Source of the DNA: Meiothermus sp.
Lineage (GTDB): Bacteria > Deinococcota > Deinococci > Deinococcales > Thermaceae
DNA length: 64,000 bases
Direction of reading: 5' to 3'
Assembly (NCBI RefSeq): GCF_026004075.1
Contig: NZ_BPIK01000001.1
Location: 722,041 to 786,040, forward strand
Shown: positions 1-64,000 of the stretch, in pieces
Numbering within the stretch: the first letter of the stretch is position 1
How the letters are laid out: every line of letters begins with the position of its first letter
Translations under genes and position numbers: made by a program
The notes under the pieces: generated by a model
Told to the model about the DNA's origin: nothing
Databases searched by the model: none
Seen by the model: only the letters and a program-made list of their open reading frames with translations

Positions 1-243
1 TTCTCCCGGTGGGATAACTATGTGGAACTGTCCTTGGAAGACATCATCGAGCGCATTGGGCCTTTCAGCCAGTACGACGACTGGGACTGGGGGCGCGAGG
101 TATACGACTGGAAACGGCCCAACCTGCGCATCCGGGTGGTGATGCGCGGTGGTTATGTAAAAGCGGTGGAAGAACTCGACCCGCAGGATAACAGCCGCTA
201 TGGCACCACCCTGCGGGTTTTATGGGGGGATGTTTCGCCTTAG
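1..243 (+). CDS. Hypothetical protein, 5' end cut by window edge
   Basis: The reading frame is open from base 1 to a TAG at 241-243, so this is the C-terminal part (80 residues visible) of a longer protein. An internal GTG at 22 could be a start, but no ribosome binding site lies before it and the frame continues upstream, so truncation by the window edge is more likely. The visible part is acidic and rich in Trp and Tyr, with no membrane segment or motif that I recognise. It faces the M3 peptidase gene tail to tail with an 8-bp gap. No function is assigned. Confidence 0.6.
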   Translation, partial: FSRWDNYVELSLEDIIERIGPFSQYDDWDWGREVYDWKRPNLRIRVVMRGGYVKAVEELDPQDNSRYGTTLRVLWGDVSP

Positions 244-251
244 GCAGCGGC

Positions 252-2279
252 TCAGTCCAGAAGCCCTGAGCGCGCTAGCAAGGCCCTGGGGTCAGGGTCG
301 CGCCCCAGGAAGCGCCGGAAGAGCTCGGCGGGGTCGACAGAGTTGCCTTTGCTCAAGATGTGGGTGATGAAGTCTTCACCGGTCTGGCGGTTGAAGATGC
401 CCTCGGCCTTGAAGCGCGAGAAAGCGTCGGCGTCGAGCACCTCCGACCATTTGTAGGAGTAGTAGCCTGCGGCATAGCCCACCGGATGCCCGAACAGGTG
501 GGCGAACCCGGCCACAAAGGCATAGTCCTGGGGTAGTGGGGCTGGCATGAAAGGCTGCATGACCTGCCGGGCGTAGGCGACCACATCGCCGTCGCTGGGG
601 GTGTAGTGAACATGCAGGGCCAGATCTACCGTTCCGAAGGCCAGTTGGCGCATGCCCAGGTTGGCGGCCCAGTAGTTTTTGGCCCGCAGCATTTTTTCAA
701 AAAGCTCGTTGGGGATGGGTTCGCCGGTCTGATAGTGGCGTGCGAACAGGTTCAGGGCTTCGCGCTCCCAGCACCAGTTTTCCATGATCTGGCTGGGCAG
801 CTCGACAAAGTCGCGGGCTACCTGGGTGCCCACCAGGCTGCGAACCTCCACGCTCGAGAGCGCCAGGTGCAACAGGTGCCCAAACTCGTGGAAGATGGTC
901 TCGACCTCGCGGTGGGTGAGCAAAGCGGGCCGGTCGCTTACCGGGGGGGTGAGGTTGCCGCACATCAGGCCCAGGTGGGGCTCGGTGGTGTTGCCATTGC
1001 GCACGCCGCGGATGAGGGTGTTCATCCAGGCCCCGCCGCGCTTGTTCTCGCGGGGGTGCCAGTCGGTGAAGAAACGGCAGATGCGCCGGCCTTCCCGGTA
1101 GATCTCGTAGGTTTTGACCTCGGGGTGCCAGGTGTCCACGCCGGTTACTTCCCGTACCTCGAGGCCGAAGACCCGCCGCACGATCTCGAACAGCCCCTCG
1201 AGCACCTGCGGCAGGGCAAAGTAGGGCCGCAGCTCTTCCTCGTCGAAGTCGTAGAGGGCCTTGCGCTGCTTCTCGGCGTAGTAGGCGATGTCCCAGGGCT
1301 CCAGCGGGGGGGCCTGGGGGCCTTCCAGCTCGCGGCGGAAGGCCTCGAGGGCGGCCAGCTCTTTCTTGAAATGGGGCTCGTAGGCGGCTTTGAGGTCTTG
1401 TTCGAAGCGCAGGGCGGTCTCGGCCTTGCCGGCCATGCGGTTTTCCAGCACGTAGTCGGCAAAGTTGACATAGCCCAGCAGTTCGGCCTTTTCGCGGCGC
1501 AGGGCCAGAATTTCATCGATCAAGAGCCGGTTGTCGCGCCCTGGCTCGGTGGCGCGGTTGTGGTAGGCCAGGTAGACCTGCTTGCGGATCTCGGCGTCGT
1601 CCAGGTAGGTTTGCAGGGCCAGGTAGCTGGGTTGCTGCAGGGTGAAGCGGTAGCCCTCGCGGCCCTTGGTGCGGGCGCTCTGCCGGGCGGCCTCGAGGGC
1701 GCTGGGGGGCAGGCCCGCCACCTGGCTTTCGTCCAGGTACAGCTCCCAGTCGGCGGTGGAGTCGGTGAGGTTCTGCTCGAACTGGGTGGTGATCTCCGAA
1801 AGCCGGGTGTTGAGGGCCTCGAGGCGGGCTTTCTTCTCGGGGGGCAGGTCGGCCCCCTGGCGGCGGAACTCGTCCAGGCGCAGCTTGAGGAAGCGGGCCC
1901 AGTCGGGGCTGAGCTGGCTGGCCTCGGGGGTGGCGGCGAAGTCTTTGAGGGCCTGGTACAGCTCGGCGGAAATCTGGAGCTTGGTGTAGAAGGCGGTGAT
2001 GGGGGGAATGATGGCCTTGTAGGCCGCGCGCAGCTCGGGCGTAGAAACCACGCTCTCGAGGTGGGCCACCAGCGCAAAAGCGTAGCCCAGCCCCTCACCC
2101 AGCCGATCCAGGGGGAGCAGGGTGTTCTCGAAGGTGCGGGGGCCTTCCACCCGCAGGATGGCCTCTAACTCGGCCTCGGCCTGGGCCAGGAGGGTCTGAA
2201 TGGCCGGCTCGATGTGCTCGGGGCGGATCTGGCTAAAAGGGATATCGTAGCGCACTTCCAGCAAAGGGTTCTCCGACAT
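252..2279 (-). CDS. M3 family zinc oligopeptidase (oligopeptidase A / Dcp type)
   Basis: Thimet-type metallopeptidase that would cut short peptides in the cytoplasm. The zinc signature HEFGH lies at residues 464-468 of 675, and the third ligand is expected in the following helix. The length and the long helical N-terminal half are usual for the oligopeptidase A / peptidyl-dipeptidase Dcp group; I cannot tell the two apart by eye. There is no signal peptide, which agrees with a cytosolic role in peptide turnover. The ATG has no Shine-Dalgarno sequence; a TATACT box (forward 2288-2293) sits 8 nt upstream, suggesting its own leaderless promoter. It is the last of a run of minus-strand genes, 45 bp after the DegT aminotransferase. 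Confidence 0.93.
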
Positions 2280-2324
2280 AGCACCCCAGTATAAATGGGG
2301 CTAGGAGCGGAGAATGTGCCCTGC

Positions 2325-3461
2325 CTAGGCGTAACTTTGCACGGCCCGGATGACCGCCTCGAGCTGGGCCTCTTCCAGAAAGGGGTGCATGGGCAGGCAG
2401 AGCACCTCGCGGGCGGCGGCTTCGGCGGCTGGAAGGGAGCCTTTTGGGGCCAGGTCGCGGTAGGCCGGCTGGAGGTGGGCTGGCAGTGGGTAGTGCACGC
2501 TGCTGCCGATGCCCTGCTGCTTCAGGTGGGCGGCCAGCCGGTCGCGTTCGGGGTGGCGCACCGTGTACTGGTGGTAGACGTGCAGCGCATAGGGCATCTC
2601 ACAGGGGGTCTGGAGGTGGTTTTTGAGGTGCTCGTTGTAGATCTGGGCGATCTGGCGGCGGCGGGCGTTCCAGGTTTCCAGGTAGGGGAGCTTGACCCGC
2701 AGAACGGCAGTCTGGAGCGCATCGAGCCTCGAGGTGTAGCCCGCCGGGCGCACATGGTGGTAGCGCTCCTTGGAGCCATGTACGGCCAGGAGGCGGGCCT
2801 CCTCGGCGATGTGCGGGTGATGGGTGGCGATAAAGCCTCCGTCGCCATATGCACCTAGGTTTTTGGTGGGGTAAAGGCTAAAAGCCCCCGCATCGCCCAA
2901 TGTGCCGGCCTGAGGATGCGGGCAGTCGCAGGCGTGCCCGCGCGGATGCTTGCAGCCAGGGGCACAGTAGCGCGCCCCGATGGCCTGGGCTGCGTCCTCC
3001 AGCACCTGCAAACCGTGTTTTCGCGCGAACTCCAGTATTTCGCCCATGGGGGCCACCTGGCCGTATAGATGAACCGGCAGGATGGCCCTGGTGCGCGGGG
3101 TAAGGGCGGCCTCGAGCAGGGCCGGATTAAGGTTGAAGTTGTGCGGGTCAATGTCCACCAACACGGGCCGGGCCCCCACGTGCTGGATGGCCTCGAGGGT
3201 GGCGATAAAGGTGAAAGGCGTGGTGATGACCTCATCCCCCGGCCCCAAGCCCATGGCCCGCAGGGCGATGACGAGGGCATCGGTTCCGGAGCCGCAAGTG
3301 ATCACATAGGGCACTTTCAGATAATCGGAAAGTTCGGCTTCCAGGGCTGCAACCTCGGGGCCGCCCACAAACCCGCCGGAAGCCAGCACGCGCCCTACGG
3401 CGGCGTCAATCTCGGCTTTCAATTCGAGGTACTCGCGCTTTAGGTCAAGAACGGGAATCAT
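2325..3461 (-). CDS. DegT/DnrJ/EryC1/StrS sugar aminotransferase with Cys/His-rich insert
   Basis: PLP-dependent aminotransferase of the family that aminates nucleotide-linked keto-sugars. It carries the family opening (IPVLDLKREY), the GSGTDA loop at 58-63, the LEDAAQA motif near 154-160 and the PLP lysine in LYPTKNLGA (K200). I chose the ATG at 3461 because AGGTG lies 7 nt upstream; a GTG three codons earlier is possible. Between residues 165 and 182 it carries an insertion with Cys166, Cys170, His172, His176, Cys178, Cys180 and His182 that the paralogue at 62789-63901 lacks; it looks metal-binding (inference). It lies downstream of the Lpt-like genes, so an envelope-glycan role is plausible. 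The substrate cannot be read from the sequence. Confidence 0.9.
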   Translation of the reverse strand: MIPVLDLKREYLELKAEIDAAVGRVLASGGFVGGPEVAALEAELSDYLKVPYVITCGSGTDALVIALRAMGLGPGDEVITTPFTFIATLEAIQHVGARPVLVDIDPHNFNLNPALLEAALTPRTRAILPVHLYGQVAPMGEILEFARKHGLQVLEDAAQAIGARYCAPGCKHPRGHACDCPHPQAGTLGDAGAFSLYPTKNLGAYGDGGFIATHHPHIAEEARLLAVHGSKERYHHVRPAGYTSRLDALQTAVLRVKLPYLETWNARRRQIAQIYNEHLKNHLQTPCEMPYALHVYHQYTVRHPERDRLAAHLKQQGIGSSVHYPLPAHLQPAYRDLAPKGSLPAAEAAAREVLCLPMHPFLEEAQLEAVIRAVQSYA

Positions 3462-3511
3462 GCAAAACACCTGTTGTAGAGCTTAGTACATGGCCGGTTC
3501 TCTTTGCCAGG

Positions 3512-4645
3512 CTAGCGATAGACGCCCTTGCCCATCCAGAGGCCCACCACCAAGCCCAGCAGGTTCGCCCCCCAGGCCCCCACCTCGGGGGGAATCGGGC
3601 TCGAGAGTGCCATCACCTTGCCGGTGCTAAAGGCCACGTAGTAGGCAATGGTGAGCACCAGGGCCAGGCCCAGCGCCGTACCGGGGCTGGTGGCCCGGCG
3701 CACCGCTACCGGCAGGGCCAGCACCAGCACCATCAGGTTGGCCAGGGCCAGGGCGATGGTGGCGTGCCACTGGGCCTTGGCCTCGCGCAACTCACGGGGT
3801 GGGGTGCGAGGGTCTTGCAGCTTGCGCCACCACTCCGAGAGGGCTACGGGCACTTCAAACCCACCCCCGGCGTACTGGGCTTCCAGGTCTTCGCGGCTGC
3901 GGGAGAGCCGCACGGTGAGTTCGGCTCCTGGCTGGCCGATATTTTGCGCCCTGAAGACGCCCTGCAAGCCCTCCTGAGCGGCCTCGAGGGTGGCGAACTC
4001 GGGCAGGGGAAGCTGGGCAAAATCCAGGGTAAAGACCCGGTAATCCCTGAGCACGATGCGCTGGCCCTGCAGGCGGGCGGTCTGGGCCAGGATTACGGTC
4101 ATGGTCTGATCCTGCCAGCGCTCGAGGCGCACCCGCTGGAATTCGTCTTTGGCCGGGTCGAAGCCATCGTAGCGCAGGATGTACTCACCCACCGTAAGCT
4201 CGCGCCCCACCAGGTTGAACTGGGGGGTGCGCTCGGGGATCAGCTCGTTCCAGTACACCACCGCCGTAGCCCGGTTGGCCCAGGGCACCACCCATTCCGA
4301 GAGGGCCAGCGAGAAGCCGCTCAGGAGCAGGCCCCCCAGCAAAAAGGGCCGGGCCGTGCGGAGCACTGAGATGCCCCCAGCCTGCATCACCAGTAGCTCG
4401 TTTTCCCGCGCCAGCCGGCCAAAAGCCAGCATCACCGCCAGAAGCCCGGCGATGGGCATGGCCTGCACGGTGGCATAGGGCACCTGCAAGGCCAGCCACT
4501 TCAGAATGCTGCCGAGCTCGGCAGTGCCCATCCACTGCGCCCTGGGCAGGATGTTGCTGATGAGCCCAAAGCTCACATAGAGCACCAGCCCGAACAAAAA
4601 GACCGGCAGGGCTTCGCGGAGAATGTAACGATCCAGATGGGTCAT
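3512..4645 (-). CDS. LptF/LptG family permease (YjgP/YjgQ)
   Basis: 377-residue membrane protein with the LptF/G layout: TM helices near residues 15-35, 55-85 and 100-120, a large soluble domain from about 125 to 275, then three TM helices in the last 90 residues. In Gram-negative bacteria LptF and LptG form the inner-membrane part of the LptB2FG complex that extracts lipopolysaccharide. Only one such permease is present here and no LptB ATPase is adjacent, so partners must lie elsewhere or it forms a homodimer. It overlaps the LptD-like gene by 4 bp (start inside the previous stop), so translation is probably coupled. The transported lipid in a Thermaceae outer membrane is not known from sequence. 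Confidence 0.85.
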   Translation of the reverse strand: MTHLDRYILREALPVFLFGLVLYVSFGLISNILPRAQWMGTAELGSILKWLALQVPYATVQAMPIAGLLAVMLAFGRLARENELLVMQAGGISVLRTARPFLLGGLLLSGFSLALSEWVVPWANRATAVVYWNELIPERTPQFNLVGRELTVGEYILRYDGFDPAKDEFQRVRLERWQDQTMTVILAQTARLQGQRIVLRDYRVFTLDFAQLPLPEFATLEAAQEGLQGVFRAQNIGQPGAELTVRLSRSREDLEAQYAGGGFEVPVALSEWWRKLQDPRTPPRELREAKAQWHATIALALANLMVLVLALPVAVRRATSPGTALGLALVLTIAYYVAFSTGKVMALSSPIPPEVGAWGANLLGLVVGLWMGKGVYR

Positions 4646-6273
4646 CGGATTTCAAGTCCAAACACCAGTTTGCCACTGGGTATCTCGCCTGGGTCCTGGG
4701 CGATACGGATTTCCTGGTAGCCCAGCCGCCAGATAAAACAACAGTCGGCGTAGCGCAGCTCCAACCCCCAGCGGCTCACGCCCTGGCGCAGGAAATCATA
4801 CCCGAGAAAGGGCGTCAGGTTGAGGTCGTAGGTACAGCTCAGGGGAACCGGGGTAAAGCCCAGCACCAGCTCGCGGCGTTCCCAGTCGTCGCGCCCGTTG
4901 CTCAGGGTTTTGCCCACACAGTTCCAGCAGGTGTTGAGCCTGGCCCAGAACTCGCCGTAGCTCTGGGGGTAGCCAAGGCGCAGGCTGGCCTGGGTTTGAC
5001 TCAAAAGAAAATCGTGCGTGGCCTCGAGCCCGATGTTCTGATACCTCAGATTCCCGGAGAGCTTCTGGGTGGCTTCCCGGCGCTCGAGCCAGAAGCGCCC
5101 AGGGGTAGACTCGATGGCCCAGTTATAGCCCAGACGCAAGGCAAACTCACCCTCGTAGCGGCCTTCGGCGTACCCTCCGTAGGCCACGTACTGCTGGGGC
5201 TGGTTATAGAAACCCAGCACCCCAAAGGGCTCGAGGCGGAAGCGAAAGGGGCCTTCCTGCACCTCGAAGCGGTAGCGCAGCTCGGCCCCGGCGGCCAGGC
5301 CCTGCACCTGGGAAGCCGGGGTGCCATCGGGCCAGTCCTGGGCAATCCAGCCGTAGGGGATAAGGGTGAAGCGATCCAGCGTAAAAGACTGCCTGAAGCC
5401 GAAGGCATAGCGCCCTTTCTCGCTGTCGTGGGTAAAAAATACGGGGCCGCCCTCCACCTCGCCCCGGCTGGCCGGGCCGCTGGGCTTGAGGTCGAACTCG
5501 AGCCTGGCCCGGTTGCCTTCGCCCCGTCCTGAAAACCCCAGCCTGAGAATTGGGTCGGGGCTGCCCAGGCGCAGGCCCAGCAGGGTTATGCGGGTGCTGA
5601 ACTTGTCACTAACCCCTGCCGCGGGCAAAGGAAACTCGCTGAGGCCCAGGTTGAGCCCCTGATCGAAGTCCAGTCGTAGGGGAAACAGCAGGGTGTCGGC
5701 TTCACCGGTTTGCAGGCCCAGGCTTTCGCCCAGGGGTCGGTTTACATTCAGGCGCAGGGCCTCGAACTGGGCCAGACCTAACCGATAGGCCTCGAGCCGG
5801 CTTTCTTCCAGGAGCACCTCACCGCTCTTTGTGTCGAAATTTAGACGTTCCGACAACAGCCGCAGGTCGTCGCCGCACCGACAGGTGGTGATGCGAACCC
5901 CGAGGGCCTGCAAGACCTGTCTTTTGACGAGGCCTTCCTGGGCCCAAAAACGGTAGCGGGGGGTTTCCACCTCAATCTGCGAGGCCGTCAGCTCGCCGCT
6001 CTGCTGGTCGTAGCGCAGTTCAGGTGCCCGCAGGGATAGTCCCTCGGTTTGCAGGCAGGCGCCATCGCTAAAGATCGCCAGATCGCCGTCGAACTCGAGG
6101 TTCCCCCCACCGGCCAGCCCCTCGGGGGTCTCGAGGGTGTAGGGCTGCTCGGTGCACGGGACGGGGCTGGCCCAGGCCAGGCCGCTCCAGCCCAGGGCCA
6201 GGGCGCAAAGCAGGGGGAGCAGCCCGGTCTTACGGCACAGGGGGGTGGATGGGCTCGATGCTTTCAAGCCCAT
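4642..6273 (-). CDS. LptD/OstA-like outer-membrane protein
   Basis: 543 residues from the ATG at 6273, which is followed by a basic stretch and a hydrophobic core ending in ALA-type residues: a signal peptide. A GTG at 6342 in frame would add 23 residues that do not fit a signal sequence. The N-terminal third has short beta repeats with phrases such as LEFDGDLAIFSDG and the cysteine pair CRCGDD, typical of OstA/LptA-like beta-jellyrolls. The rest alternates hydrophobic and polar residues and ends in VFGLEIR, as expected for a beta-barrel closing strand. Context between LptC-like and LptF/G genes supports a role in moving lipid to the outer membrane. Similarity to LptD is by architecture and neighbourhood, not close identity. 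Confidence 0.7.
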   Translation of the reverse strand: MGLKASSPSTPLCRKTGLLPLLCALALGWSGLAWASPVPCTEQPYTLETPEGLAGGGNLEFDGDLAIFSDGACLQTEGLSLRAPELRYDQQSGELTASQIEVETPRYRFWAQEGLVKRQVLQALGVRITTCRCGDDLRLLSERLNFDTKSGEVLLEESRLEAYRLGLAQFEALRLNVNRPLGESLGLQTGEADTLLFPLRLDFDQGLNLGLSEFPLPAAGVSDKFSTRITLLGLRLGSPDPILRLGFSGRGEGNRARLEFDLKPSGPASRGEVEGGPVFFTHDSEKGRYAFGFRQSFTLDRFTLIPYGWIAQDWPDGTPASQVQGLAAGAELRYRFEVQEGPFRFRLEPFGVLGFYNQPQQYVAYGGYAEGRYEGEFALRLGYNWAIESTPGRFWLERREATQKLSGNLRYQNIGLEATHDFLLSQTQASLRLGYPQSYGEFWARLNTCWNCVGKTLSNGRDDWERRELVLGFTPVPLSCTYDLNLTPFLGYDFLRQGVSRWGLELRYADCCFIWRLGYQEIRIAQDPGEIPSGKLVFGLEIR

Positions 6274-6345
6274 ACAAAAAGCCAGTCCGGGGCTCAGTAT
6301 TCGCGAATCTTGCAGTTTGTTTTTCGTATACTCCACGCACACGCC

Positions 6346-6969
6346 CTACAGTTTATCGGCGTAGGGGCGCAGGCGGTTGAAAATATCGGCTGGAACGCGG
6401 GTGTTGGCCCGCACTTTGCCGCCGCCAACGGTCAGCAGCAAGGTGCTGTCGGGCCGGTTGCCCCTGAGGGTGGTGGCCCCGTCGCGGAAGGTGAAAGCCC
6501 CCAGCACCAAAGCCAGGTCTTTGGTGGCGTCCACGATGAGCGTGCTGGCCTCGAGCACCGGCTCGCTCGAGCGCACCTCGCCCTTGAGCACCAGCACGTC
6601 GTCGCCGAGCAAGAGCCCCTGCTGGGCGCTGAGGGCCTTGAACTCCTTGGAGCTGAAGCGCACCCCGCTCATCCGCAGGGTGTCGGGCTTTTGCAGGTAC
6701 TCCAGGCTGCTCGCGCTAAAATCGCCCTCCTTGGCCTTGAGGGTGGCCCCCTGGGCCCGGATGAACTCGCCGTCCTTGTACTGGATGTAACGGGCTTCCA
6801 GCACCAGCCCGCTTTTGTTGTCGGTGATGGTGCCGCCGGTGGGCAGGGTGTAGACGCCGGTGCCCACGTCCAGCTCCGAGTTGCCCCGGGGCCGCACCTC
6901 GAAACCGGCAAACCTCGAGGCCAGCGCAATCAAAGAAAGAAAAGTGAGCAGAATCCACCAACGTTTCAT
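6346..6969 (-). CDS. LptC-like single-pass periplasmic bridge protein
   Basis: 207 residues with one N-terminal membrane anchor (about residues 4-22) followed by a repetitive beta-rich domain (TLPTGGTITDNKSG, LEARYIQYKDGEFI, LVLKGEVRSSEPVLEASTL) resembling LptC/OstA beta-jellyrolls. LptC receives lipopolysaccharide from LptFG and passes it to the LptA bridge. The gene opens a co-directional set (this gene, LptD-like, LptF/G) with gaps of 4 bp or less if the LptD-like protein starts at its upstream GTG. A TACGAT -10 box (forward 6977-6982) lies 7 nt before the ATG, suggesting that the operon starts here with a leaderless message. Assigned by fold pattern and context; the family is poorly conserved in primary sequence. 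Confidence 0.65.
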   Translation of the reverse strand: MKRWWILLTFLSLIALASRFAGFEVRPRGNSELDVGTGVYTLPTGGTITDNKSGLVLEARYIQYKDGEFIRAQGATLKAKEGDFSASSLEYLQKPDTLRMSGVRFSSKEFKALSAQQGLLLGDDVLVLKGEVRSSEPVLEASTLIVDATKDLALVLGAFTFRDGATTLRGNRPDSTLLLTVGGGKVRANTRVPADIFNRLRPYADKL

Positions 6970-7075
6970 GTTCTCAATCGTAGAGCCTGGGGCATGAACC
7001 GAATGAGCAAACCATCAACCGTGCTGGGTCAACGATCTAATAAAAACCCAGCGGCTTCGGCTATACTCCAAAAAG

Positions 7076-8152
7076 ATGCGGCTTTTGGCCTTCGTCATCG
7101 TATGGCTGGCCCCGGTGCTGGCGTTTCCACGCCTGGGTTTGCACGAAGGCTACACCCGGCTGGTCTTCGACCTCGAGGCCCGAACCCAGTACCAGCTTGC
7201 CCAATCCCCCGACACCCTTACCCTGCGCTTCAGTGGTATTGGTGCCGGGGCCGCCGACGTGGATGTAAGCTCGCCCCAGGTAGCCTCGTACCAGGTGGTG
7301 GTGGTCGGCAACGGCGCCACGGTGTTCGTGCGCCTGAAGCCAAACGTCGAGGTTAAGACCGTGGTTCTGGACGATGGGAACCGGCGGCGCCTGGTGGTGG
7401 ATGTGCTCACCGCGGCCCCGAAGCCCAGCCCTCCGGCCCAGGCCCGGCCCCTCCCCCCCAAGCCCCGCCCCCAGCCCAAGGTGGTGGTGCTGGATCCCGG
7501 CCACGGCGGCCTCGACCCCGGCGCGGTAGGGTTTGTGGTGGAAAAAGAGGTGACGCTCGACCTGGCCCTGCGCCTGCGCCAACTGCTGCAAAAAGAGGGC
7601 ATCGAGGTCATCCTGACCCGCAGCGGCGATACCCACCTTTCCCCCGACAAAGCCACCGACCTGGGCCTGCGGGCCGAGATGGCCAACTCCAGGCGCAACC
7701 TGTTTGTCTCCATCCACGTCAACAGCGCGCCCAACCCGGCTCAGGGCATCGAGACCTACTACTTCGGCAGCACCCTAGACCAGAGCCTGCTGGCCCAGGT
7801 GATCCGCGAGAACGGTGGGGGCGAGTTGGGAAAGCGACTGACCCGCGAGGCCCAGAGTGTGGGGGAGCGCCTGGTGCGCGACCTGATCGCCCAGTCCAAC
7901 CTCAAGTTCTCGCGGCAACTGGCCCACTATGTGCAGGGGGCGCTGTTGCAGGCCACCGGCGCAGCCGACCGAGGGGTGCGCCAGGCGCCCTTTTACGTGA
8001 TTCGCAACGCTCGCATCCCGGCCATCCTGGTCGAGGTGGGCTTCGCCAACCACCCCGTCGAGGGCCGCCGCCTCCAGACCAGCGAGTACCGCCAGACCCT
8101 GGCCCTGGCCATGGCTCGAGGCATCCTGCGCTTTCTAAACAACGGGGAGTAG
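7076..8152 (+). CDS. N-acetylmuramoyl-L-alanine amidase, AMIN + Amidase_3
   Basis: Zinc amidase that cleaves the lactyl-amide bond between N-acetylmuramic acid and the stem peptide. A short signal peptide (residues 1-17) is followed by an AMIN-like beta domain (about 20-112), a Pro-rich linker (113-134) and the Amidase_3 catalytic domain (135-358). Visible zinc and catalytic residues are H143 in LDPGHGG, a Glu in VVEKEVT, H214 in SIHVNS and the Glu of ILVEVGF. TATACT at 7062-7067 lies 8 nt before the ATG, so the message is probably leaderless. Its last 18 bp overlap the convergent HAD gene. An AmiC-like role in daughter-cell separation is likely but not shown. Confidence 0.93.
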   Translation: MRLLAFVIVWLAPVLAFPRLGLHEGYTRLVFDLEARTQYQLAQSPDTLTLRFSGIGAGAADVDVSSPQVASYQVVVVGNGATVFVRLKPNVEVKTVVLDDGNRRRLVVDVLTAAPKPSPPAQARPLPPKPRPQPKVVVLDPGHGGLDPGAVGFVVEKEVTLDLALRLRQLLQKEGIEVILTRSGDTHLSPDKATDLGLRAEMANSRRNLFVSIHVNSAPNPAQGIETYYFGSTLDQSLLAQVIRENGGGELGKRLTREAQSVGERLVRDLIAQSNLKFSRQLAHYVQGALLQATGAADRGVRQAPFYVIRNARIPAILVEVGFANHPVEGRRLQTSEYRQTLALAMARGILRFLNNGE

Positions 8153-8821
8153 CCCTGCACCACCCTTTTGCCGGGCAATGCGCAGTAGGTCCCACAGCGC
8201 CAGGTCGTCCAGGCGGGTGAGCACCAGGTCGGCCTGGCCCAGGTCGAGGTGCTGGGTGAGAGCGTTGGGGACGGCCACCGTAAAGGCCCCCGCCAACTTG
8301 GCGGCCCGCACCCCGTTCAGGGAGTCCTCGAGCACGATGGTCTCCTGGGGCAAAACCCCCAGTCCCTCGGCAGCCCGTAAAAATAGTGCGGGGTCGGGTT
8401 TGGTCATGGCCACATCTTCCTTGGTGCGGATGACCTGGAAATACCCCAGCAAGCCCAGCCGTTCCAGATGCTCCTCCACCCAGACCCGCCTCGAGCTGCT
8501 GGCTACGGCCAGCTTGAGGCCCATGGCCTGGGCGGCCTCGAGGTAGTCCAGCACCCCCGGTAAGGGCTGGAGCGACTGGTTGAGGCTTTGCTTGCGCTCG
8601 TCCACCCAGCGCTCGATGCTTTCCTTGTCCAGCGGCATACCCACAAGCTGCTCCAGGTTGCCGACTGGGTCGAAGGGGATGGAGTTGTTGCCGATGAAAG
8701 GAAGCCAGTACTCTAGCGTTAGCTCGGCCCCATGGGCCTGGTACACCTCCTGCCAGGCCTGAAACTCGCTCTTTTCGGTGTCCAGGATGGTGCCGTCGAA
8801 ATCGAAGATGAGGGCATGCAT
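8135..8821 (-). CDS. HAD-superfamily phosphatase, beta-phosphoglucomutase-like
   Basis: 228 residues with the HAD motif I DFDGT (nucleophile D7, acid/base D9), motif II serine in LAVASSS, the basic residue and the final acidic motif in IVLEDSLNGVRAA. The four-helix cap between residues 15 and 80 is of the subclass I type found in beta-phosphoglucomutase and 2-deoxyglucose-6-phosphatase. The substrate is probably a small sugar phosphate, but which one cannot be decided from the sequence. It is convergent with the amidase and overlaps its 3' end by 18 bp, an arrangement in which the two messages are complementary at their ends. Confidence 0.88.
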   Translation of the reverse strand: MHALIFDFDGTILDTEKSEFQAWQEVYQAHGAELTLEYWLPFIGNNSIPFDPVGNLEQLVGMPLDKESIERWVDERKQSLNQSLQPLPGVLDYLEAAQAMGLKLAVASSSRRVWVEEHLERLGLLGYFQVIRTKEDVAMTKPDPALFLRAAEGLGVLPQETIVLEDSLNGVRAAKLAGAFTVAVPNALTQHLDLGQADLVLTRLDDLALWDLLRIARQKGGAGLLPVV

Positions 8822-8977
8822 GCAGGGTGCATTCTACTTGCTGATGGGCCTGGGGCAAGGGGCTCGAGAACAGTATTCAGCAGACAGGTGCAGCAAACAT
8901 AAAGTAACGCAATCCAGTTCGCTCAAAATTTTGACCTGATTCAATTCTGACATCGGCTGGTGTAGGCTATTGGGCGT

Positions 8978-9853
8978 ATGAAACGCAGCCTGTTTCTTTT
9001 GTTGGCTTTACTGGCTTTTGGTCTTTCGGTGGGTCTGGCTCAGAACCCGGTCAAGGTACGCATTGGGTTCAACCCCACCCAAAACTCTGATCAGCTTCGC
9101 CCGGCGGCTCAGGCCATTGCCGATTACCTCGAGCGCCGCTTCCAGGGGGCTATCGAGGTGGAAATCTTCATCCCCACCGAGTACCGTGGCCTGATTGAGG
9201 CCATGCGCGGTGGCAACCTCGACTTTGCTTTCTTCCCACCCGACGGCTATGTGATTGCCAACCAGGATGTGGGCGCCCAGGTGCTCCTCAAGAGCGTGCG
9301 CGGCAACAGCCCTTACTACTGGTCGGCCATCGTGGTGCGCAAGGACTCGGGCATCAAGAGCGTGCGCGACCTCGAGGGCAAGACCATCGCCTGGGTAGAC
9401 AAAAACTCCGCCGCCGGCTACGTGTTCCCGCGGGCCGCGCTGGTGGCCGAGAAGCTCGACCCCGACAAGCTTTTCGCCAAGCAAACCTTTGCCGGTCGGC
9501 ACGATGCAGCGGTGCTGGCGGTGCTGAATAGGTCGGTGGATGCGGCGGCTACCTTTGCCAACGACAACCGCAACAAGAGCGGGGCCTGGACGCAGTTCCT
9601 CAAACCCGAGGAAGCCGCCCAGCTCACCGCTATTTTCTACTCCAGGCCCATCCCTGGCGATACCTTCTCGGTCTCCAAGCAGTTCTATGCCAAATACCCC
9701 ACCCTTTCGCGCGGCATTGCGGCGGCCTTGCAGGGTATCAAAACCCCAGAAAACAAGTTGCTGTTCAACCTCTACCGCATCGACTACATGATCCCAGCTC
9801 AGGACTCCGACTACGATGTGGTGCGCCAGGCCCGCAAAGTGGCCGGGCAGTAG
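8978..9853 (+). CDS. phnD: Phosphate/phosphonate ABC transporter binding protein (PhnD family)
   Basis: 291 residues: a signal peptide (1-21, no lipobox cysteine) then a two-lobed periplasmic binding domain of the PhnD type (RIGFNPTQNSDQLRP, GGNLDFAFFPPDGYVIA, GKTIAWVDKNSAAGY). It captures the substrate for the PhnC/PhnE importer encoded next. No C-P lyase, phosphonatase or phosphite dehydrogenase gene is in the window, so the ligand could be phosphonate, phosphite or phosphate. A TAGGCT box at 8963-8968 lies 9 nt upstream of the ATG, with a weak TTCAAT 17 nt before that. I see no clear Pho-box repeat in the 155-bp upstream gap. Confidence 0.9.
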   Translation: MKRSLFLLLALLAFGLSVGLAQNPVKVRIGFNPTQNSDQLRPAAQAIADYLERRFQGAIEVEIFIPTEYRGLIEAMRGGNLDFAFFPPDGYVIANQDVGAQVLLKSVRGNSPYYWSAIVVRKDSGIKSVRDLEGKTIAWVDKNSAAGYVFPRAALVAEKLDPDKLFAKQTFAGRHDAAVLAVLNRSVDAAATFANDNRNKSGAWTQFLKPEEAAQLTAIFYSRPIPGDTFSVSKQFYAKYPTLSRGIAAALQGIKTPENKLLFNLYRIDYMIPAQDSDYDVVRQARKVAGQ

Positions 9854-9878
9854 GCCAGAACACCGTTTGTTCGCTCAT

Positions 9879-9900
9879 GCCCCCGGTTTTGGCTGGGGGC
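9879..9900 (+). terminator. Hairpin between phnD and phnC, likely attenuating terminator
   Basis: GCCCCC at 9879-9884 pairs with GGGGGC at 9895-9900 around a 10-nt loop, and the following bases TTATGATTTG are T-rich. Such a stem after the binding-protein gene would let phnD be expressed above phnC and phnE, as is common in ABC importers. The U-tract is interrupted, so termination is probably partial. Confidence 0.5.
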
Positions 9901-9964
9901 TTATGATTTGATGGTATGGCTCTGTGGGAAAAGGTGCAGCCCGCACGGCCAATTTGGAGAACGC

Positions 9965-10723
9965 ATGATTGAAGTTCGAAACCTTAACCAAACCTTTCAA
10001 ACCGCCAAGGGGCCCTTGCAGGTTCTGATGGATGTTAACCTCGAGATTGCTCCTGGGGATTTCGTGGCGGTGATCGGGCGCTCGGGGGCTGGTAAGAGCA
10101 CCTTTTTGCGCACCCTCAATGGTCTGCTGATTCCCACCTCAGGCTCGGTGATCGTCAACGGTACCGATATCACCAAGCTGCCCAAGCGCGAGTTGCAGAA
10201 GTACCGTCGCACGGTGGGCTTTATCTTTCAGCAGTTTAACCTGGTCAGCCGTCTGAGCGCCCTGGACAACGTGTTACATGGCCGGCTGGGCTACCTGCCC
10301 ACCTGGCGCGGCTTGCTGGGGTTGTACGGCGAGGCCGACTACCAGATTGCCCGCCAGCAGCTCGAGCGCGTCGACCTGGCCGCAAAAGAGAATGCTCGAG
10401 TGGACTCGCTCTCGGGCGGGCAGCAGCAACGGGTGGCCATCGCCCGGGCCATGGCCCAGCAACCCACCCTGATGCTGGCCGACGAGCCCGCGGCCAACCT
10501 CGACCCGGTGCTCTCGGAGGAGGTGATGCGCACCCTCAAGCGCTTCAACGAGCAGGACGGGGTCACGGTGGTGATCAACATCCACGCCCTCGACCTGGCC
10601 CTGAAGTACGCCAAGCGCATCATCGCCTTCAAGCGGGGGCGGCTGGTCTTCGATGGGCCGCCCGCCCAGCTATCTGAAGCCATGGTAGACGATCTGTACG
10701 AACGCAAGGAGATGCTGGCATGA
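9965..10723 (+). CDS. phnC: Phosphonate/phosphate ABC transporter ATPase (PhnC)
   Basis: 252 residues from the ATG at 9965, chosen because GGAG precedes it at a normal distance and the family begins MIEVRNL; an upstream ATG at 9908 would add 19 unrelated residues. It has Walker A GRSGAGKST, a Q-loop (IFQQFNLV), the ABC signature LSGGQQQRVA, Walker B LMLADEP and the H-loop histidine in VINIHALDLA. It powers PhnE on the cytoplasmic face of the inner membrane. The stop overlaps the phnE start by 4 bp (ATGA). Confidence 0.93.
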   Translation: MIEVRNLNQTFQTAKGPLQVLMDVNLEIAPGDFVAVIGRSGAGKSTFLRTLNGLLIPTSGSVIVNGTDITKLPKRELQKYRRTVGFIFQQFNLVSRLSALDNVLHGRLGYLPTWRGLLGLYGEADYQIARQQLERVDLAAKENARVDSLSGGQQQRVAIARAMAQQPTLMLADEPAANLDPVLSEEVMRTLKRFNEQDGVTVVINIHALDLALKYAKRIIAFKRGRLVFDGPPAQLSEAMVDDLYERKEMLA

Positions 10724-12345
10724 CCGGAATGCTGCTTTATACCCTGCTCGGACTCTCGCTGGCGGTGCTGATGGGCGTGGCCCGGGGTTCCATGCGGCGC
10801 TGGGTGATAGGGGCCGGGCTGGCCTCGCTGGTGGTGTTTGTGGCCTTCCCCTTTAGCCGGGCCAGGGGCTTTTTGAGCCGCGATACCATAGACCCCACCT
10901 TACTGGCCCTGGCGCCGGTTTTTCCCCTGCTTTTGCTTATTCCCTTGGGTGTGCTTGCAGCGCTGGTGCTGGCCCGCCGGGGGGCTGCCGGATGGGGCGG
11001 GGCCCTCGGGGGCGTTGCGGTGCTGGTGGCTGCCGGGAGCTGGTACGTGCAGCCAGCCCAGTTGGTTCGCTTACAGCCGGTGAATGGCCTGATGGAGCTG
11101 CTAATTGCCGGGGTAGTGGCAGGCTCTATAGCCCTGCTCTCCTTTAGCCGACCCCAGCAGCGCATCCCCATTCTTGTTGTGGCGGCTTTGGCGGGGGGGC
11201 TGGCCTTCTTCTGGTTTCATACGCCGCAAGGGGGCGGGGCTTACCTGCCCAAGAGTCTGGGTTATTACAAACTCTTCTTCCCCACACCCCCAGAAAGCCA
11301 GCAGGCCATGATTGATTCCTACAACCAGGCCTTACCCGAACTAAACGCCATACGCAAGGAGCTGGGTCAGGACGAACTGAAGCCCATTCAAGGCTTATCC
11401 GACCTGCAAGGAGCCATCCCCCAACAGGCCTCGAGCGAGGGCTACCGGCTGGTGCAACCGGCCACCACCCAGTACGGCGCATTTGGGGTTTTCTTCCTGG
11501 CCGGGCTGATGCTGGGGGCTGGGCTGGTGCTGCTGCGAAACCCAGCCTTGCAAGAACCCGACGATTTCCGTGCAGGAATCCTGATTGCTTTGGTGGCGAC
11601 CCTCTTGATGCCTGCCTTCGATGCCACCGAGTTCGACCTCAACAAGCTGGTGGTGGGTTGGCCCTTTTTGCAGCAGTTTGCCGATAAAGCCTGGCCGCCC
11701 CTGCTGGCCGATGTCGCTGCGGAGCGTTACCCGCTGCAGGAGGTGCTGAGCCAGATTGCCGTAACGGTGCAGATGGCCCTGGTGGGCACCTTCCTGGCTG
11801 CGATCTTTGCTATGCCCATCTCGTTTCTGGCGGCCCGCAACGTGACCTCGGGCACACCTTTGATGCGCTCGGTGTTCTATCTGACCCGCCTGTTCCTTAA
11901 CGTCTTGCGCGGGGTGCCCACCCTGATTATCGCCCTCATTTTGGTGGCGGCGGTGGGGCTGGGGCCTTTTGCCGGGGTGATGGCTATTGCCATTCACTCC
12001 CTGACCGAGCTGGGCAAGCTCTACTCGGAGGCCATTGAAAACGCCGACAAAGGGCCGGTAGAGGCCCTTGAATCCACCGGTGCCTCCGGCGTGAACGTGG
12101 TGCGCTGGGCCATTTTGCCCCAGGTGTTGCCGCTTTTTGTGTCGTACACGGTGTATAACTTCGAAATCAACTTCCGCTCCTCGCTGGTGCTGGGCCTGGT
12201 AGGGGCGGGCGGTATCGGCTACTTCATCAACGAGAAGATGGCCTCGGGGCAGTACGACCAGATGATTGTGGGTGTTATTGCAATCGTGATTGTGGTGAAT
12301 ATCATCGATTTTGCTTCCTCGTGGCTGCGCAGCCGGCTGGTGTGA
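10720..12345 (+). CDS. phnE: PhnE-type ABC permease, double length with extra N-terminal membrane half
   Basis: 541 residues, about twice the usual PhnE. The C-terminal ~210 residues are a standard binding-protein-dependent permease with the EAA-loop region (SEAIENADKGPVEALESTGASG) that contacts PhnC. The N-terminal ~330 residues add five or more TM helices (about 3-22, 24-42, 62-85, 90-105, 118-137, 143-160) and a soluble segment (about 175-245) that I cannot match to a known domain. Translation is coupled to phnC by a 4-bp overlap. The extension may fuse a second permease half or a regulatory module; a homodimer of the full protein would have an unusually large membrane region. Confidence 0.85.
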   Translation: MTGMLLYTLLGLSLAVLMGVARGSMRRWVIGAGLASLVVFVAFPFSRARGFLSRDTIDPTLLALAPVFPLLLLIPLGVLAALVLARRGAAGWGGALGGVAVLVAAGSWYVQPAQLVRLQPVNGLMELLIAGVVAGSIALLSFSRPQQRIPILVVAALAGGLAFFWFHTPQGGGAYLPKSLGYYKLFFPTPPESQQAMIDSYNQALPELNAIRKELGQDELKPIQGLSDLQGAIPQQASSEGYRLVQPATTQYGAFGVFFLAGLMLGAGLVLLRNPALQEPDDFRAGILIALVATLLMPAFDATEFDLNKLVVGWPFLQQFADKAWPPLLADVAAERYPLQEVLSQIAVTVQMALVGTFLAAIFAMPISFLAARNVTSGTPLMRSVFYLTRLFLNVLRGVPTLIIALILVAAVGLGPFAGVMAIAIHSLTELGKLYSEAIENADKGPVEALESTGASGVNVVRWAILPQVLPLFVSYTVYNFEINFRSSLVLGLVGAGGIGYFINEKMASGQYDQMIVGVIAIVIVVNIIDFASSWLRSRLV

Positions 12346-12460
12346 GTCGAACCCGAAGCGCCCGCTTGGCGCAACTCCAAAGTGGGTTATGGAAGCTTTG
12401 TTGTTGGGGTGGGCTTATCCGCGAATTGCGTTGCCTTCCTGAAGGCGGCCATAAATGCGG

Positions 12461-12484
12461 GCGGGCGGTTCAAACACCGCCCGC
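12461..12484. terminator. Strong hairpin in the convergent phnE/accA gap
   Basis: GCGGGCGGT (12461-12469) pairs perfectly with ACCGCCCGC (12476-12484) around TCAAAC, followed on the plus strand by TTGTAAGTT. It lies between the 3' ends of phnE and accA and could terminate both. A second, weaker stem CCCAG/CTGGG at 12536-12553 followed by AAGTTTTGT stands closer to accA. The rest of this 229-bp gap holds no gene that I can support. Confidence 0.55.
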
Positions 12485-12574
12485 TTGTAAGTTCCTCAAA
12501 ACCTTCCCATAGAGCACTGAACCCCTCTAGTTGCTCCCAGCGCCTTGCCTGGGAAGTTTTGTGGCGTGCCGATG

Positions 12575-13522
12575 CTAGGTCTGGTAGCGCCCCAGCCCCC
12601 TGAACCGCCGGTAGCGGTCCTCGAACAGTTCTTCAGGGTTTAGGCTCGAGAGTTCACCGAGTGTGGTGGTCAAGGCTTGCTTGATGTTAGCCAGGGTTGC
12701 GCCGGGATTTCGGTGGGCTCCGCCGCTGGGTTCGGGGATGATTCGATCCACGATGCCCAGGCTCAGAAGGTCGGGGGCCGAGAGCTTGAGGGCCTCGGCG
12801 GCCTTGGCGGCTTCTTTGGCGTCGCGCCAGAGAATGGCCGCACAGGACTCCGGCGAGATCACCGAGTACCAGGCATTTTCCAGAATCAGCACGCGGTTGC
12901 CTACGCCAATGGCCAGGGCCCCACCCGAGCCGCCCTCGCCCAGGATGACCGCGATGGCCGGCACCCTTAGGCGGGCCATGCGCTGAATGCTCTGGGCGAT
13001 CACCCAGGCCTGGCCGCGCTCCTCCGCAGAGATGCCGGGGTAGGCGCCGGGGGTGTCGATGAAGGCGATGAAGGGCCGTCCGAAGCGGTCGGCCAGATCC
13101 ATTAGCCGCATGGCTTTGCGGTAGCCTTCGGGGTGGGGCATGGCAAAGTTACGCCGGATGTTTTCCTTGGTGTCGCGGCCTTTCTGGTGGCCCACCACCA
13201 CCACCGAGGTGCCCTCAAAGCGGGCCAGGCCCCCTACCACTGCGGGATCCTCGCCAAAGGTTCGATCCCCATACAGCTCTACAAACTCGGTCATGATGCC
13301 CCCGATCACGTCGAGGGTGGTGGGACGTCCGGGGGCGCGGGCCAGCTGTACCCGCTCCCAGCGGGACAGGTTGTCGAAGGTCTCCGATTTGAGCTGGGCC
13401 AGGCGTTCCCGCAGAACTTGAAGCTCGCCGGACAGATCTACCCCGCTGCTAGCGGCGAACCCCTCGAGCTCGGCGATTTTGGCCTCGAGCTCCTCGATTG
13501 GCTTCTCGAACTCAAGCGGCAT
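12575..13522 (-). CDS. accA: Acetyl-CoA carboxylase carboxyltransferase subunit alpha
   Basis: With AccD forms the carboxyltransferase that moves CO2 from carboxybiotin to acetyl-CoA, giving malonyl-CoA for fatty-acid synthesis. 315 residues from the ATG at 13522, which has AAGGGGGTG just upstream; the GTG two codons earlier is less likely. Features seen: N-terminal helical pair (about 1-45), crotonase-like core with the oxyanion-hole glycines in GEGGSGGALAIG, and the conserved IDTPGAYPG and SVISPESCAAILW segments. It follows accD with a 38-bp gap in one operon. Length and motifs are normal. Confidence 0.96.
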   Translation of the reverse strand: MPLEFEKPIEELEAKIAELEGFAASSGVDLSGELQVLRERLAQLKSETFDNLSRWERVQLARAPGRPTTLDVIGGIMTEFVELYGDRTFGEDPAVVGGLARFEGTSVVVVGHQKGRDTKENIRRNFAMPHPEGYRKAMRLMDLADRFGRPFIAFIDTPGAYPGISAEERGQAWVIAQSIQRMARLRVPAIAVILGEGGSGGALAIGVGNRVLILENAWYSVISPESCAAILWRDAKEAAKAAEALKLSAPDLLSLGIVDRIIPEPSGGAHRNPGATLANIKQALTTTLGELSSLNPEELFEDRYRRFRGLGRYQT

Positions 13523-13560
13523 GAGCACCCCCTTTGGCCCGCTCGAGCCGGATCCGAACC

Positions 13561-14415
13561 CTACCCTGCATGGTTCACCGTCCTGGGGTGCAGCAACTTG
13601 AGGATGCGCGCTACGGTTTCCTTGAGCCGGCGCCGATCTACAACCTGGTCTACCATGCCGTGCTTGAGCAGAAACTCCGAGCGCTGGAAGCCCTCGGGCA
13701 GATCCTGACGGATGGTTTGCTTAATCACTCGAGGCCCGGCAAAGCCAATCAGGGCCCCGGGCTCGGCCAGAATAACGTCGGCGATGGCCGCGAAGCTGGC
13801 GGTTACCCCGCCGGTGGTGGGGTCGGTGAGGATGGAGACGTAGGGCAGTTTCTTGGCCCACAGCCGGTCGAGGGCCAGGGTAGTCTTGGCCATCTGCATC
13901 AGGGATAAAGCCGCTTCCTGCATCCGGGCCCCACCCGAGACCGAGACGATCACCACCGCCCGGTTCTCCCGGGCGGCCAGTTCGATGCCACGGGTAATTT
14001 CCTCGCCCACCACGCTGCCCATCGAACCTCCGGCAAAGGCGTAGTCCATCACCAGCAGCACGCTTTCCACACCCCCAATGGTGCAGCGCCCCCCCACGAT
14101 GGCGTCGGGGCGCCCGGCTTCTTTCTGGTAGCGCTCGAGCCGCCTTGGGTAGGGTTCGGTGTCAACGAAGCCCAGGGGGTCGGTGGGTTTGAGGCCGGTA
14201 ATCTGCTCAAAGCTGCCCGCATCGGCCAGCATCTCGATGCGCCTGTCGGCAGAGAGCCGCAGGTGGTGCTCGCACTTGGGGCAGACGTGCAGGTTGCTTT
14301 CGAGATCCTTCTTGTATATTTGCGCGTCGCACTTGGGGCACTTGACCCACAGCTCGGGGATGTCCCTTGCCTCGCCCTGCGCCCGGCGACGACGGAAAAG
14401 CCGCTCTAAGGCCAT
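13561..14415 (-). CDS. accD: Acetyl-CoA carboxylase carboxyltransferase subunit beta
   Basis: 284 residues with the N-terminal four-cysteine zinc ribbon of AccD (C26, C29, C45, C48) and a crotonase-fold core containing SGGARMQE and [11 protein letters not shown], the acyl-CoA/carboxybiotin-binding loops. It pairs with accA immediately downstream. A TAAGAT box (forward 14424-14429) sits 8 nt before the ATG, so the accDA message probably starts at or next to the start codon. Between this gene and the upstream M23 peptidase is a GC stem (AACCCC/GGGGTT, about 14452-14480) that could end the peptidase message. Confidence 0.96.
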
Positions 14416-14530
14416 AACGCCCTATCTTATACCGCAGAATCAGAATAAGGCGAAACCCCCCTTGTTTGGACGGGGTTCAAGTTTAGGGCTGTAACCGCTG
14501 GGTCATGGTTGAATCGGTATGGATGGGCAC

Positions 14531-15520
14531 TTAGCGAGCCGCGGCATAACCCACATAGGGGAGTGGATCCACAGCCACCCCATACCGGTATACGGTGTAG
14601 TGCAGGTGCGGGCCGGTGGAGCGCCCGGTTGAACCCACCGCCCCAATCAAGCGGCCTTGCTCGACTTGCTGACCCTTCTCTACATACGTGGATGATAGAT
14701 GCCCGTACAGGGTGTGCAGGCCGTTGCCGTGGTCAATCAGGATCAACAGGCCAAAGATGGGGTTCCAGCCCATCTCGCTCACGGTTCCGGCAGCGGTGGC
14801 ATAGACTGGCGTGCCCTCGGGTGCGGCAAAATCTACGCCGTTGTGGAATTCGTATGCGCCGCCTCCAAAAGGGTTGGAACGGTAGCCAAAGGTAGAGGTG
14901 AGGCGGGTTTCGGCCAGCAGGGGCAAGCCTGCGGGGATTAACTGCGCAGAGTCGGGAAGGGGGGTCTGGGGTACGCGGGTTGGGAGTCGCCGCACAACAC
15001 GGCCAGGGCGGGGATCGGGTGGGAGGGGGTTATGGAGGGCAACAGCTGTGGCCTCGAGTTCCGCCGCAAAATTCCCCACTTGCGAGCGCAAACTGAGCAG
15101 CAGGTTGCCCAGCTCGATGGGCTCGCCAGCGCCCCTCGGCGGATTCTCGGGTTTGGGAGGGGTGGTCGGCGAAGCCGGGCCTGGTACCCGTGTGGGCTGA
15201 ACAGGTTCGGGTACCAGGCGAACCTTGGGCAGGCCGGCCCTGGCGCGCAGACGATTAATCTCAGACTCCAGCACTTTGAGGCTCTGCTGTAACTGCACAG
15301 CCTCGATACTGTAGGCCTCGTTGCGGCTTTTTTCGGCCTCGAGTTCCAGGCTAAGCTTGCGGGCCTGGGCCTCGAGCTGGGCTAACTGGTTGCGGTTGCC
15401 TGCGCTTTGGCTCCACCCCAGCAGCACCAGCGCAATCAACAGTACCGGCAAAACGGCCACCATCCAAAGCGGTACGGTGAGGGTAACGCTCGAGGTGAGG
15501 GGGTGGGGCGTTTTCGCCAT
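14531..15520 (-). CDS. Membrane-anchored M23 peptidase (LytM family)
   Basis: 329 residues. One TM helix (about 18-36) is followed by a coiled coil (about 38-95), a Pro-rich linker and a C-terminal LytM domain (about 205-325). Catalytic zinc residues are visible: the His and Asp of FHNGVDFAAPEG and the HxH of GPHLHYTV. Such peptidases cut peptidoglycan cross-bridges, or activate amidases if degenerate; this one keeps the full metal site. It is a paralogue of the peptidase at 16153-17055, sharing the coiled coil phrase ESEINRLRARAGLPK, and the two enclose a bactofilin gene. A TAGGCT box (forward 15530-15535) lies 9 nt before the ATG. Confidence 0.9.
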   Translation of the reverse strand: MAKTPHPLTSSVTLTVPLWMVAVLPVLLIALVLLGWSQSAGNRNQLAQLEAQARKLSLELEAEKSRNEAYSIEAVQLQQSLKVLESEINRLRARAGLPKVRLVPEPVQPTRVPGPASPTTPPKPENPPRGAGEPIELGNLLLSLRSQVGNFAAELEATAVALHNPLPPDPRPGRVVRRLPTRVPQTPLPDSAQLIPAGLPLLAETRLTSTFGYRSNPFGGGAYEFHNGVDFAAPEGTPVYATAAGTVSEMGWNPIFGLLILIDHGNGLHTLYGHLSSTYVEKGQQVEQGRLIGAVGSTGRSTGPHLHYTVYRYGVAVDPLPYVGYAAAR

Positions 15521-15673
15521 GACCCATCTAGCCTACCTTGACGGCGCCTTTGCTCGAGTGATTACTGACCCACCACTTTAGCTGCCTCTAGCCCGGACTG
15601 TGCTCCATGATGCCGTATGCTCTACGGCGCAATTGGCCCAGAAAAGCCACTCAGACCGTCAAATAAGCGCTCA

Positions 15674-16066
15674 TCAGCTACTGCCAGACCGGGTGTTTTG
15701 GGGCAGCGCCCTGGGCTCACCGGTCTGGCTGCGCCCTACAAAAACCGCTCCGGCCTCTACATCTAGCGACATGGCCCGCACATCGCCCTCCACCCGGGCG
15801 CTTTTGGTGATGTGCAGCTTGCCGAGCGCAACGACCTGGGCGTTGATCTGCCCATGCACGATGATGTTGTTGGCTTTAACCTGATCGCCTTCAATGTGGG
15901 CGTTGCTACCTACCTCGAGGTCGCCCTCCACAATTACAGAACCCTTGACCTTGCCGTCGATGCGCGTGTTTCCAGGGGTCTTCAGGTTGCCTTCGATTTC
16001 GCTGCCTTCGCTCAGGTAAGTGAGCGCAGTTGGGTTGGGTTTACGTCCTCCGCCTAACACCGCCAT
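15674..16066 (-). CDS. Bactofilin (cytoskeletal polymer protein)
   Basis: 130 residues of right-handed beta-helix with the bactofilin period (TYLSEGSEIEGNLKTPG, DGKVKGSVIVEGDLEVG, AHIEGDQVKANNIIVHG, GQINAQVVALGKLHI), short disordered tails at both ends and no membrane segment. Bactofilins form nucleotide-independent filaments at the membrane and often recruit or position M23 peptidases that shape the cell. A GGGAG ribosome binding site lies 8 nt before the ATG. Both flanking genes encode M23 peptidases in the same orientation, a known neighbourhood for this family, which supports a shape or wall-growth module. Confidence 0.93.
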   Translation of the reverse strand: MAVLGGGRKPNPTALTYLSEGSEIEGNLKTPGNTRIDGKVKGSVIVEGDLEVGSNAHIEGDQVKANNIIVHGQINAQVVALGKLHITKSARVEGDVRAMSLDVEAGAVFVGRSQTGEPRALPQNTRSGSS

Positions 16067-16152
16067 AGTTTACTCCCTGCTGCTGTAGAACTTTTTTTGC
16101 CAACCCCCAGATCATACCCTGTGGGCTTTGTGCTCGCTCCGATGCTTTATGG

Positions 16153-17055
16153 TCAATCGAGATGACGAGCGGGATTAACCTCACTCCCATTGCGGAAAAC
16201 CGTGTAGTGCAGATGAGGCCCAGTCGAGCGGCCTGTCGAACCTACCCGCCCTACCACATCGCCGCGCTCGAGGCGCTGCCCCACCCGCACCGAGATAGAG
16301 GACAGGTGCCCATACAAGGTGCGGTAACCGTAGCCATGATCTACCACCACAGCCAGGCCAAACGGCCCTTTCCAGCCGGCCTCCACCACCACACCGGCGC
16401 CAGTAACCTGTACGGGGGCGCCATAAGAAGCTGGGAAGTCTATGCCGTTATGAAACTCAAAGCCCCAGCCGAAAGGGTTGCGACGGTAACCGAAGTATGA
16501 GGTGATGCGGGTGTGCCCGCGGATGGGGTAGCCATAGGGCATGGCTGCCTCGCGCTCGAGGGTTTCGTTAAGCGCTGGAGATACCTCGCTTAGCTCTTGG
16601 GAAAAAGCTTTGGTTTGCTGGCTGGCATGTTGCAAAACGTCCTCGAGTGCTACCGGTTTCGAATCGCCCCCGCGCCCACCCCCTTCGTTGCGGGTGGGCG
16701 TAAGCTTGATTTTGGGCATTCCCGCCCGTTCACGCAAGGCGTTTATTTCGGCCTCTAGCACCTGGAGCTGCTTCAGGATGCTCTGGGCATCCTGGCTAAG
16801 CGCGTTGTTGCGGGTACGTTCGGCAGCCAACTGATTGTTGAGCTTGCGGGCCTGATCTGAAAGGCTAACCAACTGAATTTGAAGGCTGCGCATCTCCGCA
16901 GTGCGCTGCCAGAGCCAGAGGTTCAGGCCGCTCCAGACCAACAGTATAAGTACCACCGCCAGTGGAACCCACGCTGGTAACGAGAGGGTTTTAGGGGCGG
17001 CACCGGTTCGGGCCAGCCACAAGGTGTAGCGCACAGGGTGTCGACGGGGCGGCAT
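16153..17055 (-). CDS. Membrane-anchored M23 peptidase (LytM family), upstream paralogue
   Basis: 300 residues with a TM helix at about 27-48, a coiled coil at about 50-105 (IQLVSLSDQARKLNNQL, QVLEAEINALRERAG), a Gly/Arg-rich linker and a LytM domain at about 180-298 with His and Asp in EFHNGIDFPAS and the HxH of GPHLHYTV. The layout matches the peptidase at 14531-15520 almost part for part. It is the first gene of the peptidase-bactofilin-peptidase set. Upstream (17056-17284) is an AT-rich 229-bp gap in which I see no gene. Likely acts on peptidoglycan from the outer face of the inner membrane. Confidence 0.9.
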   Translation of the reverse strand: MPPRRHPVRYTLWLARTGAAPKTLSLPAWVPLAVVLILLVWSGLNLWLWQRTAEMRSLQIQLVSLSDQARKLNNQLAAERTRNNALSQDAQSILKQLQVLEAEINALRERAGMPKIKLTPTRNEGGGRGGDSKPVALEDVLQHASQQTKAFSQELSEVSPALNETLEREAAMPYGYPIRGHTRITSYFGYRRNPFGWGFEFHNGIDFPASYGAPVQVTGAGVVVEAGWKGPFGLAVVVDHGYGYRTLYGHLSSISVRVGQRLERGDVVGRVGSTGRSTGPHLHYTVFRNGSEVNPARHLD

Positions 17056-17284
17056 CAGGAGCTATAAGTAACGCCGCCTGTGGTTAAAGTCAAGGGGTCT
17101 TTAACCTACCGAACCCGATCTCTCATCTCTGGTTTCTCAGACTTTTCCCCTAGAAAACTAGCGATTGTAACCTGGTTGTATATTTTAGATGAGAGCTTTC
17201 TTGGGATGAGCGGCGTTACATGAACGGTGTTTTGTGATTTGCATTACCTTTTATTAAAGCTTCTCTTAAGGTGAAATTTGGCAA

Positions 17285-18052
17285 CTAAGCAAACTGCGCG
17301 GCTACCTCGATGGCTACGTCGATGGCTCGCTGCACCGCCACGTCTTTGGCTTCCAGGATGGGCTGCTCGGCCTTGGTGCGCTGGGCGATAATGCCGCAGA
17401 TGCAGGCTGCAGCAAACCCATATACGTTCCCCATCTTAAAGAGCGTGCCGGCCTCCATTTCATAATTGAGTATTCTCAGGTTGCGGTACTCCTCGGTAAT
17501 GCCCTGTAGGGCCCGTAATAGATGCGGGTTGGCCGATCCGGTGCGCTCCTGTCCTTCATAAAAGGTATCTACCGAAGCGGTAACGCCCAGGGCATACTCG
17601 ACACCCAGACGCTGGGCAGCCTCCACCAGGGCCACCGTGAGGAAGGGGTCGGCGCTGGCCGGATACTCGGGCGGGGCAATATCGTTGGCAGCCCCCTGGC
17701 GACATAGAGCAGCCTTAGAAATGACCACGCTTCCGGGCCTTACATCTTCCTGGATAGAACCACTGGTGCCTACCCGGATGATAGTGCGGATGCCCACCTG
17801 TACCAGCTCGTTGACCACGATGCTCAAACTGGGGGCGCCCATGCCGCTGGTAGCCGAAATAATGGGGCGTCCGCTGGGCAAAAACCCCAGATAGCTGTTC
17901 AAACCGCGGTTCTCCGAAAGTACCTTGGTCTGACTCAGCCTGGTCTGGGCAATCTGGGTTGCGCGGCCAGGGTCGCCACTCAGAATGGCCAGTGTAGGGG
18001 GGTTGTCGCCCAGGTCTTCGGGCCCAAATCCGATGTGATAGAGGTCTGCCAT
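17285..18052 (-). CDS. udp: Uridine phosphorylase (nucleoside phosphorylase family)
   Basis: Phosphorolytic cleavage of uridine to uracil and ribose 1-phosphate for pyrimidine salvage. 255 residues. Motifs of the Udp branch are present: LAILSGDPGRATQIA (phosphate loop), ISATSGMGAPSLSIVVNEL, RVGTSGSIQEDVRPG, VTASVDTFYEGQER and the ribose-binding NYEMEAGTLF. The ATG at 18052 is preferred over a TTG at 18082 because the family starts at this point and a CATAAT -10 box ends 6 nt before it. A related purine nucleoside phosphorylase activity cannot be fully excluded, but the FYEGQER stretch favours uridine. Confidence 0.9.
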   Translation of the reverse strand: MADLYHIGFGPEDLGDNPPTLAILSGDPGRATQIAQTRLSQTKVLSENRGLNSYLGFLPSGRPIISATSGMGAPSLSIVVNELVQVGIRTIIRVGTSGSIQEDVRPGSVVISKAALCRQGAANDIAPPEYPASADPFLTVALVEAAQRLGVEYALGVTASVDTFYEGQERTGSANPHLLRALQGITEEYRNLRILNYEMEAGTLFKMGNVYGFAAACICGIIAQRTKAEQPILEAKDVAVQRAIDVAIEVAAQFA

Positions 18053-18058
18053 GGGCCC

Positions 18059-18086
18059 ATTATGGCACCACAGACCGCTCAATCAA
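18059..18086 (-). promoter_or_regulatory. Promoter of uridine phosphorylase gene, leaderless
   Basis: On the minus strand, TTGATT (forward 18081-18086) and CATAAT (forward 18059-18064) are separated by 16 nt, and the ATG follows 6 nt after the -10 box. The transcript should begin at or next to the start codon, which also fixes the start of the gene. Confidence 0.6.
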
Positions 18087-18175
18087 GCTGCTGCTAATAA
18101 ACCACCTGAGCCTTTTGGCTCTAACGATTGAGGCTCTTATGGGGGATGAGTACTGAACTACACTCCGGGCAGCGC

Positions 18176-19264
18176 TCATATTGAGCCGGCAGAGGGCAGG
18201 GTTATTTTGCCCGCAATGGCATTCCGGCTTGCACCGGTGGTCTGTTTTAGGATGTTGGGGCGCTCGAGGAAGCGCAGATACCCCAGTACCGCAAAACAAA
18301 GAGCCTCTCGGTGCTTGGAGTCGAAGCCCTTTTCCTCGAAGGTATATATGGGAACCGGCAAAAGCCGCTTGAGATGCTGCATGAGGGTGGTGTTGTAGGC
18401 CCCGCCGCCAGCCACCCAGATTTCGTCGAGGCCCAGAGGTAGCACAAAGTCCTGGTAGGCTTTGGCGATGGAACGCGCGGTGAACTCGGTCAGGGTGGCC
18501 AGCAGGCTTTGGGGGGGTAAGGCTGCATCCTCGTCTAGCGTTTCCAGATTCCAGATCTCGCGCCCCGTGGATTTGGGCGGTTTGCGGTCGAAGTAGGGAT
18601 GGGTCAGCCAGCGCTCTACCAGCAGCGTATCTACCTTGCCCGAAGCCGCAACCTTGCCGCCTGTGTCTTGCATCAGCCCCAAACGACCCGCGGCTTCGTC
18701 GAGCAGGGCATTGCCAGGGCCGGTGTCAAAGGCCAGTACCTTGTTGGGGTCTAGGTCGGCAGGCAGGTAGGTGAGGTTGGAGATGCCCCCGATGTTGTGG
18801 ATGGCCCGGCGAACGCCTTTTTCTCCGTATAGCAGCAGGTCGGCATAGGGCACAAAGGGTGCACCTTCCCCGCCCAGGGCCAGGTCGGAGGGGCGGAAAT
18901 CGGAGACCACCGGTACGCCCAGGGTCTCCGCCAGATAGGCGGGCTCGCCAATTTGCAAGGTGGCGTGGGGGGGTTCGTGCCAGACGGTCTGTCCGTGGGA
19001 GGCCACCAGGTCTACCTGGCCTTTGAAATCGGCAGCCGCTTCTGCATAGAAACGACCCATGGCATGGTGCAGCAGGGCCACCTCGCGGGTCGTGGCCTGC
19101 GACTTCAGGGTGCGGATGATCTGGGCGCGCAGCTCGGCTGGGAAAGGGGCTTCTTTGTGGCGAAGTACCCGCCAGTCGAGCTTTGGCGGCCGACCCTCCA
19201 GCTCGGCCAGCACCAAATCCACCGCGTCCACCGAAGTGCCGGACATCAGACCCAAAACGCGCAT
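18176..19264 (-). CDS. anmK: Anhydro-N-acetylmuramic acid kinase
   Basis: Converts 1,6-anhydro-MurNAc plus ATP into MurNAc-6-phosphate, recycling cell-wall sugar. 362 residues with the AnmK opening MRVLGLMSGTSVDAVD (ATP phosphate loop), ASHGQTVWHEP, NIGGISNLTYLP, AFDTGPGNALLDE and WVAGGGAYNTTLM, all diagnostic. A TAGAGT box (forward 19272-19277) lies 7 nt before the ATG. It is divergent from the serine hydrolase gene at 19317, with a 52-bp shared promoter region. The 93-bp gap to the uridine phosphorylase gene holds that gene's promoter. Together with the amidase and M23 genes it points to active wall turnover in this segment. Confidence 0.95.
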   Translation of the reverse strand: MRVLGLMSGTSVDAVDLVLAELEGRPPKLDWRVLRHKEAPFPAELRAQIIRTLKSQATTREVALLHHAMGRFYAEAAADFKGQVDLVASHGQTVWHEPPHATLQIGEPAYLAETLGVPVVSDFRPSDLALGGEGAPFVPYADLLLYGEKGVRRAIHNIGGISNLTYLPADLDPNKVLAFDTGPGNALLDEAAGRLGLMQDTGGKVAASGKVDTLLVERWLTHPYFDRKPPKSTGREIWNLETLDEDAALPPQSLLATLTEFTARSIAKAYQDFVLPLGLDEIWVAGGGAYNTTLMQHLKRLLPVPIYTFEEKGFDSKHREALCFAVLGYLRFLERPNILKQTTGASRNAIAGKITLPSAGSI

Positions 19265-19316
19265 AACCTAGACTCTACCGCTATTCGCTGGGTGAGCGAT
19301 ATAGACTGGTGAGGTC

Positions 19317-20321
19317 ATGCTAAAAAAGGCTTCGCAGATTGTTCAGAGTGCGGTTGAATCGGGGCGAATACCGGGGGTTGCGTTGGGTGTGGTGGGCCTG
19401 GATGGGGCCTCGGAGATGTTTTGCAGCGGGGTCAAGCACCTGCAAAAGCCAGAACCGATAGACCCCGATACCCTTTTTGACCTGGCCAGCCTGACCAAGG
19501 TGCTCTTCACCGTGCCGCAGGTGCTGCATCTGGTGGAGGAGGGGCTGGCCGACCTGGACGACCCGCTCTCGAGCTTCCTGCCCGAGCTGGCCTGGATGCA
19601 GGGCAGCGAGCTGCCCTGCCGCACCCTAAGGCAGTTGCTAACGCATGTGGCCGGGCTGCCGGCCTGGGAAGCCATTTATATCTGGGGCGGGGAGGTTCAT
19701 ACCCTCAAGCACCGGGTTTTGCAGCACCGCTGGGAAGTGGGGCCGGTGGGCGCGCATGTGTACTCGGATATTGGCTACATCCTGCTGGGTTTGGTGCTGG
19801 AGCGTGTGCGGGGTCAGGATTTGGATGTTTTTGCCCTTCCGGAGGGCCTGGTCTTCAACCCCCCCAACCCCGCGCAGTGTGCCGCGACCGAGCACGACCC
19901 CTGGCGTGGGCGGGTTTTGCAGGGTGAGGTGCACGACGAAAACTGCTTTGCCCTGGGCGGAGCCACCGGGCACGCCGGGCTTTTTGGCAGCTTGAAGGGC
20001 GTTCTGGCCTACGTCCACCGTCTGATGAAGGACGAGGTGCTCTCCCCGGCGGCGCTGGCGGAGATGCGGTGTCCGCAGCATGCCGAGCGGGCTTTAGGCT
20101 GGCAGATTCCCAACCTGGCTTTTAGTGGGGGTAGCCTGTGCAGCCGCCAGACCCTGGGTCATACCGGATTTACCGGAACGGGGGTCTGGATGGATTTTGA
20201 GCGGGGCTATGCCTGGGTTTTGCTCACCAACCGGGTACACCCCAGCCGGCATCGGGAGACGGGCATTGTTGAACTGCGCCGGGCGGTGGGGAACGCCATT
20301 GCGGCAGCCTGGAAGGGCTGA
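19317..20321 (+). CDS. Beta-lactamase-family serine hydrolase (class C fold)
   Basis: 334 residues of the serine beta-lactamase/transpeptidase-like fold. The SxxK motif is S58-L-T-K61 in LFDLASLTKVLF, the second motif appears as YSDIGY (Tyr-Ser-Asp), and a late HTGFTGTG segment is in the place of the KTG triad. No signal peptide or membrane anchor is seen, so a cytoplasmic esterase/peptidase role is more likely than penicillin binding. It sits next to anmK, divergently; anmK-neighbouring hydrolases of this family often take part in muropeptide or sugar-ester turnover, but that link is inference here. TAGACT at 19302-19307 lies 9 nt before the ATG, with GGTGAG between them. Confidence 0.88.
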   Translation: MLKKASQIVQSAVESGRIPGVALGVVGLDGASEMFCSGVKHLQKPEPIDPDTLFDLASLTKVLFTVPQVLHLVEEGLADLDDPLSSFLPELAWMQGSELPCRTLRQLLTHVAGLPAWEAIYIWGGEVHTLKHRVLQHRWEVGPVGAHVYSDIGYILLGLVLERVRGQDLDVFALPEGLVFNPPNPAQCAATEHDPWRGRVLQGEVHDENCFALGGATGHAGLFGSLKGVLAYVHRLMKDEVLSPAALAEMRCPQHAERALGWQIPNLAFSGGSLCSRQTLGHTGFTGTGVWMDFERGYAWVLLTNRVHPSRHRETGIVELRRAVGNAIAAAWKG

Positions 20322-20322
20322 T

Positions 20323-20433
20323 TTACTCCAGGGCCTCGTCGGCTGGGGCGCCCTCGAGCACCCCCCGCCACAACAGCACCAGGGTGGGTATGGCGACCAC
20401 CAGAAGCAGCAGCAACGACACAAGCCCTTCCAC
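20323..20433 (-). CDS. Very small membrane protein, 36 residues
   Basis: A short minus-strand frame from the only GTG after an upstream stop. It encodes one strongly hydrophobic helix (EGLVSLLLLLVVAIPTLVLL), then WRGVLEG and an acidic tail ending in DEALE. Composition (Leu/Val core flanked by a Trp-Arg interface) is that of a single-pass membrane peptide, and codon use (GTG, CTG, CTC-GAG) matches neighbouring genes. It follows the 81-residue membrane protein gene by 34 bp in the same direction. There is no clear Shine-Dalgarno sequence. It could be a chance frame; the helix and tight placement between genes argue otherwise. No function assigned. Confidence 0.4.
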   Translation of the reverse strand: MEGLVSLLLLLVVAIPTLVLLWRGVLEGAPADEALE

Positions 20434-20467
20434 AGGGCCAAGCTAGCCCGGATTGGTCAGGGGGTGA

Positions 20468-20713
20468 TCAGCTGGAAGCCTCATCGCGGCTGGGGTGTTT
20501 GCGGTTGGGGGATTGATTGGCCCTGATGCCGGCCTCGAAGTCGATCTCCATGGGGGGCTTGTCGTCCATATCCACAAACACCGAGGGGTGGCGGGGCCGC
20601 TTCCGTGGCTGTTGTGTAGGGTTCGAAGGCTGGCTCAAGCGGCCTAGCTGGAAGAAGGTCAGGGCGACCAGCACCAGCAGCCCCAGCACCCCTAAGGCCC
20701 ATTCCAGGGACAT
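20468..20713 (-). CDS. Small single-pass membrane protein, 81 residues
   Basis: Residues 4-24 (EWALGVLGLLVLVALTFFQL) form one TM helix, followed by a basic, Pro-rich cytoplasmic-type segment (QQPRKRPRHPS) and a polar tail. I recognise no domain. It lies between recG (43 bp upstream) and the 36-residue membrane peptide, all on the minus strand, so the three may be co-transcribed. Codon use is typical of the window. Function unknown. Confidence 0.65.
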   Translation of the reverse strand: MSLEWALGVLGLLVLVALTFFQLGRLSQPSNPTQQPRKRPRHPSVFVDMDDKPPMEIDFEAGIRANQSPNRKHPSRDEASS

Positions 20714-20756
20714 GGCTTTATGCTACTGCAAAACGCCGGGGCCTGCCGGACTCAAT

Positions 20757-23120
<2,364 letters not shown>

Positions 23121-23213
23121 TCTAGCGAAGCCCACGGATTCTTTTGTGGTGCTCCCTTGGCAATGTCAAAAAGGTCATGGTCTGGGAGGGGCTGGCGCGT
23201 ATACTTGGTGGGT

Positions 23214-24446
23214 ATGGCTTTATCCCAAGTTGAAGTGTTGCCCAACGGCCTGACGCTGGCCGTGGAAGAACGCCCCTGGACACCGGGTGTGGCTTTGCAG
23301 CTTCTGGTTCCGGTGGGCGCCGTGAACGACCCCGAGGGGATGGAGGGCGCAGCCAGCCTGCTGGAGGGCTGGCTATGGAAAGGGGCCGGCAGCCGCGATG
23401 CGCGGGCTCTGGCCGACGCCTTTGACGACCTGGGGGTGCGCCGGGGCAGCAGCAGCGCCCTCGAGCACACCACCTTTGCCGCGCAGTTCCTGGCCGACAA
23501 GCTGGAGGCGGTGCTGGGTTTGTATGCCGATGTACTGATGCGCCCCCACCTGCCCAGCGAGGCCCTCGAGGCGGTGCGGCAGATTGCCCTGCAGGAGCTG
23601 GCCGCACTGGAAGACCAGCCCCCCAAGAAGATGTTTGCCGCCCTGCGCCGGGCGGTGTTTGCCAGCCCCCACGGGCGCAACCCCAGCGGCCAGGAGGCCC
23701 ACCTCAAAGCCATCTCCGCCGAGGCCCTGCGGGCCGATTTTGCCCGGCGCTACGCCCCCCAGGGGGCCATTCTGGCCCTGGTGGGCGGCATCGGCTTTGA
23801 GGAGGCCAGACAGGCTGCCCTGAACGCTTTTGGGGCCTGGAGCGGGGCGGGGGCGGGCTACCCGCCGGTGGAGGTAGCGCCGGTGCGCGCCCTGCACCTC
23901 GAGCAGGAGACCGCCCAGGTGCAGATTGGCCTGATCTACCCCGACATCTCCTTCGAGCACCCCGAGTTCTACAGCGCCCGCCTGGCCGTGCAGGTGCTCT
24001 CGGGGGGCAGCAGCAGCCGCCTGTTTACCGAGGTGCGGGAGAAGCGGGGCCTGGTCTACTCGGTCTATGCCGCGCCTAACGGCGTCAAGGGCTACAGCTA
24101 CCTGACCGCCTACGCCGGCACCACCCCCGAGCGGGCCGACGAGACCCTGCGGGTGATGCAGGCCGAAATTGCCCGGCTGGCCGAAGGGGTGCGCGAGGAG
24201 GAGCTCGAGCGCACCAAGGTGGGCCTGCGGGCGGCTTTGGTGATGCAGGACGAGTCCTCGCGCTCGAGGGCCGCCAGCATTGCCCGTGACCTTTACCTGC
24301 TGGGCCGGGTGCGCACCCTGGACGAGATCGAGGCCCAGATTGCAGCCGTGGACGTAACGCGCATCAACCGCTACCTGGCCGCCCACCCCTACCAGAACCC
24401 CTGGATTGCCACCCTGGGGCCGCGTAAGCTGGTGGCTGCCGAATAG
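23214..24446 (+). CDS. M16 peptidase-family subunit lacking the zinc motif (R/Y-type partner)
   Basis: 410 residues with two M16 lobes. Where active members have HxxEH, this one reads GMEGAASLLEGWLWKG, with no zinc-binding histidines, so it cannot be catalytic alone. It does keep the C-lobe Arg/Tyr motif (SSRLFTEVREKRGLVYSVYAAP) that binds substrate carbonyls in the non-catalytic half of M16B enzymes. The next gene has the opposite set, so the two very probably form a heterodimer. I start it at the ATG at 23214, since TATACT (23200-23205) ends 8 nt before; the long frame upstream overlaps recG antisense. The gap to the next gene is 20 bp. Confidence 0.9.
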   Translation: MALSQVEVLPNGLTLAVEERPWTPGVALQLLVPVGAVNDPEGMEGAASLLEGWLWKGAGSRDARALADAFDDLGVRRGSSSALEHTTFAAQFLADKLEAVLGLYADVLMRPHLPSEALEAVRQIALQELAALEDQPPKKMFAALRRAVFASPHGRNPSGQEAHLKAISAEALRADFARRYAPQGAILALVGGIGFEEARQAALNAFGAWSGAGAGYPPVEVAPVRALHLEQETAQVQIGLIYPDISFEHPEFYSARLAVQVLSGGSSSRLFTEVREKRGLVYSVYAAPNGVKGYSYLTAYAGTTPERADETLRVMQAEIARLAEGVREEELERTKVGLRAALVMQDESSRSRAASIARDLYLLGRVRTLDEIEAQIAAVDVTRINRYLAAHPYQNPWIATLGPRKLVAAE

Positions 24447-24466
24447 ATTTGCTTCCCGGAGTAGTC

Positions 24467-25708
24467 ATGACCCTGACCCGACCGACCCTGACCTTCCGAC
24501 AAACCACCCTCGAGAACGGACTCACCGTCATCGCCGAGATCAACCCCGAGGCCAAGAGCGTAGCCCTGGGTTACTTCTGCAAGACCGGCAGCCGCGACGA
24601 GACCCCAGAAATCTCGGGCGTTTCGCACTTTCTGGAGCACATGCTGTTCAAAGGTACTGAGCGGCGCGACGCCCTGCAGGTCAACCTTGAGTTCGACCAG
24701 ATGGGGGCTCAGTACAACGCCTACACCTCGGAGGAGAACACCGTCTACTACGGGGCGGTGCTGCCCGAGTTCGCCCCCCGGCTCTTGGAGCTGTGGAGCG
24801 ACCTGATGCGCCCGGCCCTGCGCCAGGAGGACTTCGACACCGAGAAGCAGGTCATCCTCGAGGAAATTGCCCTCTACGAAGACCGCCCCAACGTGATGCT
24901 CTTCGACTGGGGGCGGGCCCGCTATTTTGCCGGGCATCCGCTGGGGAATAGCGTGCTGGGCACCACCCAGTCCATTACCGCCCTGACCCGCGAACAGATG
25001 GTCCAGTACCAGGCCCGGCGCTACGCCCCCTCCAACCTGGTGCTGGCCCTGGCGGGCCGGGTGGACTGGGAGCGCACCCTCGAGCAGGTGACCGCACTCA
25101 CCGCTTCCTGGCCGAAGGGCCGCGCCGAGAGGGCCTACCCTGCACTGAACCCGGCGGTGGGCGAGCTGCGCGAACCCTACCCCAAGGCCACCCAGACCTA
25201 CCTGGCCGTTTTTGCACCAGGGGTCTCGGCCCAGGATCCGCGCCGCTACGCGGCCAGCATTCTGGCCAACATCCTGGGGGAGGAGGGCAACAGCCGCCTG
25301 CACTGGGCCCTCACCGATAAAGGGCTGGTGGAGTCGGTGGGGGCCGGGGTCGACGAGGCCGACCAGGCCGGTATGTTTTACATCTACGCCCAGACCGACC
25401 CCGCCAATGAGGAGCGGGTCAAGGCCGTGCTGCGCGAGGAGCTAACCCGCCTCGAGCGCCAGGGGGTGCGCCCGGAGGAGCTCGAGCGGGCCAAAAACAA
25501 ACTGGCCACCGCCTTGGTGTTTGCTGGCGAAACCCCCATGCAGCGCCTGATGAGCGTGGGCCTCCAGTACCTCTACAACCAGAGCTACGAGCCCCTGAGC
25601 GAGGTGGCTCGCAAGGTGGAGGCTGTTACGCTGGACGATGTGAACGGCTTGCTCGAGACCCAGCCCTTCAGCCGGAGCTTCTTCTACAGCCTGGTGCCTG
25701 CAGACTAA
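24467..25708 (+). CDS. M16 zinc peptidase, catalytic subunit
   Basis: 413 residues from the ATG at 24467, preceded by GGAG at about 24458-24461. The inverted zinc motif HFLEH is at 54-58 (H54, catalytic E57, H58) with the third ligand Glu in QVILEEIALYED. The C-lobe region equivalent to the R/Y motif reads NSRLHWALTDKGLVESVGAG and lacks both the Arg after KG and the Tyr, so substrate binding probably depends on the upstream subunit. No signal peptide is seen, suggesting cytoplasmic peptide processing. It ends in a 4-bp overlap with the convergent CAP lipoprotein gene. Confidence 0.93.
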   Translation: MTLTRPTLTFRQTTLENGLTVIAEINPEAKSVALGYFCKTGSRDETPEISGVSHFLEHMLFKGTERRDALQVNLEFDQMGAQYNAYTSEENTVYYGAVLPEFAPRLLELWSDLMRPALRQEDFDTEKQVILEEIALYEDRPNVMLFDWGRARYFAGHPLGNSVLGTTQSITALTREQMVQYQARRYAPSNLVLALAGRVDWERTLEQVTALTASWPKGRAERAYPALNPAVGELREPYPKATQTYLAVFAPGVSAQDPRRYAASILANILGEEGNSRLHWALTDKGLVESVGAGVDEADQAGMFYIYAQTDPANEERVKAVLREELTRLERQGVRPEELERAKNKLATALVFAGETPMQRLMSVGLQYLYNQSYEPLSEVARKVEAVTLDDVNGLLETQPFSRSFFYSLVPAD

Positions 25709-26274
25709 CGGGGTCGGGCCAAAACCAGCGTCCAGTAGGTGCGGTAGGTGTTGGAGGCATCGCCCTGCACCAGGGCTGCCCCAATCTCGCTGAAGCTGGC
25801 GCTCTTAATGGCCTCGCAATGCCCGCTTTTGCTTTCCAGCCAGCCCCGGATTGCCGTGCTCATGTCGGGGTAGCCGGCGGCGATGTTCTCTCCCCAACTG
25901 GCGGCGCTGTAGCCGGCCCGCGTAATGCGCTGGCCGGGGTTGCTACCGTCGGAGCCAGTGTGCGAGAAAAAATTGTTGCGCTGCATGTCCTGGCTGTGGG
26001 CCAGGGCGGCGGCCTCGAGCTTGACGTTCCAGGCTACTGCGGCCACCGGGGTGGCATAGGCCTGGTTGGCGCAGCGGCAGGGGGTGGCCCGCACCTGGTT
26101 GAGGGCCTGGGTAAACACCACACTGTTCAGGTCTGCACCCTCGGCATCGAAGCGAACTGTGCTGCAGGCAGGTAGGCTCTCCGAAGGCGGATCGGGACTC
26201 TCTGTTGATGGTGGGGCGGTAGGGGAAGTGCAGGCCGCCAGACTTAGCAGACAAACCAGCATCCAAGGCTTCAC
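25705..26274 (-). CDS. CAP/SCP-domain lipoprotein
   Basis: 189 residues. The signal peptide ends in a lipobox (LSLAAC, Cys15), followed by a Pro/Ser/Thr linker to about residue 35 and a CAP (SCP/PR1) domain with the His and Glu of the cavity in ALAHSQDMQRNNFFSHTGSDG and WGENIAAGYPDMS. Bacterial CAP proteins are exported and of largely unknown activity (proposed proteolytic or lipid binding). Cysteines at about 38, 57 and 59 could form disulfides. It would be attached to a membrane on the periplasmic side. It is a distant paralogue of the CAP protein encoded 98 bp away in the opposite direction. Confidence 0.88.
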   Translation of the reverse strand: MKPWMLVCLLSLAACTSPTAPPSTESPDPPSESLPACSTVRFDAEGADLNSVVFTQALNQVRATPCRCANQAYATPVAAVAWNVKLEAAALAHSQDMQRNNFFSHTGSDGSNPGQRITRAGYSAASWGENIAAGYPDMSTAIRGWLESKSGHCEAIKSASFSEIGAALVQGDASNTYRTYWTLVLARPR

Positions 26275-26371
26275 GGGCTTTATTGTGGCATCTGCTTTAG
26301 CCCGATGACCATTGAGCCTTTTCTCAGGAAAATAAACGCTTACCCCCGCCTTCAGCCCCTATGATGCAAGG

Positions 26372-27274
26372 GTGTGGGTGTGGTTTTTGGGGTTGTTGCT
26401 TTGCGGTGGGGCGCTGGCCCAGACTGCCCTGGAGCTGGAGGTGCTTCAGCGCACCAACCAGGTGCGCCAGGAGCGCGGCCTGCGGCCCTTGCAGTGGGAC
26501 GCGCTGGCCTACAAGGCGGCGCTGGGGCACGCCCAGGATATGCAGGAGCGCAACTTCTTTGCCCACCAGAACCCGGATGGCCTGGGGGCCGCCGAGCGGA
26601 TGCGGGCCGTAGGGGTGCTCGAGGTGATGGTGGGGGAGAACCTGGCTAGCTTTGAGGGCTACCCCGACCCCGAGATACCCCAGCGGGCGCTTGTGGGCTG
26701 GATGAACAGCCCCGGCCACCGGGCCAACCTGCTCAAGCCGGAGTTCACCCACCTGGGGGTGGCCCTGGTGCGCCAGGGCCGCCGGGTGATGGTGGTGCAG
26801 AACTTCATCGGGCGGCCCTTCGACCCCCAGGTGCGCCTGACCCCAGCCCAGGCCGAGCGCACGGTGCTGGTTCTTTCGGGGAGCGCCCCCGGTACGGTGG
26901 GGGTGTTTGTGGGCAACAACCTTTACGCCCGGCTCACCCCCCCCATCCAGGCCCGCCTCGAGCTGCCCCCCAACCCCGAGGTGAGCTTTGCGCTCTTCGA
27001 CGGACAGACCTGGTGGGCCACCCAGAACGGTCAGCGCGGCCTGCGCCTCGAACAGACCCTCGAGCGAAGCACTGTACCCGGCCAGCGCGTAGCCCTCCAG
27101 CTCCCGGCGGGCAGCTTCACCCTGGCGGTGGGCGCACAACCGCGCTTCTGGCAGAACCTCTCGGGGCCGGTGCGCCTCGAGCTTACCCTCCCCAGCACCC
27201 TCGAAGCGCTATGGCTGGGCCTGCGCCAGGGCAACCGCATCAGCTACAGCCACCGGATTCCCCTGAAGCCTTAG
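26372..27274 (+). CDS. Secreted CAP-domain protein with C-terminal beta domain
   Basis: 300 residues starting at a GTG with a short signal peptide (WFLGLLLCGGALA). The CAP domain (about 20-150) shows the cavity residues in HAQDMQERNFFAHQNPDG and VGENLASFEGYPD, and ends with NSPGHRANLLKPEFTHLGVAL. The second half (about 155-300) is beta-rich with no family that I recognise and might bind wall or a partner. It is divergent from the CAP lipoprotein gene, so the two probably share the 97-bp promoter region. Its last 35 bp overlap the convergent small gene at 27240. Confidence 0.88.
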   Translation: MWVWFLGLLLCGGALAQTALELEVLQRTNQVRQERGLRPLQWDALAYKAALGHAQDMQERNFFAHQNPDGLGAAERMRAVGVLEVMVGENLASFEGYPDPEIPQRALVGWMNSPGHRANLLKPEFTHLGVALVRQGRRVMVVQNFIGRPFDPQVRLTPAQAERTVLVLSGSAPGTVGVFVGNNLYARLTPPIQARLELPPNPEVSFALFDGQTWWATQNGQRGLRLEQTLERSTVPGQRVALQLPAGSFTLAVGAQPRFWQNLSGPVRLELTLPSTLEALWLGLRQGNRISYSHRIPLKP

Positions 27275-27464
27275 GCGCTGGCTCGGTCAGGGGTCTTTTG
27301 CGGGCCACCGGCTGGATTTTCTCGAGGTTCTGCTGGCCCTGCAAACGGGCCCAGAAGAAGGCCATCTCCACGGCCTGCAAGCGCACCTCCAGGGGCAGCG
27401 CCTGCCAGCGTTCCTTTTCGGAGGGCACCTCCTCGAAGCGGTATTTACGGGCGATGGGTTTCAT
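27240..27464 (-). CDS. Hypothetical small protein, 74 residues
   Basis: Soluble, basic protein with an amphipathic helical middle (SEKERWQALPLEVRLQAVEMAFFWARLQGQQNLEK) and a Pro/Lys-rich tail. Codon use resembles the neighbours and most of it lies outside other genes, which supports a real gene despite the 35-bp tail overlap with the CAP gene. A 10-bp palindrome ACACCGGTGT stands directly upstream of its ATG (27466-27475). I recognise no family. Confidence 0.5.
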   Translation of the reverse strand: MKPIARKYRFEEVPSEKERWQALPLEVRLQAVEMAFFWARLQGQQNLEKIQPVARKRPLTEPAPKASGESGGCS

Positions 27465-27547
27465 ACACCGGTGTGCTATCTACAGCTTAGCCCATGTTAG
27501 TATCCTCCAGCGGCGAAGCCGTCTGTCCCCGAGAGGAGCCGGTTGTT

Positions 27548-28423
27548 GTGGAAGCTCGAGTTCTCCTTGCCATTGCCCTCACCATCCTGCCCTGGGCCTC
27601 GGCCTTTGCCGGGATACGGGCGGGCCTGCAGGACTACAGCCCCGCGCACCTTACCTTGCTGCGCTTTCTGGTGGCCTCGGCGGTGATGTTGGTTTATGCC
27701 CTGCTGGTGCGGATGCCGCTGCCCGAGCGGCGCGACTGGCCGGCCATCTTCGGGCTGGGGTTTCTGGGCATTACCGTCTACCACACCGCCCTCAATTTTG
27801 GGCAGGTCACGGTGAAAGCTGGCCCGGCGGCCCTCCTGATTGCGGTGGGGCCGGTGTTTGTGGCCCTGATGTCCTATTTTTTCCTGCGGGAGCGGCTCTC
27901 GGCCTGGGGCTGGCTGGGCATTGCGGTGGCATTTACCGGGGTGGCCCTGATTGCGGTGGGGAACCATCCGGGTAGTTTTCAGCTCGAGCCCGGCGCTTTG
28001 CTGATTGTGCTCTCGGCCTTCGTGACCTCGGTGTATTTTGTGTTCCAGCGGCGCCTGGCGCGTAAGTACAACCCCCTCAACTTCACGGCCTACACCATCT
28101 GGGCCGGTACGCTGCCCCTGCTGGTCTTCTGGCCGGGGCTCTTCTCCGAGGTGCAGGCGGCCTCGCCGCAGGCCACCTGGAGCGTGATCTACCTGGGGGT
28201 GCTGCCCGGCGGCCTTTCGTACCTGACCTGGAACTACGCCCTGAGCCGCGCCCCGGCCTCGCAGGTGACCAGTTTTCTGTATGTCTCCCCGGTACTAGCT
28301 ACCCTGATTGCCTACCTCTGGCTGGGGGAAGTGCCCGGCCTGCTGGCTTTGGTGGGCGGGGGCATCGCGCTGGTGGGGGTGATCGTCGTGAATACGCTGG
28401 GGAGGGTGACCAGGGATGCTTAG
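27548..28423 (+). CDS. DMT-superfamily EamA-type transporter
   Basis: 291 residues with ten predicted TM helices arranged as two EamA repeats (about 5-135 and 150-285), the pattern of drug/metabolite exporters. I place the start at the GTG at 27548, which has GAGAGGAG ending 9 nt upstream; the ATG at 27494 would add a polar, unrelated 18-residue leader. Motifs: WASAFAGIRAGLQDYSPAHL at the first helix and LEPGALLIVLSAFVTSVYFV at the start of repeat two. The substrate cannot be predicted. It is followed by a copy of the two-hairpin repeat, 21 bp after its stop. Confidence 0.88.
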   Translation: MEARVLLAIALTILPWASAFAGIRAGLQDYSPAHLTLLRFLVASAVMLVYALLVRMPLPERRDWPAIFGLGFLGITVYHTALNFGQVTVKAGPAALLIAVGPVFVALMSYFFLRERLSAWGWLGIAVAFTGVALIAVGNHPGSFQLEPGALLIVLSAFVTSVYFVFQRRLARKYNPLNFTAYTIWAGTLPLLVFWPGLFSEVQAASPQATWSVIYLGVLPGGLSYLTWNYALSRAPASQVTSFLYVSPVLATLIAYLWLGEVPGLLALVGGGIALVGVIVVNTLGRVTRDA

Positions 28424-28444
28424 TCCGGCGGGCCTGCCTCCCAG

Positions 28445-28584
28445 TAATACCGTTTCTGCTTGAATCCTTCACCGCCCTGCGCAGTTAGAGGTGAAGGATT
28501 CAAGCCGACCGAAGGGAGTAGAAAAGCATTTCGGTAGTATCGTTTAGGCTTGTCAAAGTAACGATACTACCGAAATGCGTATAA
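28445..28584 (+). repeat. Two-hairpin MITE-like repeat, copy A (TAA duplication)
   Basis: Element 28448-28581 flanked by TAA on both sides (28445-28447, 28582-28584). Hairpin 1: CTTGAATCCTTCACC pairs with GGTGAAGGATTCAAG over 15 bp. Hairpin 2: GCATTTCGGTAGTATCGTT pairs with AACGATACTACCGAAATGC over 19 bp. The outer ends (TACCGTTTC and GAAATGCGTA) are imperfect inverted repeats. It lies between the DMT transporter and def; the def -10 box starts 18 nt beyond the right flank. Confidence 0.9.
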
Positions 28585-28617
28585 CCGCGTCTGCCTACCG
28601 GTACAATCAACAAAGAT

Positions 28618-29202
28618 ATGGCCGAGATTCTTCCCATCCGCCTGTACGGCGATCCTGTCTTGAAGAAAAAAGCCCTGCCGGTGCAGGACTTTAGCGGTAT
28701 ACCCCAACTGGCCGATAACATGCTCGAGACCATGTTCGAGGCCCGGGGGGTGGGGCTGGCCGCCCCACAGGTGGGTGTGAGCCAGCGGCTGTTTGTGGCC
28801 GCTGAGTACCTGGACGATGACGAAGAAGAAGGCCCCGAGGCCGACCTCAAGACCCGCGTCAAGCAACTATATGTGATGGTGAACCCCGTCATCACCTACC
28901 GCGCGGGCCAGCAGTCCATCCTCGAGGGCTGCCTTTCGCTGCCGGGCCTGTACGCCGAGGGGGCCCAGCGCGACCTGCAGGTGCGGGTCGAGTACCAGGA
29001 CGAGCACGGCCAGAAGAAGGTGCTCGAGGCCGAGGGTTACCTGGCGGTGGTCATGCAGCACGAGATTGACCACCTCGACGGTATCCTTTTCTTCCAGCGC
29101 ATGTCCTTCGCCGACCGGCAGAAGTTCCTTGAGGAGCACCGCGAAGACCTGGCCGAGTTCCAGCGCCAGGCCAAAGCCTTTTTGCGAGAAGCCAAGCCAT
29201 GA
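28618..29202 (+). CDS. def: Peptide deformylase
   Basis: Removes the N-terminal formyl group from nascent proteins using a metal ion. 194 residues with all three motifs: GVGLAAPQ (44-51), EGCLS (103-107, metal ligand C105) and HEIDH (148-152, ligands H148 and H152, catalytic E149). It overlaps fmt by 4 bp (ATGA), the classic pair in which Fmt adds and Def removes the formyl group. A TACAAT box (28602-28607) lies 10 nt before the ATG, suggesting a leaderless or nearly leaderless message. The loop EDDDEEEGPEAD-like stretch near 65-76 is an acidic insertion seen in some thermophile deformylases. Confidence 0.96.
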   Translation: MAEILPIRLYGDPVLKKKALPVQDFSGIPQLADNMLETMFEARGVGLAAPQVGVSQRLFVAAEYLDDDEEEGPEADLKTRVKQLYVMVNPVITYRAGQQSILEGCLSLPGLYAEGAQRDLQVRVEYQDEHGQKKVLEAEGYLAVVMQHEIDHLDGILFFQRMSFADRQKFLEEHREDLAEFQRQAKAFLREAKP

Positions 29203-30164
29203 CGAACGAGACCATCTCAACCCACCCCAGCCGACGCCGCAGGGTGGCCTTTTTCGGTTCGCCAGCCTGGGCGGTGCCGGTGCTCGAGGCCCTCTACCAG
29301 CAGCACCAGGTGGTGCTGGTGGTGACCCAGCCCGATAAACCGGCGGGCCGGGGCCTCAAGCTCACGCCCTGCCCGGTGGCCGCCTGGGCCGAGGCCCGGG
29401 GCCTGCGGGTCGAGAAGCCCGCCAGACTGCGCAAGAACCTCGAGTTCACAGAGCTTTTCCGGGAGATTGGCCCGGAAGTGGCGATCACGGCGGCCTACGG
29501 CAAAATTCTGCCCGCCGAGCTGCTGGAAATCCCCCGGTTCGGCTTCCTGAACCTGCACCCCTCCGACCTGCCCAAGTACCGCGGCCCGGCCCCGGTGCAG
29601 TGGACACTCATCCACGGCGAGACCGAGACCGCCGTCTGCATCATGCAGACCGACGTGGGCATGGACACCGGCCCGGTGGTGGCCCGCTGGCGCACCCCGG
29701 TGGGCCCCGACGAAACAGCCGTGGAGCTTTCCAACCGCCTGCGCGACAAAGGGATCGAGCTGTTATTGGAGGCCCTGGCCGACCTCGAGCACCTGCAACC
29801 CCAGCCCCAGCCCGCCTTAGGCACCCACGCCCCGATGCTGCAAAAAGACGACGGAAAAATCGTCTGGGAGCGTACCGCCAGTGAAATCTACAACCGCCAC
29901 CGGGGGGTGCAGCCCTGGCCGGGAAGCTGGTTCGAGCACCAGGGTAGGCGGGTAAAGGTTCTGCAGATGTCGAGGGATGTGCCGGAACGGTCTACAAATC
30001 GTGCGGAACCAGGCACGGTTCTGCACATCGCCGATGGGCTACAGGTAGCCGCCGCGCAGGGAAGCCTCCTGCTGAAAGAGGTGCAGCCCGAGGGGAAGAA
30101 GCCCATGCCCGCCGCCGACTGGGCGAGGGGAGCCCGCCTGCGGGTGGGCGACCGGCTGGGCTAA
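29199..30164 (+). CDS. fmt: Methionyl-tRNA formyltransferase
   Basis: Transfers a formyl group from 10-formyltetrahydrofolate to Met-tRNAi. 321 residues: an N-terminal Rossmann formyltransferase domain (about 15-210) with VAFFGSPAWAVPVLEAL, the folate/catalytic segment FLNLHPSDLPKYRGPAPVQ and the catalytic Asp in TDVGMDTGPV, then a C-terminal OB domain (about 220-321) that binds the tRNA. It is coupled to def by a 4-bp overlap. Its stop lies 37 bp before the short form of the two-hairpin repeat. Length and motifs are normal. Confidence 0.96.
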   Translation: MTNETISTHPSRRRRVAFFGSPAWAVPVLEALYQQHQVVLVVTQPDKPAGRGLKLTPCPVAAWAEARGLRVEKPARLRKNLEFTELFREIGPEVAITAAYGKILPAELLEIPRFGFLNLHPSDLPKYRGPAPVQWTLIHGETETAVCIMQTDVGMDTGPVVARWRTPVGPDETAVELSNRLRDKGIELLLEALADLEHLQPQPQPALGTHAPMLQKDDGKIVWERTASEIYNRHRGVQPWPGSWFEHQGRRVKVLQMSRDVPERSTNRAEPGTVLHIADGLQVAAAQGSLLLKEVQPEGKKPMPAADWARGARLRVGDRLG

Positions 30165-30201
30165 CCCAGCTTTGGCGGCAAGCTATCGGAAAAACGCTGC
30201 C

Positions 30202-30281
30202 TGATACCGTTTCCGCTTGAATCCTTCACCGCCATGCGTGGTCATAAGGTGAAGGATTCAAGCCGACCGAAGTGCGTATGA
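30202..30281 (+). repeat. Repeat copy B, short form with hairpin 2 deleted (TGA duplication)
   Basis: Element 30205-30278 (74 bp) flanked by TGA at 30202-30204 and 30279-30281. The 15-bp hairpin 1 is intact, but the sequence jumps from GACCGAAG straight to TGCGTATGA. The full form has ACCGAA at both edges of the lost part, so deletion between these 6-bp repeats explains the short copy. Lies between fmt and the kinase gene. Confidence 0.88.
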
Positions 30282-30302
30282 TTCATAATGAGGGCGTGGC
30301 CC

Positions 30303-32148
30303 ATGAGTACCACGGATAAGGTGAAGCTGGCGGGGCGCTACCGGCTGCTGGCCCCCCTGGGCGAAGGGGGGATGGCCGAGGTCTGGCGCGCCGCCGACGA
30401 GCGCATGGACCGCCTGGTGGCGGTCAAGATTCTGCACACCTACCTGCCCCCCAGCGAGCGCAGCCGTTTTTTCCGTGAGGTGAAGGCCCTCTCCAAGCTC
30501 TCCCACCCCGGTGTGGTGCAGGTCTTCGATCTGGGCGAGGAGGAGGGCCGCACCTATTTTGTGATGGAGCTGGTGGAGGGCGGCAGCTACGACCGGCTGG
30601 GCCCTTTTGAGGACGGGGTGGAGGGCCTGCGCCTCCTGACCGCCTCGGCGCGGGTGCTCGAGGCCCTGGAGCACCTGCACCAGCGGGGCGTGATCCACCG
30701 CGACCTCACCCCCCGCAACATCCTGGTCACGCCCGAGGGCCAGCCCAAGGTGATGGACTTTGGCCTGGCCTACCTGATGCAGGAGAGCCGCCACTTCACC
30801 CGCACCGGCATCACCGTGGGCACCCCGGAGTACATGGCCCCCGAGCAGGCCAAGGGTCTGGCCCTCACCCCCCAGGCCGACCTCTACAGTTTTGGCGCGG
30901 TGCTCTACCGCACCTTCACCGGCAAGCCCCTGTTTGAAGGGGGAAAACGACCAGTCGGTGCTCTACCAGCACGTCTACGAGCCGCCCAGGCCCCCCCACA
31001 GCCTGAACCCGGCCATTCCCCTCGAGGTCTCCGAGCTGATTCAGTCGCTTTTGCAAAAAACCCCCGGCGAGCGCCCGGCCAGCGCGGCCACAGCCCACGC
31101 GGTGCTGGAGGAAACCCTGCGCCGCTACCGCGAAAGCCTCTCGGCCACCCCGCGGGCGGGGGCCAGCCGCAGCGGGCACTACCCCACCGGCCCCGCGCGG
31201 CCCGAGAAGCTCGAGCTGCGCGGCATCCACGACCTCTCGGGCGAGGTGGCCTGGCCCGGTGAGCTGGTGGCCCGCGAGGGCAACCTGTGGGTGGGGGCCG
31301 GGCAGGGCATCGCCCGGCTCGACCTAACCGACGGCTCGGTCTACCGCCAGCGCCTGGGTGACGAGGTCTCGGCCCCGCCGGTGGTGACCGACGAGCGGGT
31401 CTATGTGGCGGCCTGGGACGGCCGCCTGACCGCCATGTCCCTTTCCGGGAGGCCCATCCTGAGCTTCCCCACCCGCGCCGAGATTACCGCGGCCCCGCTG
31501 GTGGGCGACCTCATCTACCTGGCCGGGCGCGACGGCTTTTTATACGCCCTGGACGCCAGCGGCACCCTGCGCTGGGGCTTCCAGGCCGGGAGCGAGCTTT
31601 CGGCCTCGCCCACCCTGTACCGGGGGCTTTTGTTCGTGGCCAGCGAGGGCGGCTGGCTTTTTGCCCTCGACCCCCAGAGCGGGCACCTGCGCTACAAGGT
31701 GGAAGCCGGGGCCGTGCACACCGCCATGCCGGCTCGAGGCGGCCTGCTTTTTATCCCCACCTGGGCGGGCGAGATTCACGCCTTCGACCCCCTGACCCGC
31801 GAGGTGCAGTGGAGCTTCGACCTCGAGGGCGAACTCTGGGGGGCCCCGGCCCTGGACGAACGCCACCTGTATGCGGCGAGCTGGGCCGGGAAGCTCCACG
31901 CCCTCGACCAGAAAACCGGCGACGAGGTGTGGGCGCTCGAGGTGGGCAAGGTCACTGCGGCGCCCTCCCTGGCCCATGGGGTGCTGTACCTGGGCACCGA
32001 GGAAGGCCGGGTGCTGGGGGTGGACACCAAAAGCGGACGGCTGCTCTTCGAAGCTACCGGCCTGGGCCCCATCCAGGTGCCCCCGCTGCCCTACCGGGGG
32101 GCGCTTTACGTGGCGACGCTGGCGGGGAAGCTGTACCGGTTTGCTTGA
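30303..32148 (+). pseudogene. Ser/Thr protein kinase fused to PQQ-type beta-propeller, frameshifted
   Basis: The N-terminal frame encodes a Hanks-type kinase: glycine loop LGEGGMAEV (19-27), VAVKIL lysine K42, HRDLTPRN (D134, N139), DFG (152-154) and APE in YMAPEQA. At about residue 213 the frame breaks in a run of five G (30939-30943); reading four G restores LFEGENDQSVLYQHVYEPP and continues to the stop at 32146-32148. The C-terminal part is a kinase tail, a linker and seven to eight propeller blades with repeated phrases such as LYALDASGTLRWGF and HALDQKTGDEVWAL. No TM helix joins the two, unlike most bacterial receptor kinases. Either a real disabling insertion, slippage at the G run, or a sequencing error. 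Confidence 0.82.
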
Positions 32149-32170
32149 TGCTGGGTAGACTGTTCAAGCC

Positions 32171-34552
32171 GTGTCGCTGCGCCTAACCGACGAACAGCAG
32201 GCCATCGTAGCCCACAACGAGGGGCCGGCGCTGGTGTTTGCGGTGGCCGGGGCCGGCAAGACCACCGCACTGGTGCACCGCCTCGAGCGCCTGGTGCGGG
32301 AGCGGGTCTTCGAGCCCCGCAAGATTCTGGCTACCTCCTTTAGCCGCATGGCGGTGGACGATCTCAAGCGGGCGCTTGCGCGCTGGCCCCACACCCAGGC
32401 CATCCAGGTCTCCACCCTGCACGCCCTGGGCTACCGCATCGTGCGCAAGGCGGCCTCGGAGGGGCTTTTGAAGCTGGCCGAGGCCCGTGACGAGGCCTCC
32501 GAACAGGCCCTGTTGCAGCGCACCCTGCGACGGGCCCGCGAGTTGAAGCTCGAGTGGGTCTCCGAGCTGGATAACCTCGAGGCCGAAGACTTTCTGAGCT
32601 ACGTGGGGGCCTGCAAGGGCAACCTGCAGTATGCCGACCTGAAAGGGGCCGGGCTGCCCCCAGCGGCCCTGCGGGTGGCTTCGCAGGCCCAGGCGCCCGA
32701 GGAACTCGAGTGGTACCTGGAGCTGTACAAACTGATGGAGCAGGTGCGGCTCGAGGAGGGCCTGCTCACCTTCGACGACATGCTCATGACCGGCTGGGAG
32801 GTGCTGGTGCGCCATCCCGAGATCCTGCAGACCGTGCAAAAAGCCTTTCAGGCGGTGCTGGTGGACGAGTTTCAGGACGTAAACCTGGCCCAGTCGGAGA
32901 TGCTCGACCTGATCACCCAGCCCCATCGTAACTACATGGCGGTGGGCGACGACGACCAGACCATCTACGAGTGGCGGGGGGCCAGCCCGCGCTTCATCCT
33001 CGAGTTCGCCCGGCGCTATGGGGCCCAAAAATACCTCATCCGCGACTCCTTCCGCTGCCCCGCGCCGCAGGTGGTGCTGGCCGGGCGGGTGATCGCCCAC
33101 AACCAGCAGCGCGAACCCAAGCGCCTGAGCCTGACCAAGGGCTTCCAGGGCCAGGTGCACCTTCGCCAAGAACCCCACACGCCCGCCCAGGCCCAGAGCC
33201 TGGTAAGCGATATCGCGGGCCTGCTGGCCCAGGGCCGCAAGCTTGGCGAGATGGCGGTGCTGGTGCGGCTTTACGCCCAGACCCCCTACATCGAGCAGTG
33301 CCTGATCGAGCGGCAGATTCCCTACCGGGTGGTGGGCAGCACGCCCTTCTACCAGCGCCCGGAGATTCAGGTGCTGCTGGCCTACCTGCAACTGGCCCTG
33401 AACCCCACCAAGCGCCTCTGGCTGCAGGTCTACAACACTCCCAAGCGCTACCTGAGCCGGGCCCTGGCCGATGCCGTTTGGCGGCGGGTGGAGCGGGGAG
33501 CCCCGCTGGTGGAGGCGCTGCGGGCCGAGGAGGCCGGGGCCGAGGAGCGGGTGGCCCGGCGGTTGCGCGAGATGGCTGAGCTGTTCGAGTGGCTGGGTGG
33601 GGCTATAGCGCAGGGCCCGGCCCACGCGGTGCTGGTGGCCCTCGAGGCCCGCCTGGACTATTGCCGTCATCTGCTGCGTTCCTCGGGCTTCTACGAGGTG
33701 GGGGCGGGCAGGGCCGAGGGGGTTCGGGCCTTCCTCGAGTACGCCCGCGATAAGGGCAGCGTGCCCGAGCTCTTGCAGCACCTCGAGCGGCTGGCCCAGG
33801 AGCACCTGGGCGACGAGCCCGCGCCGGAGACCCGCGAACGCCTGAGCCTGATGACCATCTTCCGGGCCAAGGGGCTGGAGTGGCCGCTGGTCTTCATCCC
33901 CGACTGCAACGCAGGCACCCTGCCCTACAGCGGTTCGGAGAACCTCGAGGAGGAGCGTCGCCTGTTCTATGTGGCCCTGACCCGCAGCTCGCAGCATACC
34001 TTTCTTTATGCCCTGTCCAGTCTTCCACTCTCGTCTTTCCTGCAGGAGGCCGAGTACCAGCAGGTGCTGGGGGCCGTGGGGCAGGTGGGGGAGGCCCTAG
34101 GCATGAGGGCCGAGGAACTCTCCACCGCCCAGACCCTGGCCCTGGCCCAGGGCGCCCACAAGCTGGGCCTCGAGCGCTTCTTGCATAGCTGGTGGAACGC
34201 CGAGCAGGCCCAGCCCATCGCCGCCAAGGTGCTGCGCCTGTTCGCCCGCGCCGAGCAGACGGGCTGGCTCGAGGCGCTGGGCCTCACGCTGGAAGCCAGG
34301 GGCCTTTGGGAAGCCTTCGATGTGGAGCCGGGGGAGGGGGTTGCGGGCGAGTTTGCCGACCTCGAGCGCTTCCTGCTCGAGCCCAAAGCCCCCGAAAAGC
34401 CGTCCGGGCTATCACTGGGGCAAAAGGTGCGGCATTTCCAGTTTGGTACGGGGCTGGTGGTCGGCTTGGAGGATGGTGTGGCTACGGTGGCCTTTGCCGA
34501 TGGGGTGCGCAGGCTAGCCCTGCGCTATGCCCGGCTGGAAGTGGTGGGCTAG
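32171..34552 (+). CDS. UvrD/Rep-family superfamily 1 DNA helicase
   Basis: 793 residues from a GTG. Motifs in order: Walker A AGAGKTT (26-32), VLVDEFQDVN (Walker B), GDDDQTIYEWRGA, the DSFRCP segment, LMTIFRAKGLEWPLVFIPD and EEERRLFYVALTRS. The last 45 residues (LGQKVRHFQFGTGLVVGLED and onward) resemble the C-terminal Tudor-like domain of PcrA/UvrD that contacts RNA polymerase, which suggests a role in transcription-coupled processes or repair. It begins 22 bp after the kinase gene and is probably co-transcribed with it. Whether this is the main UvrD of the organism or a paralogue cannot be told from one window. Confidence 0.92.
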   Translation: MSLRLTDEQQAIVAHNEGPALVFAVAGAGKTTALVHRLERLVRERVFEPRKILATSFSRMAVDDLKRALARWPHTQAIQVSTLHALGYRIVRKAASEGLLKLAEARDEASEQALLQRTLRRARELKLEWVSELDNLEAEDFLSYVGACKGNLQYADLKGAGLPPAALRVASQAQAPEELEWYLELYKLMEQVRLEEGLLTFDDMLMTGWEVLVRHPEILQTVQKAFQAVLVDEFQDVNLAQSEMLDLITQPHRNYMAVGDDDQTIYEWRGASPRFILEFARRYGAQKYLIRDSFRCPAPQVVLAGRVIAHNQQREPKRLSLTKGFQGQVHLRQEPHTPAQAQSLVSDIAGLLAQGRKLGEMAVLVRLYAQTPYIEQCLIERQIPYRVVGSTPFYQRPEIQVLLAYLQLALNPTKRLWLQVYNTPKRYLSRALADAVWRRVERGAPLVEALRAEEAGAEERVARRLREMAELFEWLGGAIAQGPAHAVLVALEARLDYCRHLLRSSGFYEVGAGRAEGVRAFLEYARDKGSVPELLQHLERLAQEHLGDEPAPETRERLSLMTIFRAKGLEWPLVFIPDCNAGTLPYSGSENLEEERRLFYVALTRSSQHTFLYALSSLPLSSFLQEAEYQQVLGAVGQVGEALGMRAEELSTAQTLALAQGAHKLGLERFLHSWWNAEQAQPIAAKVLRLFARAEQTGWLEALGLTLEARGLWEAFDVEPGEGVAGEFADLERFLLEPKAPEKPSGLSLGQKVRHFQFGTGLVVGLEDGVATVAFADGVRRLALRYARLEVVG

Positions 34553-34569
34553 CTGGCATACAATCGGGT

Positions 34570-35757
34570 ATGCCGATTCAAGCTCAGTTTCCCGCGCTGT
34601 CTAACGGCTTCAGCTTTCTAGACAACGCCGCCAGCGCCCAGGTTCCCAGGCAGTGCATCGAGGGCATCTCGCAGTTTCTGGCGGCCTCGAGCTGCAACGT
34701 GGGCATGCCCTACCCCGGCTCACAGGCCGCTACGCAGGTGCGCGAGCGCACGCGCGAAGCAACCGCGGCCTTTTTCAACTGCAAACCCAGCGAGGTGGCA
34801 ATTGGGCCGAGTGCCACCGCCCTTACCTTTATCCTCTCGAGGGCCTTTGCCCGGCTATGGGGCGAGGGCGACGAGGTGGTGATTTCCGAGCTCGAGCACG
34901 AGGCCAACGCCTCACCCTGGCGCAACCTGGAAGAAAAAGGGGTGCAGGTCAGGGTGTGGAAAGCCCGCTGGGACGAAGGGGGCCGGCTCGAGCCCGCCGA
35001 CCTCCGGGCCCTGGTCTCGCCCCGAACCCGCCTGGTTGCCATTACCTCGGCGGCCAACTCGCTGGGCACCACCCCCGATGTGGCTGCTGCCGCCGAAATT
35101 GCCCACGCGGTGGGGGCCTGGTGCATCACCGACATGGTGCATTACAGCCCCCACCACCTGCCCGACGTAGAGGCCACCGGGGTGGACATGGCCTTTTTCT
35201 CGGCCTATAAGGTGTTTGGCCCCCACCTGGCCTTCCTGTACGTGCGCGAGGCGCTTATCGCACAGCTCCCCACCGACAAGCTGTGGTTCATCCCGGACGA
35301 CAGCCTGCTCAAGTTTGAGCCGGGCACCAACAACCACGAGTGCATGGCCGGATGGCTGGGCACCCTGGACTACCTGAGAAGCGAGCTGGGGGGCGGCCAG
35401 CCGGGGCGCGCGGGCTTGCAGGCGGCCTATAAGCAGATCGAGGCCATCGAACAACCCCTGGTAGCCGAAGCCCTCGAGCGGCTCCAGGGCATTCCCGGCC
35501 TCGAGCTTTACGGGCTACCCACACCCCAGGGCCGGGTAGGCACTTTTTGCTTCAACCTGCAGGGCCAGCCACCCATGGCCGTGGCCGAACGCCTGGCCCG
35601 GCTGGGCGTGGGGGTAGCGGCCGGGCACTACTACGCCACGATGCCCATGCAGGCCCTGGGCCTGTGGCCCCAGGGAGCCATCCGGGCCTCCATCGCCCAC
35701 TACACCACCCCCACCGACCTGGACAAGCTCATAACGGGCTTGCAGGGCCAGGACTGA
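34570..35757 (+). CDS. Class V aminotransferase, cysteine-desulfurase-like without the catalytic Cys
   Basis: 395 residues of the NifS-like PLP fold: substrate/PLP segments SFLDNAASAQVP, ELEHEANASPW and the PLP lysine in SAYKVFGPH (K214). In SufS/IscS the active-site loop carries a Cys; here the corresponding GVAAGHYYATMPMQ has Tyr instead, so desulfurase activity by the usual route is unlikely. It best fits the cysteine desulfurase-like (VC1184-type) subgroup, whose reaction is not settled. TACAAT (34559-34564) ends 5 nt before the ATG, pointing to a leaderless transcript despite the helicase gene ending only 17 bp upstream. Its TGA stop is also the left flank of repeat copy C. Confidence 0.85.
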   Translation: MPIQAQFPALSNGFSFLDNAASAQVPRQCIEGISQFLAASSCNVGMPYPGSQAATQVRERTREATAAFFNCKPSEVAIGPSATALTFILSRAFARLWGEGDEVVISELEHEANASPWRNLEEKGVQVRVWKARWDEGGRLEPADLRALVSPRTRLVAITSAANSLGTTPDVAAAAEIAHAVGAWCITDMVHYSPHHLPDVEATGVDMAFFSAYKVFGPHLAFLYVREALIAQLPTDKLWFIPDDSLLKFEPGTNNHECMAGWLGTLDYLRSELGGGQPGRAGLQAAYKQIEAIEQPLVAEALERLQGIPGLELYGLPTPQGRVGTFCFNLQGQPPMAVAERLARLGVGVAAGHYYATMPMQALGLWPQGAIRASIAHYTTPTDLDKLITGLQGQD

Positions 35758-35895
35758 TACGGTTTCCGCTTGAATCCTTCACCGCCCGCCGCAGTCAGAG
35801 GTGAAGGATTCAAGCCGACCGAAGGGAGTAGAAAAGCATTTCGGTAGTGTCGTTTAGGCTTGTCAAATTGAACGATACTACCGAGATGCGTATGA
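35755..35895 (+). repeat. Two-hairpin MITE-like repeat, copy C (TGA duplication on a stop codon)
   Basis: Element 35758-35892 flanked by TGA at 35755-35757 and 35893-35895. The left TGA is the stop codon of the class V aminotransferase gene. Hairpin 1 is perfect; hairpin 2 has three changes against copy A. It fills the gap between that gene and the convergent lipoprotein gene, whose stop is 8 bp beyond. Confidence 0.9.
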
Positions 35896-35902
35896 ACCGG
35901 CA

Positions 35903-36211
35903 CTACGGACACAGCGTCCAGACGGTGTCTTTGTTGAGCACCAGCGAGCGGCTAAAGCGCAGAAATCCGGGCTGGCCGGGCTGGGTGCCCTCGGCCCGGA
36001 GCTCGTAGCGGCCCTCGCGCAGGCTGGGAAAGAGCCTCGAGCCCCGCACGGTTCCGATAAACTCTCCGTTGATGTAAAAAAACACGGTCTGGTTGGGGCC
36101 GGTGCACTGGTTCTGCACAATCAAATCGAAGCGCCGCACCTCGGTAACGCTGGGCGCACAGGCCGACAGGGCCAGCAGGGCAATTAGGCAGCAGAATAGA
36201 ACGCGCATCAT
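35903..36211 (-). CDS. Small predicted lipoprotein
   Basis: 102 residues from tandem ATGs at 36211/36208: signal peptide with lipobox LSAC followed by APSVTEVRRFDLIVQ. The mature part is about 85 residues, beta-rich, with VFFYINGEFIGTVRGSRLFPSL and RYELRAEGTQPGQPGF, compatible with a PEGA- or beta-sandwich-like domain, which I cannot confirm. Two or three cysteines remain (one near CTGPN, one in the final WTLCP). A longer frame upstream to 36313 lacks a signal sequence and is probably not used. It lies downstream of the nuclease-like gene with a 130-bp gap. Confidence 0.7.
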   Translation of the reverse strand: MMRVLFCCLIALLALSACAPSVTEVRRFDLIVQNQCTGPNQTVFFYINGEFIGTVRGSRLFPSLREGRYELRAEGTQPGQPGFLRFSRSLVLNKDTVWTLCP

Positions 36212-36341
36212 CCAGACCGTGATACCTCGAGCCACCCCAAATTGCATGAGGGCTTGGCAAACCGGTTGATTGAGCGCCTCGAACCTACCAATTTCTGAGC
36301 ACAAACAAGCCAACGTGGCCTATAGCTTCTCCACGCTAAAG

Positions 36342-37295
36342 CTAGTGCTCGCTGACAGATGAAAACCTATCTGCTAGAGCGCTTTGCTGCGCTGTATCGC
36401 TTCGCACGATGGCCAGCAGCCTTTCCTCGAACGATCGCAGGGTGCAAACGGTCATCGAAAATAGCGCTGAGAGTGCCTCGCAGCGATCATCCGGCACATC
36501 TGCTAGCACCATGAAGGAATGATCGGGATCGAGTCCCAGAAGACGTGCAAACTTGGAATACTTGGCTACATGCTGCTGGTAGTCACCGGATTTGGCCTCA
36601 ATCCAGTAGATAGACGATCCCATGGCGGCCAGGATGTCGAGTTCGAAATCGTCGCCGTTGGGTAGGATGATCTGGGGATTGATAAGATACTCAAATGCTA
36701 GCTTCCCACTAACCTCTGAGCTAACCTGGGCATAAACAGCCTTAACCTTCTGCAAAATAAAGCGCTCGAGCCACTGCCCACCGAAAAAGCGCTGGGCCTT
36801 TGGCAAGGTGGTGGTTTTTGCCTTAATTAGGTACGTGGGCGAACGGAAGTATTGATACTGCTCGAGGAAGGCCACCTCGTAAAGCCGTGTGCAGAATTGG
36901 CAGGCGGAACTGATATCCTGCTGCGGGCGATCTTTGAGGCTTTCGGTGATCTGCGCCCCTGTCTGCATGGCCCGCTTAATCTTGCTAAGAAGCCCCGCGA
37001 GGGCCTCGTAGCGCTCTCCCAGAAACAACGACAAGCTATCAATGACCTGGTCGGCCGCATCTTCAGGAGGGCGAACTTTGATTTGGATTCCTCGAGCGTT
37101 AAGGAAAGGCTCCAGGATTGAAAGGGATGAGGCGTTGGAGTTGCGGCTCGATGGCTCCAGGCTGGTTTTTTCTGTGTCGCTGTGACTTTGGGGGTAAGAA
37201 ACGTTAGCGGTGCGATGTTGACTGGTCTGCGCAACCATTTGTTCCAGCGCAAGGGCAATCCGTTCGAGCAAAGCTTCGATCCTGTCGTGGTTCAT
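36342..37295 (-). CDS. PD-(D/E)XK nuclease-like protein, Card1/Can2 (DUF1887) type C-terminus
   Basis: 317 residues. The C-terminal half carries the order FGGQWLERF (E177), DDFELDILA (D220), YWIEAKSGD (E233, K235) and a downstream AKYSKFARLLG helix, the layout of the PD-(D/E)XK nuclease domain in CRISPR-associated Card1/Can2 and DUF1887 proteins. The N-terminal 60 residues are helical then Ser/Thr-rich; residues 85-165 are helical with a CQFC pair. No CARF domain is evident, so activation by cyclic oligoadenylate is not indicated. The gene is visibly AT-richer than its neighbours, which suggests transfer. No partner toxin, methylase or CRISPR gene is adjacent. Function in defence is inference only. 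Confidence 0.7.
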   Translation of the reverse strand: MNHDRIEALLERIALALEQMVAQTSQHRTANVSYPQSHSDTEKTSLEPSSRNSNASSLSILEPFLNARGIQIKVRPPEDAADQVIDSLSLFLGERYEALAGLLSKIKRAMQTGAQITESLKDRPQQDISSACQFCTRLYEVAFLEQYQYFRSPTYLIKAKTTTLPKAQRFFGGQWLERFILQKVKAVYAQVSSEVSGKLAFEYLINPQIILPNGDDFELDILAAMGSSIYWIEAKSGDYQQHVAKYSKFARLLGLDPDHSFMVLADVPDDRCEALSALFSMTVCTLRSFEERLLAIVRSDTAQQSALADRFSSVSEH

Positions 37296-37504
37296 GCCAG
37301 CTAGAGATTATTGCTGCATACCATCTCACATAGAGTGATATATGAACCAAACGCTAAACAAGCGTACAGCAGAGCCACCCCTTTGACCGGACTCACAGCT
37401 TAGCAGGAGTGAAAGAGGTTGGCGTTTAAAAGACCGTTCGCGAAGCGCCTGGCCCTGTTTTTTCGAAAAGCGCGGGCTGCTGTCTACCCTATGGCACGAA
37501 CGGT

Positions 37505-37534
37505 TTGTCAAGCCTGCAAGGGCCGGCGTAGACT
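37505..37534 (+). promoter_or_regulatory. Promoter of dNTPase gene, leaderless
   Basis: TTGTCA at 37505-37510 and TAGACT at 37529-37534 are 18 nt apart, and the ATG at 37541 follows after 6 nt. The preceding gap back to the nuclease gene (37296-37504) holds nothing else that I can support. Confidence 0.6.
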
Positions 37535-37540
37535 GAGCCC

Positions 37541-38692
37541 ATGTTGTTCGAACGCAGCCGCCTCGAGGCCCTCGAGGCCCAGAACCTTGCCCCCTATGCG
37601 GTTAAGTCGGGCCAGAGCCGGGGCCGCGAATACCCCGAGCCCGAGTCGCGCTACCGCACCCCCTTCCAGAAAGACCGCGACCGCGTCAACCACACCACTG
37701 CCTTCCGGCGCTTGCAGTACAAAACCCAGGTGTTTGTGAACTTCGAGGGGGACTACTACCGCACCCGCCTGACCCACACCCTCGAGGTGGCCCAGGTGGC
37801 CCGCTCCATCGCCCGCGCCCTGGGGCTGAACCCCGAACTCACCGAGACCATCGCCTTTGCCCACGACCTCGGGCATCCGCCCTTCGGGCACTCGGGCGAG
37901 GCGGTGCTGGACGGGCTGATGCAGGGGCACGGCGGCTTCGACCACAACAAGCAGTCCATGCGCATCGTGACCTACCTCGAGCAGCGCTACCCCGGCTTTC
38001 GCGGCCTGAACCTGTGCTGGGAGACCCGCGAGGGCATCGTCAAGCACGAGACCCGCTACGACCTGCCCGACGCCGAGGGCTACGAGCCCCACCTGCGCCC
38101 CAGCCTCGAGGCCCAGATCGTGAACCTGGCCGACGAGATCGCCTACAACGCCCACGACCTCGACGACGGCCTGCGCTCGGGACTCCTGGTGCCCGGCCAG
38201 CTTGGGGAGGTCGAGCTTCTGCGGGACTTGCTGGGGGAACTGGGTATGCACCCCGACCGCTTCGACGAGATGAGCCGCCGGATTTTCATCCGTGAGCTCT
38301 TAGGCCTGATCATCACCGACACCATCACCGCCACCCATGCCCTGCTCGAGCAGCACCGGATAGATAGCCTCGAGGCCGTCCGCCAGCACCCAGCCCCCCT
38401 GGCGGTTTACTCCGAGACCCTCACCCGGCAACTGGACGAACTGCGCGACTTCCTGTACGCCAACCTGTACCACCACTACTACGTGGTGCGACAGGTGGGC
38501 AAGTCGCGCTTCGTGCTGGAAAAGCTCTTCGAGGCCTACACCCAGGATCCCCGCATCCTGCCCCCCCATGTGCAGAAAGCCGCCGAGACCGAGGGCATCC
38601 ACCGCGCCGCCTGCGACTACATCGCCGGCATGACCGATCGCTTTGCTTTAGACGAGTACGCCCGGCTGTTTGAACCGGAGTTCCACCGCTGA
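37541..38692 (+). CDS. dgt: dGTP triphosphohydrolase / dNTPase (HD domain)
   Basis: Hydrolyses dGTP or other dNTPs to deoxynucleoside and triphosphate. 383 residues with the N-terminal RDRVNHTTAFRRLQYKTQVF segment of the family, the HD metal site H79, H108-D109 in AFAHDLGHPPFGHSGE, and the later Asp in NLADEIAYNAHDLDDGL. Similar enzymes from Thermus thermophilus are stimulated by mixtures of dNTPs; the same is possible here. The stop codon TGA is also the left flank of repeat copy D. Length is typical of the short bacterial Dgt type. Confidence 0.93.
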   Translation: MLFERSRLEALEAQNLAPYAVKSGQSRGREYPEPESRYRTPFQKDRDRVNHTTAFRRLQYKTQVFVNFEGDYYRTRLTHTLEVAQVARSIARALGLNPELTETIAFAHDLGHPPFGHSGEAVLDGLMQGHGGFDHNKQSMRIVTYLEQRYPGFRGLNLCWETREGIVKHETRYDLPDAEGYEPHLRPSLEAQIVNLADEIAYNAHDLDDGLRSGLLVPGQLGEVELLRDLLGELGMHPDRFDEMSRRIFIRELLGLIITDTITATHALLEQHRIDSLEAVRQHPAPLAVYSETLTRQLDELRDFLYANLYHHYYVVRQVGKSRFVLEKLFEAYTQDPRILPPHVQKAAETEGIHRAACDYIAGMTDRFALDEYARLFEPEFHR

Positions 38693-38830
38693 TACCGTTT
38701 CCGCTTGAATCCTTCACCGCCCGCCGCAGTCAGAGGTGAAGGATTCAAGCCGACCGAAGGGAGTAGAAAAGCATTTCGGTAGTATCGTTTAGGCTTGTCA
38801 AAGTGAACGATGCTACCGAAATGCGTATGA
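38690..38830 (+). repeat. Two-hairpin MITE-like repeat, copy D (TGA duplication on a stop codon)
   Basis: Element 38693-38827 flanked by TGA at 38690-38692 and 38828-38830. The left TGA is the dgt stop codon. Nearly identical to copies A, C and E along its whole length; one change in the right arm of hairpin 2. Located between dgt and the LysN-like gene. Confidence 0.9.
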
Positions 38831-38919
38831 CAGGGTGCTTCCAGATTATCGCGACTTTTTCTAACGTCTTTGCGGCACGAGCTATACAAAACGTCATATA
38901 CGCGGGGTAGACTGGAAGG

Positions 38920-40134
38920 GTGAAAAACCTAGAAGCCAACTTTGAACCCCGCTTTGCGGCCCGAACACGGCGCATCCAGGCCTCGACCATCCGCGAAATT
39001 CTGAAGCTCACCACCCAGCCGGGTTTCATCAGCTTTGCGGGGGGGCTGCCGGCGGCCGACCTGTTCCCCATAGAGCGCATCGGCGAGGCCACCCAGCGCA
39101 TCCTGCGCGAGCAGGGGGCCCAGGCTTTGCAGTACAGCACCACCGAGGGCTACCTGCCCCTGCGGGAGTGGATCGCCAGCCGCGTGCCCGGCGCCACCCC
39201 CGAGAATGTGCAGATTGTCTCGGGCTCGCAGCAGGGCCTCGACCTCATCGGCAAGGTGCTGATTGACCCCGGCTCGAGGGTGCTGGTGGAGGCCCCCACC
39301 TACCTGGGTGCGCTGAGCGCTTTCAACCCCTACGAGCCCGAGTATGTCTCGGTTTCCATGGATGACGAGGGGCTGGAGCTGGGGGCGCTCGAGGCCGCCC
39401 TTAAAGCCCGCCCCGTCAAGTTCATGTACGTGCTGCCCACCTTCCAGAACCCCTCGGGCCGGCTGATGGGCCTGGAGCGGCGCAGGGCCATCGTCGAGCT
39501 GGCCCGCAAGTACCAGACCCCCATCCTGGAAGACGACGCCTACGCCGAGCTGTACTTCGACGGCCAGCCCCTGCCCACCCTCTACGCCCTCGACCACGCG
39601 CTGGGCGGAGGCAACGTGATCTATCTCAGCACCACCTCCAAGACCCTGGCCCCCGGCCTGCGGGTGGCCTGGGTGGTGGGGCCCCGGCCGCTGGTTCAAA
39701 AAATCACCTTTGCCAAGCAGGGCGCCGACCTCCACTCGCCCACCCTGAACCAGATGCTGGTTTACGAACTGGTGCGGGATGGGGCCTGGTACGGGGCGCA
39801 GATTGACCGAATCCGCCAGACCTACCAGACCCGCTGCCACTGGATGTTGCAGGCCCTGCAAAAATACATGCCCGAGGACATCGGCTGGATTGTGCCTAAA
39901 GGGGGGATGTTCTTCTGGCTCACCGCCCCCGCCGGGCTGGATAGCCTCGAGCTTCTCAAAGAAGCCGTGGAGGAGAAAACGGCCTTTGTGCCAGGGCAGC
40001 CCTTCTTTGCCGATGGCAGCGGCCAGAACACCCTGCGGCTTTCGTACTCGAGCGCCTCGCACGAACAGATTGAGGAAGGCCTCCAGCGCCTGGGCCGGGC
40101 CATCCACCGGATGCTGGGGCGGGCCCCGGTGTAG
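38920..40134 (+). CDS. LysN-like class I aminotransferase (2-aminoadipate / multi-substrate)
   Basis: 404 residues, PLP fold-type I, subgroup Ib. It strongly resembles Thermus LysN in RIQASTIREILKLT, FAGGLPAADLFP, LQYSTTEGYLPLR, YVLPTFQNPSGR and the PLP lysine in LSTTSKTLAPGLR (K241). LysN aminates 2-oxoadipate in the aminoadipate route to lysine and also acts on aromatic and branched-chain keto acids. No other lysine-pathway gene lies nearby, so a broader role is possible. It starts at a GTG with TAGACT (38908-38913) ending 6 nt before and GGAAGG in between, so either leaderless or with a very short leader. Confidence 0.88.
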   Translation: MKNLEANFEPRFAARTRRIQASTIREILKLTTQPGFISFAGGLPAADLFPIERIGEATQRILREQGAQALQYSTTEGYLPLREWIASRVPGATPENVQIVSGSQQGLDLIGKVLIDPGSRVLVEAPTYLGALSAFNPYEPEYVSVSMDDEGLELGALEAALKARPVKFMYVLPTFQNPSGRLMGLERRRAIVELARKYQTPILEDDAYAELYFDGQPLPTLYALDHALGGGNVIYLSTTSKTLAPGLRVAWVVGPRPLVQKITFAKQGADLHSPTLNQMLVYELVRDGAWYGAQIDRIRQTYQTRCHWMLQALQKYMPEDIGWIVPKGGMFFWLTAPAGLDSLELLKEAVEEKTAFVPGQPFFADGSGQNTLRLSYSSASHEQIEEGLQRLGRAIHRMLGRAPV

Positions 40135-40168
40135 CCCAGGCTCGGATCTGACCGGCGTGGTTGGGGGG

Positions 40169-40196
40169 TCGACAACCCGGCCCGAGCCGGTATAAT
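40169..40196 (+). promoter_or_regulatory. mrp operon promoter
   Basis: TCGACA (40169-40174) and a perfect TATAAT (40191-40196) are 16 nt apart. Transcription should start near 40203, giving a leader of about 100 nt before mrpA. The inverted repeat GGCTCGG (40139-40145) / CCGAGCC (40182-40188) overlaps this promoter and could also terminate the upstream gene. CCGGTATAA at 40187-40195 is repeated inverted at 40285-40293. Confidence 0.6.
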
Positions 40197-40202
40197 GCGC
40201 CC

Positions 40203-40301
40203 TGGAAAACCAGAGCTGCCTGCGGGCAGCACTTATGGTGGAGACTGTCAAAGGTCTCTACCCTTTGTTATGGTGTGGGGGGTTTTATACCGGAGCAGTC
40301 T
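40203..40301 (+). ncRNA. Structured 5' leader of the mrp antiporter operon, candidate cis-regulatory RNA
   Basis: Three stems are visible in order: CTGG/CCAG around AAAA; GCTGCC/GGCAGC around TGCG (40215-40230); and GGTGGAGAC/GTCTCTACC around an 8-nt loop (40237-40262, one G-U pair). The phrase TTATGGTG occurs before stem 3 and again after it. A CGGAG ribosome binding site (40291-40295) lies inside the right arm TTATACCGG. Most genes here are leaderless, so a long structured leader stands out. I do not recognise it as a known riboswitch class. Confidence 0.45.
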
Positions 40302-42578
40302 ATGGTGGTCGCTAGCATCGTCGCTTTTCTAGGAGCTCTTACCGCACCCTGGCTCCACCGCTGGCTGGGCAACGCGGCGGGCTGGGTGCTGGCCCTGCTG
40401 CCGCTGGGTCTTGCAGTCTACTTTGCCAGCCTGCTGCCGAGCGTGGTGGAAGGCCAGACCCTCCGGCACAGCCTGGCCTGGGTGCCCAGCCTGGGGGTCA
40501 ATTTTTCCTTCTACCTGGATGGGCTTTCGCTCCTGTTCGCCCTGCTCATCACCGGCATCGGCGCCTTTATTGTGATCTACTCGGGCGGCTACCTAAAGGG
40601 CCACCCCGACCTGGGCCGGTTCTACCTGGTCATCCTGCTCTTCATGGCCTCCATGCTGGGGCTGGTACTGGCCGACAACATCGTGACCCTGTTTGTGATG
40701 TGGGAGCTGACCAGCATCACCTCGTACCTGCTGATTGGCTTCAACCATAGCGAGTTCAGGTCGCGCCGGGCCGCCACCCAGGCTTTGCTGGTAACGGCGG
40801 GTGGGGGGCTGGCCCTGCTGGCCGGGCTGATTCTGTTGGCCCTCATGGGCGGCTCGCTGGAGATTTCCGAGCTGCTGGGCCAGGGCCAGGTACTGCGCGA
40901 GCATCCGCTCTATCTGCCCGCCCTCATCCTGGTGCTTCTGGGAGCCTTTACCAAGTCGGCGCAGTTTCCCTTTCACTTCTGGCTGCCCAACGCCATGGAA
41001 GCCCCCACCCCGGTCTCGGCCTACCTGCACTCGGCCACCATGGTCAAGGCCGGGGTCTACCTGCTGGCCCGGCTGCAGCCGGCCCTGGGCGGCACCGAGG
41101 TCTGGAGCAGTGCCCTGATGGTCTTTGGGCTGGCTACCCTGCTCACCGGGGCCACCCTCACCTTCCGCCACACCGACCTCAAGCGCCTGCTGGCCTACTC
41201 CACGGTGGCCGCGCTGGGGGCGCTGGTCTTCCTGATCGGGCTGGTGCCCCTCACCGACTACTACGCGGCGATGGGCTTTGCTACCTTTCTGCTGGCCCAC
41301 TCGCTCTACAAGGGTGGGCTCTTTATGGCGGCGGGCGCGGTGGATCACGAGGCCGGCACCCGCGACATCACCCAGCTTGGGGGCCTTTTCCGGGTGATGC
41401 CCCTCACCGGGGTGGCGGTGGTGCTGGCCGCGCTTTCGCTGGCCGGGCTGCCGCCGGTGCTGGGCTTTATCGGCAAGGAAGTGCTCTATGTGGCCGCGCT
41501 GCAGGCGGCCCCGGCCTGGATGGTGGGGCTGGCGGTGCTGGGCTTTGCCGCTGGGGCCATGCTGGCGCTGCTGCTGGTGGTGCCTTTCTTCCGGGGCCAG
41601 CCGCCCCAGGCGGTACACGAGGGGCCGCCCAGCCTGTGGCTGGGGCCCCTGGTGCTGGCGGGGTTGGGGCTCTTGCTGGGCCTGTTTCCGGGGCTCTATA
41701 ACCCCCTGGCCGATGTGGTGGCCAGCGCGGTCAAGGGGAAGGCCGTGGCCTACCACCTGAAGCTCTGGCCCGGCTTTAATCTGGCCTTGCTCCTGAGCCT
41801 CCTGACGGTGCTGCTGGGGGTGGGGCTTTACTTCCTCTACCCGCGCTTGCAGGCCTGGATGGCGCAGGAACCCATCCCTGGCCCGGAAAACACCTATGTG
41901 GCCCTCCTGCGCGGGCTGATGCGGCTGGCGGCAGGGGTCGAGCGCCTGTTGCAGAGCGGTTCGCTGCGGGCTTACCTGGTCTGGACGTTTGGGGGGCTGG
42001 TGGGGCTGGTGGGGCTGGCCCTCTTTCGCAGCGGCGTGCTGCTCTGGCCGGCGGGGGCCTCGAGCCCCAAACTCGAGCAGGTGCTGCTGCTGGCCCTGAT
42101 GCTCCTGGGGGCTATCGGGGCGCTGCGGCTGCGCTCGCACCTGGCGATGGTGGTGGTGCTGGGTATTGTAGGGGCGGGGGTGGCCCTGGTCTTTTTGCTG
42201 CAGAACGCCCCCGACCTCTCGATTACCCAGTTCCTGGTCGAAACCCTGACCGCCATCCTGATCGCCCTGGTGCTGCTGCAGATTCGCGACATCGGGTCGG
42301 TGCCCAGTGGGCGGTGGTTGGATAAAGCGGTGGCCCTGGGCTTTGGTGGGCTGGTGACCCTCTTGATGCTGGGAATGCTGGCCCAACCCATGGAACTGCA
42401 CCTGAGCCAGTTTTTCGCCCAGAAAAGCCTGCCTGAAGGCTTCGGGCGCAACATCGTGAACGTGATTCTGGTAGATTTCCGCGGCCTGGACACCTTCGGC
42501 GAGATTACCGTGGTGGGGCTGGCCGGGCTGGGGGTCTGGGCTCTTTTGAAACGCCGGCAGCGGGAGGAGCGGCCATGA
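40302..42578 (+). CDS. mrpA: Multisubunit Na+/H+ antiporter subunit MrpA (with MbhE-like C-terminus)
   Basis: 758 residues from the ATG at 40302 (CGGAG 6 nt upstream); longer frames upstream run through the leader. The N-terminal ~500 residues are a NuoL-like proton channel with the conserved Glu in [15 protein letters not shown], the lysine of [20 protein letters not shown] and SHSLYKGG-type helix ([21 protein letters not shown]). The last ~200 residues add the DUF4040/MbhE-like segment ([19 protein letters not shown] and [19 protein letters not shown]) typical of MrpA. It is the largest subunit of the seven-part complex that exchanges cytoplasmic Na+ for external H+. It overlaps mrpB by 4 bp. 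Confidence 0.93.
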
Positions 42579-42997
42579 ACACCCTGATTCTCAAGACGAC
42601 CTCGAGGTTCCTCTTCACCCTTCTGCTTCTGCTCTCGGTCTTTTTGCTCCTGCGCGGCCACAACGAGCCGGGCGGGGGCTTTATCGGGGCCCTGGTGGCG
42701 GTGGGGGCCTACGCGCTGTTTGCCCTGGCGCATGGGCTGGCCGCGGCCCGTAAACTCCTGCCCCTCGCCCCCTTGCGCCTGGTGGGGTGGGGCCTGCTGG
42801 TAGCCCTTCTGAGCGCCCTGCCGGCCTTGCTTTTGGGCCAGCCCTTCATGACCGGGCAGTGGTTCAGCCTGCTGGGCGTGAAGGTGGGCACCCCGGTCAT
42901 CTTCGACATCGGGGTCTACCTGACCGTGTTCGGGGCGCTGCTCTCGGCTATTTTTGGGCTCGAGGAGGCCGCGCACCATCCTTCGGAGGGCGCCTGA
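42575..42997 (+). CDS. mrpB: Na+/H+ antiporter subunit MrpB
   Basis: 140 residues, four TM helices, with the family phrases [16 protein letters not shown] and [18 protein letters not shown]. MrpB packs against the C-terminal part of MrpA in the complex. The start overlaps mrpA (ATGA) and the stop overlaps the mrpC start by one base (TGATG), so the whole set is translationally coupled. Confidence 0.93.
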
Positions 42998-43395
42998 TGG
43001 AAATCCTGCTCTCGTTTTTGGTGGGGGGCCTGGCCGCGGTAGGGGTTTATCTGATGCTCCGGCCCCACCTGATTCAGTTTCTGATTGGTTTTCTGGTGCT
43101 GGGCAACGCCGCCAACCTGCTGATCTTTACCGCAGGCCGTCTGGGCAGCCAGTTCCCGCCCCTGGTGCAGCCCGGCGGCGCAGTGCTGGAGCCCTACGCC
43201 AACCCCCTGCCCCAGGCCCTGATCCTCACCGCCATCGTGATTGGCTTTGCCCTGGCGGCGTTTGGCATCGTGCTCTTCTACCGGGCCCAGCAGGCCCTGG
43301 GCACCCTGAACGCCGAGGCCATCCTCGAGGTGCCCGAACCGGCCCCGGCCCCCTCGCCGGTGGACGAGGTGCCCGCAGAGGGGGTGCGCCGATGA
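42997..43395 (+). CDS. mrpC: Na+/H+ antiporter subunit MrpC (NuoK-like)
   Basis: 132 residues with three TM helices and the NuoK-like pattern GVYLMLRPHLIQFLIGFLVLGNAANLLIF, followed by LPQALILTAIVIGFALAAFGIVL. Residues 105-132 are a Pro/Glu-rich tail. Homologous to the K-type subunit of complex I. The start ATG shares a base with the mrpB stop; the end overlaps mrpD by 4 bp. Confidence 0.93.
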   Translation: MEILLSFLVGGLAAVGVYLMLRPHLIQFLIGFLVLGNAANLLIFTAGRLGSQFPPLVQPGGAVLEPYANPLPQALILTAIVIGFALAAFGIVLFYRAQQALGTLNAEAILEVPEPAPAPSPVDEVPAEGVRR

Positions 43396-44873
43396 GCTGG
43401 CTGCTGGTGCTGCCCCTGCTGATTCCGCTCACCACCGGCATCCTGTGCCTGGTGCTGCCGGGCCGCACCGCCCAGCGGGTGCTGGGCCTGGCGGGGGCCC
43501 TGGGCCTGCTGGCCGCGGGCCTGGCCCTGCTGGCCCAGGTTCAGCGCCTGGGCATTCAGGCCGTGCAGATAGGCAACTGGCCGGCCCCCTTTGGCATCAC
43601 CTTTGTGGCCGACCACCTCTCGGCCCTGATGGTGCTGGTCACTGGGGTGGTAGCGGTGGCGGTGGCCCTTTTTGCCCTGGCCGAAAACGACCAGGCGCGC
43701 GAGGGTCTGGGCTACTACGCCCTGGGCCATCTGTTGCTGTTTGGGGTGAACGGGGCCTTCCTGACCGGCGACCTGTTCAACCTGTACGTCTGGTTCGAGG
43801 TGCTTTTGCTGGCCTCCTTTGTGCTGATGATTCTGGGGGGCAGCAAGGCCCAGCTCGCGGGCGGGGTCAAGTACTTCGCAGTCTCGCTGCTGTCCTCGAT
43901 CCTCTTCCTGGTGGCGGTGGGCCTGCTGTACGGGGCGACCGGAGCCCTGAACATGGCCGACCTGGCCCTCCGGGTGGAAAAGGTTCATCCGGGGCTGCTC
44001 ACGGCTTTGTCCATGCTGTTTCTGGTGGCGTTTGGGCTTAAGGCCGCGGTTTTTCCTTTCTTCTTCTGGCTGCCGGCCTCCTATCCGGCCCCTCCCGCCA
44101 TGATCTCGGCCCTCTTTGCCGGGCTTCTGACCAAGGTGGGGGTGTACGCCCTGATCCGGGTCTTCACCCTGCTCTTTACCCACGACACCGGGTTTACCCA
44201 TAGCCTGATCCTCTGGATTGCCGGTTTTACCTTACTCCTGGGGGTGCTGATGGCGCTGGCCCAGGGGGAACTCAGGCGGCTGTTGTCGTTCCAGTTGGTG
44301 AGCCACATCGGCTACATGCTGATGGGCCTGGGCATCCTGACCCCGCTGGCCCTGGCCGGCTCGGTGTTTTATGCCCTCAACCACATGATTGTGATTGCCG
44401 CGCTCTTTTTGCTGGCGGGCCTCTTACAGCGCTTGCAGGGCACCACGGTGCTGGTGCGGATGGGCGGGCTGTACGGGCCTTATCCCTGGCTGGCGATCCT
44501 GTTTTTGCTGCCGGCCTTCTCGCTGGCCGGACTGCCGCCTTTTTCGGGCTTCTGGGCCAAATACACGCTGGTGGCAGCCGGGTTGCAGGCCGGACAGTAC
44601 GGAATTGTGGCGGTGGCCCTGCTGGTGGGCCTGCTGACGCTGCTCTCGATGGGGCTGGTCTTCGCCGAGGTGTTTTGGAAGAAGGCTCCAGGGGAAGTCA
44701 GGGCGGCCCCCGGGGGCCTGGGCGGGCTGGCGCTGCCGGTGGGCCTGCTAGCAGTTCTGACGCTGGGGATTGGGCTCTGGGCCGAGCCGCTCTTGAGCCT
44801 CTCGCAGGCCGCCGCGCGGGAGCTGCTCGAGCCATCCGGGTATATCCAGGCGGTGCTGGGGGTGAGCCGATGA
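43392..44873 (+). CDS. mrpD: Na+/H+ antiporter subunit MrpD (NuoN/M-like)
   Basis: 493 residues, about fourteen TM helices, of the proton-conducting Nqo13/14 family. Charged residues expected in the channel are visible: the Glu of LFNLYVWFEVLLLASF, the Lys of FGLKAAVFPFFFWLP and the Lys of FSGFWAKYTLVAAGLQ. I start it at the ATG at 43392, inside the end of mrpC. It ends in a 4-bp overlap with mrpE. With MrpA it forms the pair of antiporter-like channels of the complex. Confidence 0.93.
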   Translation: MSWLLVLPLLIPLTTGILCLVLPGRTAQRVLGLAGALGLLAAGLALLAQVQRLGIQAVQIGNWPAPFGITFVADHLSALMVLVTGVVAVAVALFALAENDQAREGLGYYALGHLLLFGVNGAFLTGDLFNLYVWFEVLLLASFVLMILGGSKAQLAGGVKYFAVSLLSSILFLVAVGLLYGATGALNMADLALRVEKVHPGLLTALSMLFLVAFGLKAAVFPFFFWLPASYPAPPAMISALFAGLLTKVGVYALIRVFTLLFTHDTGFTHSLILWIAGFTLLLGVLMALAQGELRRLLSFQLVSHIGYMLMGLGILTPLALAGSVFYALNHMIVIAALFLLAGLLQRLQGTTVLVRMGGLYGPYPWLAILFLLPAFSLAGLPPFSGFWAKYTLVAAGLQAGQYGIVAVALLVGLLTLLSMGLVFAEVFWKKAPGEVRAAPGGLGGLALPVGLLAVLTLGIGLWAEPLLSLSQAAARELLEPSGYIQAVLGVSR

Positions 44874-45349
44874 GGGCCTTTGTGTACAACGTGGTGCTGA
44901 CCATCTTCTGGATGGCCGTGACCGAAGCCTTTACCCTCGAGAACTTTCTGGTGGGCTTTGTCATCTGCTTCCTGATTTTGCTGCTGGCCCGCCCGCTTTT
45001 CGATGCCCCCTCGAGGCGCTACTTCACCCTGGCCTGGAAGCTGCCCCGCTTCGTGCTCCTGATGCTGTGGGAGATCGTGCTCTCGAGCCTGCGGGTGGCC
45101 CAGGCGGTGCTCTCGCCCCGGATGCCCATCAAACCCGGCATTATCGCCTACCCGCTGGAGGTCAGGAGTGATCTCGAGATCACTCTGCTGGCCAACCTGA
45201 TCACCCTCACACCGGGCACCCTAAGCCTGGACGTCTCCTCCGACCGTAAGGTGCTCTATGTGCACGGGATGTTTGTGGACGACCCACAAAAGGTGATCGA
45301 GTCTACCCACGAAAGCCTGGAAAAAGCCGTACTGGAGGTGACCCGATGA
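44870..45349 (+). CDS. mrpE: Na+/H+ antiporter subunit MrpE
   Basis: 159 residues: two N-terminal TM helices (about 4-22, 25-45), one at about 55-75, and a cytoplasmic C-terminal domain with [19 protein letters not shown], the MrpE signature. It is required for stable assembly of the complex in characterised bacteria. Overlaps of 4 bp on both sides keep it within the coupled operon. Confidence 0.92.
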
Positions 45350-45612
45350 GTTTTCTGGAGGTCATGCTGCTGGCCCTGCTGCTAACCCTGCCCTTTGCGC
45401 TGTACCGCCTGGTGAAGGGGCCAACCCTGCCCGACCGGGTGGTGGGCCTCGACCTGATCACCACGGTCTCGGTGGCGCTGGCTGCACTGTATGCCCTGGT
45501 GAGCGGCCAGACTGCTTTCTTGGATGTGGCCATTGCGCTGGCTCTGTTTGCCTTTTTAGCTACGCTAGGGCTGGCCCGTTACATCGAGTACCGGGGTCAC
45601 AAGGGGGACTGA
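45346..45612 (+). CDS. mrpF: Na+/H+ antiporter subunit MrpF
   Basis: 88 residues, three TM helices, with the family core LYRLVKGPTLPDRVVGLDLITT and DVAIALALFAFLATLGLARYIE. The conserved Asp of LPDRVVGLD is thought to take part in ion translocation. It overlaps mrpE by 4 bp and is followed by mrpG after a single base. Confidence 0.92.
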   Translation: MSFLEVMLLALLLTLPFALYRLVKGPTLPDRVVGLDLITTVSVALAALYALVSGQTAFLDVAIALALFAFLATLGLARYIEYRGHKGD

Positions 45613-45613
45613 G

Positions 45614-46003
45614 ATGCTTGAATGGCTGGTGTATATCCTGGTGCTGGGTGGGGTGTTTTTTCTGTTAATTGCGGCCATCGGGGTGGTGCGGATGCCCGAT
45701 TTGTACAACCGCATGCACGCCACCTCCAAGGCCGGTACCCTGGGGGTGGGCCTGATTCTGGTAGCGGTGGCGGTGTTTTATCAGGAGCTCTCGGTGGCGG
45801 CCCGTGCGCTTTCGGCCCTGGCCTTTATTGTCCTGACCGCGCCGGTAGCCGCCCACGCCCTGGGCCGCGCAGCCTACCTCTCGGGTGTAAAGCCCTGCGA
45901 AGACACCTACATAGACGAGCTGGCCGGGCACTACCAGGCCAATCACAGGCTCGAGTCGGTGGAGAAAACCCCACCGGCCCACAAGCCGGAGTCAAACCCC
46001 TAA
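45614..46003 (+). CDS. mrpG: Na+/H+ antiporter subunit MrpG
   Basis: 129 residues, three TM helices (about 4-24, 38-58, 62-85), with GVVRMPDLYNRMHATSKAGTLG, which is diagnostic for MrpG/PhaG. A soluble tail of about 35 residues follows. It closes the ABCDEFG set, so all seven subunits are present in canonical order. Its last 12 bp overlap the convergent esterase gene. Confidence 0.92.
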   Translation: MLEWLVYILVLGGVFFLLIAAIGVVRMPDLYNRMHATSKAGTLGVGLILVAVAVFYQELSVAARALSALAFIVLTAPVAAHALGRAAYLSGVKPCEDTYIDELAGHYQANHRLESVEKTPPAHKPESNP

Positions 46004-46729
46004 GCGCTCGAGCTCATACGGCAGCATTTTCTGCCACCAGGGCCAGTCGTGGTCTACGTCGTGGCCCCAGTAGTCGAAGGTAGCGTATACGCCCTTCTGG
46101 TGGAGCAGTTCCTGCATCTCGCGGGTGTCGCGGATGCACTCTTCCTCCCAGCGCCCCTGGCCCACCGCAAACACAATCTTGTTGCGCCGGTAGGCGTTTA
46201 GCTTGGCCTCGTCGGTCAGGTTGCGCAGGTACCACAGCGGTGAGTTGAAGTAGGCATCCATACCGCCCTCGTTCCCCACGAAGCCCCCCACCTGGTACAG
46301 TCCCGACAGGGCAATCAGGCCATCGAAGACCTCGGGGTATTTGAAGAAGAAGTTGGCCGCGTGGAAGGCCCCCATGCTGCACCCCGTGACCCATAGGGTG
46401 GGCAGGCCGGTGTTTTTCTGCACAAAGGGCACCACCTCCTGCATGATGTAGGCGTCGTAGTCGTTGTGGCGGCGGGCCCGCGCGGCAGGGGGGATGCTCT
46501 GGTTGGTCCAGCTCTGCCAGTCAATGCCGTCCACGCAAAAAAACTTGACCCGCCCCGCCTCGATCATGGGGGCCAGGGCCTGGGCCATGCCGGCGTGGCC
46601 TTCCCAATCGTACCAGCGCCCGTTCTGGGCCGGAAATACCATCACCGGCTGGCCGTAGTGGCCGTACAGCTTGAGCTCCATCTCCTGCCCCAGGGCCGGG
46701 CTATACCATTTGTGATACTCGGTGTACAC
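45992..46729 (-). CDS. Alpha/beta-hydrolase esterase (putative esterase family)
   Basis: 245 residues. Nucleophile elbow GCSMG with S118, and a late GHDVDHDWPWW segment that supplies the catalytic His; this is the esterase D / antigen-85-like branch. No signal peptide, so the enzyme is cytoplasmic. Start is a GTG with GAGGGGGTG just upstream. It begins 12 bp after the ATP-grasp gene ends, so the two form a short operon and may act on the same metabolite, one forming an amide or ester-like bond and the other hydrolysing. The substrate is unknown. Confidence 0.85.
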   Translation of the reverse strand: MYTEYHKWYSPALGQEMELKLYGHYGQPVMVFPAQNGRWYDWEGHAGMAQALAPMIEAGRVKFFCVDGIDWQSWTNQSIPPAARARRHNDYDAYIMQEVVPFVQKNTGLPTLWVTGCSMGAFHAANFFFKYPEVFDGLIALSGLYQVGGFVGNEGGMDAYFNSPLWYLRNLTDEAKLNAYRRNKIVFAVGQGRWEEECIRDTREMQELLHQKGVYATFDYWGHDVDHDWPWWQKMLPYELERLGV

Positions 46730-46741
46730 GCAGCACCCCCT

Positions 46742-47902
46742 CTAGGCCCGTTCCTGGATGGCCTGGGCCGCCTGAAGCAGGGTTGGCAGGTCGGGGTGGC
46801 GCAGGATGTAGCCGTAATTCCCGATGGCCCCGGCAAAAATGCCGCTTATGCGCTCGTGGTGGGCGATGAGGGGGCCAAACTCGGCCAGCACCTGTTCGTG
46901 CGGGCGCTTGTAGTGTATGTGATCCTTGCGGCCCACGTAGGTGCAGAAGTAAGGGCGCTGGGCCTGCTGGCTTACCCGGCCATGGGTGAGCACGTTGACC
47001 CATTCCTTGAATATGTCCATGTCGTTGGCGTAGTTGAACATGTCAATCGAGAGGCCCCCCGGTGGGCGCATGTTAACCTCGAGCGCCACCAGACCGCCGT
47101 CTTCCAGGCGGAAGAACTCGAAGTGAAAGAAGCGCTCGCGCACGTTGAAGGCCTGCACCACCCGGCGCCCGGCTTCCCGCAGGTCTTCGGGGATTTCCCG
47201 CACCATGTAGTAATAGATATCGGTGTCCTGGTTAACCACTTCCATCACGCCTTTGGAGTACTCGAGCGAACTATCGAAGACCACGTTGCCCTGGATGTCG
47301 GTCAGGCCGTCGTAGGTGATGATTTTGCCGGGGATGAACTCCTCCATGATGTAGTCCACCGGGGGCTTAGTGGCGATGTAGTCCATGAGCTCGGCGTCGT
47401 TGGTGATCTTGTAGGTTTTGGCCGCGCCCACCCCGATATCGGGTTTGGCCACCACCGGGTAGCCCACCTCCTCTACAAAATCCTGGGCCTCCACCGCGGT
47501 GCGGCAGACCCGGCCTCGCGCCACCCTGAGCCCGGCCTGCTGAAAATACTGCTTCATAACCGACTTGCGCTTCACGCGGTCCATGTCCTGGGGGCGCAGG
47601 CCGAAGATGTTAAAGTCTTCGCGCAGCCGGGCCTCGGTCTCGAGCCAGTACTCGCTCATGGAGTCGAGCCGGTCGATCTTGCCGTAGCGGTGGGTGAAGT
47701 AGCCCAGCGCCCGCAACAGCTCGTCGTAGTTGTGCATATCGGAAACTCTGTAATACTCCGTCAGGGCCTGCTTTAGCTCTGGCCGTAGCGCGTCGTATTC
47801 GGCATCGGCCAGCCCCAGCACGTTGTGCCCAGCTTCGCGCAAACGCACGCAAAATGGCCAGAAGTTGGGGGGGAAATGGGGGGAAAGAAAAACTACATTC
47901 AT
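46742..47902 (-). CDS. ATP-grasp ligase of unknown substrate
   Basis: 386 residues. N-terminal Rossmann-like preATP-grasp domain (about 1-110, MNVVFLSPHFPPNFWPF), then the ATP-grasp core with VGYPVVAKPDIGVGAAKTYK (ATP-binding lysine and glycine loop), YIMEEFIPGKIITYDG, and the metal-binding LVALEVNMRPPGG. ATP-grasp enzymes join a carboxylate to an amine or thiol through an acyl phosphate. The family resembles carbamoyl-phosphate-synthase-like or carboxylate-amine ligases, but the acceptor cannot be predicted. It heads the two-gene unit with the esterase. Decayed repeat copy F begins 68 bp upstream. Confidence 0.85.
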   Translation of the reverse strand: MNVVFLSPHFPPNFWPFCVRLREAGHNVLGLADAEYDALRPELKQALTEYYRVSDMHNYDELLRALGYFTHRYGKIDRLDSMSEYWLETEARLREDFNIFGLRPQDMDRVKRKSVMKQYFQQAGLRVARGRVCRTAVEAQDFVEEVGYPVVAKPDIGVGAAKTYKITNDAELMDYIATKPPVDYIMEEFIPGKIITYDGLTDIQGNVVFDSSLEYSKGVMEVVNQDTDIYYYMVREIPEDLREAGRRVVQAFNVRERFFHFEFFRLEDGGLVALEVNMRPPGGLSIDMFNYANDMDIFKEWVNVLTHGRVSQQAQRPYFCTYVGRKDHIHYKRPHEQVLAEFGPLIAHHERISGIFAGAIGNYGYILRHPDLPTLLQAAQAIQERA

Positions 47903-47966
47903 CGCATACCTCCTGGGCTTTGGGCTGACCCCAGTATTCTCAATCAGTGCCTACAAATCAAGCATT

Positions 47967-48102
47967 TGAGGCCGGTTTCGCTTGAACCCAATACATTTGG
48001 GTGTAATAAAAGGTGAGGGGTTCAAGCCGACCGAAGGAAGTAGGAGTGCATTCCGGCAGTTTAGCCCTGCCAAAGTGAATGATACTGCTGGGATGCGTAT
48101 GT
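47967..48102 (+). repeat. Decayed two-hairpin repeat, copy F
   Basis: Element about 47970-48099. The arms are recognisable but diverged: GCTTGAACCC and GGGTTCAAGC remain of hairpin 1, and GGCAGT against ACTGCTGGG of hairpin 2. The core CCGACCGAAGGAAGTAG and the right end ATGCGTA match the young copies. The flanks read TGA on the left and TGT on the right, so the duplication has decayed. Confidence 0.75.
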
Positions 48103-48291
48103 AGCCGCCCGAAAACAGGAGAGTTTTACAATAAGCAACCCCCAGGAGGCTGGTTTCTTGAAACCTGCATTCGTTGCCGATAATATCCCATAGGGTCGGC
48201 TTCGACAGCCTCAGCCAGCCCCCCGCTGGATAAGGCCGGAAAGCCTTCAGCGCACACCCTTTGCCATACTCGGTGAGTAGGCGCCTTCTTA
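48103..48291. other. Gene-free stretch between repeat copy F and the IS remnant
   Basis: Together with copy F this makes a gap of about 390 bp without a supported gene. I find only short frames with no recognisable product, and no tRNA-like or terminator-like fold that stands out. It may be eroded insertion-site DNA, since mobile-element remnants lie on both sides. Confidence 0.5.
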
Positions 48292-49108
48292 GAGCCTGCT
48301 AACTAGCTGTTCGTAAAAGCTCCACAGTTTTCGCTGTCATCAGAATCGAAAAAGCCAACAGTGCCAACCTCGCAAGGTCTCAGCCAGCCGCTCATAGTCT
48401 CGCGCCAGCCTGCGAACCGGGATGTCCAGGCAAACGAACGTTCCACCACCCCAACGCTTCGGCAGCAGCACGAATCCTCGTTTGGCCCCTTCCACCTTGA
48501 CCACACACAGGGCGATGCCTTCCGCCTCTGCCGCTTGTGCCGCTTCCTCCCCAGTGTAACCCTGATCCACAAAGGCCACTTCCACCTGCTCCCCCGTCAC
48601 TTCCTGCACCTGTTGACTGAGGGCTCCACCTGGGCCCGTTCCTGTTCACTGGCCGCCGTTACTACCAGGGCCAGCAGATGCCCCAGGGTATCTACCGCCA
48701 GGTGAACTTTGCTTCCCTTGCGTCGTTTGTACCCATCGTATCCGGCCCGCTCCCCACTTTGCGGGGTGGACTGTAGGGTGCGAGCATCGTAGATGGCAGC
48801 GCTGGGATGGGCGGCTTTGCCCTGGAGCATTCGCAGGGTCATGCGCAGGTCGTGTACCAGGTCTTCGAAGACCCCCCCGGTTCATCCAGCGGTAGGCTTG
48901 CGCCTGAACGATATGGGGGGGTGGGAAGTCGTGGGGCAGGTAGTCCCACTGAGCACCGGTTCGAACCATCCAGCGCAGGGCGTTGAACACTTCGCGCAGG
49001 TCGTACTTGCGCTGGGGTGCTTCCAGCGGGGCGAGGGTCAAATAGGGCAGCACCAGAGCCCATTCCTCATCACGGACGTCCGATGGGTAAGCACGGCGGT
49101 TCATGCTC
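48292..49108 (-). mobile_element. Decayed IS5-family insertion sequence (IS427/IS1031-like)
   Basis: An 817-bp segment bounded by TA on each side (48290-48291 and 49109-49110) with ends GAGC...GCTC. The transposase covers nearly the whole length, its start and stop lying within the ends, as in compact IS5-family members. Only the outer 4 bp plus scattered positions match between the ends, so the boundaries are tentative. Its ends differ from those of the two-hairpin repeats, so it is not shown to be their driver. Confidence 0.6.
48299..49104 (-). pseudogene. IS5-family DDE transposase, multiply frameshifted
   Basis: Pieces of one transposase appear in order in different frames: [21 protein letters not shown] with [19 protein letters not shown] (IS5 N-terminal domain), then [30 protein letters not shown] with VHLAVDTLG (first Asp), VEVAFVDQGYTG (second Asp), VVERSFAWTSRF (Glu) and a tail ALLAFSILMTAKTVELL. 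The first break lies at a run of seven G (forward 48872-48878 region); further breaks near 48607, 48450-48500 and 48370. One break could be programmed or slippage-driven, but several independent ones mean the gene is dead. Confidence 0.85.
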
Positions 49109-49153
49109 TAAACATAACTGCAGTGCCTGATTTGGGTAGGTGGTTTGTAGATT

Positions 49154-50137
49154 CTAGCGATAAGGCCCCACAACCTCGGCCCTGGGATTCTCGGTTTGCA
49201 GGTCTTCCGGCCAGGCCCCGCCCAGGCCCACCCAGGCCCACACCATATCGGCGGGGATGGGGGCCACAAAGTGCAGGTATTTGCCGGTGCGCGGGTGTTG
49301 CAGGCGCAGTTCATAAGCGTGCAGGGCCTGGCGCGCTATCCGCTCGGAGGGCTTGCCGTAGACCTCGTCGCCCAGGATGGGGGCGTGCAGGTGCTTGAGG
49401 TGCACGCGAATCTGGTGGGTGCGCCCGGTGTGCAGAATGGCCGAGACCAGGGCGTGCGGTTCGGCTACCGCCAGCACCTCGAACTCGGTCTGGGCGTGCC
49501 GGGCCGCCACCCCCCCCACGTGCATGCGAGTGCGGTCGACCGGGTGGCGGCCGATGGGAGCCGACAGGACGCCCGCGCGCGGGATGCCCACCGTTAGGGC
49601 AATGTAGCGCTTGTACACGCTGCGCCCGGCGAAGGCCTCGGCAAGCCGGCGGTGCGCGGCCTCGTGGCGGGCTACCACAATCACCCCGCTGGTGTCCTTG
49701 TCGAGGCGGTGCACGATGCCAGGGCGTATTAGCTCGGGCTTCTGGGCTTGCAGGCGCAACCCGCCCTCCTCCTCGGGCTCGCCCAGCGAGAGATCCAGCC
49801 CGAACCGCCCCAAAATGGCGTTTACCAGCGTTCCGGAGTATACCCCTGGGGCCGGGTGGGTGATCATGCCGGCGGGTTTGTTGATCACAATCAGGTCGGG
49901 GTCTTCGTACAGAACGTGCAGCGGGATGTCCTCGGCAGCCACGCTTGCTGGCTGGGGTGGCGGGGGCTCCACCTCGACGGTCTCGCCCCGTAGCTTGTAG
50001 GAAGGCTTGGTCACCACCTTACCCCCCACCGTCACCAGGCCGGCCTCGATCCATTCCTGGGCCTTGGCACGGGAGGTATTGGCCTCGAAGGCCAGGGCCT
50101 GGTCGAGGCGAACCCCACTGGCAGAAAAGCGTACCAT
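49154..50137 (-). CDS. rluD: RluD-type 23S rRNA pseudouridine synthase
   Basis: Isomerises uridines in helix 69 of 23S rRNA (by family). 327 residues: an N-terminal S4 RNA-binding domain (about 12-60, LDQALAFEANTSRAKAQEWIEAG) and the RluA-type catalytic domain with the active Asp in HRLDKDTSGVIVVAR. RluA/C/D paralogues are hard to separate by eye; the S4 domain excludes RluA. It is divergent from ruvB, and its ATG follows a TACAAT box by 7 nt. Confidence 0.9.
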   Translation of the reverse strand: MVRFSASGVRLDQALAFEANTSRAKAQEWIEAGLVTVGGKVVTKPSYKLRGETVEVEPPPPQPASVAAEDIPLHVLYEDPDLIVINKPAGMITHPAPGVYSGTLVNAILGRFGLDLSLGEPEEEGGLRLQAQKPELIRPGIVHRLDKDTSGVIVVARHEAAHRRLAEAFAGRSVYKRYIALTVGIPRAGVLSAPIGRHPVDRTRMHVGGVAARHAQTEFEVLAVAEPHALVSAILHTGRTHQIRVHLKHLHAPILGDEVYGKPSERIARQALHAYELRLQHPRTGKYLHFVAPIPADMVWAWVGLGGAWPEDLQTENPRAEVVGPYR

Positions 50138-50144
50138 CAGGGTT

Positions 50145-50150
50145 ATTGTA
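50145..50150 (-). promoter_or_regulatory. -10 box of the rluD gene
   Basis: On the minus strand TACAAT (forward ATTGTA, 50145-50150) ends 7 nt before the ATG at 50137. There is no room for a Shine-Dalgarno sequence, so the message is probably leaderless. It is back to back with the ruvB promoter; 82 bp separate the two start codons. Confidence 0.5.
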
Positions 50151-50182
50151 GGGTATCGCCCTAGTCGCAGCGTGAGCCAGGG

Positions 50183-50213
50183 TTACGTAAAAAACGTAAT
50201 CTTTGGGTAGGCT
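50183..50213 (+). promoter_or_regulatory. ruvB promoter with TTACGT palindrome (possible operator)
   Basis: TTACGT (50183-50188) and ACGTAA (50194-50199) form a perfect inverted repeat with a 5-nt A spacer. TAGGCT (50208-50213) is the likely -10 box, 6 nt before the ATG at 50220; the palindrome covers the -35 position. A regulator bound there would block RNA polymerase at ruvB and perhaps influence rluD. Confidence 0.5.
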
Positions 50214-50219
50214 ACCTGT

Positions 50220-51209
50220 ATGATGGTAGGCGTGGAAGTGGATTTGACCCTGCGGCCCAAGCGTCTGGACGACTACGTGGGGCAGGCCAAGCTCAAAAAG
50301 AAGCTACGGGTCTACCTCGAGGCCGCCAAAAACCGGGGGGAGGCCCTCGATCACCTGCTCTTGTTTGGCCCACCAGGGCTGGGCAAGACCACCCTGGCCC
50401 ACGTGGTGGCCTACGAGCTGGGGGTGAACATCCGCGTAACCAGCGGCCCGGCCATCGAGAAGCCGGGCGACCTGGCAGCCATCCTGACCAACAGCCTCGA
50501 GGAAGGCGACATCCTCTTCATCGACGAGATTCACCGCCTGTCCAAAGCCGCCGAGGAGCACCTCTACCCAGCGCTGGAAGATTTCAAGATCGACATCGTG
50601 ATTGGCGCAGGCCCGGCGGCCCGTACCCTGCGGCTCGACCTGCCCCGCTTTACCCTGATTGGGGCTACCACCCGCCCAGGGCTCATCTCCGGGCCGTTGC
50701 GCAGCCGCTTTGGGATTATCGAGCACCTGGAGTTTTACACCGAGGCCGAGCTGGCCCAGGGGGTGACGCGTGATGCCCAGCTCATGGGCCTGGCCATCGA
50801 ACCCGAGGCCGCCCTGGAAATTGGGCGTCGCAGCCGGGGCACCATGCGCATTGCCAAGCGCCTGTTCCGCCGGGTGCGGGACTTCGCCGAGGTGGCCGGT
50901 GAGCAGGTGGTGGGCCTGGAGCGCACCCGGCAGGCCCTGGATGCCCTGGGCCTGGACGCCTTAGGGCTGGACGCGCGCGATCGCCAGATTATTCAGACCG
51001 TGATTGAGCGCTTTGCCGGGGGGCCGGTGGGCCTCGAGACCCTGGCCACCGCCCTTTCCGAAGACCCCGAGACCCTCGAGGAAGTCCACGAACCCTTCCT
51101 GATTCAACTCGGCCTGCTCAAACGCACCCCCAGGGGCCGCCAGGCCACCGAGCGGGCCTACGCCCACCTGGGCTACCCGCTGCCCGAGCAGAGCCGCCTG
51201 CTGGAGTAG
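50220..51209 (+). CDS. ruvB: Holliday junction branch-migration helicase RuvB
   Basis: AAA+ motor that drives branch migration with RuvA. 329 residues: [11 protein letters not shown] opening, Walker [10 protein letters not shown] (50-58), Walker [11 protein letters not shown], sensor 1 [20 protein letters not shown] with the arginine finger, and the C-terminal winged helix (about 255-325). Two ATGs in tandem (50220, 50223) could start it. It is followed after 14 bp by the DUF4388 gene, so the two are probably co-transcribed. ruvA and ruvC are not adjacent. Confidence 0.96.
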
Positions 51210-51223
51210 ACGCCGAGACTCAT

Positions 51224-52270
51224 ATGATTCGGGCTAGGTTGGGCGAAATCGATCTCGGGGATCTGCTGCGAGCCCTCGAGGGGGGGCGCAAGAGCGCCAT
51301 CATTACCCTGAGCTGCCCCAAACTGGAGGGCCGAATTCACGTCCGCGAGGGTAAAATTGCCTACATCCAGACCCAGCCTGGCCCCCACCTGGGCGAGTAC
51401 CTGGTGCGTTTCGACTATCTGACCCTGGAGCAGGTGCAGGCCCTGGTCAAATACCAGCAGCAGGAGAACCCCGGAACCCCCCTAGGCTTGCTGGCTTTGC
51501 AGCAGAGCCTGGTCACCGATGAGGAACTGAACGAGGTTTTGCAGGCGCAGATCCTCGAGGGTCTGGCGACTATCCTGGCCCAGCAGGAGGGCGAGCTGGT
51601 GGCCGAGACCCCGCCTGCAGACACCTCACAGGTGCTGCTGCCCGGTGCTGCCGATACCAGCACCATGCTGATGGAAGCCCTGCGCCGCCTCGATGAGTGG
51701 ATGCGGGGCAGGGTAGAGCCCGAAACGGTGCTGCAACTTTCTGGTGACCCCACCCGTCACGCCCTCTCTCCCGATGCCTGGACGGTGCTCGAGGCCATCG
51801 ACGGGGTCAAACGGGCTCGCTCGGTGGCCCTGGCCTGCGACCTGCCCGAAGAGCAGGTCTACCACCTGCTTTACGAACTCAAAAGCCGGGGGATTCTGAC
51901 GGAAGCCGAGGTGCGCCCCCAAGACCCCTTGCTACTGGTTTTGGCCGATTCCAACCTGATCCGGCGGTTGCTGTTGGTGACCCTCGAGCGCCATCGCTAC
52001 CGGGTCATGCTGTCCCCTGACCTCCAAAGCGCAGGGCGCATCCTGGAGCACAACCGGGTGCAGGGAGTGCTGCTGGAAGGGGCCGATCTGGCGGCCAAAG
52101 TGCGTTACCTTCGGGCCTTGCCCAGCGGACGCTTTTTGCCCATCTGGCTGATTACCGAGCAGCCTCTGCGTGGGCTGTGGGTCAGGAGCGCAAGGGTCAG
52201 CCACCTCCCCAAACCCTTCGGGGAGGGGGAATTGCTCGAGGCCCTTTCCGTTATCAAGCGGCCGGTTTAA
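51224..52270 (+). CDS. DUF4388 (PATAN-type) protein with degenerate receiver-like C-terminus
   Basis: 348 residues in three parts. Residues 1-95 are a DUF4388/PATAN domain (LGEIDLGDLLRALEGGRKSAIITL, EGRIHVREGKIAYIQ). Residues 95-230 include a helical EELNEVLQAQILEGLATIL segment like the N-terminus of type II/IV ATPases and a winged-helix-like part. Residues 232-348 follow the CheY pattern (LLLVLADSNLIRRLLLVTLERH, then LPKPFG with the conserved Lys) but have Glu-Gly where the phospho-acceptor Asp belongs and lack the acidic pair. PATAN proteins act in twitching motility and gliding signalling. Probably a scaffold rather than a phosphorylated regulator (inference). It sits behind ruvB. Confidence 0.75.
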   Translation: MIRARLGEIDLGDLLRALEGGRKSAIITLSCPKLEGRIHVREGKIAYIQTQPGPHLGEYLVRFDYLTLEQVQALVKYQQQENPGTPLGLLALQQSLVTDEELNEVLQAQILEGLATILAQQEGELVAETPPADTSQVLLPGAADTSTMLMEALRRLDEWMRGRVEPETVLQLSGDPTRHALSPDAWTVLEAIDGVKRARSVALACDLPEEQVYHLLYELKSRGILTEAEVRPQDPLLLVLADSNLIRRLLLVTLERHRYRVMLSPDLQSAGRILEHNRVQGVLLEGADLAAKVRYLRALPSGRFLPIWLITEQPLRGLWVRSARVSHLPKPFGEGELLEALSVIKRPV

Positions 52271-52295
52271 GCACCCCAGAATGAGGAAAAATCAG

Positions 52296-52436
52296 TGATA
52301 CGCATTTCGGTAGTATCATTTACTTTGACTAGCCTAAACGATTCTACCGAAATGCTTTTCTACTCCCTTCGGTCGGCTTGAATCCTTCACCTCTGACTGC
52401 GCAGGGCGGTGAAGGATTCAAGCGGAAACGGTATGA
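52296..52436 (-). repeat. Two-hairpin MITE-like repeat, copy E (inverted orientation)
   Basis: Element 52299-52433 in the opposite orientation to the other copies, flanked by TGA at 52296-52298 and 52434-52436 on the plus strand (TCA in element orientation). Both hairpins are present; hairpin 2 has one or two mismatches. It lies in the gap between the convergent DUF4388 and bshC genes, 8 bp from the bshC stop. Confidence 0.9.
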
Positions 52437-52444
52437 CAGGGCAC

Positions 52445-53941
52445 TTAGCTTAGGTGCAGGGTATGCTGGCCGGTGGCCGGAAGTTTGGTCAGGCGATCGA
52501 GCACCACCTCGCCGTGTTTGAGCAGGTACATCAGGAAAGGGTAGACCCGTTCCTGGGGGCCTGCGGGCGCCAGGTGGCGCTGTAGACGGGCAAACTGAGC
52601 GCCGATGGTATTATCCTGCCGCAGGGCGCTGTCCAGGATTTTGCGCTCGAGGCGCTTTAGTTCGTGCTGAATGCGCACCTGGGCCCTGTGACGGGGGCGT
52701 TGCAGGGTCGGTTCACTGAGTAGGCGCTGAATCTGTTCGAACTCGGCATTAATGCGCGCCAGGTGGCCTCGGATGGCCTGCACCCTGGCCTCTTGCTGGG
52801 CCAGAGCGGCTTTGAAGGCCCCTTCGGGGTCGGCCTGGAACGCCCAGGCCTCGAGGCCGTATTTTTGCAGGATGCGTTCGATGGGTGGCTCCAGTACCAC
52901 AACCCCCATCCGTCGAATCACCGCGGGTGGTTTAAGCCCATGCAACTCGTACACACCACCTAACTCGGCCACATATCTAAGCTCACCCGGCCCTACCACA
53001 AAACCGGCGGTGGGCAGCACAGTATCCTGCAACACTGGCCTGAGCCCAGCCGCTGGGGTGAGCCGGGCAGGGTCGTGGGCCAGGATGGCCCGCAGGTCGG
53101 CTTCGGTGTACTGCCGTTCGCCATCTTCAAAATGCCCTTCCCGGAAACGCAGCAGCCGACGAACGCCGTCGGGGCCTTCTAAAAACAGGTTGGTGGCCCC
53201 CTCGCCGCGGCCCAGGGCCGGCTCGAGGCCGGCCTGCTTCATCGCCAGGGCGGTGCGATTGATAGCCTCGGAGGAAGCCAGAGGATTGGCAATTTCACGC
53301 TCGAGGGCAGGTGCGAACAGGGGGGCCAGCTCGGGGGCCATGGGGTCGAAGACCACCAGCCCCAGGGGGCCCAGGAATTCCAGCAGCAAGCGGGCAAATA
53401 CCTCGCTGTAACTCCAGGGCCCCACCAGGGCCTTACAGATGCGCTCGCGTACCTCGGAATAGCCACCAAAACGCCGCAGCAACTCGCAGACCTGGGAAAA
53501 ATAGGGTGAAAACGGTATGCGCCCGGCGGGGTGGGCCGCGGGTAGCTCGAGCGTCAAGCGGTGCACCCGCTCCTCGAAGTCCAGCAGCTCAACCGAGCGA
53601 ATCTCGTCGGTATCATGATCCTGTGAGGCCACCCAGAATATTGGAACCACCGGCGTATCGGTGCTGTGGGTTCGCGCCAACTTAATGGCTGCGTGGGCTT
53701 TGTAGAAGGTATAGGCCGGCCCGGTAAGCAGGCCGGCTTGCTGTCCGCTCACAATGGCCCGGCTGTTGGGGTGGGCCAGCCGCTTGGCGGCCTCGAGGCT
53801 GGCCGAAGGCGCGCCAAGCCGCTTGAGATAGGCCACCAGCCCCGCGCTGAGCGCCTCGCGTGGGGCTGCTCGAGGCGTATGCAGCAAAGCGGGCAGATCC
53901 TCGAGGCCGTAGGGCAAGAATTGACGCAAAGGGTCGGCCAT
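52445..53941 (-). CDS. bshC: Bacillithiol biosynthesis cysteine-adding enzyme BshC
   Basis: Adds cysteine to glucosaminyl-malate, the last step to bacillithiol, the low-molecular-weight thiol of this lineage. 498 residues with the nucleotidyltransferase-like core segments VSGQQAGLLTGPAYTFYKA and IFWVASQDHDTDEI, LPTAGFVVGPGELRYVAEL, and a long C-terminal coiled coil (about 380-450). Length is usual (about 500-540). A TAGAAT box (forward 53951-53956) lies 9 nt before the ATG. No other bsh gene is in the window. Confidence 0.93.
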   Translation of the reverse strand: MADPLRQFLPYGLEDLPALLHTPRAAPREALSAGLVAYLKRLGAPSASLEAAKRLAHPNSRAIVSGQQAGLLTGPAYTFYKAHAAIKLARTHSTDTPVVPIFWVASQDHDTDEIRSVELLDFEERVHRLTLELPAAHPAGRIPFSPYFSQVCELLRRFGGYSEVRERICKALVGPWSYSEVFARLLLEFLGPLGLVVFDPMAPELAPLFAPALEREIANPLASSEAINRTALAMKQAGLEPALGRGEGATNLFLEGPDGVRRLLRFREGHFEDGERQYTEADLRAILAHDPARLTPAAGLRPVLQDTVLPTAGFVVGPGELRYVAELGGVYELHGLKPPAVIRRMGVVVLEPPIERILQKYGLEAWAFQADPEGAFKAALAQQEARVQAIRGHLARINAEFEQIQRLLSEPTLQRPRHRAQVRIQHELKRLERKILDSALRQDNTIGAQFARLQRHLAPAGPQERVYPFLMYLLKHGEVVLDRLTKLPATGQHTLHLS

Positions 53942-54012
53942 GACTAGGGGATTCTATCTTCAGATGGGCATCTATGGCGTAACTTGCTTTACCTGCCCCG
54001 TATACAACGCCA

Positions 54013-54657
54013 TTATCCCGAGGCCACCTGCTTCAGCGCATCGGGCTTGAGTATCAGAATACGGCGGTAACCCAGCTCGATGGTGTCATCCATCGCCAGC
54101 TCCCCCAGCACCTTGGTGATGGTTTCGCGGGTAGAGCCGGCCAGGTGGGCCAGATCCTGGTGCGATAGGGTTACCTCCAGGCCCTCCTGGCCCCTGCGCA
54201 TGGCCGAGAGCAAAGCCTTGGCCAGCCGGGGGAGCACCTCCTTGAAGCGCAGGTCGCGCAGGCGTTCCTCGGTTTTGCGCAGGCGGCGCGAGAGCAGCAA
54301 GACAAAGGCTGCCTGCGCCTCGGGGAAGCGGCTGTTCAGGCGCAGCAGGTCTTCCCTCGAGGCCGAGAGCAGCTCACAGTCCACCAGGGGCTCGGCGAAC
54401 ATGCCGTAGCGCTCGCCCGGCAGCAGGGCGCTCTCCCCAAAAATATCACCAGCCCCCACCACCGTTAGGGTGATCTCCTCCTCCTGGGGGCCAAGCTGGA
54501 ACAGGCGCACCCAGCCCTCGAGCACGTAGTACAGGGTTTTGGCCTCGTCTTCCGGGTAGCATACATAGCTGTTCCGCCGGGCCGTAAAGCTATGGAATAC
54601 CCGCTCGGCCTCGGCCCTGGCTTCGGGGGGCAGGGTGGTGATGAACTCCGGAATCAT
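54013..54657 (-). CDS. Crp/Fnr-family transcription regulator
   Basis: 214 residues: an N-terminal cyclic-nucleotide-type beta barrel (about 25-125, VVGAGDIFGESALLPGERYGMFAEPL), the dimer helix (about 125-150) and a winged HTH (about 155-205, VTLSHQDLAHLAGSTRETITKVLGEL). The phosphate-binding cassette GESALLPGERYG lacks the classical RxxS-type cAMP signature, so it may work without ligand, as SdrP-type regulators of Thermus do (inference). It stands alone between bshC and mqnD, with its own AT-rich upstream region containing TTAGAT near the ATG. Confidence 0.88.
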   Translation of the reverse strand: MIPEFITTLPPEARAEAERVFHSFTARRNSYVCYPEDEAKTLYYVLEGWVRLFQLGPQEEEITLTVVGAGDIFGESALLPGERYGMFAEPLVDCELLSASREDLLRLNSRFPEAQAAFVLLLSRRLRKTEERLRDLRFKEVLPRLAKALLSAMRRGQEGLEVTLSHQDLAHLAGSTRETITKVLGELAMDDTIELGYRRILILKPDALKQVASG

Positions 54658-54744
54658 ATCTAATAAATTAGCGGTTCTATCTGTGAGAGATTCCTGGCCG
54701 AGGATACAAATTGTGAGCTGATTACTTATCGATTTGATGTGTGC

Positions 54745-55554
54745 TCAGACAAATAGCGAGCGACTGGAACCGGGCAGCAGCCCGGCGGCCTCGCCACGCC
54801 GGAACAGCTCGGCTACCGCGGCCTCGCCCTCGGGGCCTACATCCGGCGAAAAGTTGTTCACATAGGTTTGGACGTGGGCCCAGATGACCTCGTCCTGCAA
54901 TTCCTGGGCGTGCTGCTTGATGTAGGCCACCGTTTCTTCGGGATGGGCGTAGGCGTACTCGAGGCTTGCGCGCACCGCCCGATCTATGGCCCGGATGGTC
55001 TCCGTACCCAGGTCGCGCCGGGCCAGGATGGCCCCCAGCGGCAGGGGCAGGCCGGTCAGGCTTTCCCACCACTCCCCCAGATCCAGCAGCTTTTGTAGCC
55101 CGTGTAGCTGATAGGTAAAGCGCGACTCGTGGATGATCAGGCCGGCGTCTACCTCGCCCTGGGCCACGGCAGGCATAATTCGGTCGTAGCGCATCTCCAC
55201 TGGCTCAAATCCCTGGCTGTGCAGGGAAAGCAGCAAAAACGCCGTGGTGTGGCGGCCTGGAATGGCGATTTTTTTACCGCGCAGGTCTTGTAGTGGGTGT
55301 TTGGCAACCAGCAGCGGCCCCACGCCCCGCCCCAGGGCCCCGCCCGACCGCAGCGCGACATATTGCTCGCGCAGGTGGCCGTAGGCCGCGTAGCTGATCT
55401 TGGTTAGCGGGAGCCGCCCTTCCAGGGCCCAGCGGTTCAGGGTTTCCACATCCTCCAGTTGTTCAGTGATGGGAAAGGGGGTGGCAACCTTACCGTGAGC
55501 CAGCGCATAGAAGATGAAGGTATCGTTGGGGCAGAAGGAGTAGCCTAGTTGCAT
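54745..55554 (-). CDS. mqnD: 1,4-dihydroxy-6-naphthoate synthase MqnD (futalosine menaquinone pathway)
   Basis: Converts cyclic dehypoxanthinyl futalosine into 1,4-dihydroxy-6-naphthoate. 269 residues of the periplasmic-binding-like fold used by MqnA/MqnD. Family phrases: LGYSFCPNDTFIFYALAHG at the N-terminus, TKISYAAYGHL, PGRHTTAFLLLSL and the active-site region GLIIHESRFTY. It ends with FRRGEAAGLLPG. A TAACAT box (forward 55562-55567) precedes the ATG by 7 nt, back to back with the ABC-2 permease promoter. The other mqn genes are not in the window. Confidence 0.93.
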   Translation of the reverse strand: MQLGYSFCPNDTFIFYALAHGKVATPFPITEQLEDVETLNRWALEGRLPLTKISYAAYGHLREQYVALRSGGALGRGVGPLLVAKHPLQDLRGKKIAIPGRHTTAFLLLSLHSQGFEPVEMRYDRIMPAVAQGEVDAGLIIHESRFTYQLHGLQKLLDLGEWWESLTGLPLPLGAILARRDLGTETIRAIDRAVRASLEYAYAHPEETVAYIKQHAQELQDEVIWAHVQTYVNNFSPDVGPEGEAAVAELFRRGEAAGLLPGSSRSLFV

Positions 55555-55619
55555 ACAGTTTATGTTACCGGCTGGCCCAAAGCCGCAAAGTGAACGCGGC
55601 CGGTTGATAAACTGAGCTT

Positions 55620-56399
55620 GTGCGGTATCTACGGGTGCTGGGTCGTTTTTGGGGAACTGCCCTGGCCGCCGAGCTCGAGTACCGGGGCAATTTTGTACTG
55701 GCGGCCCTCTCCTCGCTGGGAGGTGCAGCGGGGAGCCTGTTTGGGATTTCCTTGCTTTACCAGGGGGGCTACCAGCCAGGCGGGTGGCGCTTCGAGGAGG
55801 CTTTACTGGTACTGGCGGCCTTCCTCATGCTGGATGGCCTGGCTTTTACTCTGCTTTCGCCCAACCTCAACCGGGTGGTGGAGCAGGTGCAGAAGGGCAC
55901 ACTCGACTTTGTGCTGCTCAAGCCGCTGGACAGCCAGTTCTGGCTCTCCTTTCGCACCCTTTCCCCCTGGGGCCTCACCGATGGCCTGATCGGACTGGCG
56001 ATCTGGTTCTACGCCGGTAGCCGCCTGCAGTTTGCCGTGCTTGATTACCTGTTGGGTTTCGGGCTCTTGGGGGTGGCCTTTGTGATGCTGTATAGCCTGT
56101 GGTTCATCATCGGCAGTAGCAGCATCTGGTTTGTGAAAGTAGCCAATGCTACGGAGGTGCTGCGGGCGGTGCTCGAGGCCGGGCGCTTTCCAGTGCAGGC
56201 TTTTCCGGCGGCTTACCGCTTCATCTTTACTTTTGTGGTGCCGGTGGCTTTCCTTACTACCGTGCCCGCCGAGGCCGCCCTGGGCCGGCTGACCGTTGCA
56301 AACCTGGGCCTGGCCGTTCTGATAGCCCTGGGCCTGCTGTTGTTTTCGCGGGCCTTCTGGCGCTTTGCTCTCAGAAGCTACACCTCAGCCTCGAGCTGA
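55620..56399 (+). CDS. ABC-2-type permease (DUF990-like)
   Basis: 259 residues, six TM helices, of the ABC-2 exporter class: EYRGNFVLAALSSLGGAAGS near the first helix, GTLDFVLLKPLDSQFWLSFR in the cytoplasmic coupling region and ANATEVLRAVLEAGRFPVQAFP. Members usually work with a second permease and an ATPase in one operon; neither is adjacent, so partners must be encoded elsewhere. The start is a GTG with a TAAACT box (55608-55613) ending 6 nt before it. It is divergent from mqnD. Substrate unknown. Confidence 0.82.
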   Translation: MRYLRVLGRFWGTALAAELEYRGNFVLAALSSLGGAAGSLFGISLLYQGGYQPGGWRFEEALLVLAAFLMLDGLAFTLLSPNLNRVVEQVQKGTLDFVLLKPLDSQFWLSFRTLSPWGLTDGLIGLAIWFYAGSRLQFAVLDYLLGFGLLGVAFVMLYSLWFIIGSSSIWFVKVANATEVLRAVLEAGRFPVQAFPAAYRFIFTFVVPVAFLTTVPAEAALGRLTVANLGLAVLIALGLLLFSRAFWRFALRSYTSASS

Positions 56400-56519
56400 G
56401 CTTACCGGCTCTGTGCGAGAAAGGTCGAAAATCCTCCGGCAGCGATCGGGGCCTGTTGCTTCATATGCCGTGTGTATTGGTTGATATCTCACTTAGGGTT
56501 TTAATTCACACTCATTAGA

Positions 56520-56549
56520 CTTGACAATAATACGCTCAAGTTTCATAAT
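56520..56549 (+). promoter_or_regulatory. clpB promoter with HAIR-like operator
   Basis: TTGACA (56521-56526) and CATAAT (56544-56549) are 17 nt apart; the ATG at 56559 follows 9 nt later. CTTGACA-N7-GCTCAAG (56520-56540) matches the HspR operator consensus CTTGAGT-N7-ACTCAAG at 11 of 14 fixed bases. A second inverted pair TCAAGTTT/AAACTTGA (56536-56543 and 56550-56557) overlaps the -10 box. Confidence 0.7.
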
Positions 56550-56558
56550 AAACTTGAT

Positions 56559-59123
<2,565 letters not shown>

Positions 59124-59131
59124 GGAAATAC

Positions 59132-59158
59132 CGTCTGGGGTCGCCAAGGCCCCAGACG
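59132..59158 (+). terminator. Hairpin downstream of clpB
   Basis: CGTCTGGGG (59132-59140) pairs perfectly with CCCCAGACG (59150-59158) around a 9-nt loop, followed by CTTGTTG. The T-tract is short, so read-through into the thioredoxin gene 20 bp further on is likely. Confidence 0.55.
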
Positions 59159-59178
59159 CTTGTTGACTAGGAGTAACC

Positions 59179-59604
59179 ATGGCTGTATCCGACAACATCA
59201 CCACCTGTATCCATTGCGGCGCTAAAAACCGTCTGGGTAACCCCCCCGCGGGCCAGGTTCCGGTCTGCGGGGCCTGCAAAAAGCCCCTGCCCTGGCTGGT
59301 GAATGCCACCCAGGGCCTCACCCCCGAGCTTCAGGCCAGCGTGCCGGTGCTGGTGGATTTCTGGGCCGAGTGGTGCGGGCCCTGCAAGATGATTGCCCCG
59401 GTGCTCGAGGAGATCGCCCGCGAGTACGCTGGCCGGCTCAAGGTGGTCAAGCTGAACGTGGATCATCACCCCCTGGCCCAGAGCGCCTACCACGTGCAGG
59501 GCATCCCCACCCTGATCCTGTTCAAAAACGGCCAGCCGGTTGAGCGCATTGTGGGGGCCGCGCCCAAGCATATGCTCCTGCAAAAACTCCAGCCCCACCT
59601 CTAG
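59179..59604 (+). CDS. Thioredoxin 2-type protein with N-terminal zinc ribbon
   Basis: 141 residues. Two CxxC pairs (C10, C13 and C30, C33) form a zinc ribbon as in TrxC, followed by a thioredoxin fold with the active site WCGPCK (65-70) and the cis-Pro in QGIPTLILF. It reduces protein disulfides in the cytoplasm; zinc-ribbon thioredoxins are often linked to oxidative and heat stress. An AGGAG site (about 59169-59173) precedes the ATG. Position directly behind clpB fits a stress role and possible read-through expression. Confidence 0.92.
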
Positions 59605-59679
59605 CAAGCGGCTCCTCCAGTGGAGCACAGGCCATCCCTCCCCAGCGCTGAGGGGTGGCCTGATGTATATTTATGATGT

Positions 59680-59970
59680 ATGCTCCGCAAGCAAGTTTAC
59701 CTGACACCAGAAGAAGACGCCAAGCTCAAGCGTCTGGCGCAAGCGACCGGGCGTACCGAGGCCGAAATCATTCGCCTGAGCCTCGACCTTCTCCCGGAGG
59801 AAGAAGCCCCCGTGTTGCTCAACCTGGCGCAGGAGGGCTTGCTGGAGTTTCCGGAGCGCCCCTGCACACCGGCTAAAGCCCAGGAAGTTTTTCAGCTTTA
59901 TCTGGCACGGGTAGGGAAGCGCAGATTGGGGCTGTCCCAGGCGGTTATCGAGGGACGGGAGGGTCGGTGA
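59680..59970 (+). CDS. Ribbon-helix-helix antitoxin of a VapBC-type pair
   Basis: 96 residues. Residues 1-45 follow the CopG/RHH pattern (RKQVYLTPEEDAKLKRLAQATGRTEAEIIRLSLDLL): a DNA-binding strand then two helices. The remaining tail would bind and block the toxin encoded next. Start and end overlap the PIN gene by 4 bp, the coupling typical of antitoxin-toxin operons. Autoregulation through RHH binding at the short upstream region (TTTATGATGTATG) is likely by family. Confidence 0.85.
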   Translation: MLRKQVYLTPEEDAKLKRLAQATGRTEAEIIRLSLDLLPEEEAPVLLNLAQEGLLEFPERPCTPAKAQEVFQLYLARVGKRRLGLSQAVIEGREGR

Positions 59971-60413
59971 TCCCTCCGTACCTGGATACCTCGGCCCTCA
60001 TCAAGCGCTACGATCCCCAGGAGCCCGGGGCCGGGGCTGTGGTGGCCCGGCTGGAAGAGACGAGGGTGATACTCACGAGCGCCTTAACCCCAGTAGAGGC
60101 GGTTTCCGCCTTCCGCATGAAGCAACGAAGCGGGGTTTTCAGTGCGGAGGAGGTGCGCCTGGCCGTGGAGGTGTTGGAGGCTCACACCGCGCTGCAGTAC
60201 CGCCTGGTATCGCCCAAACCCCCGGTGTACCGTGAGGCCAAACGCCTCCTTTTGCGCTATAAGCTGCGGGCCTACGATGCCCTACAACTGGCCACGGCCC
60301 TGGTGGTGGTTCGGGTAAGCGGCCTCGAGGTTGGGGCGCTGGAGTTCTGGACAGCAGACCGTGACCAGGCCGGGGCGGCGCAGGCCGAAGGGCTATCCGT
60401 CAGGCTGGTCTAA
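59967..60413 (+). CDS. PIN-domain toxin (VapC type)
   Basis: 148 residues from a GTG overlapping the antitoxin stop. The PIN acidic set is visible: D7 in YLDTSALIKRY, E44 in LTPVEAVSAF, D104 in LRAYDALQLATAL and D131/D133 in WTADRDQAG. These bind Mg2+ for RNA cleavage; VapC toxins cut tRNA or rRNA. All key residues are intact, so the toxin appears functional. It lies 21 bp before the hsp20 HAIR-like operator. Confidence 0.88.
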   Translation: MIPPYLDTSALIKRYDPQEPGAGAVVARLEETRVILTSALTPVEAVSAFRMKQRSGVFSAEEVRLAVEVLEAHTALQYRLVSPKPPVYREAKRLLLRYKLRAYDALQLATALVVVRVSGLEVGALEFWTADRDQAGAAQAEGLSVRLV

Positions 60414-60433
60414 TCTATAAACTACTAAAACTA

Positions 60434-60463
60434 CTTGACAATAGTACACTCAAGTTTTATACT
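60434..60463 (+). promoter_or_regulatory. hsp20 promoter with HAIR-like operator
   Basis: TTGACA (60435-60440) and TATACT (60458-60463) with exactly 17 nt between. CTTGACA-N7-ACTCAAG (60434-60454) matches the HspR operator consensus at 12 of 14 fixed bases, the right half perfectly. AAAGGAGG (60473-60480) lies 5 nt before the ATG at 60486, so this gene has a normal short leader. Confidence 0.75.
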
Positions 60464-60485
60464 CTCCTACGTAAAGGAGGTTGCT

Positions 60486-60899
60486 ATGATTCGATACAAC
60501 CCTTTCCGCGAGATTGAACAACTGCAAAACGCACTGCTGCGCAACTTTTTCACCCCCACCGCTGAAAGCGCCCATACCCCCTTGGTGGACGCGCTCGAGG
60601 ATGCCCAGGGCATTCACCTGGCCGTCTACCTGCCGGGTGTGGAGCCCTCCAACGTGGAGGTGACCGCCGAGAACAACACCCTCACCATCCGGGCCGAGCG
60701 CCCCTTCAACAAGCCCGAGAACGCCAACCAGTGGCGGCTCGAGGGGCCTTACGGCAAGTTCGAGCGCAGCTTCGTTATTCCCAACACCTTCGACCTGGGC
60801 AAAATCGAGGCCACCTTCAAACACGGCATCCTCTACCTCGATATCCCCAAGGCCGAAGCTGCCCAGCCCCGCCGGATTGAGGTACGGGTCAACTCGTAA
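60486..60899 (+). CDS. Hsp20/alpha-crystallin small heat-shock protein
   Basis: 137 residues: a short N-terminal arm (MIRYNPFREIEQLQNALLRNFF), the alpha-crystallin domain (about 38-125, LVDALEDAQGIHLAVYLPGVEPSNVEVTAENNTLTIRAE) and the C-terminal strand. The ATG at 60486 is fixed by the perfect ribosome binding site; the frame extends upstream through the promoter but that part is not translated. Small Hsps hold unfolding proteins for ClpB/DnaK, and the shared operator with clpB suggests joint heat-shock control. A strong terminator follows. Confidence 0.95.
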   Translation: MIRYNPFREIEQLQNALLRNFFTPTAESAHTPLVDALEDAQGIHLAVYLPGVEPSNVEVTAENNTLTIRAERPFNKPENANQWRLEGPYGKFERSFVIPNTFDLGKIEATFKHGILYLDIPKAEAAQPRRIEVRVNS

Positions 60900-60918
60900 G
60901 GCACGAACGCTATACCAG

Positions 60919-60941
60919 CCCCCGCTTGGCGGGGGTTTTTT
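60919..60941 (+). terminator. Rho-independent terminator after hsp20
   Basis: CCCCCGC (60919-60925) pairs with GCGGGGG (60929-60935) around a 3-nt loop, followed by TTTTTT (60936-60941). It is the clearest intrinsic terminator in the window. Confidence 0.9.
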
Positions 60942-60966
60942 GTTGTTCTTGCTGTAACCTGTGGGC

Positions 60967-61599
60967 ATGTTCCCGCTGCACGACATCAACCGGGCCCACC
61001 GCCGCCCGTATGTGGTCTACCTGCTGGTGGTGCTGAACCTTGTGGGGTTTGTGTACACCTTTGGCCTCACCGACCCCGCCGCGGTGATCGGGGCCTATGG
61101 CTTTGTGCCGGCCCGCTTTATGGCCGATCCCTTTGGCGAGGGGATCACGCTCTTCAGCAGCATGTTTTTGCACGGCAGCCTTTTACACATTCTGGGCAAT
61201 ATGTGGTTTTTGTGGGTCTTCGGCGACAACATCGAAGACCGTCTGGGCCACGGGCGTTTTTTGCTGTTCTATCTGCTAGGCGGGGTTGCCGCTGCCCTGA
61301 TTCAGGGCCTGGTGAGCGGTTTTTCCAGCGACATCCCCATGATCGGAGCCTCGGGGGCCATCTCGGCGCTGCTGGGGGCCTACATTGTGCTCTACCCCCG
61401 CGCCCTGATTCTCTCGCTGGTGGGCTGGATTCCCGTGCCCATTCCCGCCGTTATTTACCTGGGCTACTGGCTCCTGATTCAGTTTGCGGGCGACTTTATG
61501 GGCGAGGAGGGCATTGCCTTCTGGGCGCATATTGGGGGTTTTGTGGCGGGAGTGGTGCTGATCCGAGTATTTGACTCGAGCTCGAGCCGCAAAGCGTAG
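60967..61599 (+). CDS. Rhomboid-family intramembrane serine protease
   Basis: 210 residues with six to seven TM helices. Catalytic dyad: S129 in GASGAISALLG and H188 in FWAHIGGFVAG; the conserved FLHGSLLHILGNMWFLWVFG segment supplies the loop histidine and asparagine. Rhomboids cut membrane proteins within or next to a TM helix. The ATG at 60967 is chosen because TAACCT (60955-60960) ends 6 nt before it; a GTG at 60961 is the alternative. It stands alone downstream of the hsp20 terminator. Confidence 0.9.
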   Translation: MFPLHDINRAHRRPYVVYLLVVLNLVGFVYTFGLTDPAAVIGAYGFVPARFMADPFGEGITLFSSMFLHGSLLHILGNMWFLWVFGDNIEDRLGHGRFLLFYLLGGVAAALIQGLVSGFSSDIPMIGASGAISALLGAYIVLYPRALILSLVGWIPVPIPAVIYLGYWLLIQFAGDFMGEEGIAFWAHIGGFVAGVVLIRVFDSSSSRKA

Positions 61600-61652
61600 A
61601 TGATTATTTTGACCTTAGAAGATAAGGGGGTTGAGATAAACTAATTTTTGCA

Positions 61653-62384
61653 ATGGTATCAATTAGCCCTCATGCAGTAGTACAAACTCGTAACATAGGG
61701 ACAAACGTTCAGATCGCCGAGTTCGCTGTAATACGACAAGATGTAACCATTGGTAATGATGTTGTGATCCACCCCCATGTGGTTATCGAATCCGGGGTAG
61801 TAATCGGTGACGGTGTTGAGATATTTCCTGGGGCATATATTGGCAAGGAACCCAAGGGGGCTGGAGCTCTTTCTCGTAAGCCAGAGTTTGAAAGGCGTGT
61901 AGTAATAGGTGCAAACAGCTCTATTGGCCCAAACTCGGTCATTTTCTATGATGTTGAGATTGGCGAGAGCACTCTGTTGGGAGATGGTGCTTCTATTCGA
62001 GAGAAGTGTCGAATTGGATCTAAATGTATTATAAGTCGCTACGTAACCATAAATTACAACACAACCATCGGAGATCGCACCAAAATAATGGATCTAACTC
62101 ATGTGACGGGAAACTGTCGAATTGGCAACGATGTATTTATTAGTTTGACTGTCGGGATGACAAACGACAATGCTATTGGGCGTATGGATTATGACGAATC
62201 CAGAGTTCAAGGGCCGGTGATTGAGGATGGTGCGGCAGTCGGGGCAGGAGTAACTTTGCTACCGGGAGTAAGGATAGGCCGTAATGCTTTGGTTGGAGCG
62301 GGTTCGGTGGTCACAAAGGACGTTGATCCAAACACCCTAGTAATGGGTATACCAGCCCGATTCGTAAAAAAGTTAGGTGACTGA
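61653..62384 (+). CDS. Left-handed beta-helix acyltransferase (hexapeptide repeats), sugar acetyltransferase-like
   Basis: 243 residues built almost wholly of hexapeptide repeats (NVQIAE, DVTIGN, GVVIGDGVEIFPG, CRIGSKCIISRYVTIN), with C-terminal GAGSVVTKDVDPNTLVMGIPARFVKK as in sugar O/N-acetyltransferases. With the next two genes it fits the QdtC/FdtC step, acetylating the amino sugar in dTDP-Quip3NAc or dTDP-Fucp3NAc synthesis (inference). The region is clearly AT-richer than the preceding 61 kb. It opens a new operon after a 53-bp AT-rich gap. The following start codon lies 2 bp after its stop. Confidence 0.85.
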   Translation: MVSISPHAVVQTRNIGTNVQIAEFAVIRQDVTIGNDVVIHPHVVIESGVVIGDGVEIFPGAYIGKEPKGAGALSRKPEFERRVVIGANSSIGPNSVIFYDVEIGESTLLGDGASIREKCRIGSKCIISRYVTINYNTTIGDRTKIMDLTHVTGNCRIGNDVFISLTVGMTNDNAIGRMDYDESRVQGPVIEDGAAVGAGVTLLPGVRIGRNALVGAGSVVTKDVDPNTLVMGIPARFVKKLGD

Positions 62385-62385
62385 T

Positions 62386-62796
62386 ATGCCACTGGATCAA
62401 GTACGAATAATCACTCTGCCTAAGATTAGCGACCCGAGAGGCAACCTAACCTTTGTTGAAGAAAATAGACACGTGCCTTTCGAAATCAAACGGGTTTATT
62501 ATCTTTATGATATACCTGGCGGAGAGGGCAGAGGTGGACACGCCCATTATGAACTCGAGGAGTTTATTATTGCTGCTTCGGGAAGTTTTGATGTCATTCT
62601 TGATGATGGTTATGTGAGACACCGTTTTCATCTTAATCGTTCGTATTTTGGTTTGTATGTTCCAAAGATGGTTTGGCGAGAATTAGACAATTTTTCTTCT
62701 GCCTCGGTGTGTTTGGTGCTCGCTTCTAATTTTTATGATGAACTAGACTATATTCGTGATTACAGCGAATTTGTGAAGAGGGTTCGAGATGGATGA
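62386..62796 (+). CDS. QdtA/FdtA-like dTDP-keto-sugar 3,4-isomerase (WxcM-like cupin)
   Basis: 136 residues from the ATG at 62386, preceded by AGGTGA at 5 nt. A small cupin with [34 protein letters not shown], the catalytic histidines of [17 protein letters not shown] and the C-terminal [16 protein letters not shown], diagnostic for WxcM-like/FdtA/QdtA isomerases. It converts dTDP-4-keto-6-deoxyglucose to the 3-keto isomer used by the next enzyme. Whether the gluco or galacto product forms cannot be told. It overlaps the aminotransferase gene by 8 bp. Confidence 0.9.
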
Positions 62797-63901
62797 GATC
62801 CCTTTTCTAGACCTTAGAGCGGCTTATCTTGAGCTGAAGGCTGAGATTGACGCTGCTGTACTGCGTTCCCTCGAGAGCGGATGGTACATTGGTGGTGCCG
62901 AGGTCGAGGCTTTTGAAGCGGAGTATGCCAACTATTGCGGTGCCCAGTTCTGCATAGGTGTGGGAAACGGCCTCGACGCATTACACCTGTCACTCAAAGC
63001 TTTTGGGGTTGGCCCAGGTGATGAGGTAATTGTGCCCAGCAATACCTACATTGCAACCTGGTTGGCCGTGACATACTCGGGCGCCAAACCTGTTCCTGTC
63101 GAACCTGACGAGCGAACCTATAACCTAAACCCAGCACTTATTGAGGCTGCAATCACGCCTAGAACCAAAGCGATCATTCCCGTTCACCTTTATGGTCAAC
63201 CAGCTGACCTTGACCCGATTCTCGAGATCGCGCGTCGGTATGGCTTGAGGGTACTCGAGGACGCTGCTCAGGCACACGGCGCACGCTACAAGGGAAAGAG
63301 GATAGGTGCACACGGCGATGCTGTTGCCTGGAGCTTTTACCCAGGCAAGAACCTTGGAGCAATAGGGGATGCTGGAGCGGTTACCACAAACAACCCCGAA
63401 CTTGCTGAGCGAGTAAGTATGCTGCGCAACTACGGCTCCAGGGTGAAGTATGTCAACGAGCTGGCGGGTTACAACAGCCGCCTAGACCCCATCCAGGCCG
63501 CCGTGCTACGTGTAAAGCTTGCTTACCTGGATGAGTGGAATGAGCGTCGTCGTTTGGTTGCAGGGCTGTACCTAAAGCAACTAGCCAATACGGGGCTGAC
63601 GCTCCCGTACGTTCCCGAATGGGGCGAGCCTGTCTGGCATCTGTTTGTGCTTCGCAGCTCTGAGCGTGATCAGTTGCAGAAGCATCTTGCGTCCCAGGGT
63701 ATCGGAACCCTGATTCACTACCCGATTCCGCCCCACCGACAGCAGGCATATGCCGAAATGGGTCTGCAAGAAGGCTGCCTCCCAATCTCGGAAGCCATTC
63801 ACCGGGAAGTACTTTCATTGCCCATCGGCCCACACTTAAGCATGGCACAGGCAGGCCGCGTGGTGGAGGCTGTACAGTCTTTTGCATGGGCTCGATCTTA
63901 A
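62789..63901 (+). CDS. QdtB/FdtB-like DegT-family sugar aminotransferase
   Basis: 370 residues, PLP fold-type I of the DegT/DnrJ group: [45 protein letters not shown] and the PLP lysine in [12 protein letters not shown] (K187). Given its partner isomerase it should aminate the 3-keto position of the dTDP-6-deoxyhexose. The N-terminal part is closely similar to the aminotransferase at 2325-3461, but it lacks that protein's Cys/His-rich insert. It overlaps the flippase start by 16 bp, so the four genes are translationally linked. Confidence 0.93.
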
Positions 63902-64000
63902 GGGCTACCTTGATCTTGGGTAGCGGCTCTGTCGTAAGCCTGTTTGCTGGCTTTATCGCGAACAAGGCTTATGCGATATGGGTTGGCCCGGAAGGGCTGG
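63886..64000 (+). CDS. Wzx/PST-family polysaccharide flippase, 3' end cut by window edge
   Basis: The frame opens at an ATG inside the end of the aminotransferase gene and stays open to the window edge (38 residues). The sequence ([20 protein letters not shown], then [14 protein letters not shown]) is the typical first helix and loop of O-antigen/polysaccharide flippases. Such proteins turn lipid-linked repeat units across the inner membrane. The assignment rests on this short stretch and the context. Confidence 0.65.

Follow-up and report, generated by a model that had tools for sequence, protein, structure and literature searches.

The 64,000-nucleotide stretch of Meiothermus DNA analysed here (the window), which comes from a genome assembled in two contigs, contains seven mrp genes preceded by a leader of about 100 nt. 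The mrpD and mrpG genes were named by NCBIfam, and mrpB, mrpC, mrpE and mrpF were assigned by eye from gene order. The features of the locus are:

40169–40196, + strand, sigma-70-type promoter TCGACA-16-TATAAT (pattern match)
40215–40230, + strand, P1 hairpin GCUGCC-UGCG-GGCAGC (sequence and pairs), found in 7/7 short mrpA leaders
40231–40236, + strand, 6-nt spacer ACUUAU, at the place where long-form relatives have an H-type pseudoknot (S1/S2)
40237–40262, + strand, P3 hairpin GGUGGAGACU-GUCAAA-GGUCUCUACC, conserved core, terminator-like
40263–40269, + strand, short U-tract CUUUGUU after P3, with 5 U among the first 8 nt
40292–40295, + strand, Shine-Dalgarno sequence GGAG of mrpA, directly 3' of TTATACC
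40302–42578, + strand, mrpA, subunit A of the Mrp (CPA3) Na+/H+ antiporter (ORF, NCBIfam)
42575–46003, + strand, mrpB-mrpG block, consisting of the following six ORFs
42575–42997, + strand, mrpB
42997–43395, + strand, mrpC
43392–44873, + strand, mrpD
44870–45349, + strand, mrpE
45346–45612, + strand, mrpF
45614–46003, + strand, mrpG

The promoter, described as strong in a preliminary description of this DNA, gives 11 of 12 matches to the sigma-70-type pattern (-10 box at 40191–40196) and is the sole match within 501 bp, with 0.0 expected. Transcription probably starts near 40203, and the leader extends from the promoter to the ATG at 40302. The three stems described earlier are present in its computed fold. 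The folding energy of the window leader is unremarkable (z -1.99, with 8 of 200 shuffles equally stable), and since it is only moderately stabler than shuffled sequences, its interest rests on comparison with relatives. That comparison separated the conserved parts from the incidental ones. The repeated TTATGGTG does occur twice in the window (40233 and 40268), but it is single in the relatives inspected by eye, and the GGAG at 40292–40295 indeed follows TTATACC, but the stem proposed around this ribosome binding site is not kept in two relatives (G008 and G015, by eye). Neither belongs to the conserved leader, which by sequence comparison consists of P1 and P3, joined in relatives by a pseudoknot. 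The window copy belongs to a short form that has no pseudoknot: P1 is followed by the 6-nt spacer and then by P3, about 40 nt upstream of the mrpA start codon.

MrpA was searched in 50 genomes of the family, and the regions upstream of the matches were then read. A DNA search with the window leader returned mrpA leaders and also the same hairpin directly 5' of nhaA in two genomes (G004 and G006) without a close MrpA. Three covariance models, the E-values of which are rough, were used to extend these findings: R1 (the P3 hairpin, 11 sequences), R2 (the long form) and R3 (an 11-row alignment, A8, without any short form), with R3 searched in the same 111 Deinococcota genomes as R1. At E ≤ 0.01, R1 matched 20 of the 111 genomes, in 13 mrpA leaders, six nhaA leaders and one terminator (G065); by genus, it matched 15/18 Meiothermus genomes, 2/2 of genus g2, 2/2 of Calidithermus (g3), 0/27 of g4 (probably Thermus) and 0/1 of g5. 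R2, built without leaders from f3 (a further family of the order), gave weak matches there (G054, E 0.255; G055, E 0.865), 12–13 nt upstream of NhaA matches, and the nhaA leader of G057 fits R2 too (34.8 bits). All 13 places with more than 58 bits under R3 are mrpA or nhaA leaders. The window leader reached 40.4 bits (E 1.2e-9) with this model, in which short forms are absent, and the match is therefore more than chance. Conservation and covariation in related genomes, on which the preliminary description had staked its reading, thus came out in favour of the leader, which by these comparisons is a real conserved element.

Several R3 matches, none of them among the sequences of the model, lie before other kinds of genes. 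The G050 element (47.7 bits) is a full long form (P1 AGGC/GCCU, S2 CCCAC/GUGGG, U7 after P3) and precedes an ABC-2 type exporter; this ATPase and permease pair would fit the theme if it were a NatAB-like Na+ exporter. A reduced form in G051 (31.3 bits) precedes a CPA1 Na+/H+ exchanger (PF00999). The G056 match (24.3 bits, E 4.0e-4) is within noise and was accepted by location only, its P3 core lying just before the gene of a NapA-like CPA2 antiporter; the best solved relatives of this protein are the Na+/H+ antiporters 4bwz and 5bz3, which we take to be NapA. The G012 match (E 0.0043) is likewise within noise. At E ≤ 2, R3 gave matches in 102 of the 111 genomes, mostly noise. A second match in G006 (contig C20, 28.8 bits) lies in or beside a coding frame, eight other weak matches, on inspection, either overlap reading frames or have no features of a leader, and five further ones (L248-L252) are within reading frames. 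With one element accepted per genome, the total is 25 of 111 Deinococcota genomes: 13 mrpA leaders (seven short, five long and one with P3 only), nine nhaA leaders (eight long and one short), and one element each before CPA1, NapA-like and ABC exporter genes. Hence, an antiporter gene from one of four families follows 24 of the 25 elements and the ABC exporter follows one, an association with genes of a single physiological theme.

In a wider scan of genome contigs, within and outside the phylum, a P3-core pattern returned 78 stretches, and rescoring with R1 left nine above 40 bits, from Meiothermus and Calidithermus only. Ten of the other 69 were examined and are terminators, coding or chance, and two more (L113 and L121) look coding on reading. 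A P3 with altered sequence would escape this pattern, and absence of the element outside Deinococcota is therefore not proven. Ordinary terminators located after genes can resemble P3, as in the R1 match G065:C23 and in a Herpetosiphon stretch (GGTGGAGGCTGTCAACAGCCTCCACC, L130), and P3 sequence alone is therefore not diagnostic.

The conserved core comprises P1, the P3 hairpin of 9–10 bp (40237–40262 in the window) and a short U-tract. In the long form (14 genomes), P1 and P3 are separated by an H-type pseudoknot; this form was found in the mrpA leaders of G007, G013, G014, G018 and G020, and in nhaA leaders including those of G001-G004 and G006. In Thermaceae, the long-form motif reads GGAG-n-S2-CUCC-nnnn-S2' (GGGG in G006), with S1 formed by GGAG/CUCC and S2 by five base pairs. 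Across eight distinct Thermaceae rows, 72/72 cells pair and two S2 pairs covary. The nhaA leaders of f3 retain the same architecture with new letters: P1 is CACC/GGUG, S1 is CGAG/CUCG, and S2 is CCAGC/GCUGG or CCAAC/GUUGG, followed by three bases, GG(U/C)GGAG and a P3 with a long stem and a run of U. In the A8 alignment (11 rows), 196/198 cells pair with six covarying pairs. Adding G050 gives 12 long-form rows with 214/216 base-pair cells formed, six covarying pairs and 20 both-side changes, compared to 38–50% pairing in slid controls. None of 500 shuffles reaches the covariation score of these rows, a result that cannot be read as a probability because relatedness remains. The pairing figure applies to long forms alone: G051 and G056, variants in which the fit to the pseudoknot is unclean, were left out, as were G020 (identical to G014 over the stretch) and G007 (one loop base from G018). 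The letters of P1 change wholly and still pair (GCUGC/GCAGC, CACC/GGUG, AGGC/GCCU), and the pseudoknot loops keep lengths of 1 and 4 nt. The pseudoknot is absent from eight short-form genomes, and the mrpA leader of G016, which has P3 only, is without P1 as well. By these alignments, a conserved structured domain with covariation lies in the 5' leader, upstream of four unrelated kinds of Na+/H+ antiporter, and the earlier view of a regulatory leader is supported.

P3 evolves differently. In 16 distinct Thermaceae leaders 143/144 of its cells pair, and changes occur almost only on the 3' side, mostly to G-U. Thus, the 5' strand GG(U/C)GGAG is nearly invariant and the 3' strand drifts via G-U exchange. 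The hairpin loop is nGnCAAn in Thermaceae and is not conserved outside this family. Since P3 also reads as an inverted repeat (GGAGAC-N8-GTCTCC) just downstream of the promoter, it might be a DNA operator for a transcription factor. We disfavour this explanation as very improbable, because the two half-sites are unequally conserved, with the 3' side drifting to G-U partners, and the interleaved S1 and S2 pairs covary. An invariant 5' strand opposite a drifting 3' strand points to RNA and to a second role for the 5' strand.

The terminator character of P3, judged from a G+C-rich stem and a U-tract, is clear in G054, G055, G057, G050 and G051 (f2/f3), with 6–7 U in 8 nt. It appears moderate in the window (5 of 8), with 5–6 U in 12 of the 15 Thermaceae leaders listed, and weak in genus g2, with a poor tract of 3–4 U; in Meiothermus, too, the U-tract is weak. 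A survey of gene-end terminators in the window and eight further stretches yielded 15, too few to define the local type. The distance from P3 to the start codon varies from about 20 nt in nhaA leaders to more than 120 nt in G050 and G051. Together with the U-tracts, this variable spacing suggests transcription attenuation as the best-fitting mode of action, better than masking of the ribosome binding site.

An antiterminator pairing of GG(U/C)GGAG conserved across the nine leaders tried was not found. Pairing of S1' (CUCC) with the GGAG of P3 fails in f3, where S1' reads CUCG but the GGAG of P3 is unchanged (by eye), and pairing between the 5' strands of P1 and P3 forms in some leaders only. 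A pseudoknot between the loop CAA and a downstream UUUG is sterically unlikely, as 1–2 nt would have to span 9–10 bp, and an alternative hairpin CAAAGG/CCUUUG is confined to the clade of short mrpA leaders (by eye). The lack of a common antiterminator among these nine leaders would be expected if an RNA-binding antiterminator protein, and not the RNA itself, were the sensor of a conserved attenuator, with GG(U/C)GGAG and the Thermaceae loop nGnCAAn as possible protein contacts. A covarying pseudoknot with loops kept at 1 and 4 nt is instead typical of a folded aptamer, and we consider the protein sensor unlikely, though worth keeping in mind. Another explanation would be a leader responsive to pH or pausing, which adopts an alternative fold when transcription slows at alkaline pH, as exemplified by the E. 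coli alx leader. The additional role of Mrp and NhaA in pH homeostasis and the short distance from the promoter to P3 suit such a leader; the degree to which the P3 5' strand and the pseudoknot loops are conserved probably exceeds what a switch based on folding kinetics needs, and this explanation seems to us quite unlikely.

The distribution of pumps suggests that the leader has outlasted exchanges of the genes behind it. In 15 of the 18 Meiothermus genomes, the leader is found with mrp or with nhaA, never with both. In the 13 genomes with leader and mrpA, the NhaA search gave no match at E ≤ 1e-20, and in the two with leader and nhaA (G006 and G012) the MrpA matches are distant and only NuoL/MrpD-like. 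In three Meiothermus genomes (G010, G011 and G019) mrpA has no element; the G019 match is 44% identical and may be non-orthologous. The nhaA genes of g2 and G012 are preceded by a homologue of the window gene at 37541–38692 plus an aminotransferase gene, as is mrp in the window, and nhaA of M. granaticius adjoins ATP-grasp and esterase genes, both of which are present in the window beyond mrpG (the aminotransferase, ATP-grasp and esterase neighbours were recognised by eye). Judging by these shared neighbours, it seems that mrp and nhaA have taken each other's place at a single locus that retained its leader. The upstream neighbour of mrp differs in M. luteus. In g4, 16 genomes have an NhaA match; the element is absent from all 13 upstream regions read, in which promoter-like boxes are mostly near the start codon. 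The shared neighbours would also be compatible with a passively inherited leader, in which mrp and nhaA were swapped behind an old promoter and the element now acts mainly as a weak constitutive attenuator, especially in the short form of the window; the eight short-form genomes without a pseudoknot fit this as well. This explanation is improbable in our view, given that the element in other families is still found before nhaA, CPA1 or NapA-like genes, that in Calidithermus it accompanies nhaA in other surroundings, and that its P3 is under constraint.

The mrpA gene of G010 (contig C15) has a leader of another kind, with a promoter, TTTGCTGTTTGTAGCAAGG and a hairpin around GGGGTCTTCGACC and without a P3 match; it may be a remnant or have no relation to the element.

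Rfam scans of the window, the leader and its relatives gave nothing above chance, and targeted searches agreed with the earlier failure to match the leader to known Na+ or Li+ riboswitches. For the Li+-I riboswitch (nhaA-I motif, RF03057; cut-off 37 bits), none of 50 family genomes was above the cut-off, the weak matches listed were not at the element, and covariance scans of small element loci gave no match at E ≤ 10. For Li+-II (nhaA-II motif, RF03038; gathering score 70.4 bits), none of ten element-carrying genomes was above the threshold, with the best match at 23 bits and all matches elsewhere, and for Na+-I (DUF1646 motif, RF03071; cut-off 40.5 bits), none of 14 genomes was above and no match fell at the element. 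Two g4 genomes have sub-threshold RF03057 matches away from the element, nearly identical to each other (G027:C30:8643-8703, 29.4 bits; G042:C180:82-142, 28.8 bits).

Like the new element, Li+-I is located in leaders of nhaA and related cation transporters, and the accessible part of PMC9646797 describes it as activating expression with Li+; it differs as a 55-position two-hairpin motif with another conserved sequence, described in Proteobacteria. Li+-II also precedes nhaA, but its 84-position model does not match the Deinococcota element. Na+-I and Na+-II variants are ion-sensing leaders of Na+ transport genes as well, and some Na+-II examples have intrinsic terminators (PMC9646797, accessible part), but Na+-I has a P1/P2 architecture and is reported from Firmicutes, Proteobacteria, Acidobacteria and Verrucomicrobia among others (PMC9337991, accessible part). 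The resemblance of the downstream genes to those in PMC9646797 (accessible part) is what a divergent Li+-I, Li+-II or Na+-I riboswitch would explain; with no match of RF03057, RF03038 or RF03071 at the element and a different architecture, we regard this as extremely improbable. The accessible portions of the open-access literature on Na+/Li+ riboswitches, Meiothermus riboswitches and Deinococcus-Thermus, supplementary files aside, contain no such motif, and those of two discovery surveys make no mention of Thermus, Deinococcus or nhaA. The element may thus be an undescribed candidate class of ion-related cis-regulatory RNA.

Fluoride and preQ1 riboswitches likewise place an H-type pseudoknot close to the promoter and then a terminator; they differ from the element in gene context, and no Rfam match connects them. 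The sensing domain of the new element would comprise P1, in the long form the pseudoknot, and the strand GG(U/C)GGAG, which would double as the 5' half of the putative intrinsic terminator P3. When the antiporter is needed (high Na+ or Li+, alkaline pH), the sensing fold would hold this strand and keep P3 from forming, so that polymerase would continue into the mrp, nhaA, CPA1 or napA genes. Such an ON direction is that of known Li+ and Na+ riboswitches, according to the accessible parts of PMC9646797 and PMC9337991. The short form of the window has no pseudoknot and may sense in another way or to a lesser degree; that it senses at all is less certain than for the long form, and the strongest evidence comes from relatives.

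We regard the leader as a probable new RNA switch in the control of salt or pH. More specifically, we lean towards an undescribed Deinococcota cis-acting RNA that works as an ON switch for Na+/H+ antiporter genes through transcription attenuation. The ABC exporter, not an antiporter, behind the G050 element, the U-tracts that are weak in Meiothermus and poor in g2, and the three Meiothermus mrpA genes without the element speak against this reading. A bolder proposal, which we hold at somewhat less than even confidence, is a new class of alkali-ion riboswitch, most likely for Na+, with a compact pseudoknot aptamer that would bind the ion directly and share the 5' strand of the terminator behind it. 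The riboswitch would be a portable module kept while the pump was exchanged among four unrelated antiporter families, and would have been reduced to a pseudoknot-less short form in the clade of the window.

The RNA sensors of alkali ions known so far are few, and those who described the Na+ and Li+ riboswitches anticipate further ones (PMC9337991 and PMC9646797, accessible parts). With its covariation and four antiporter families, the element is a ready candidate for such a sensor in thermophiles and opens the sensing of Na+ or alkaline stress in Deinococcota to direct testing in vitro. It also presents a case of a regulator retained through what seems to have been an exchange between a single-gene pump and a seven-gene complex. 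At the other end of the mrp genes in the window, an esterase-like gene (45992–46729, − strand) converges on mrpG and overlaps its end (46003) by about 12 nt.
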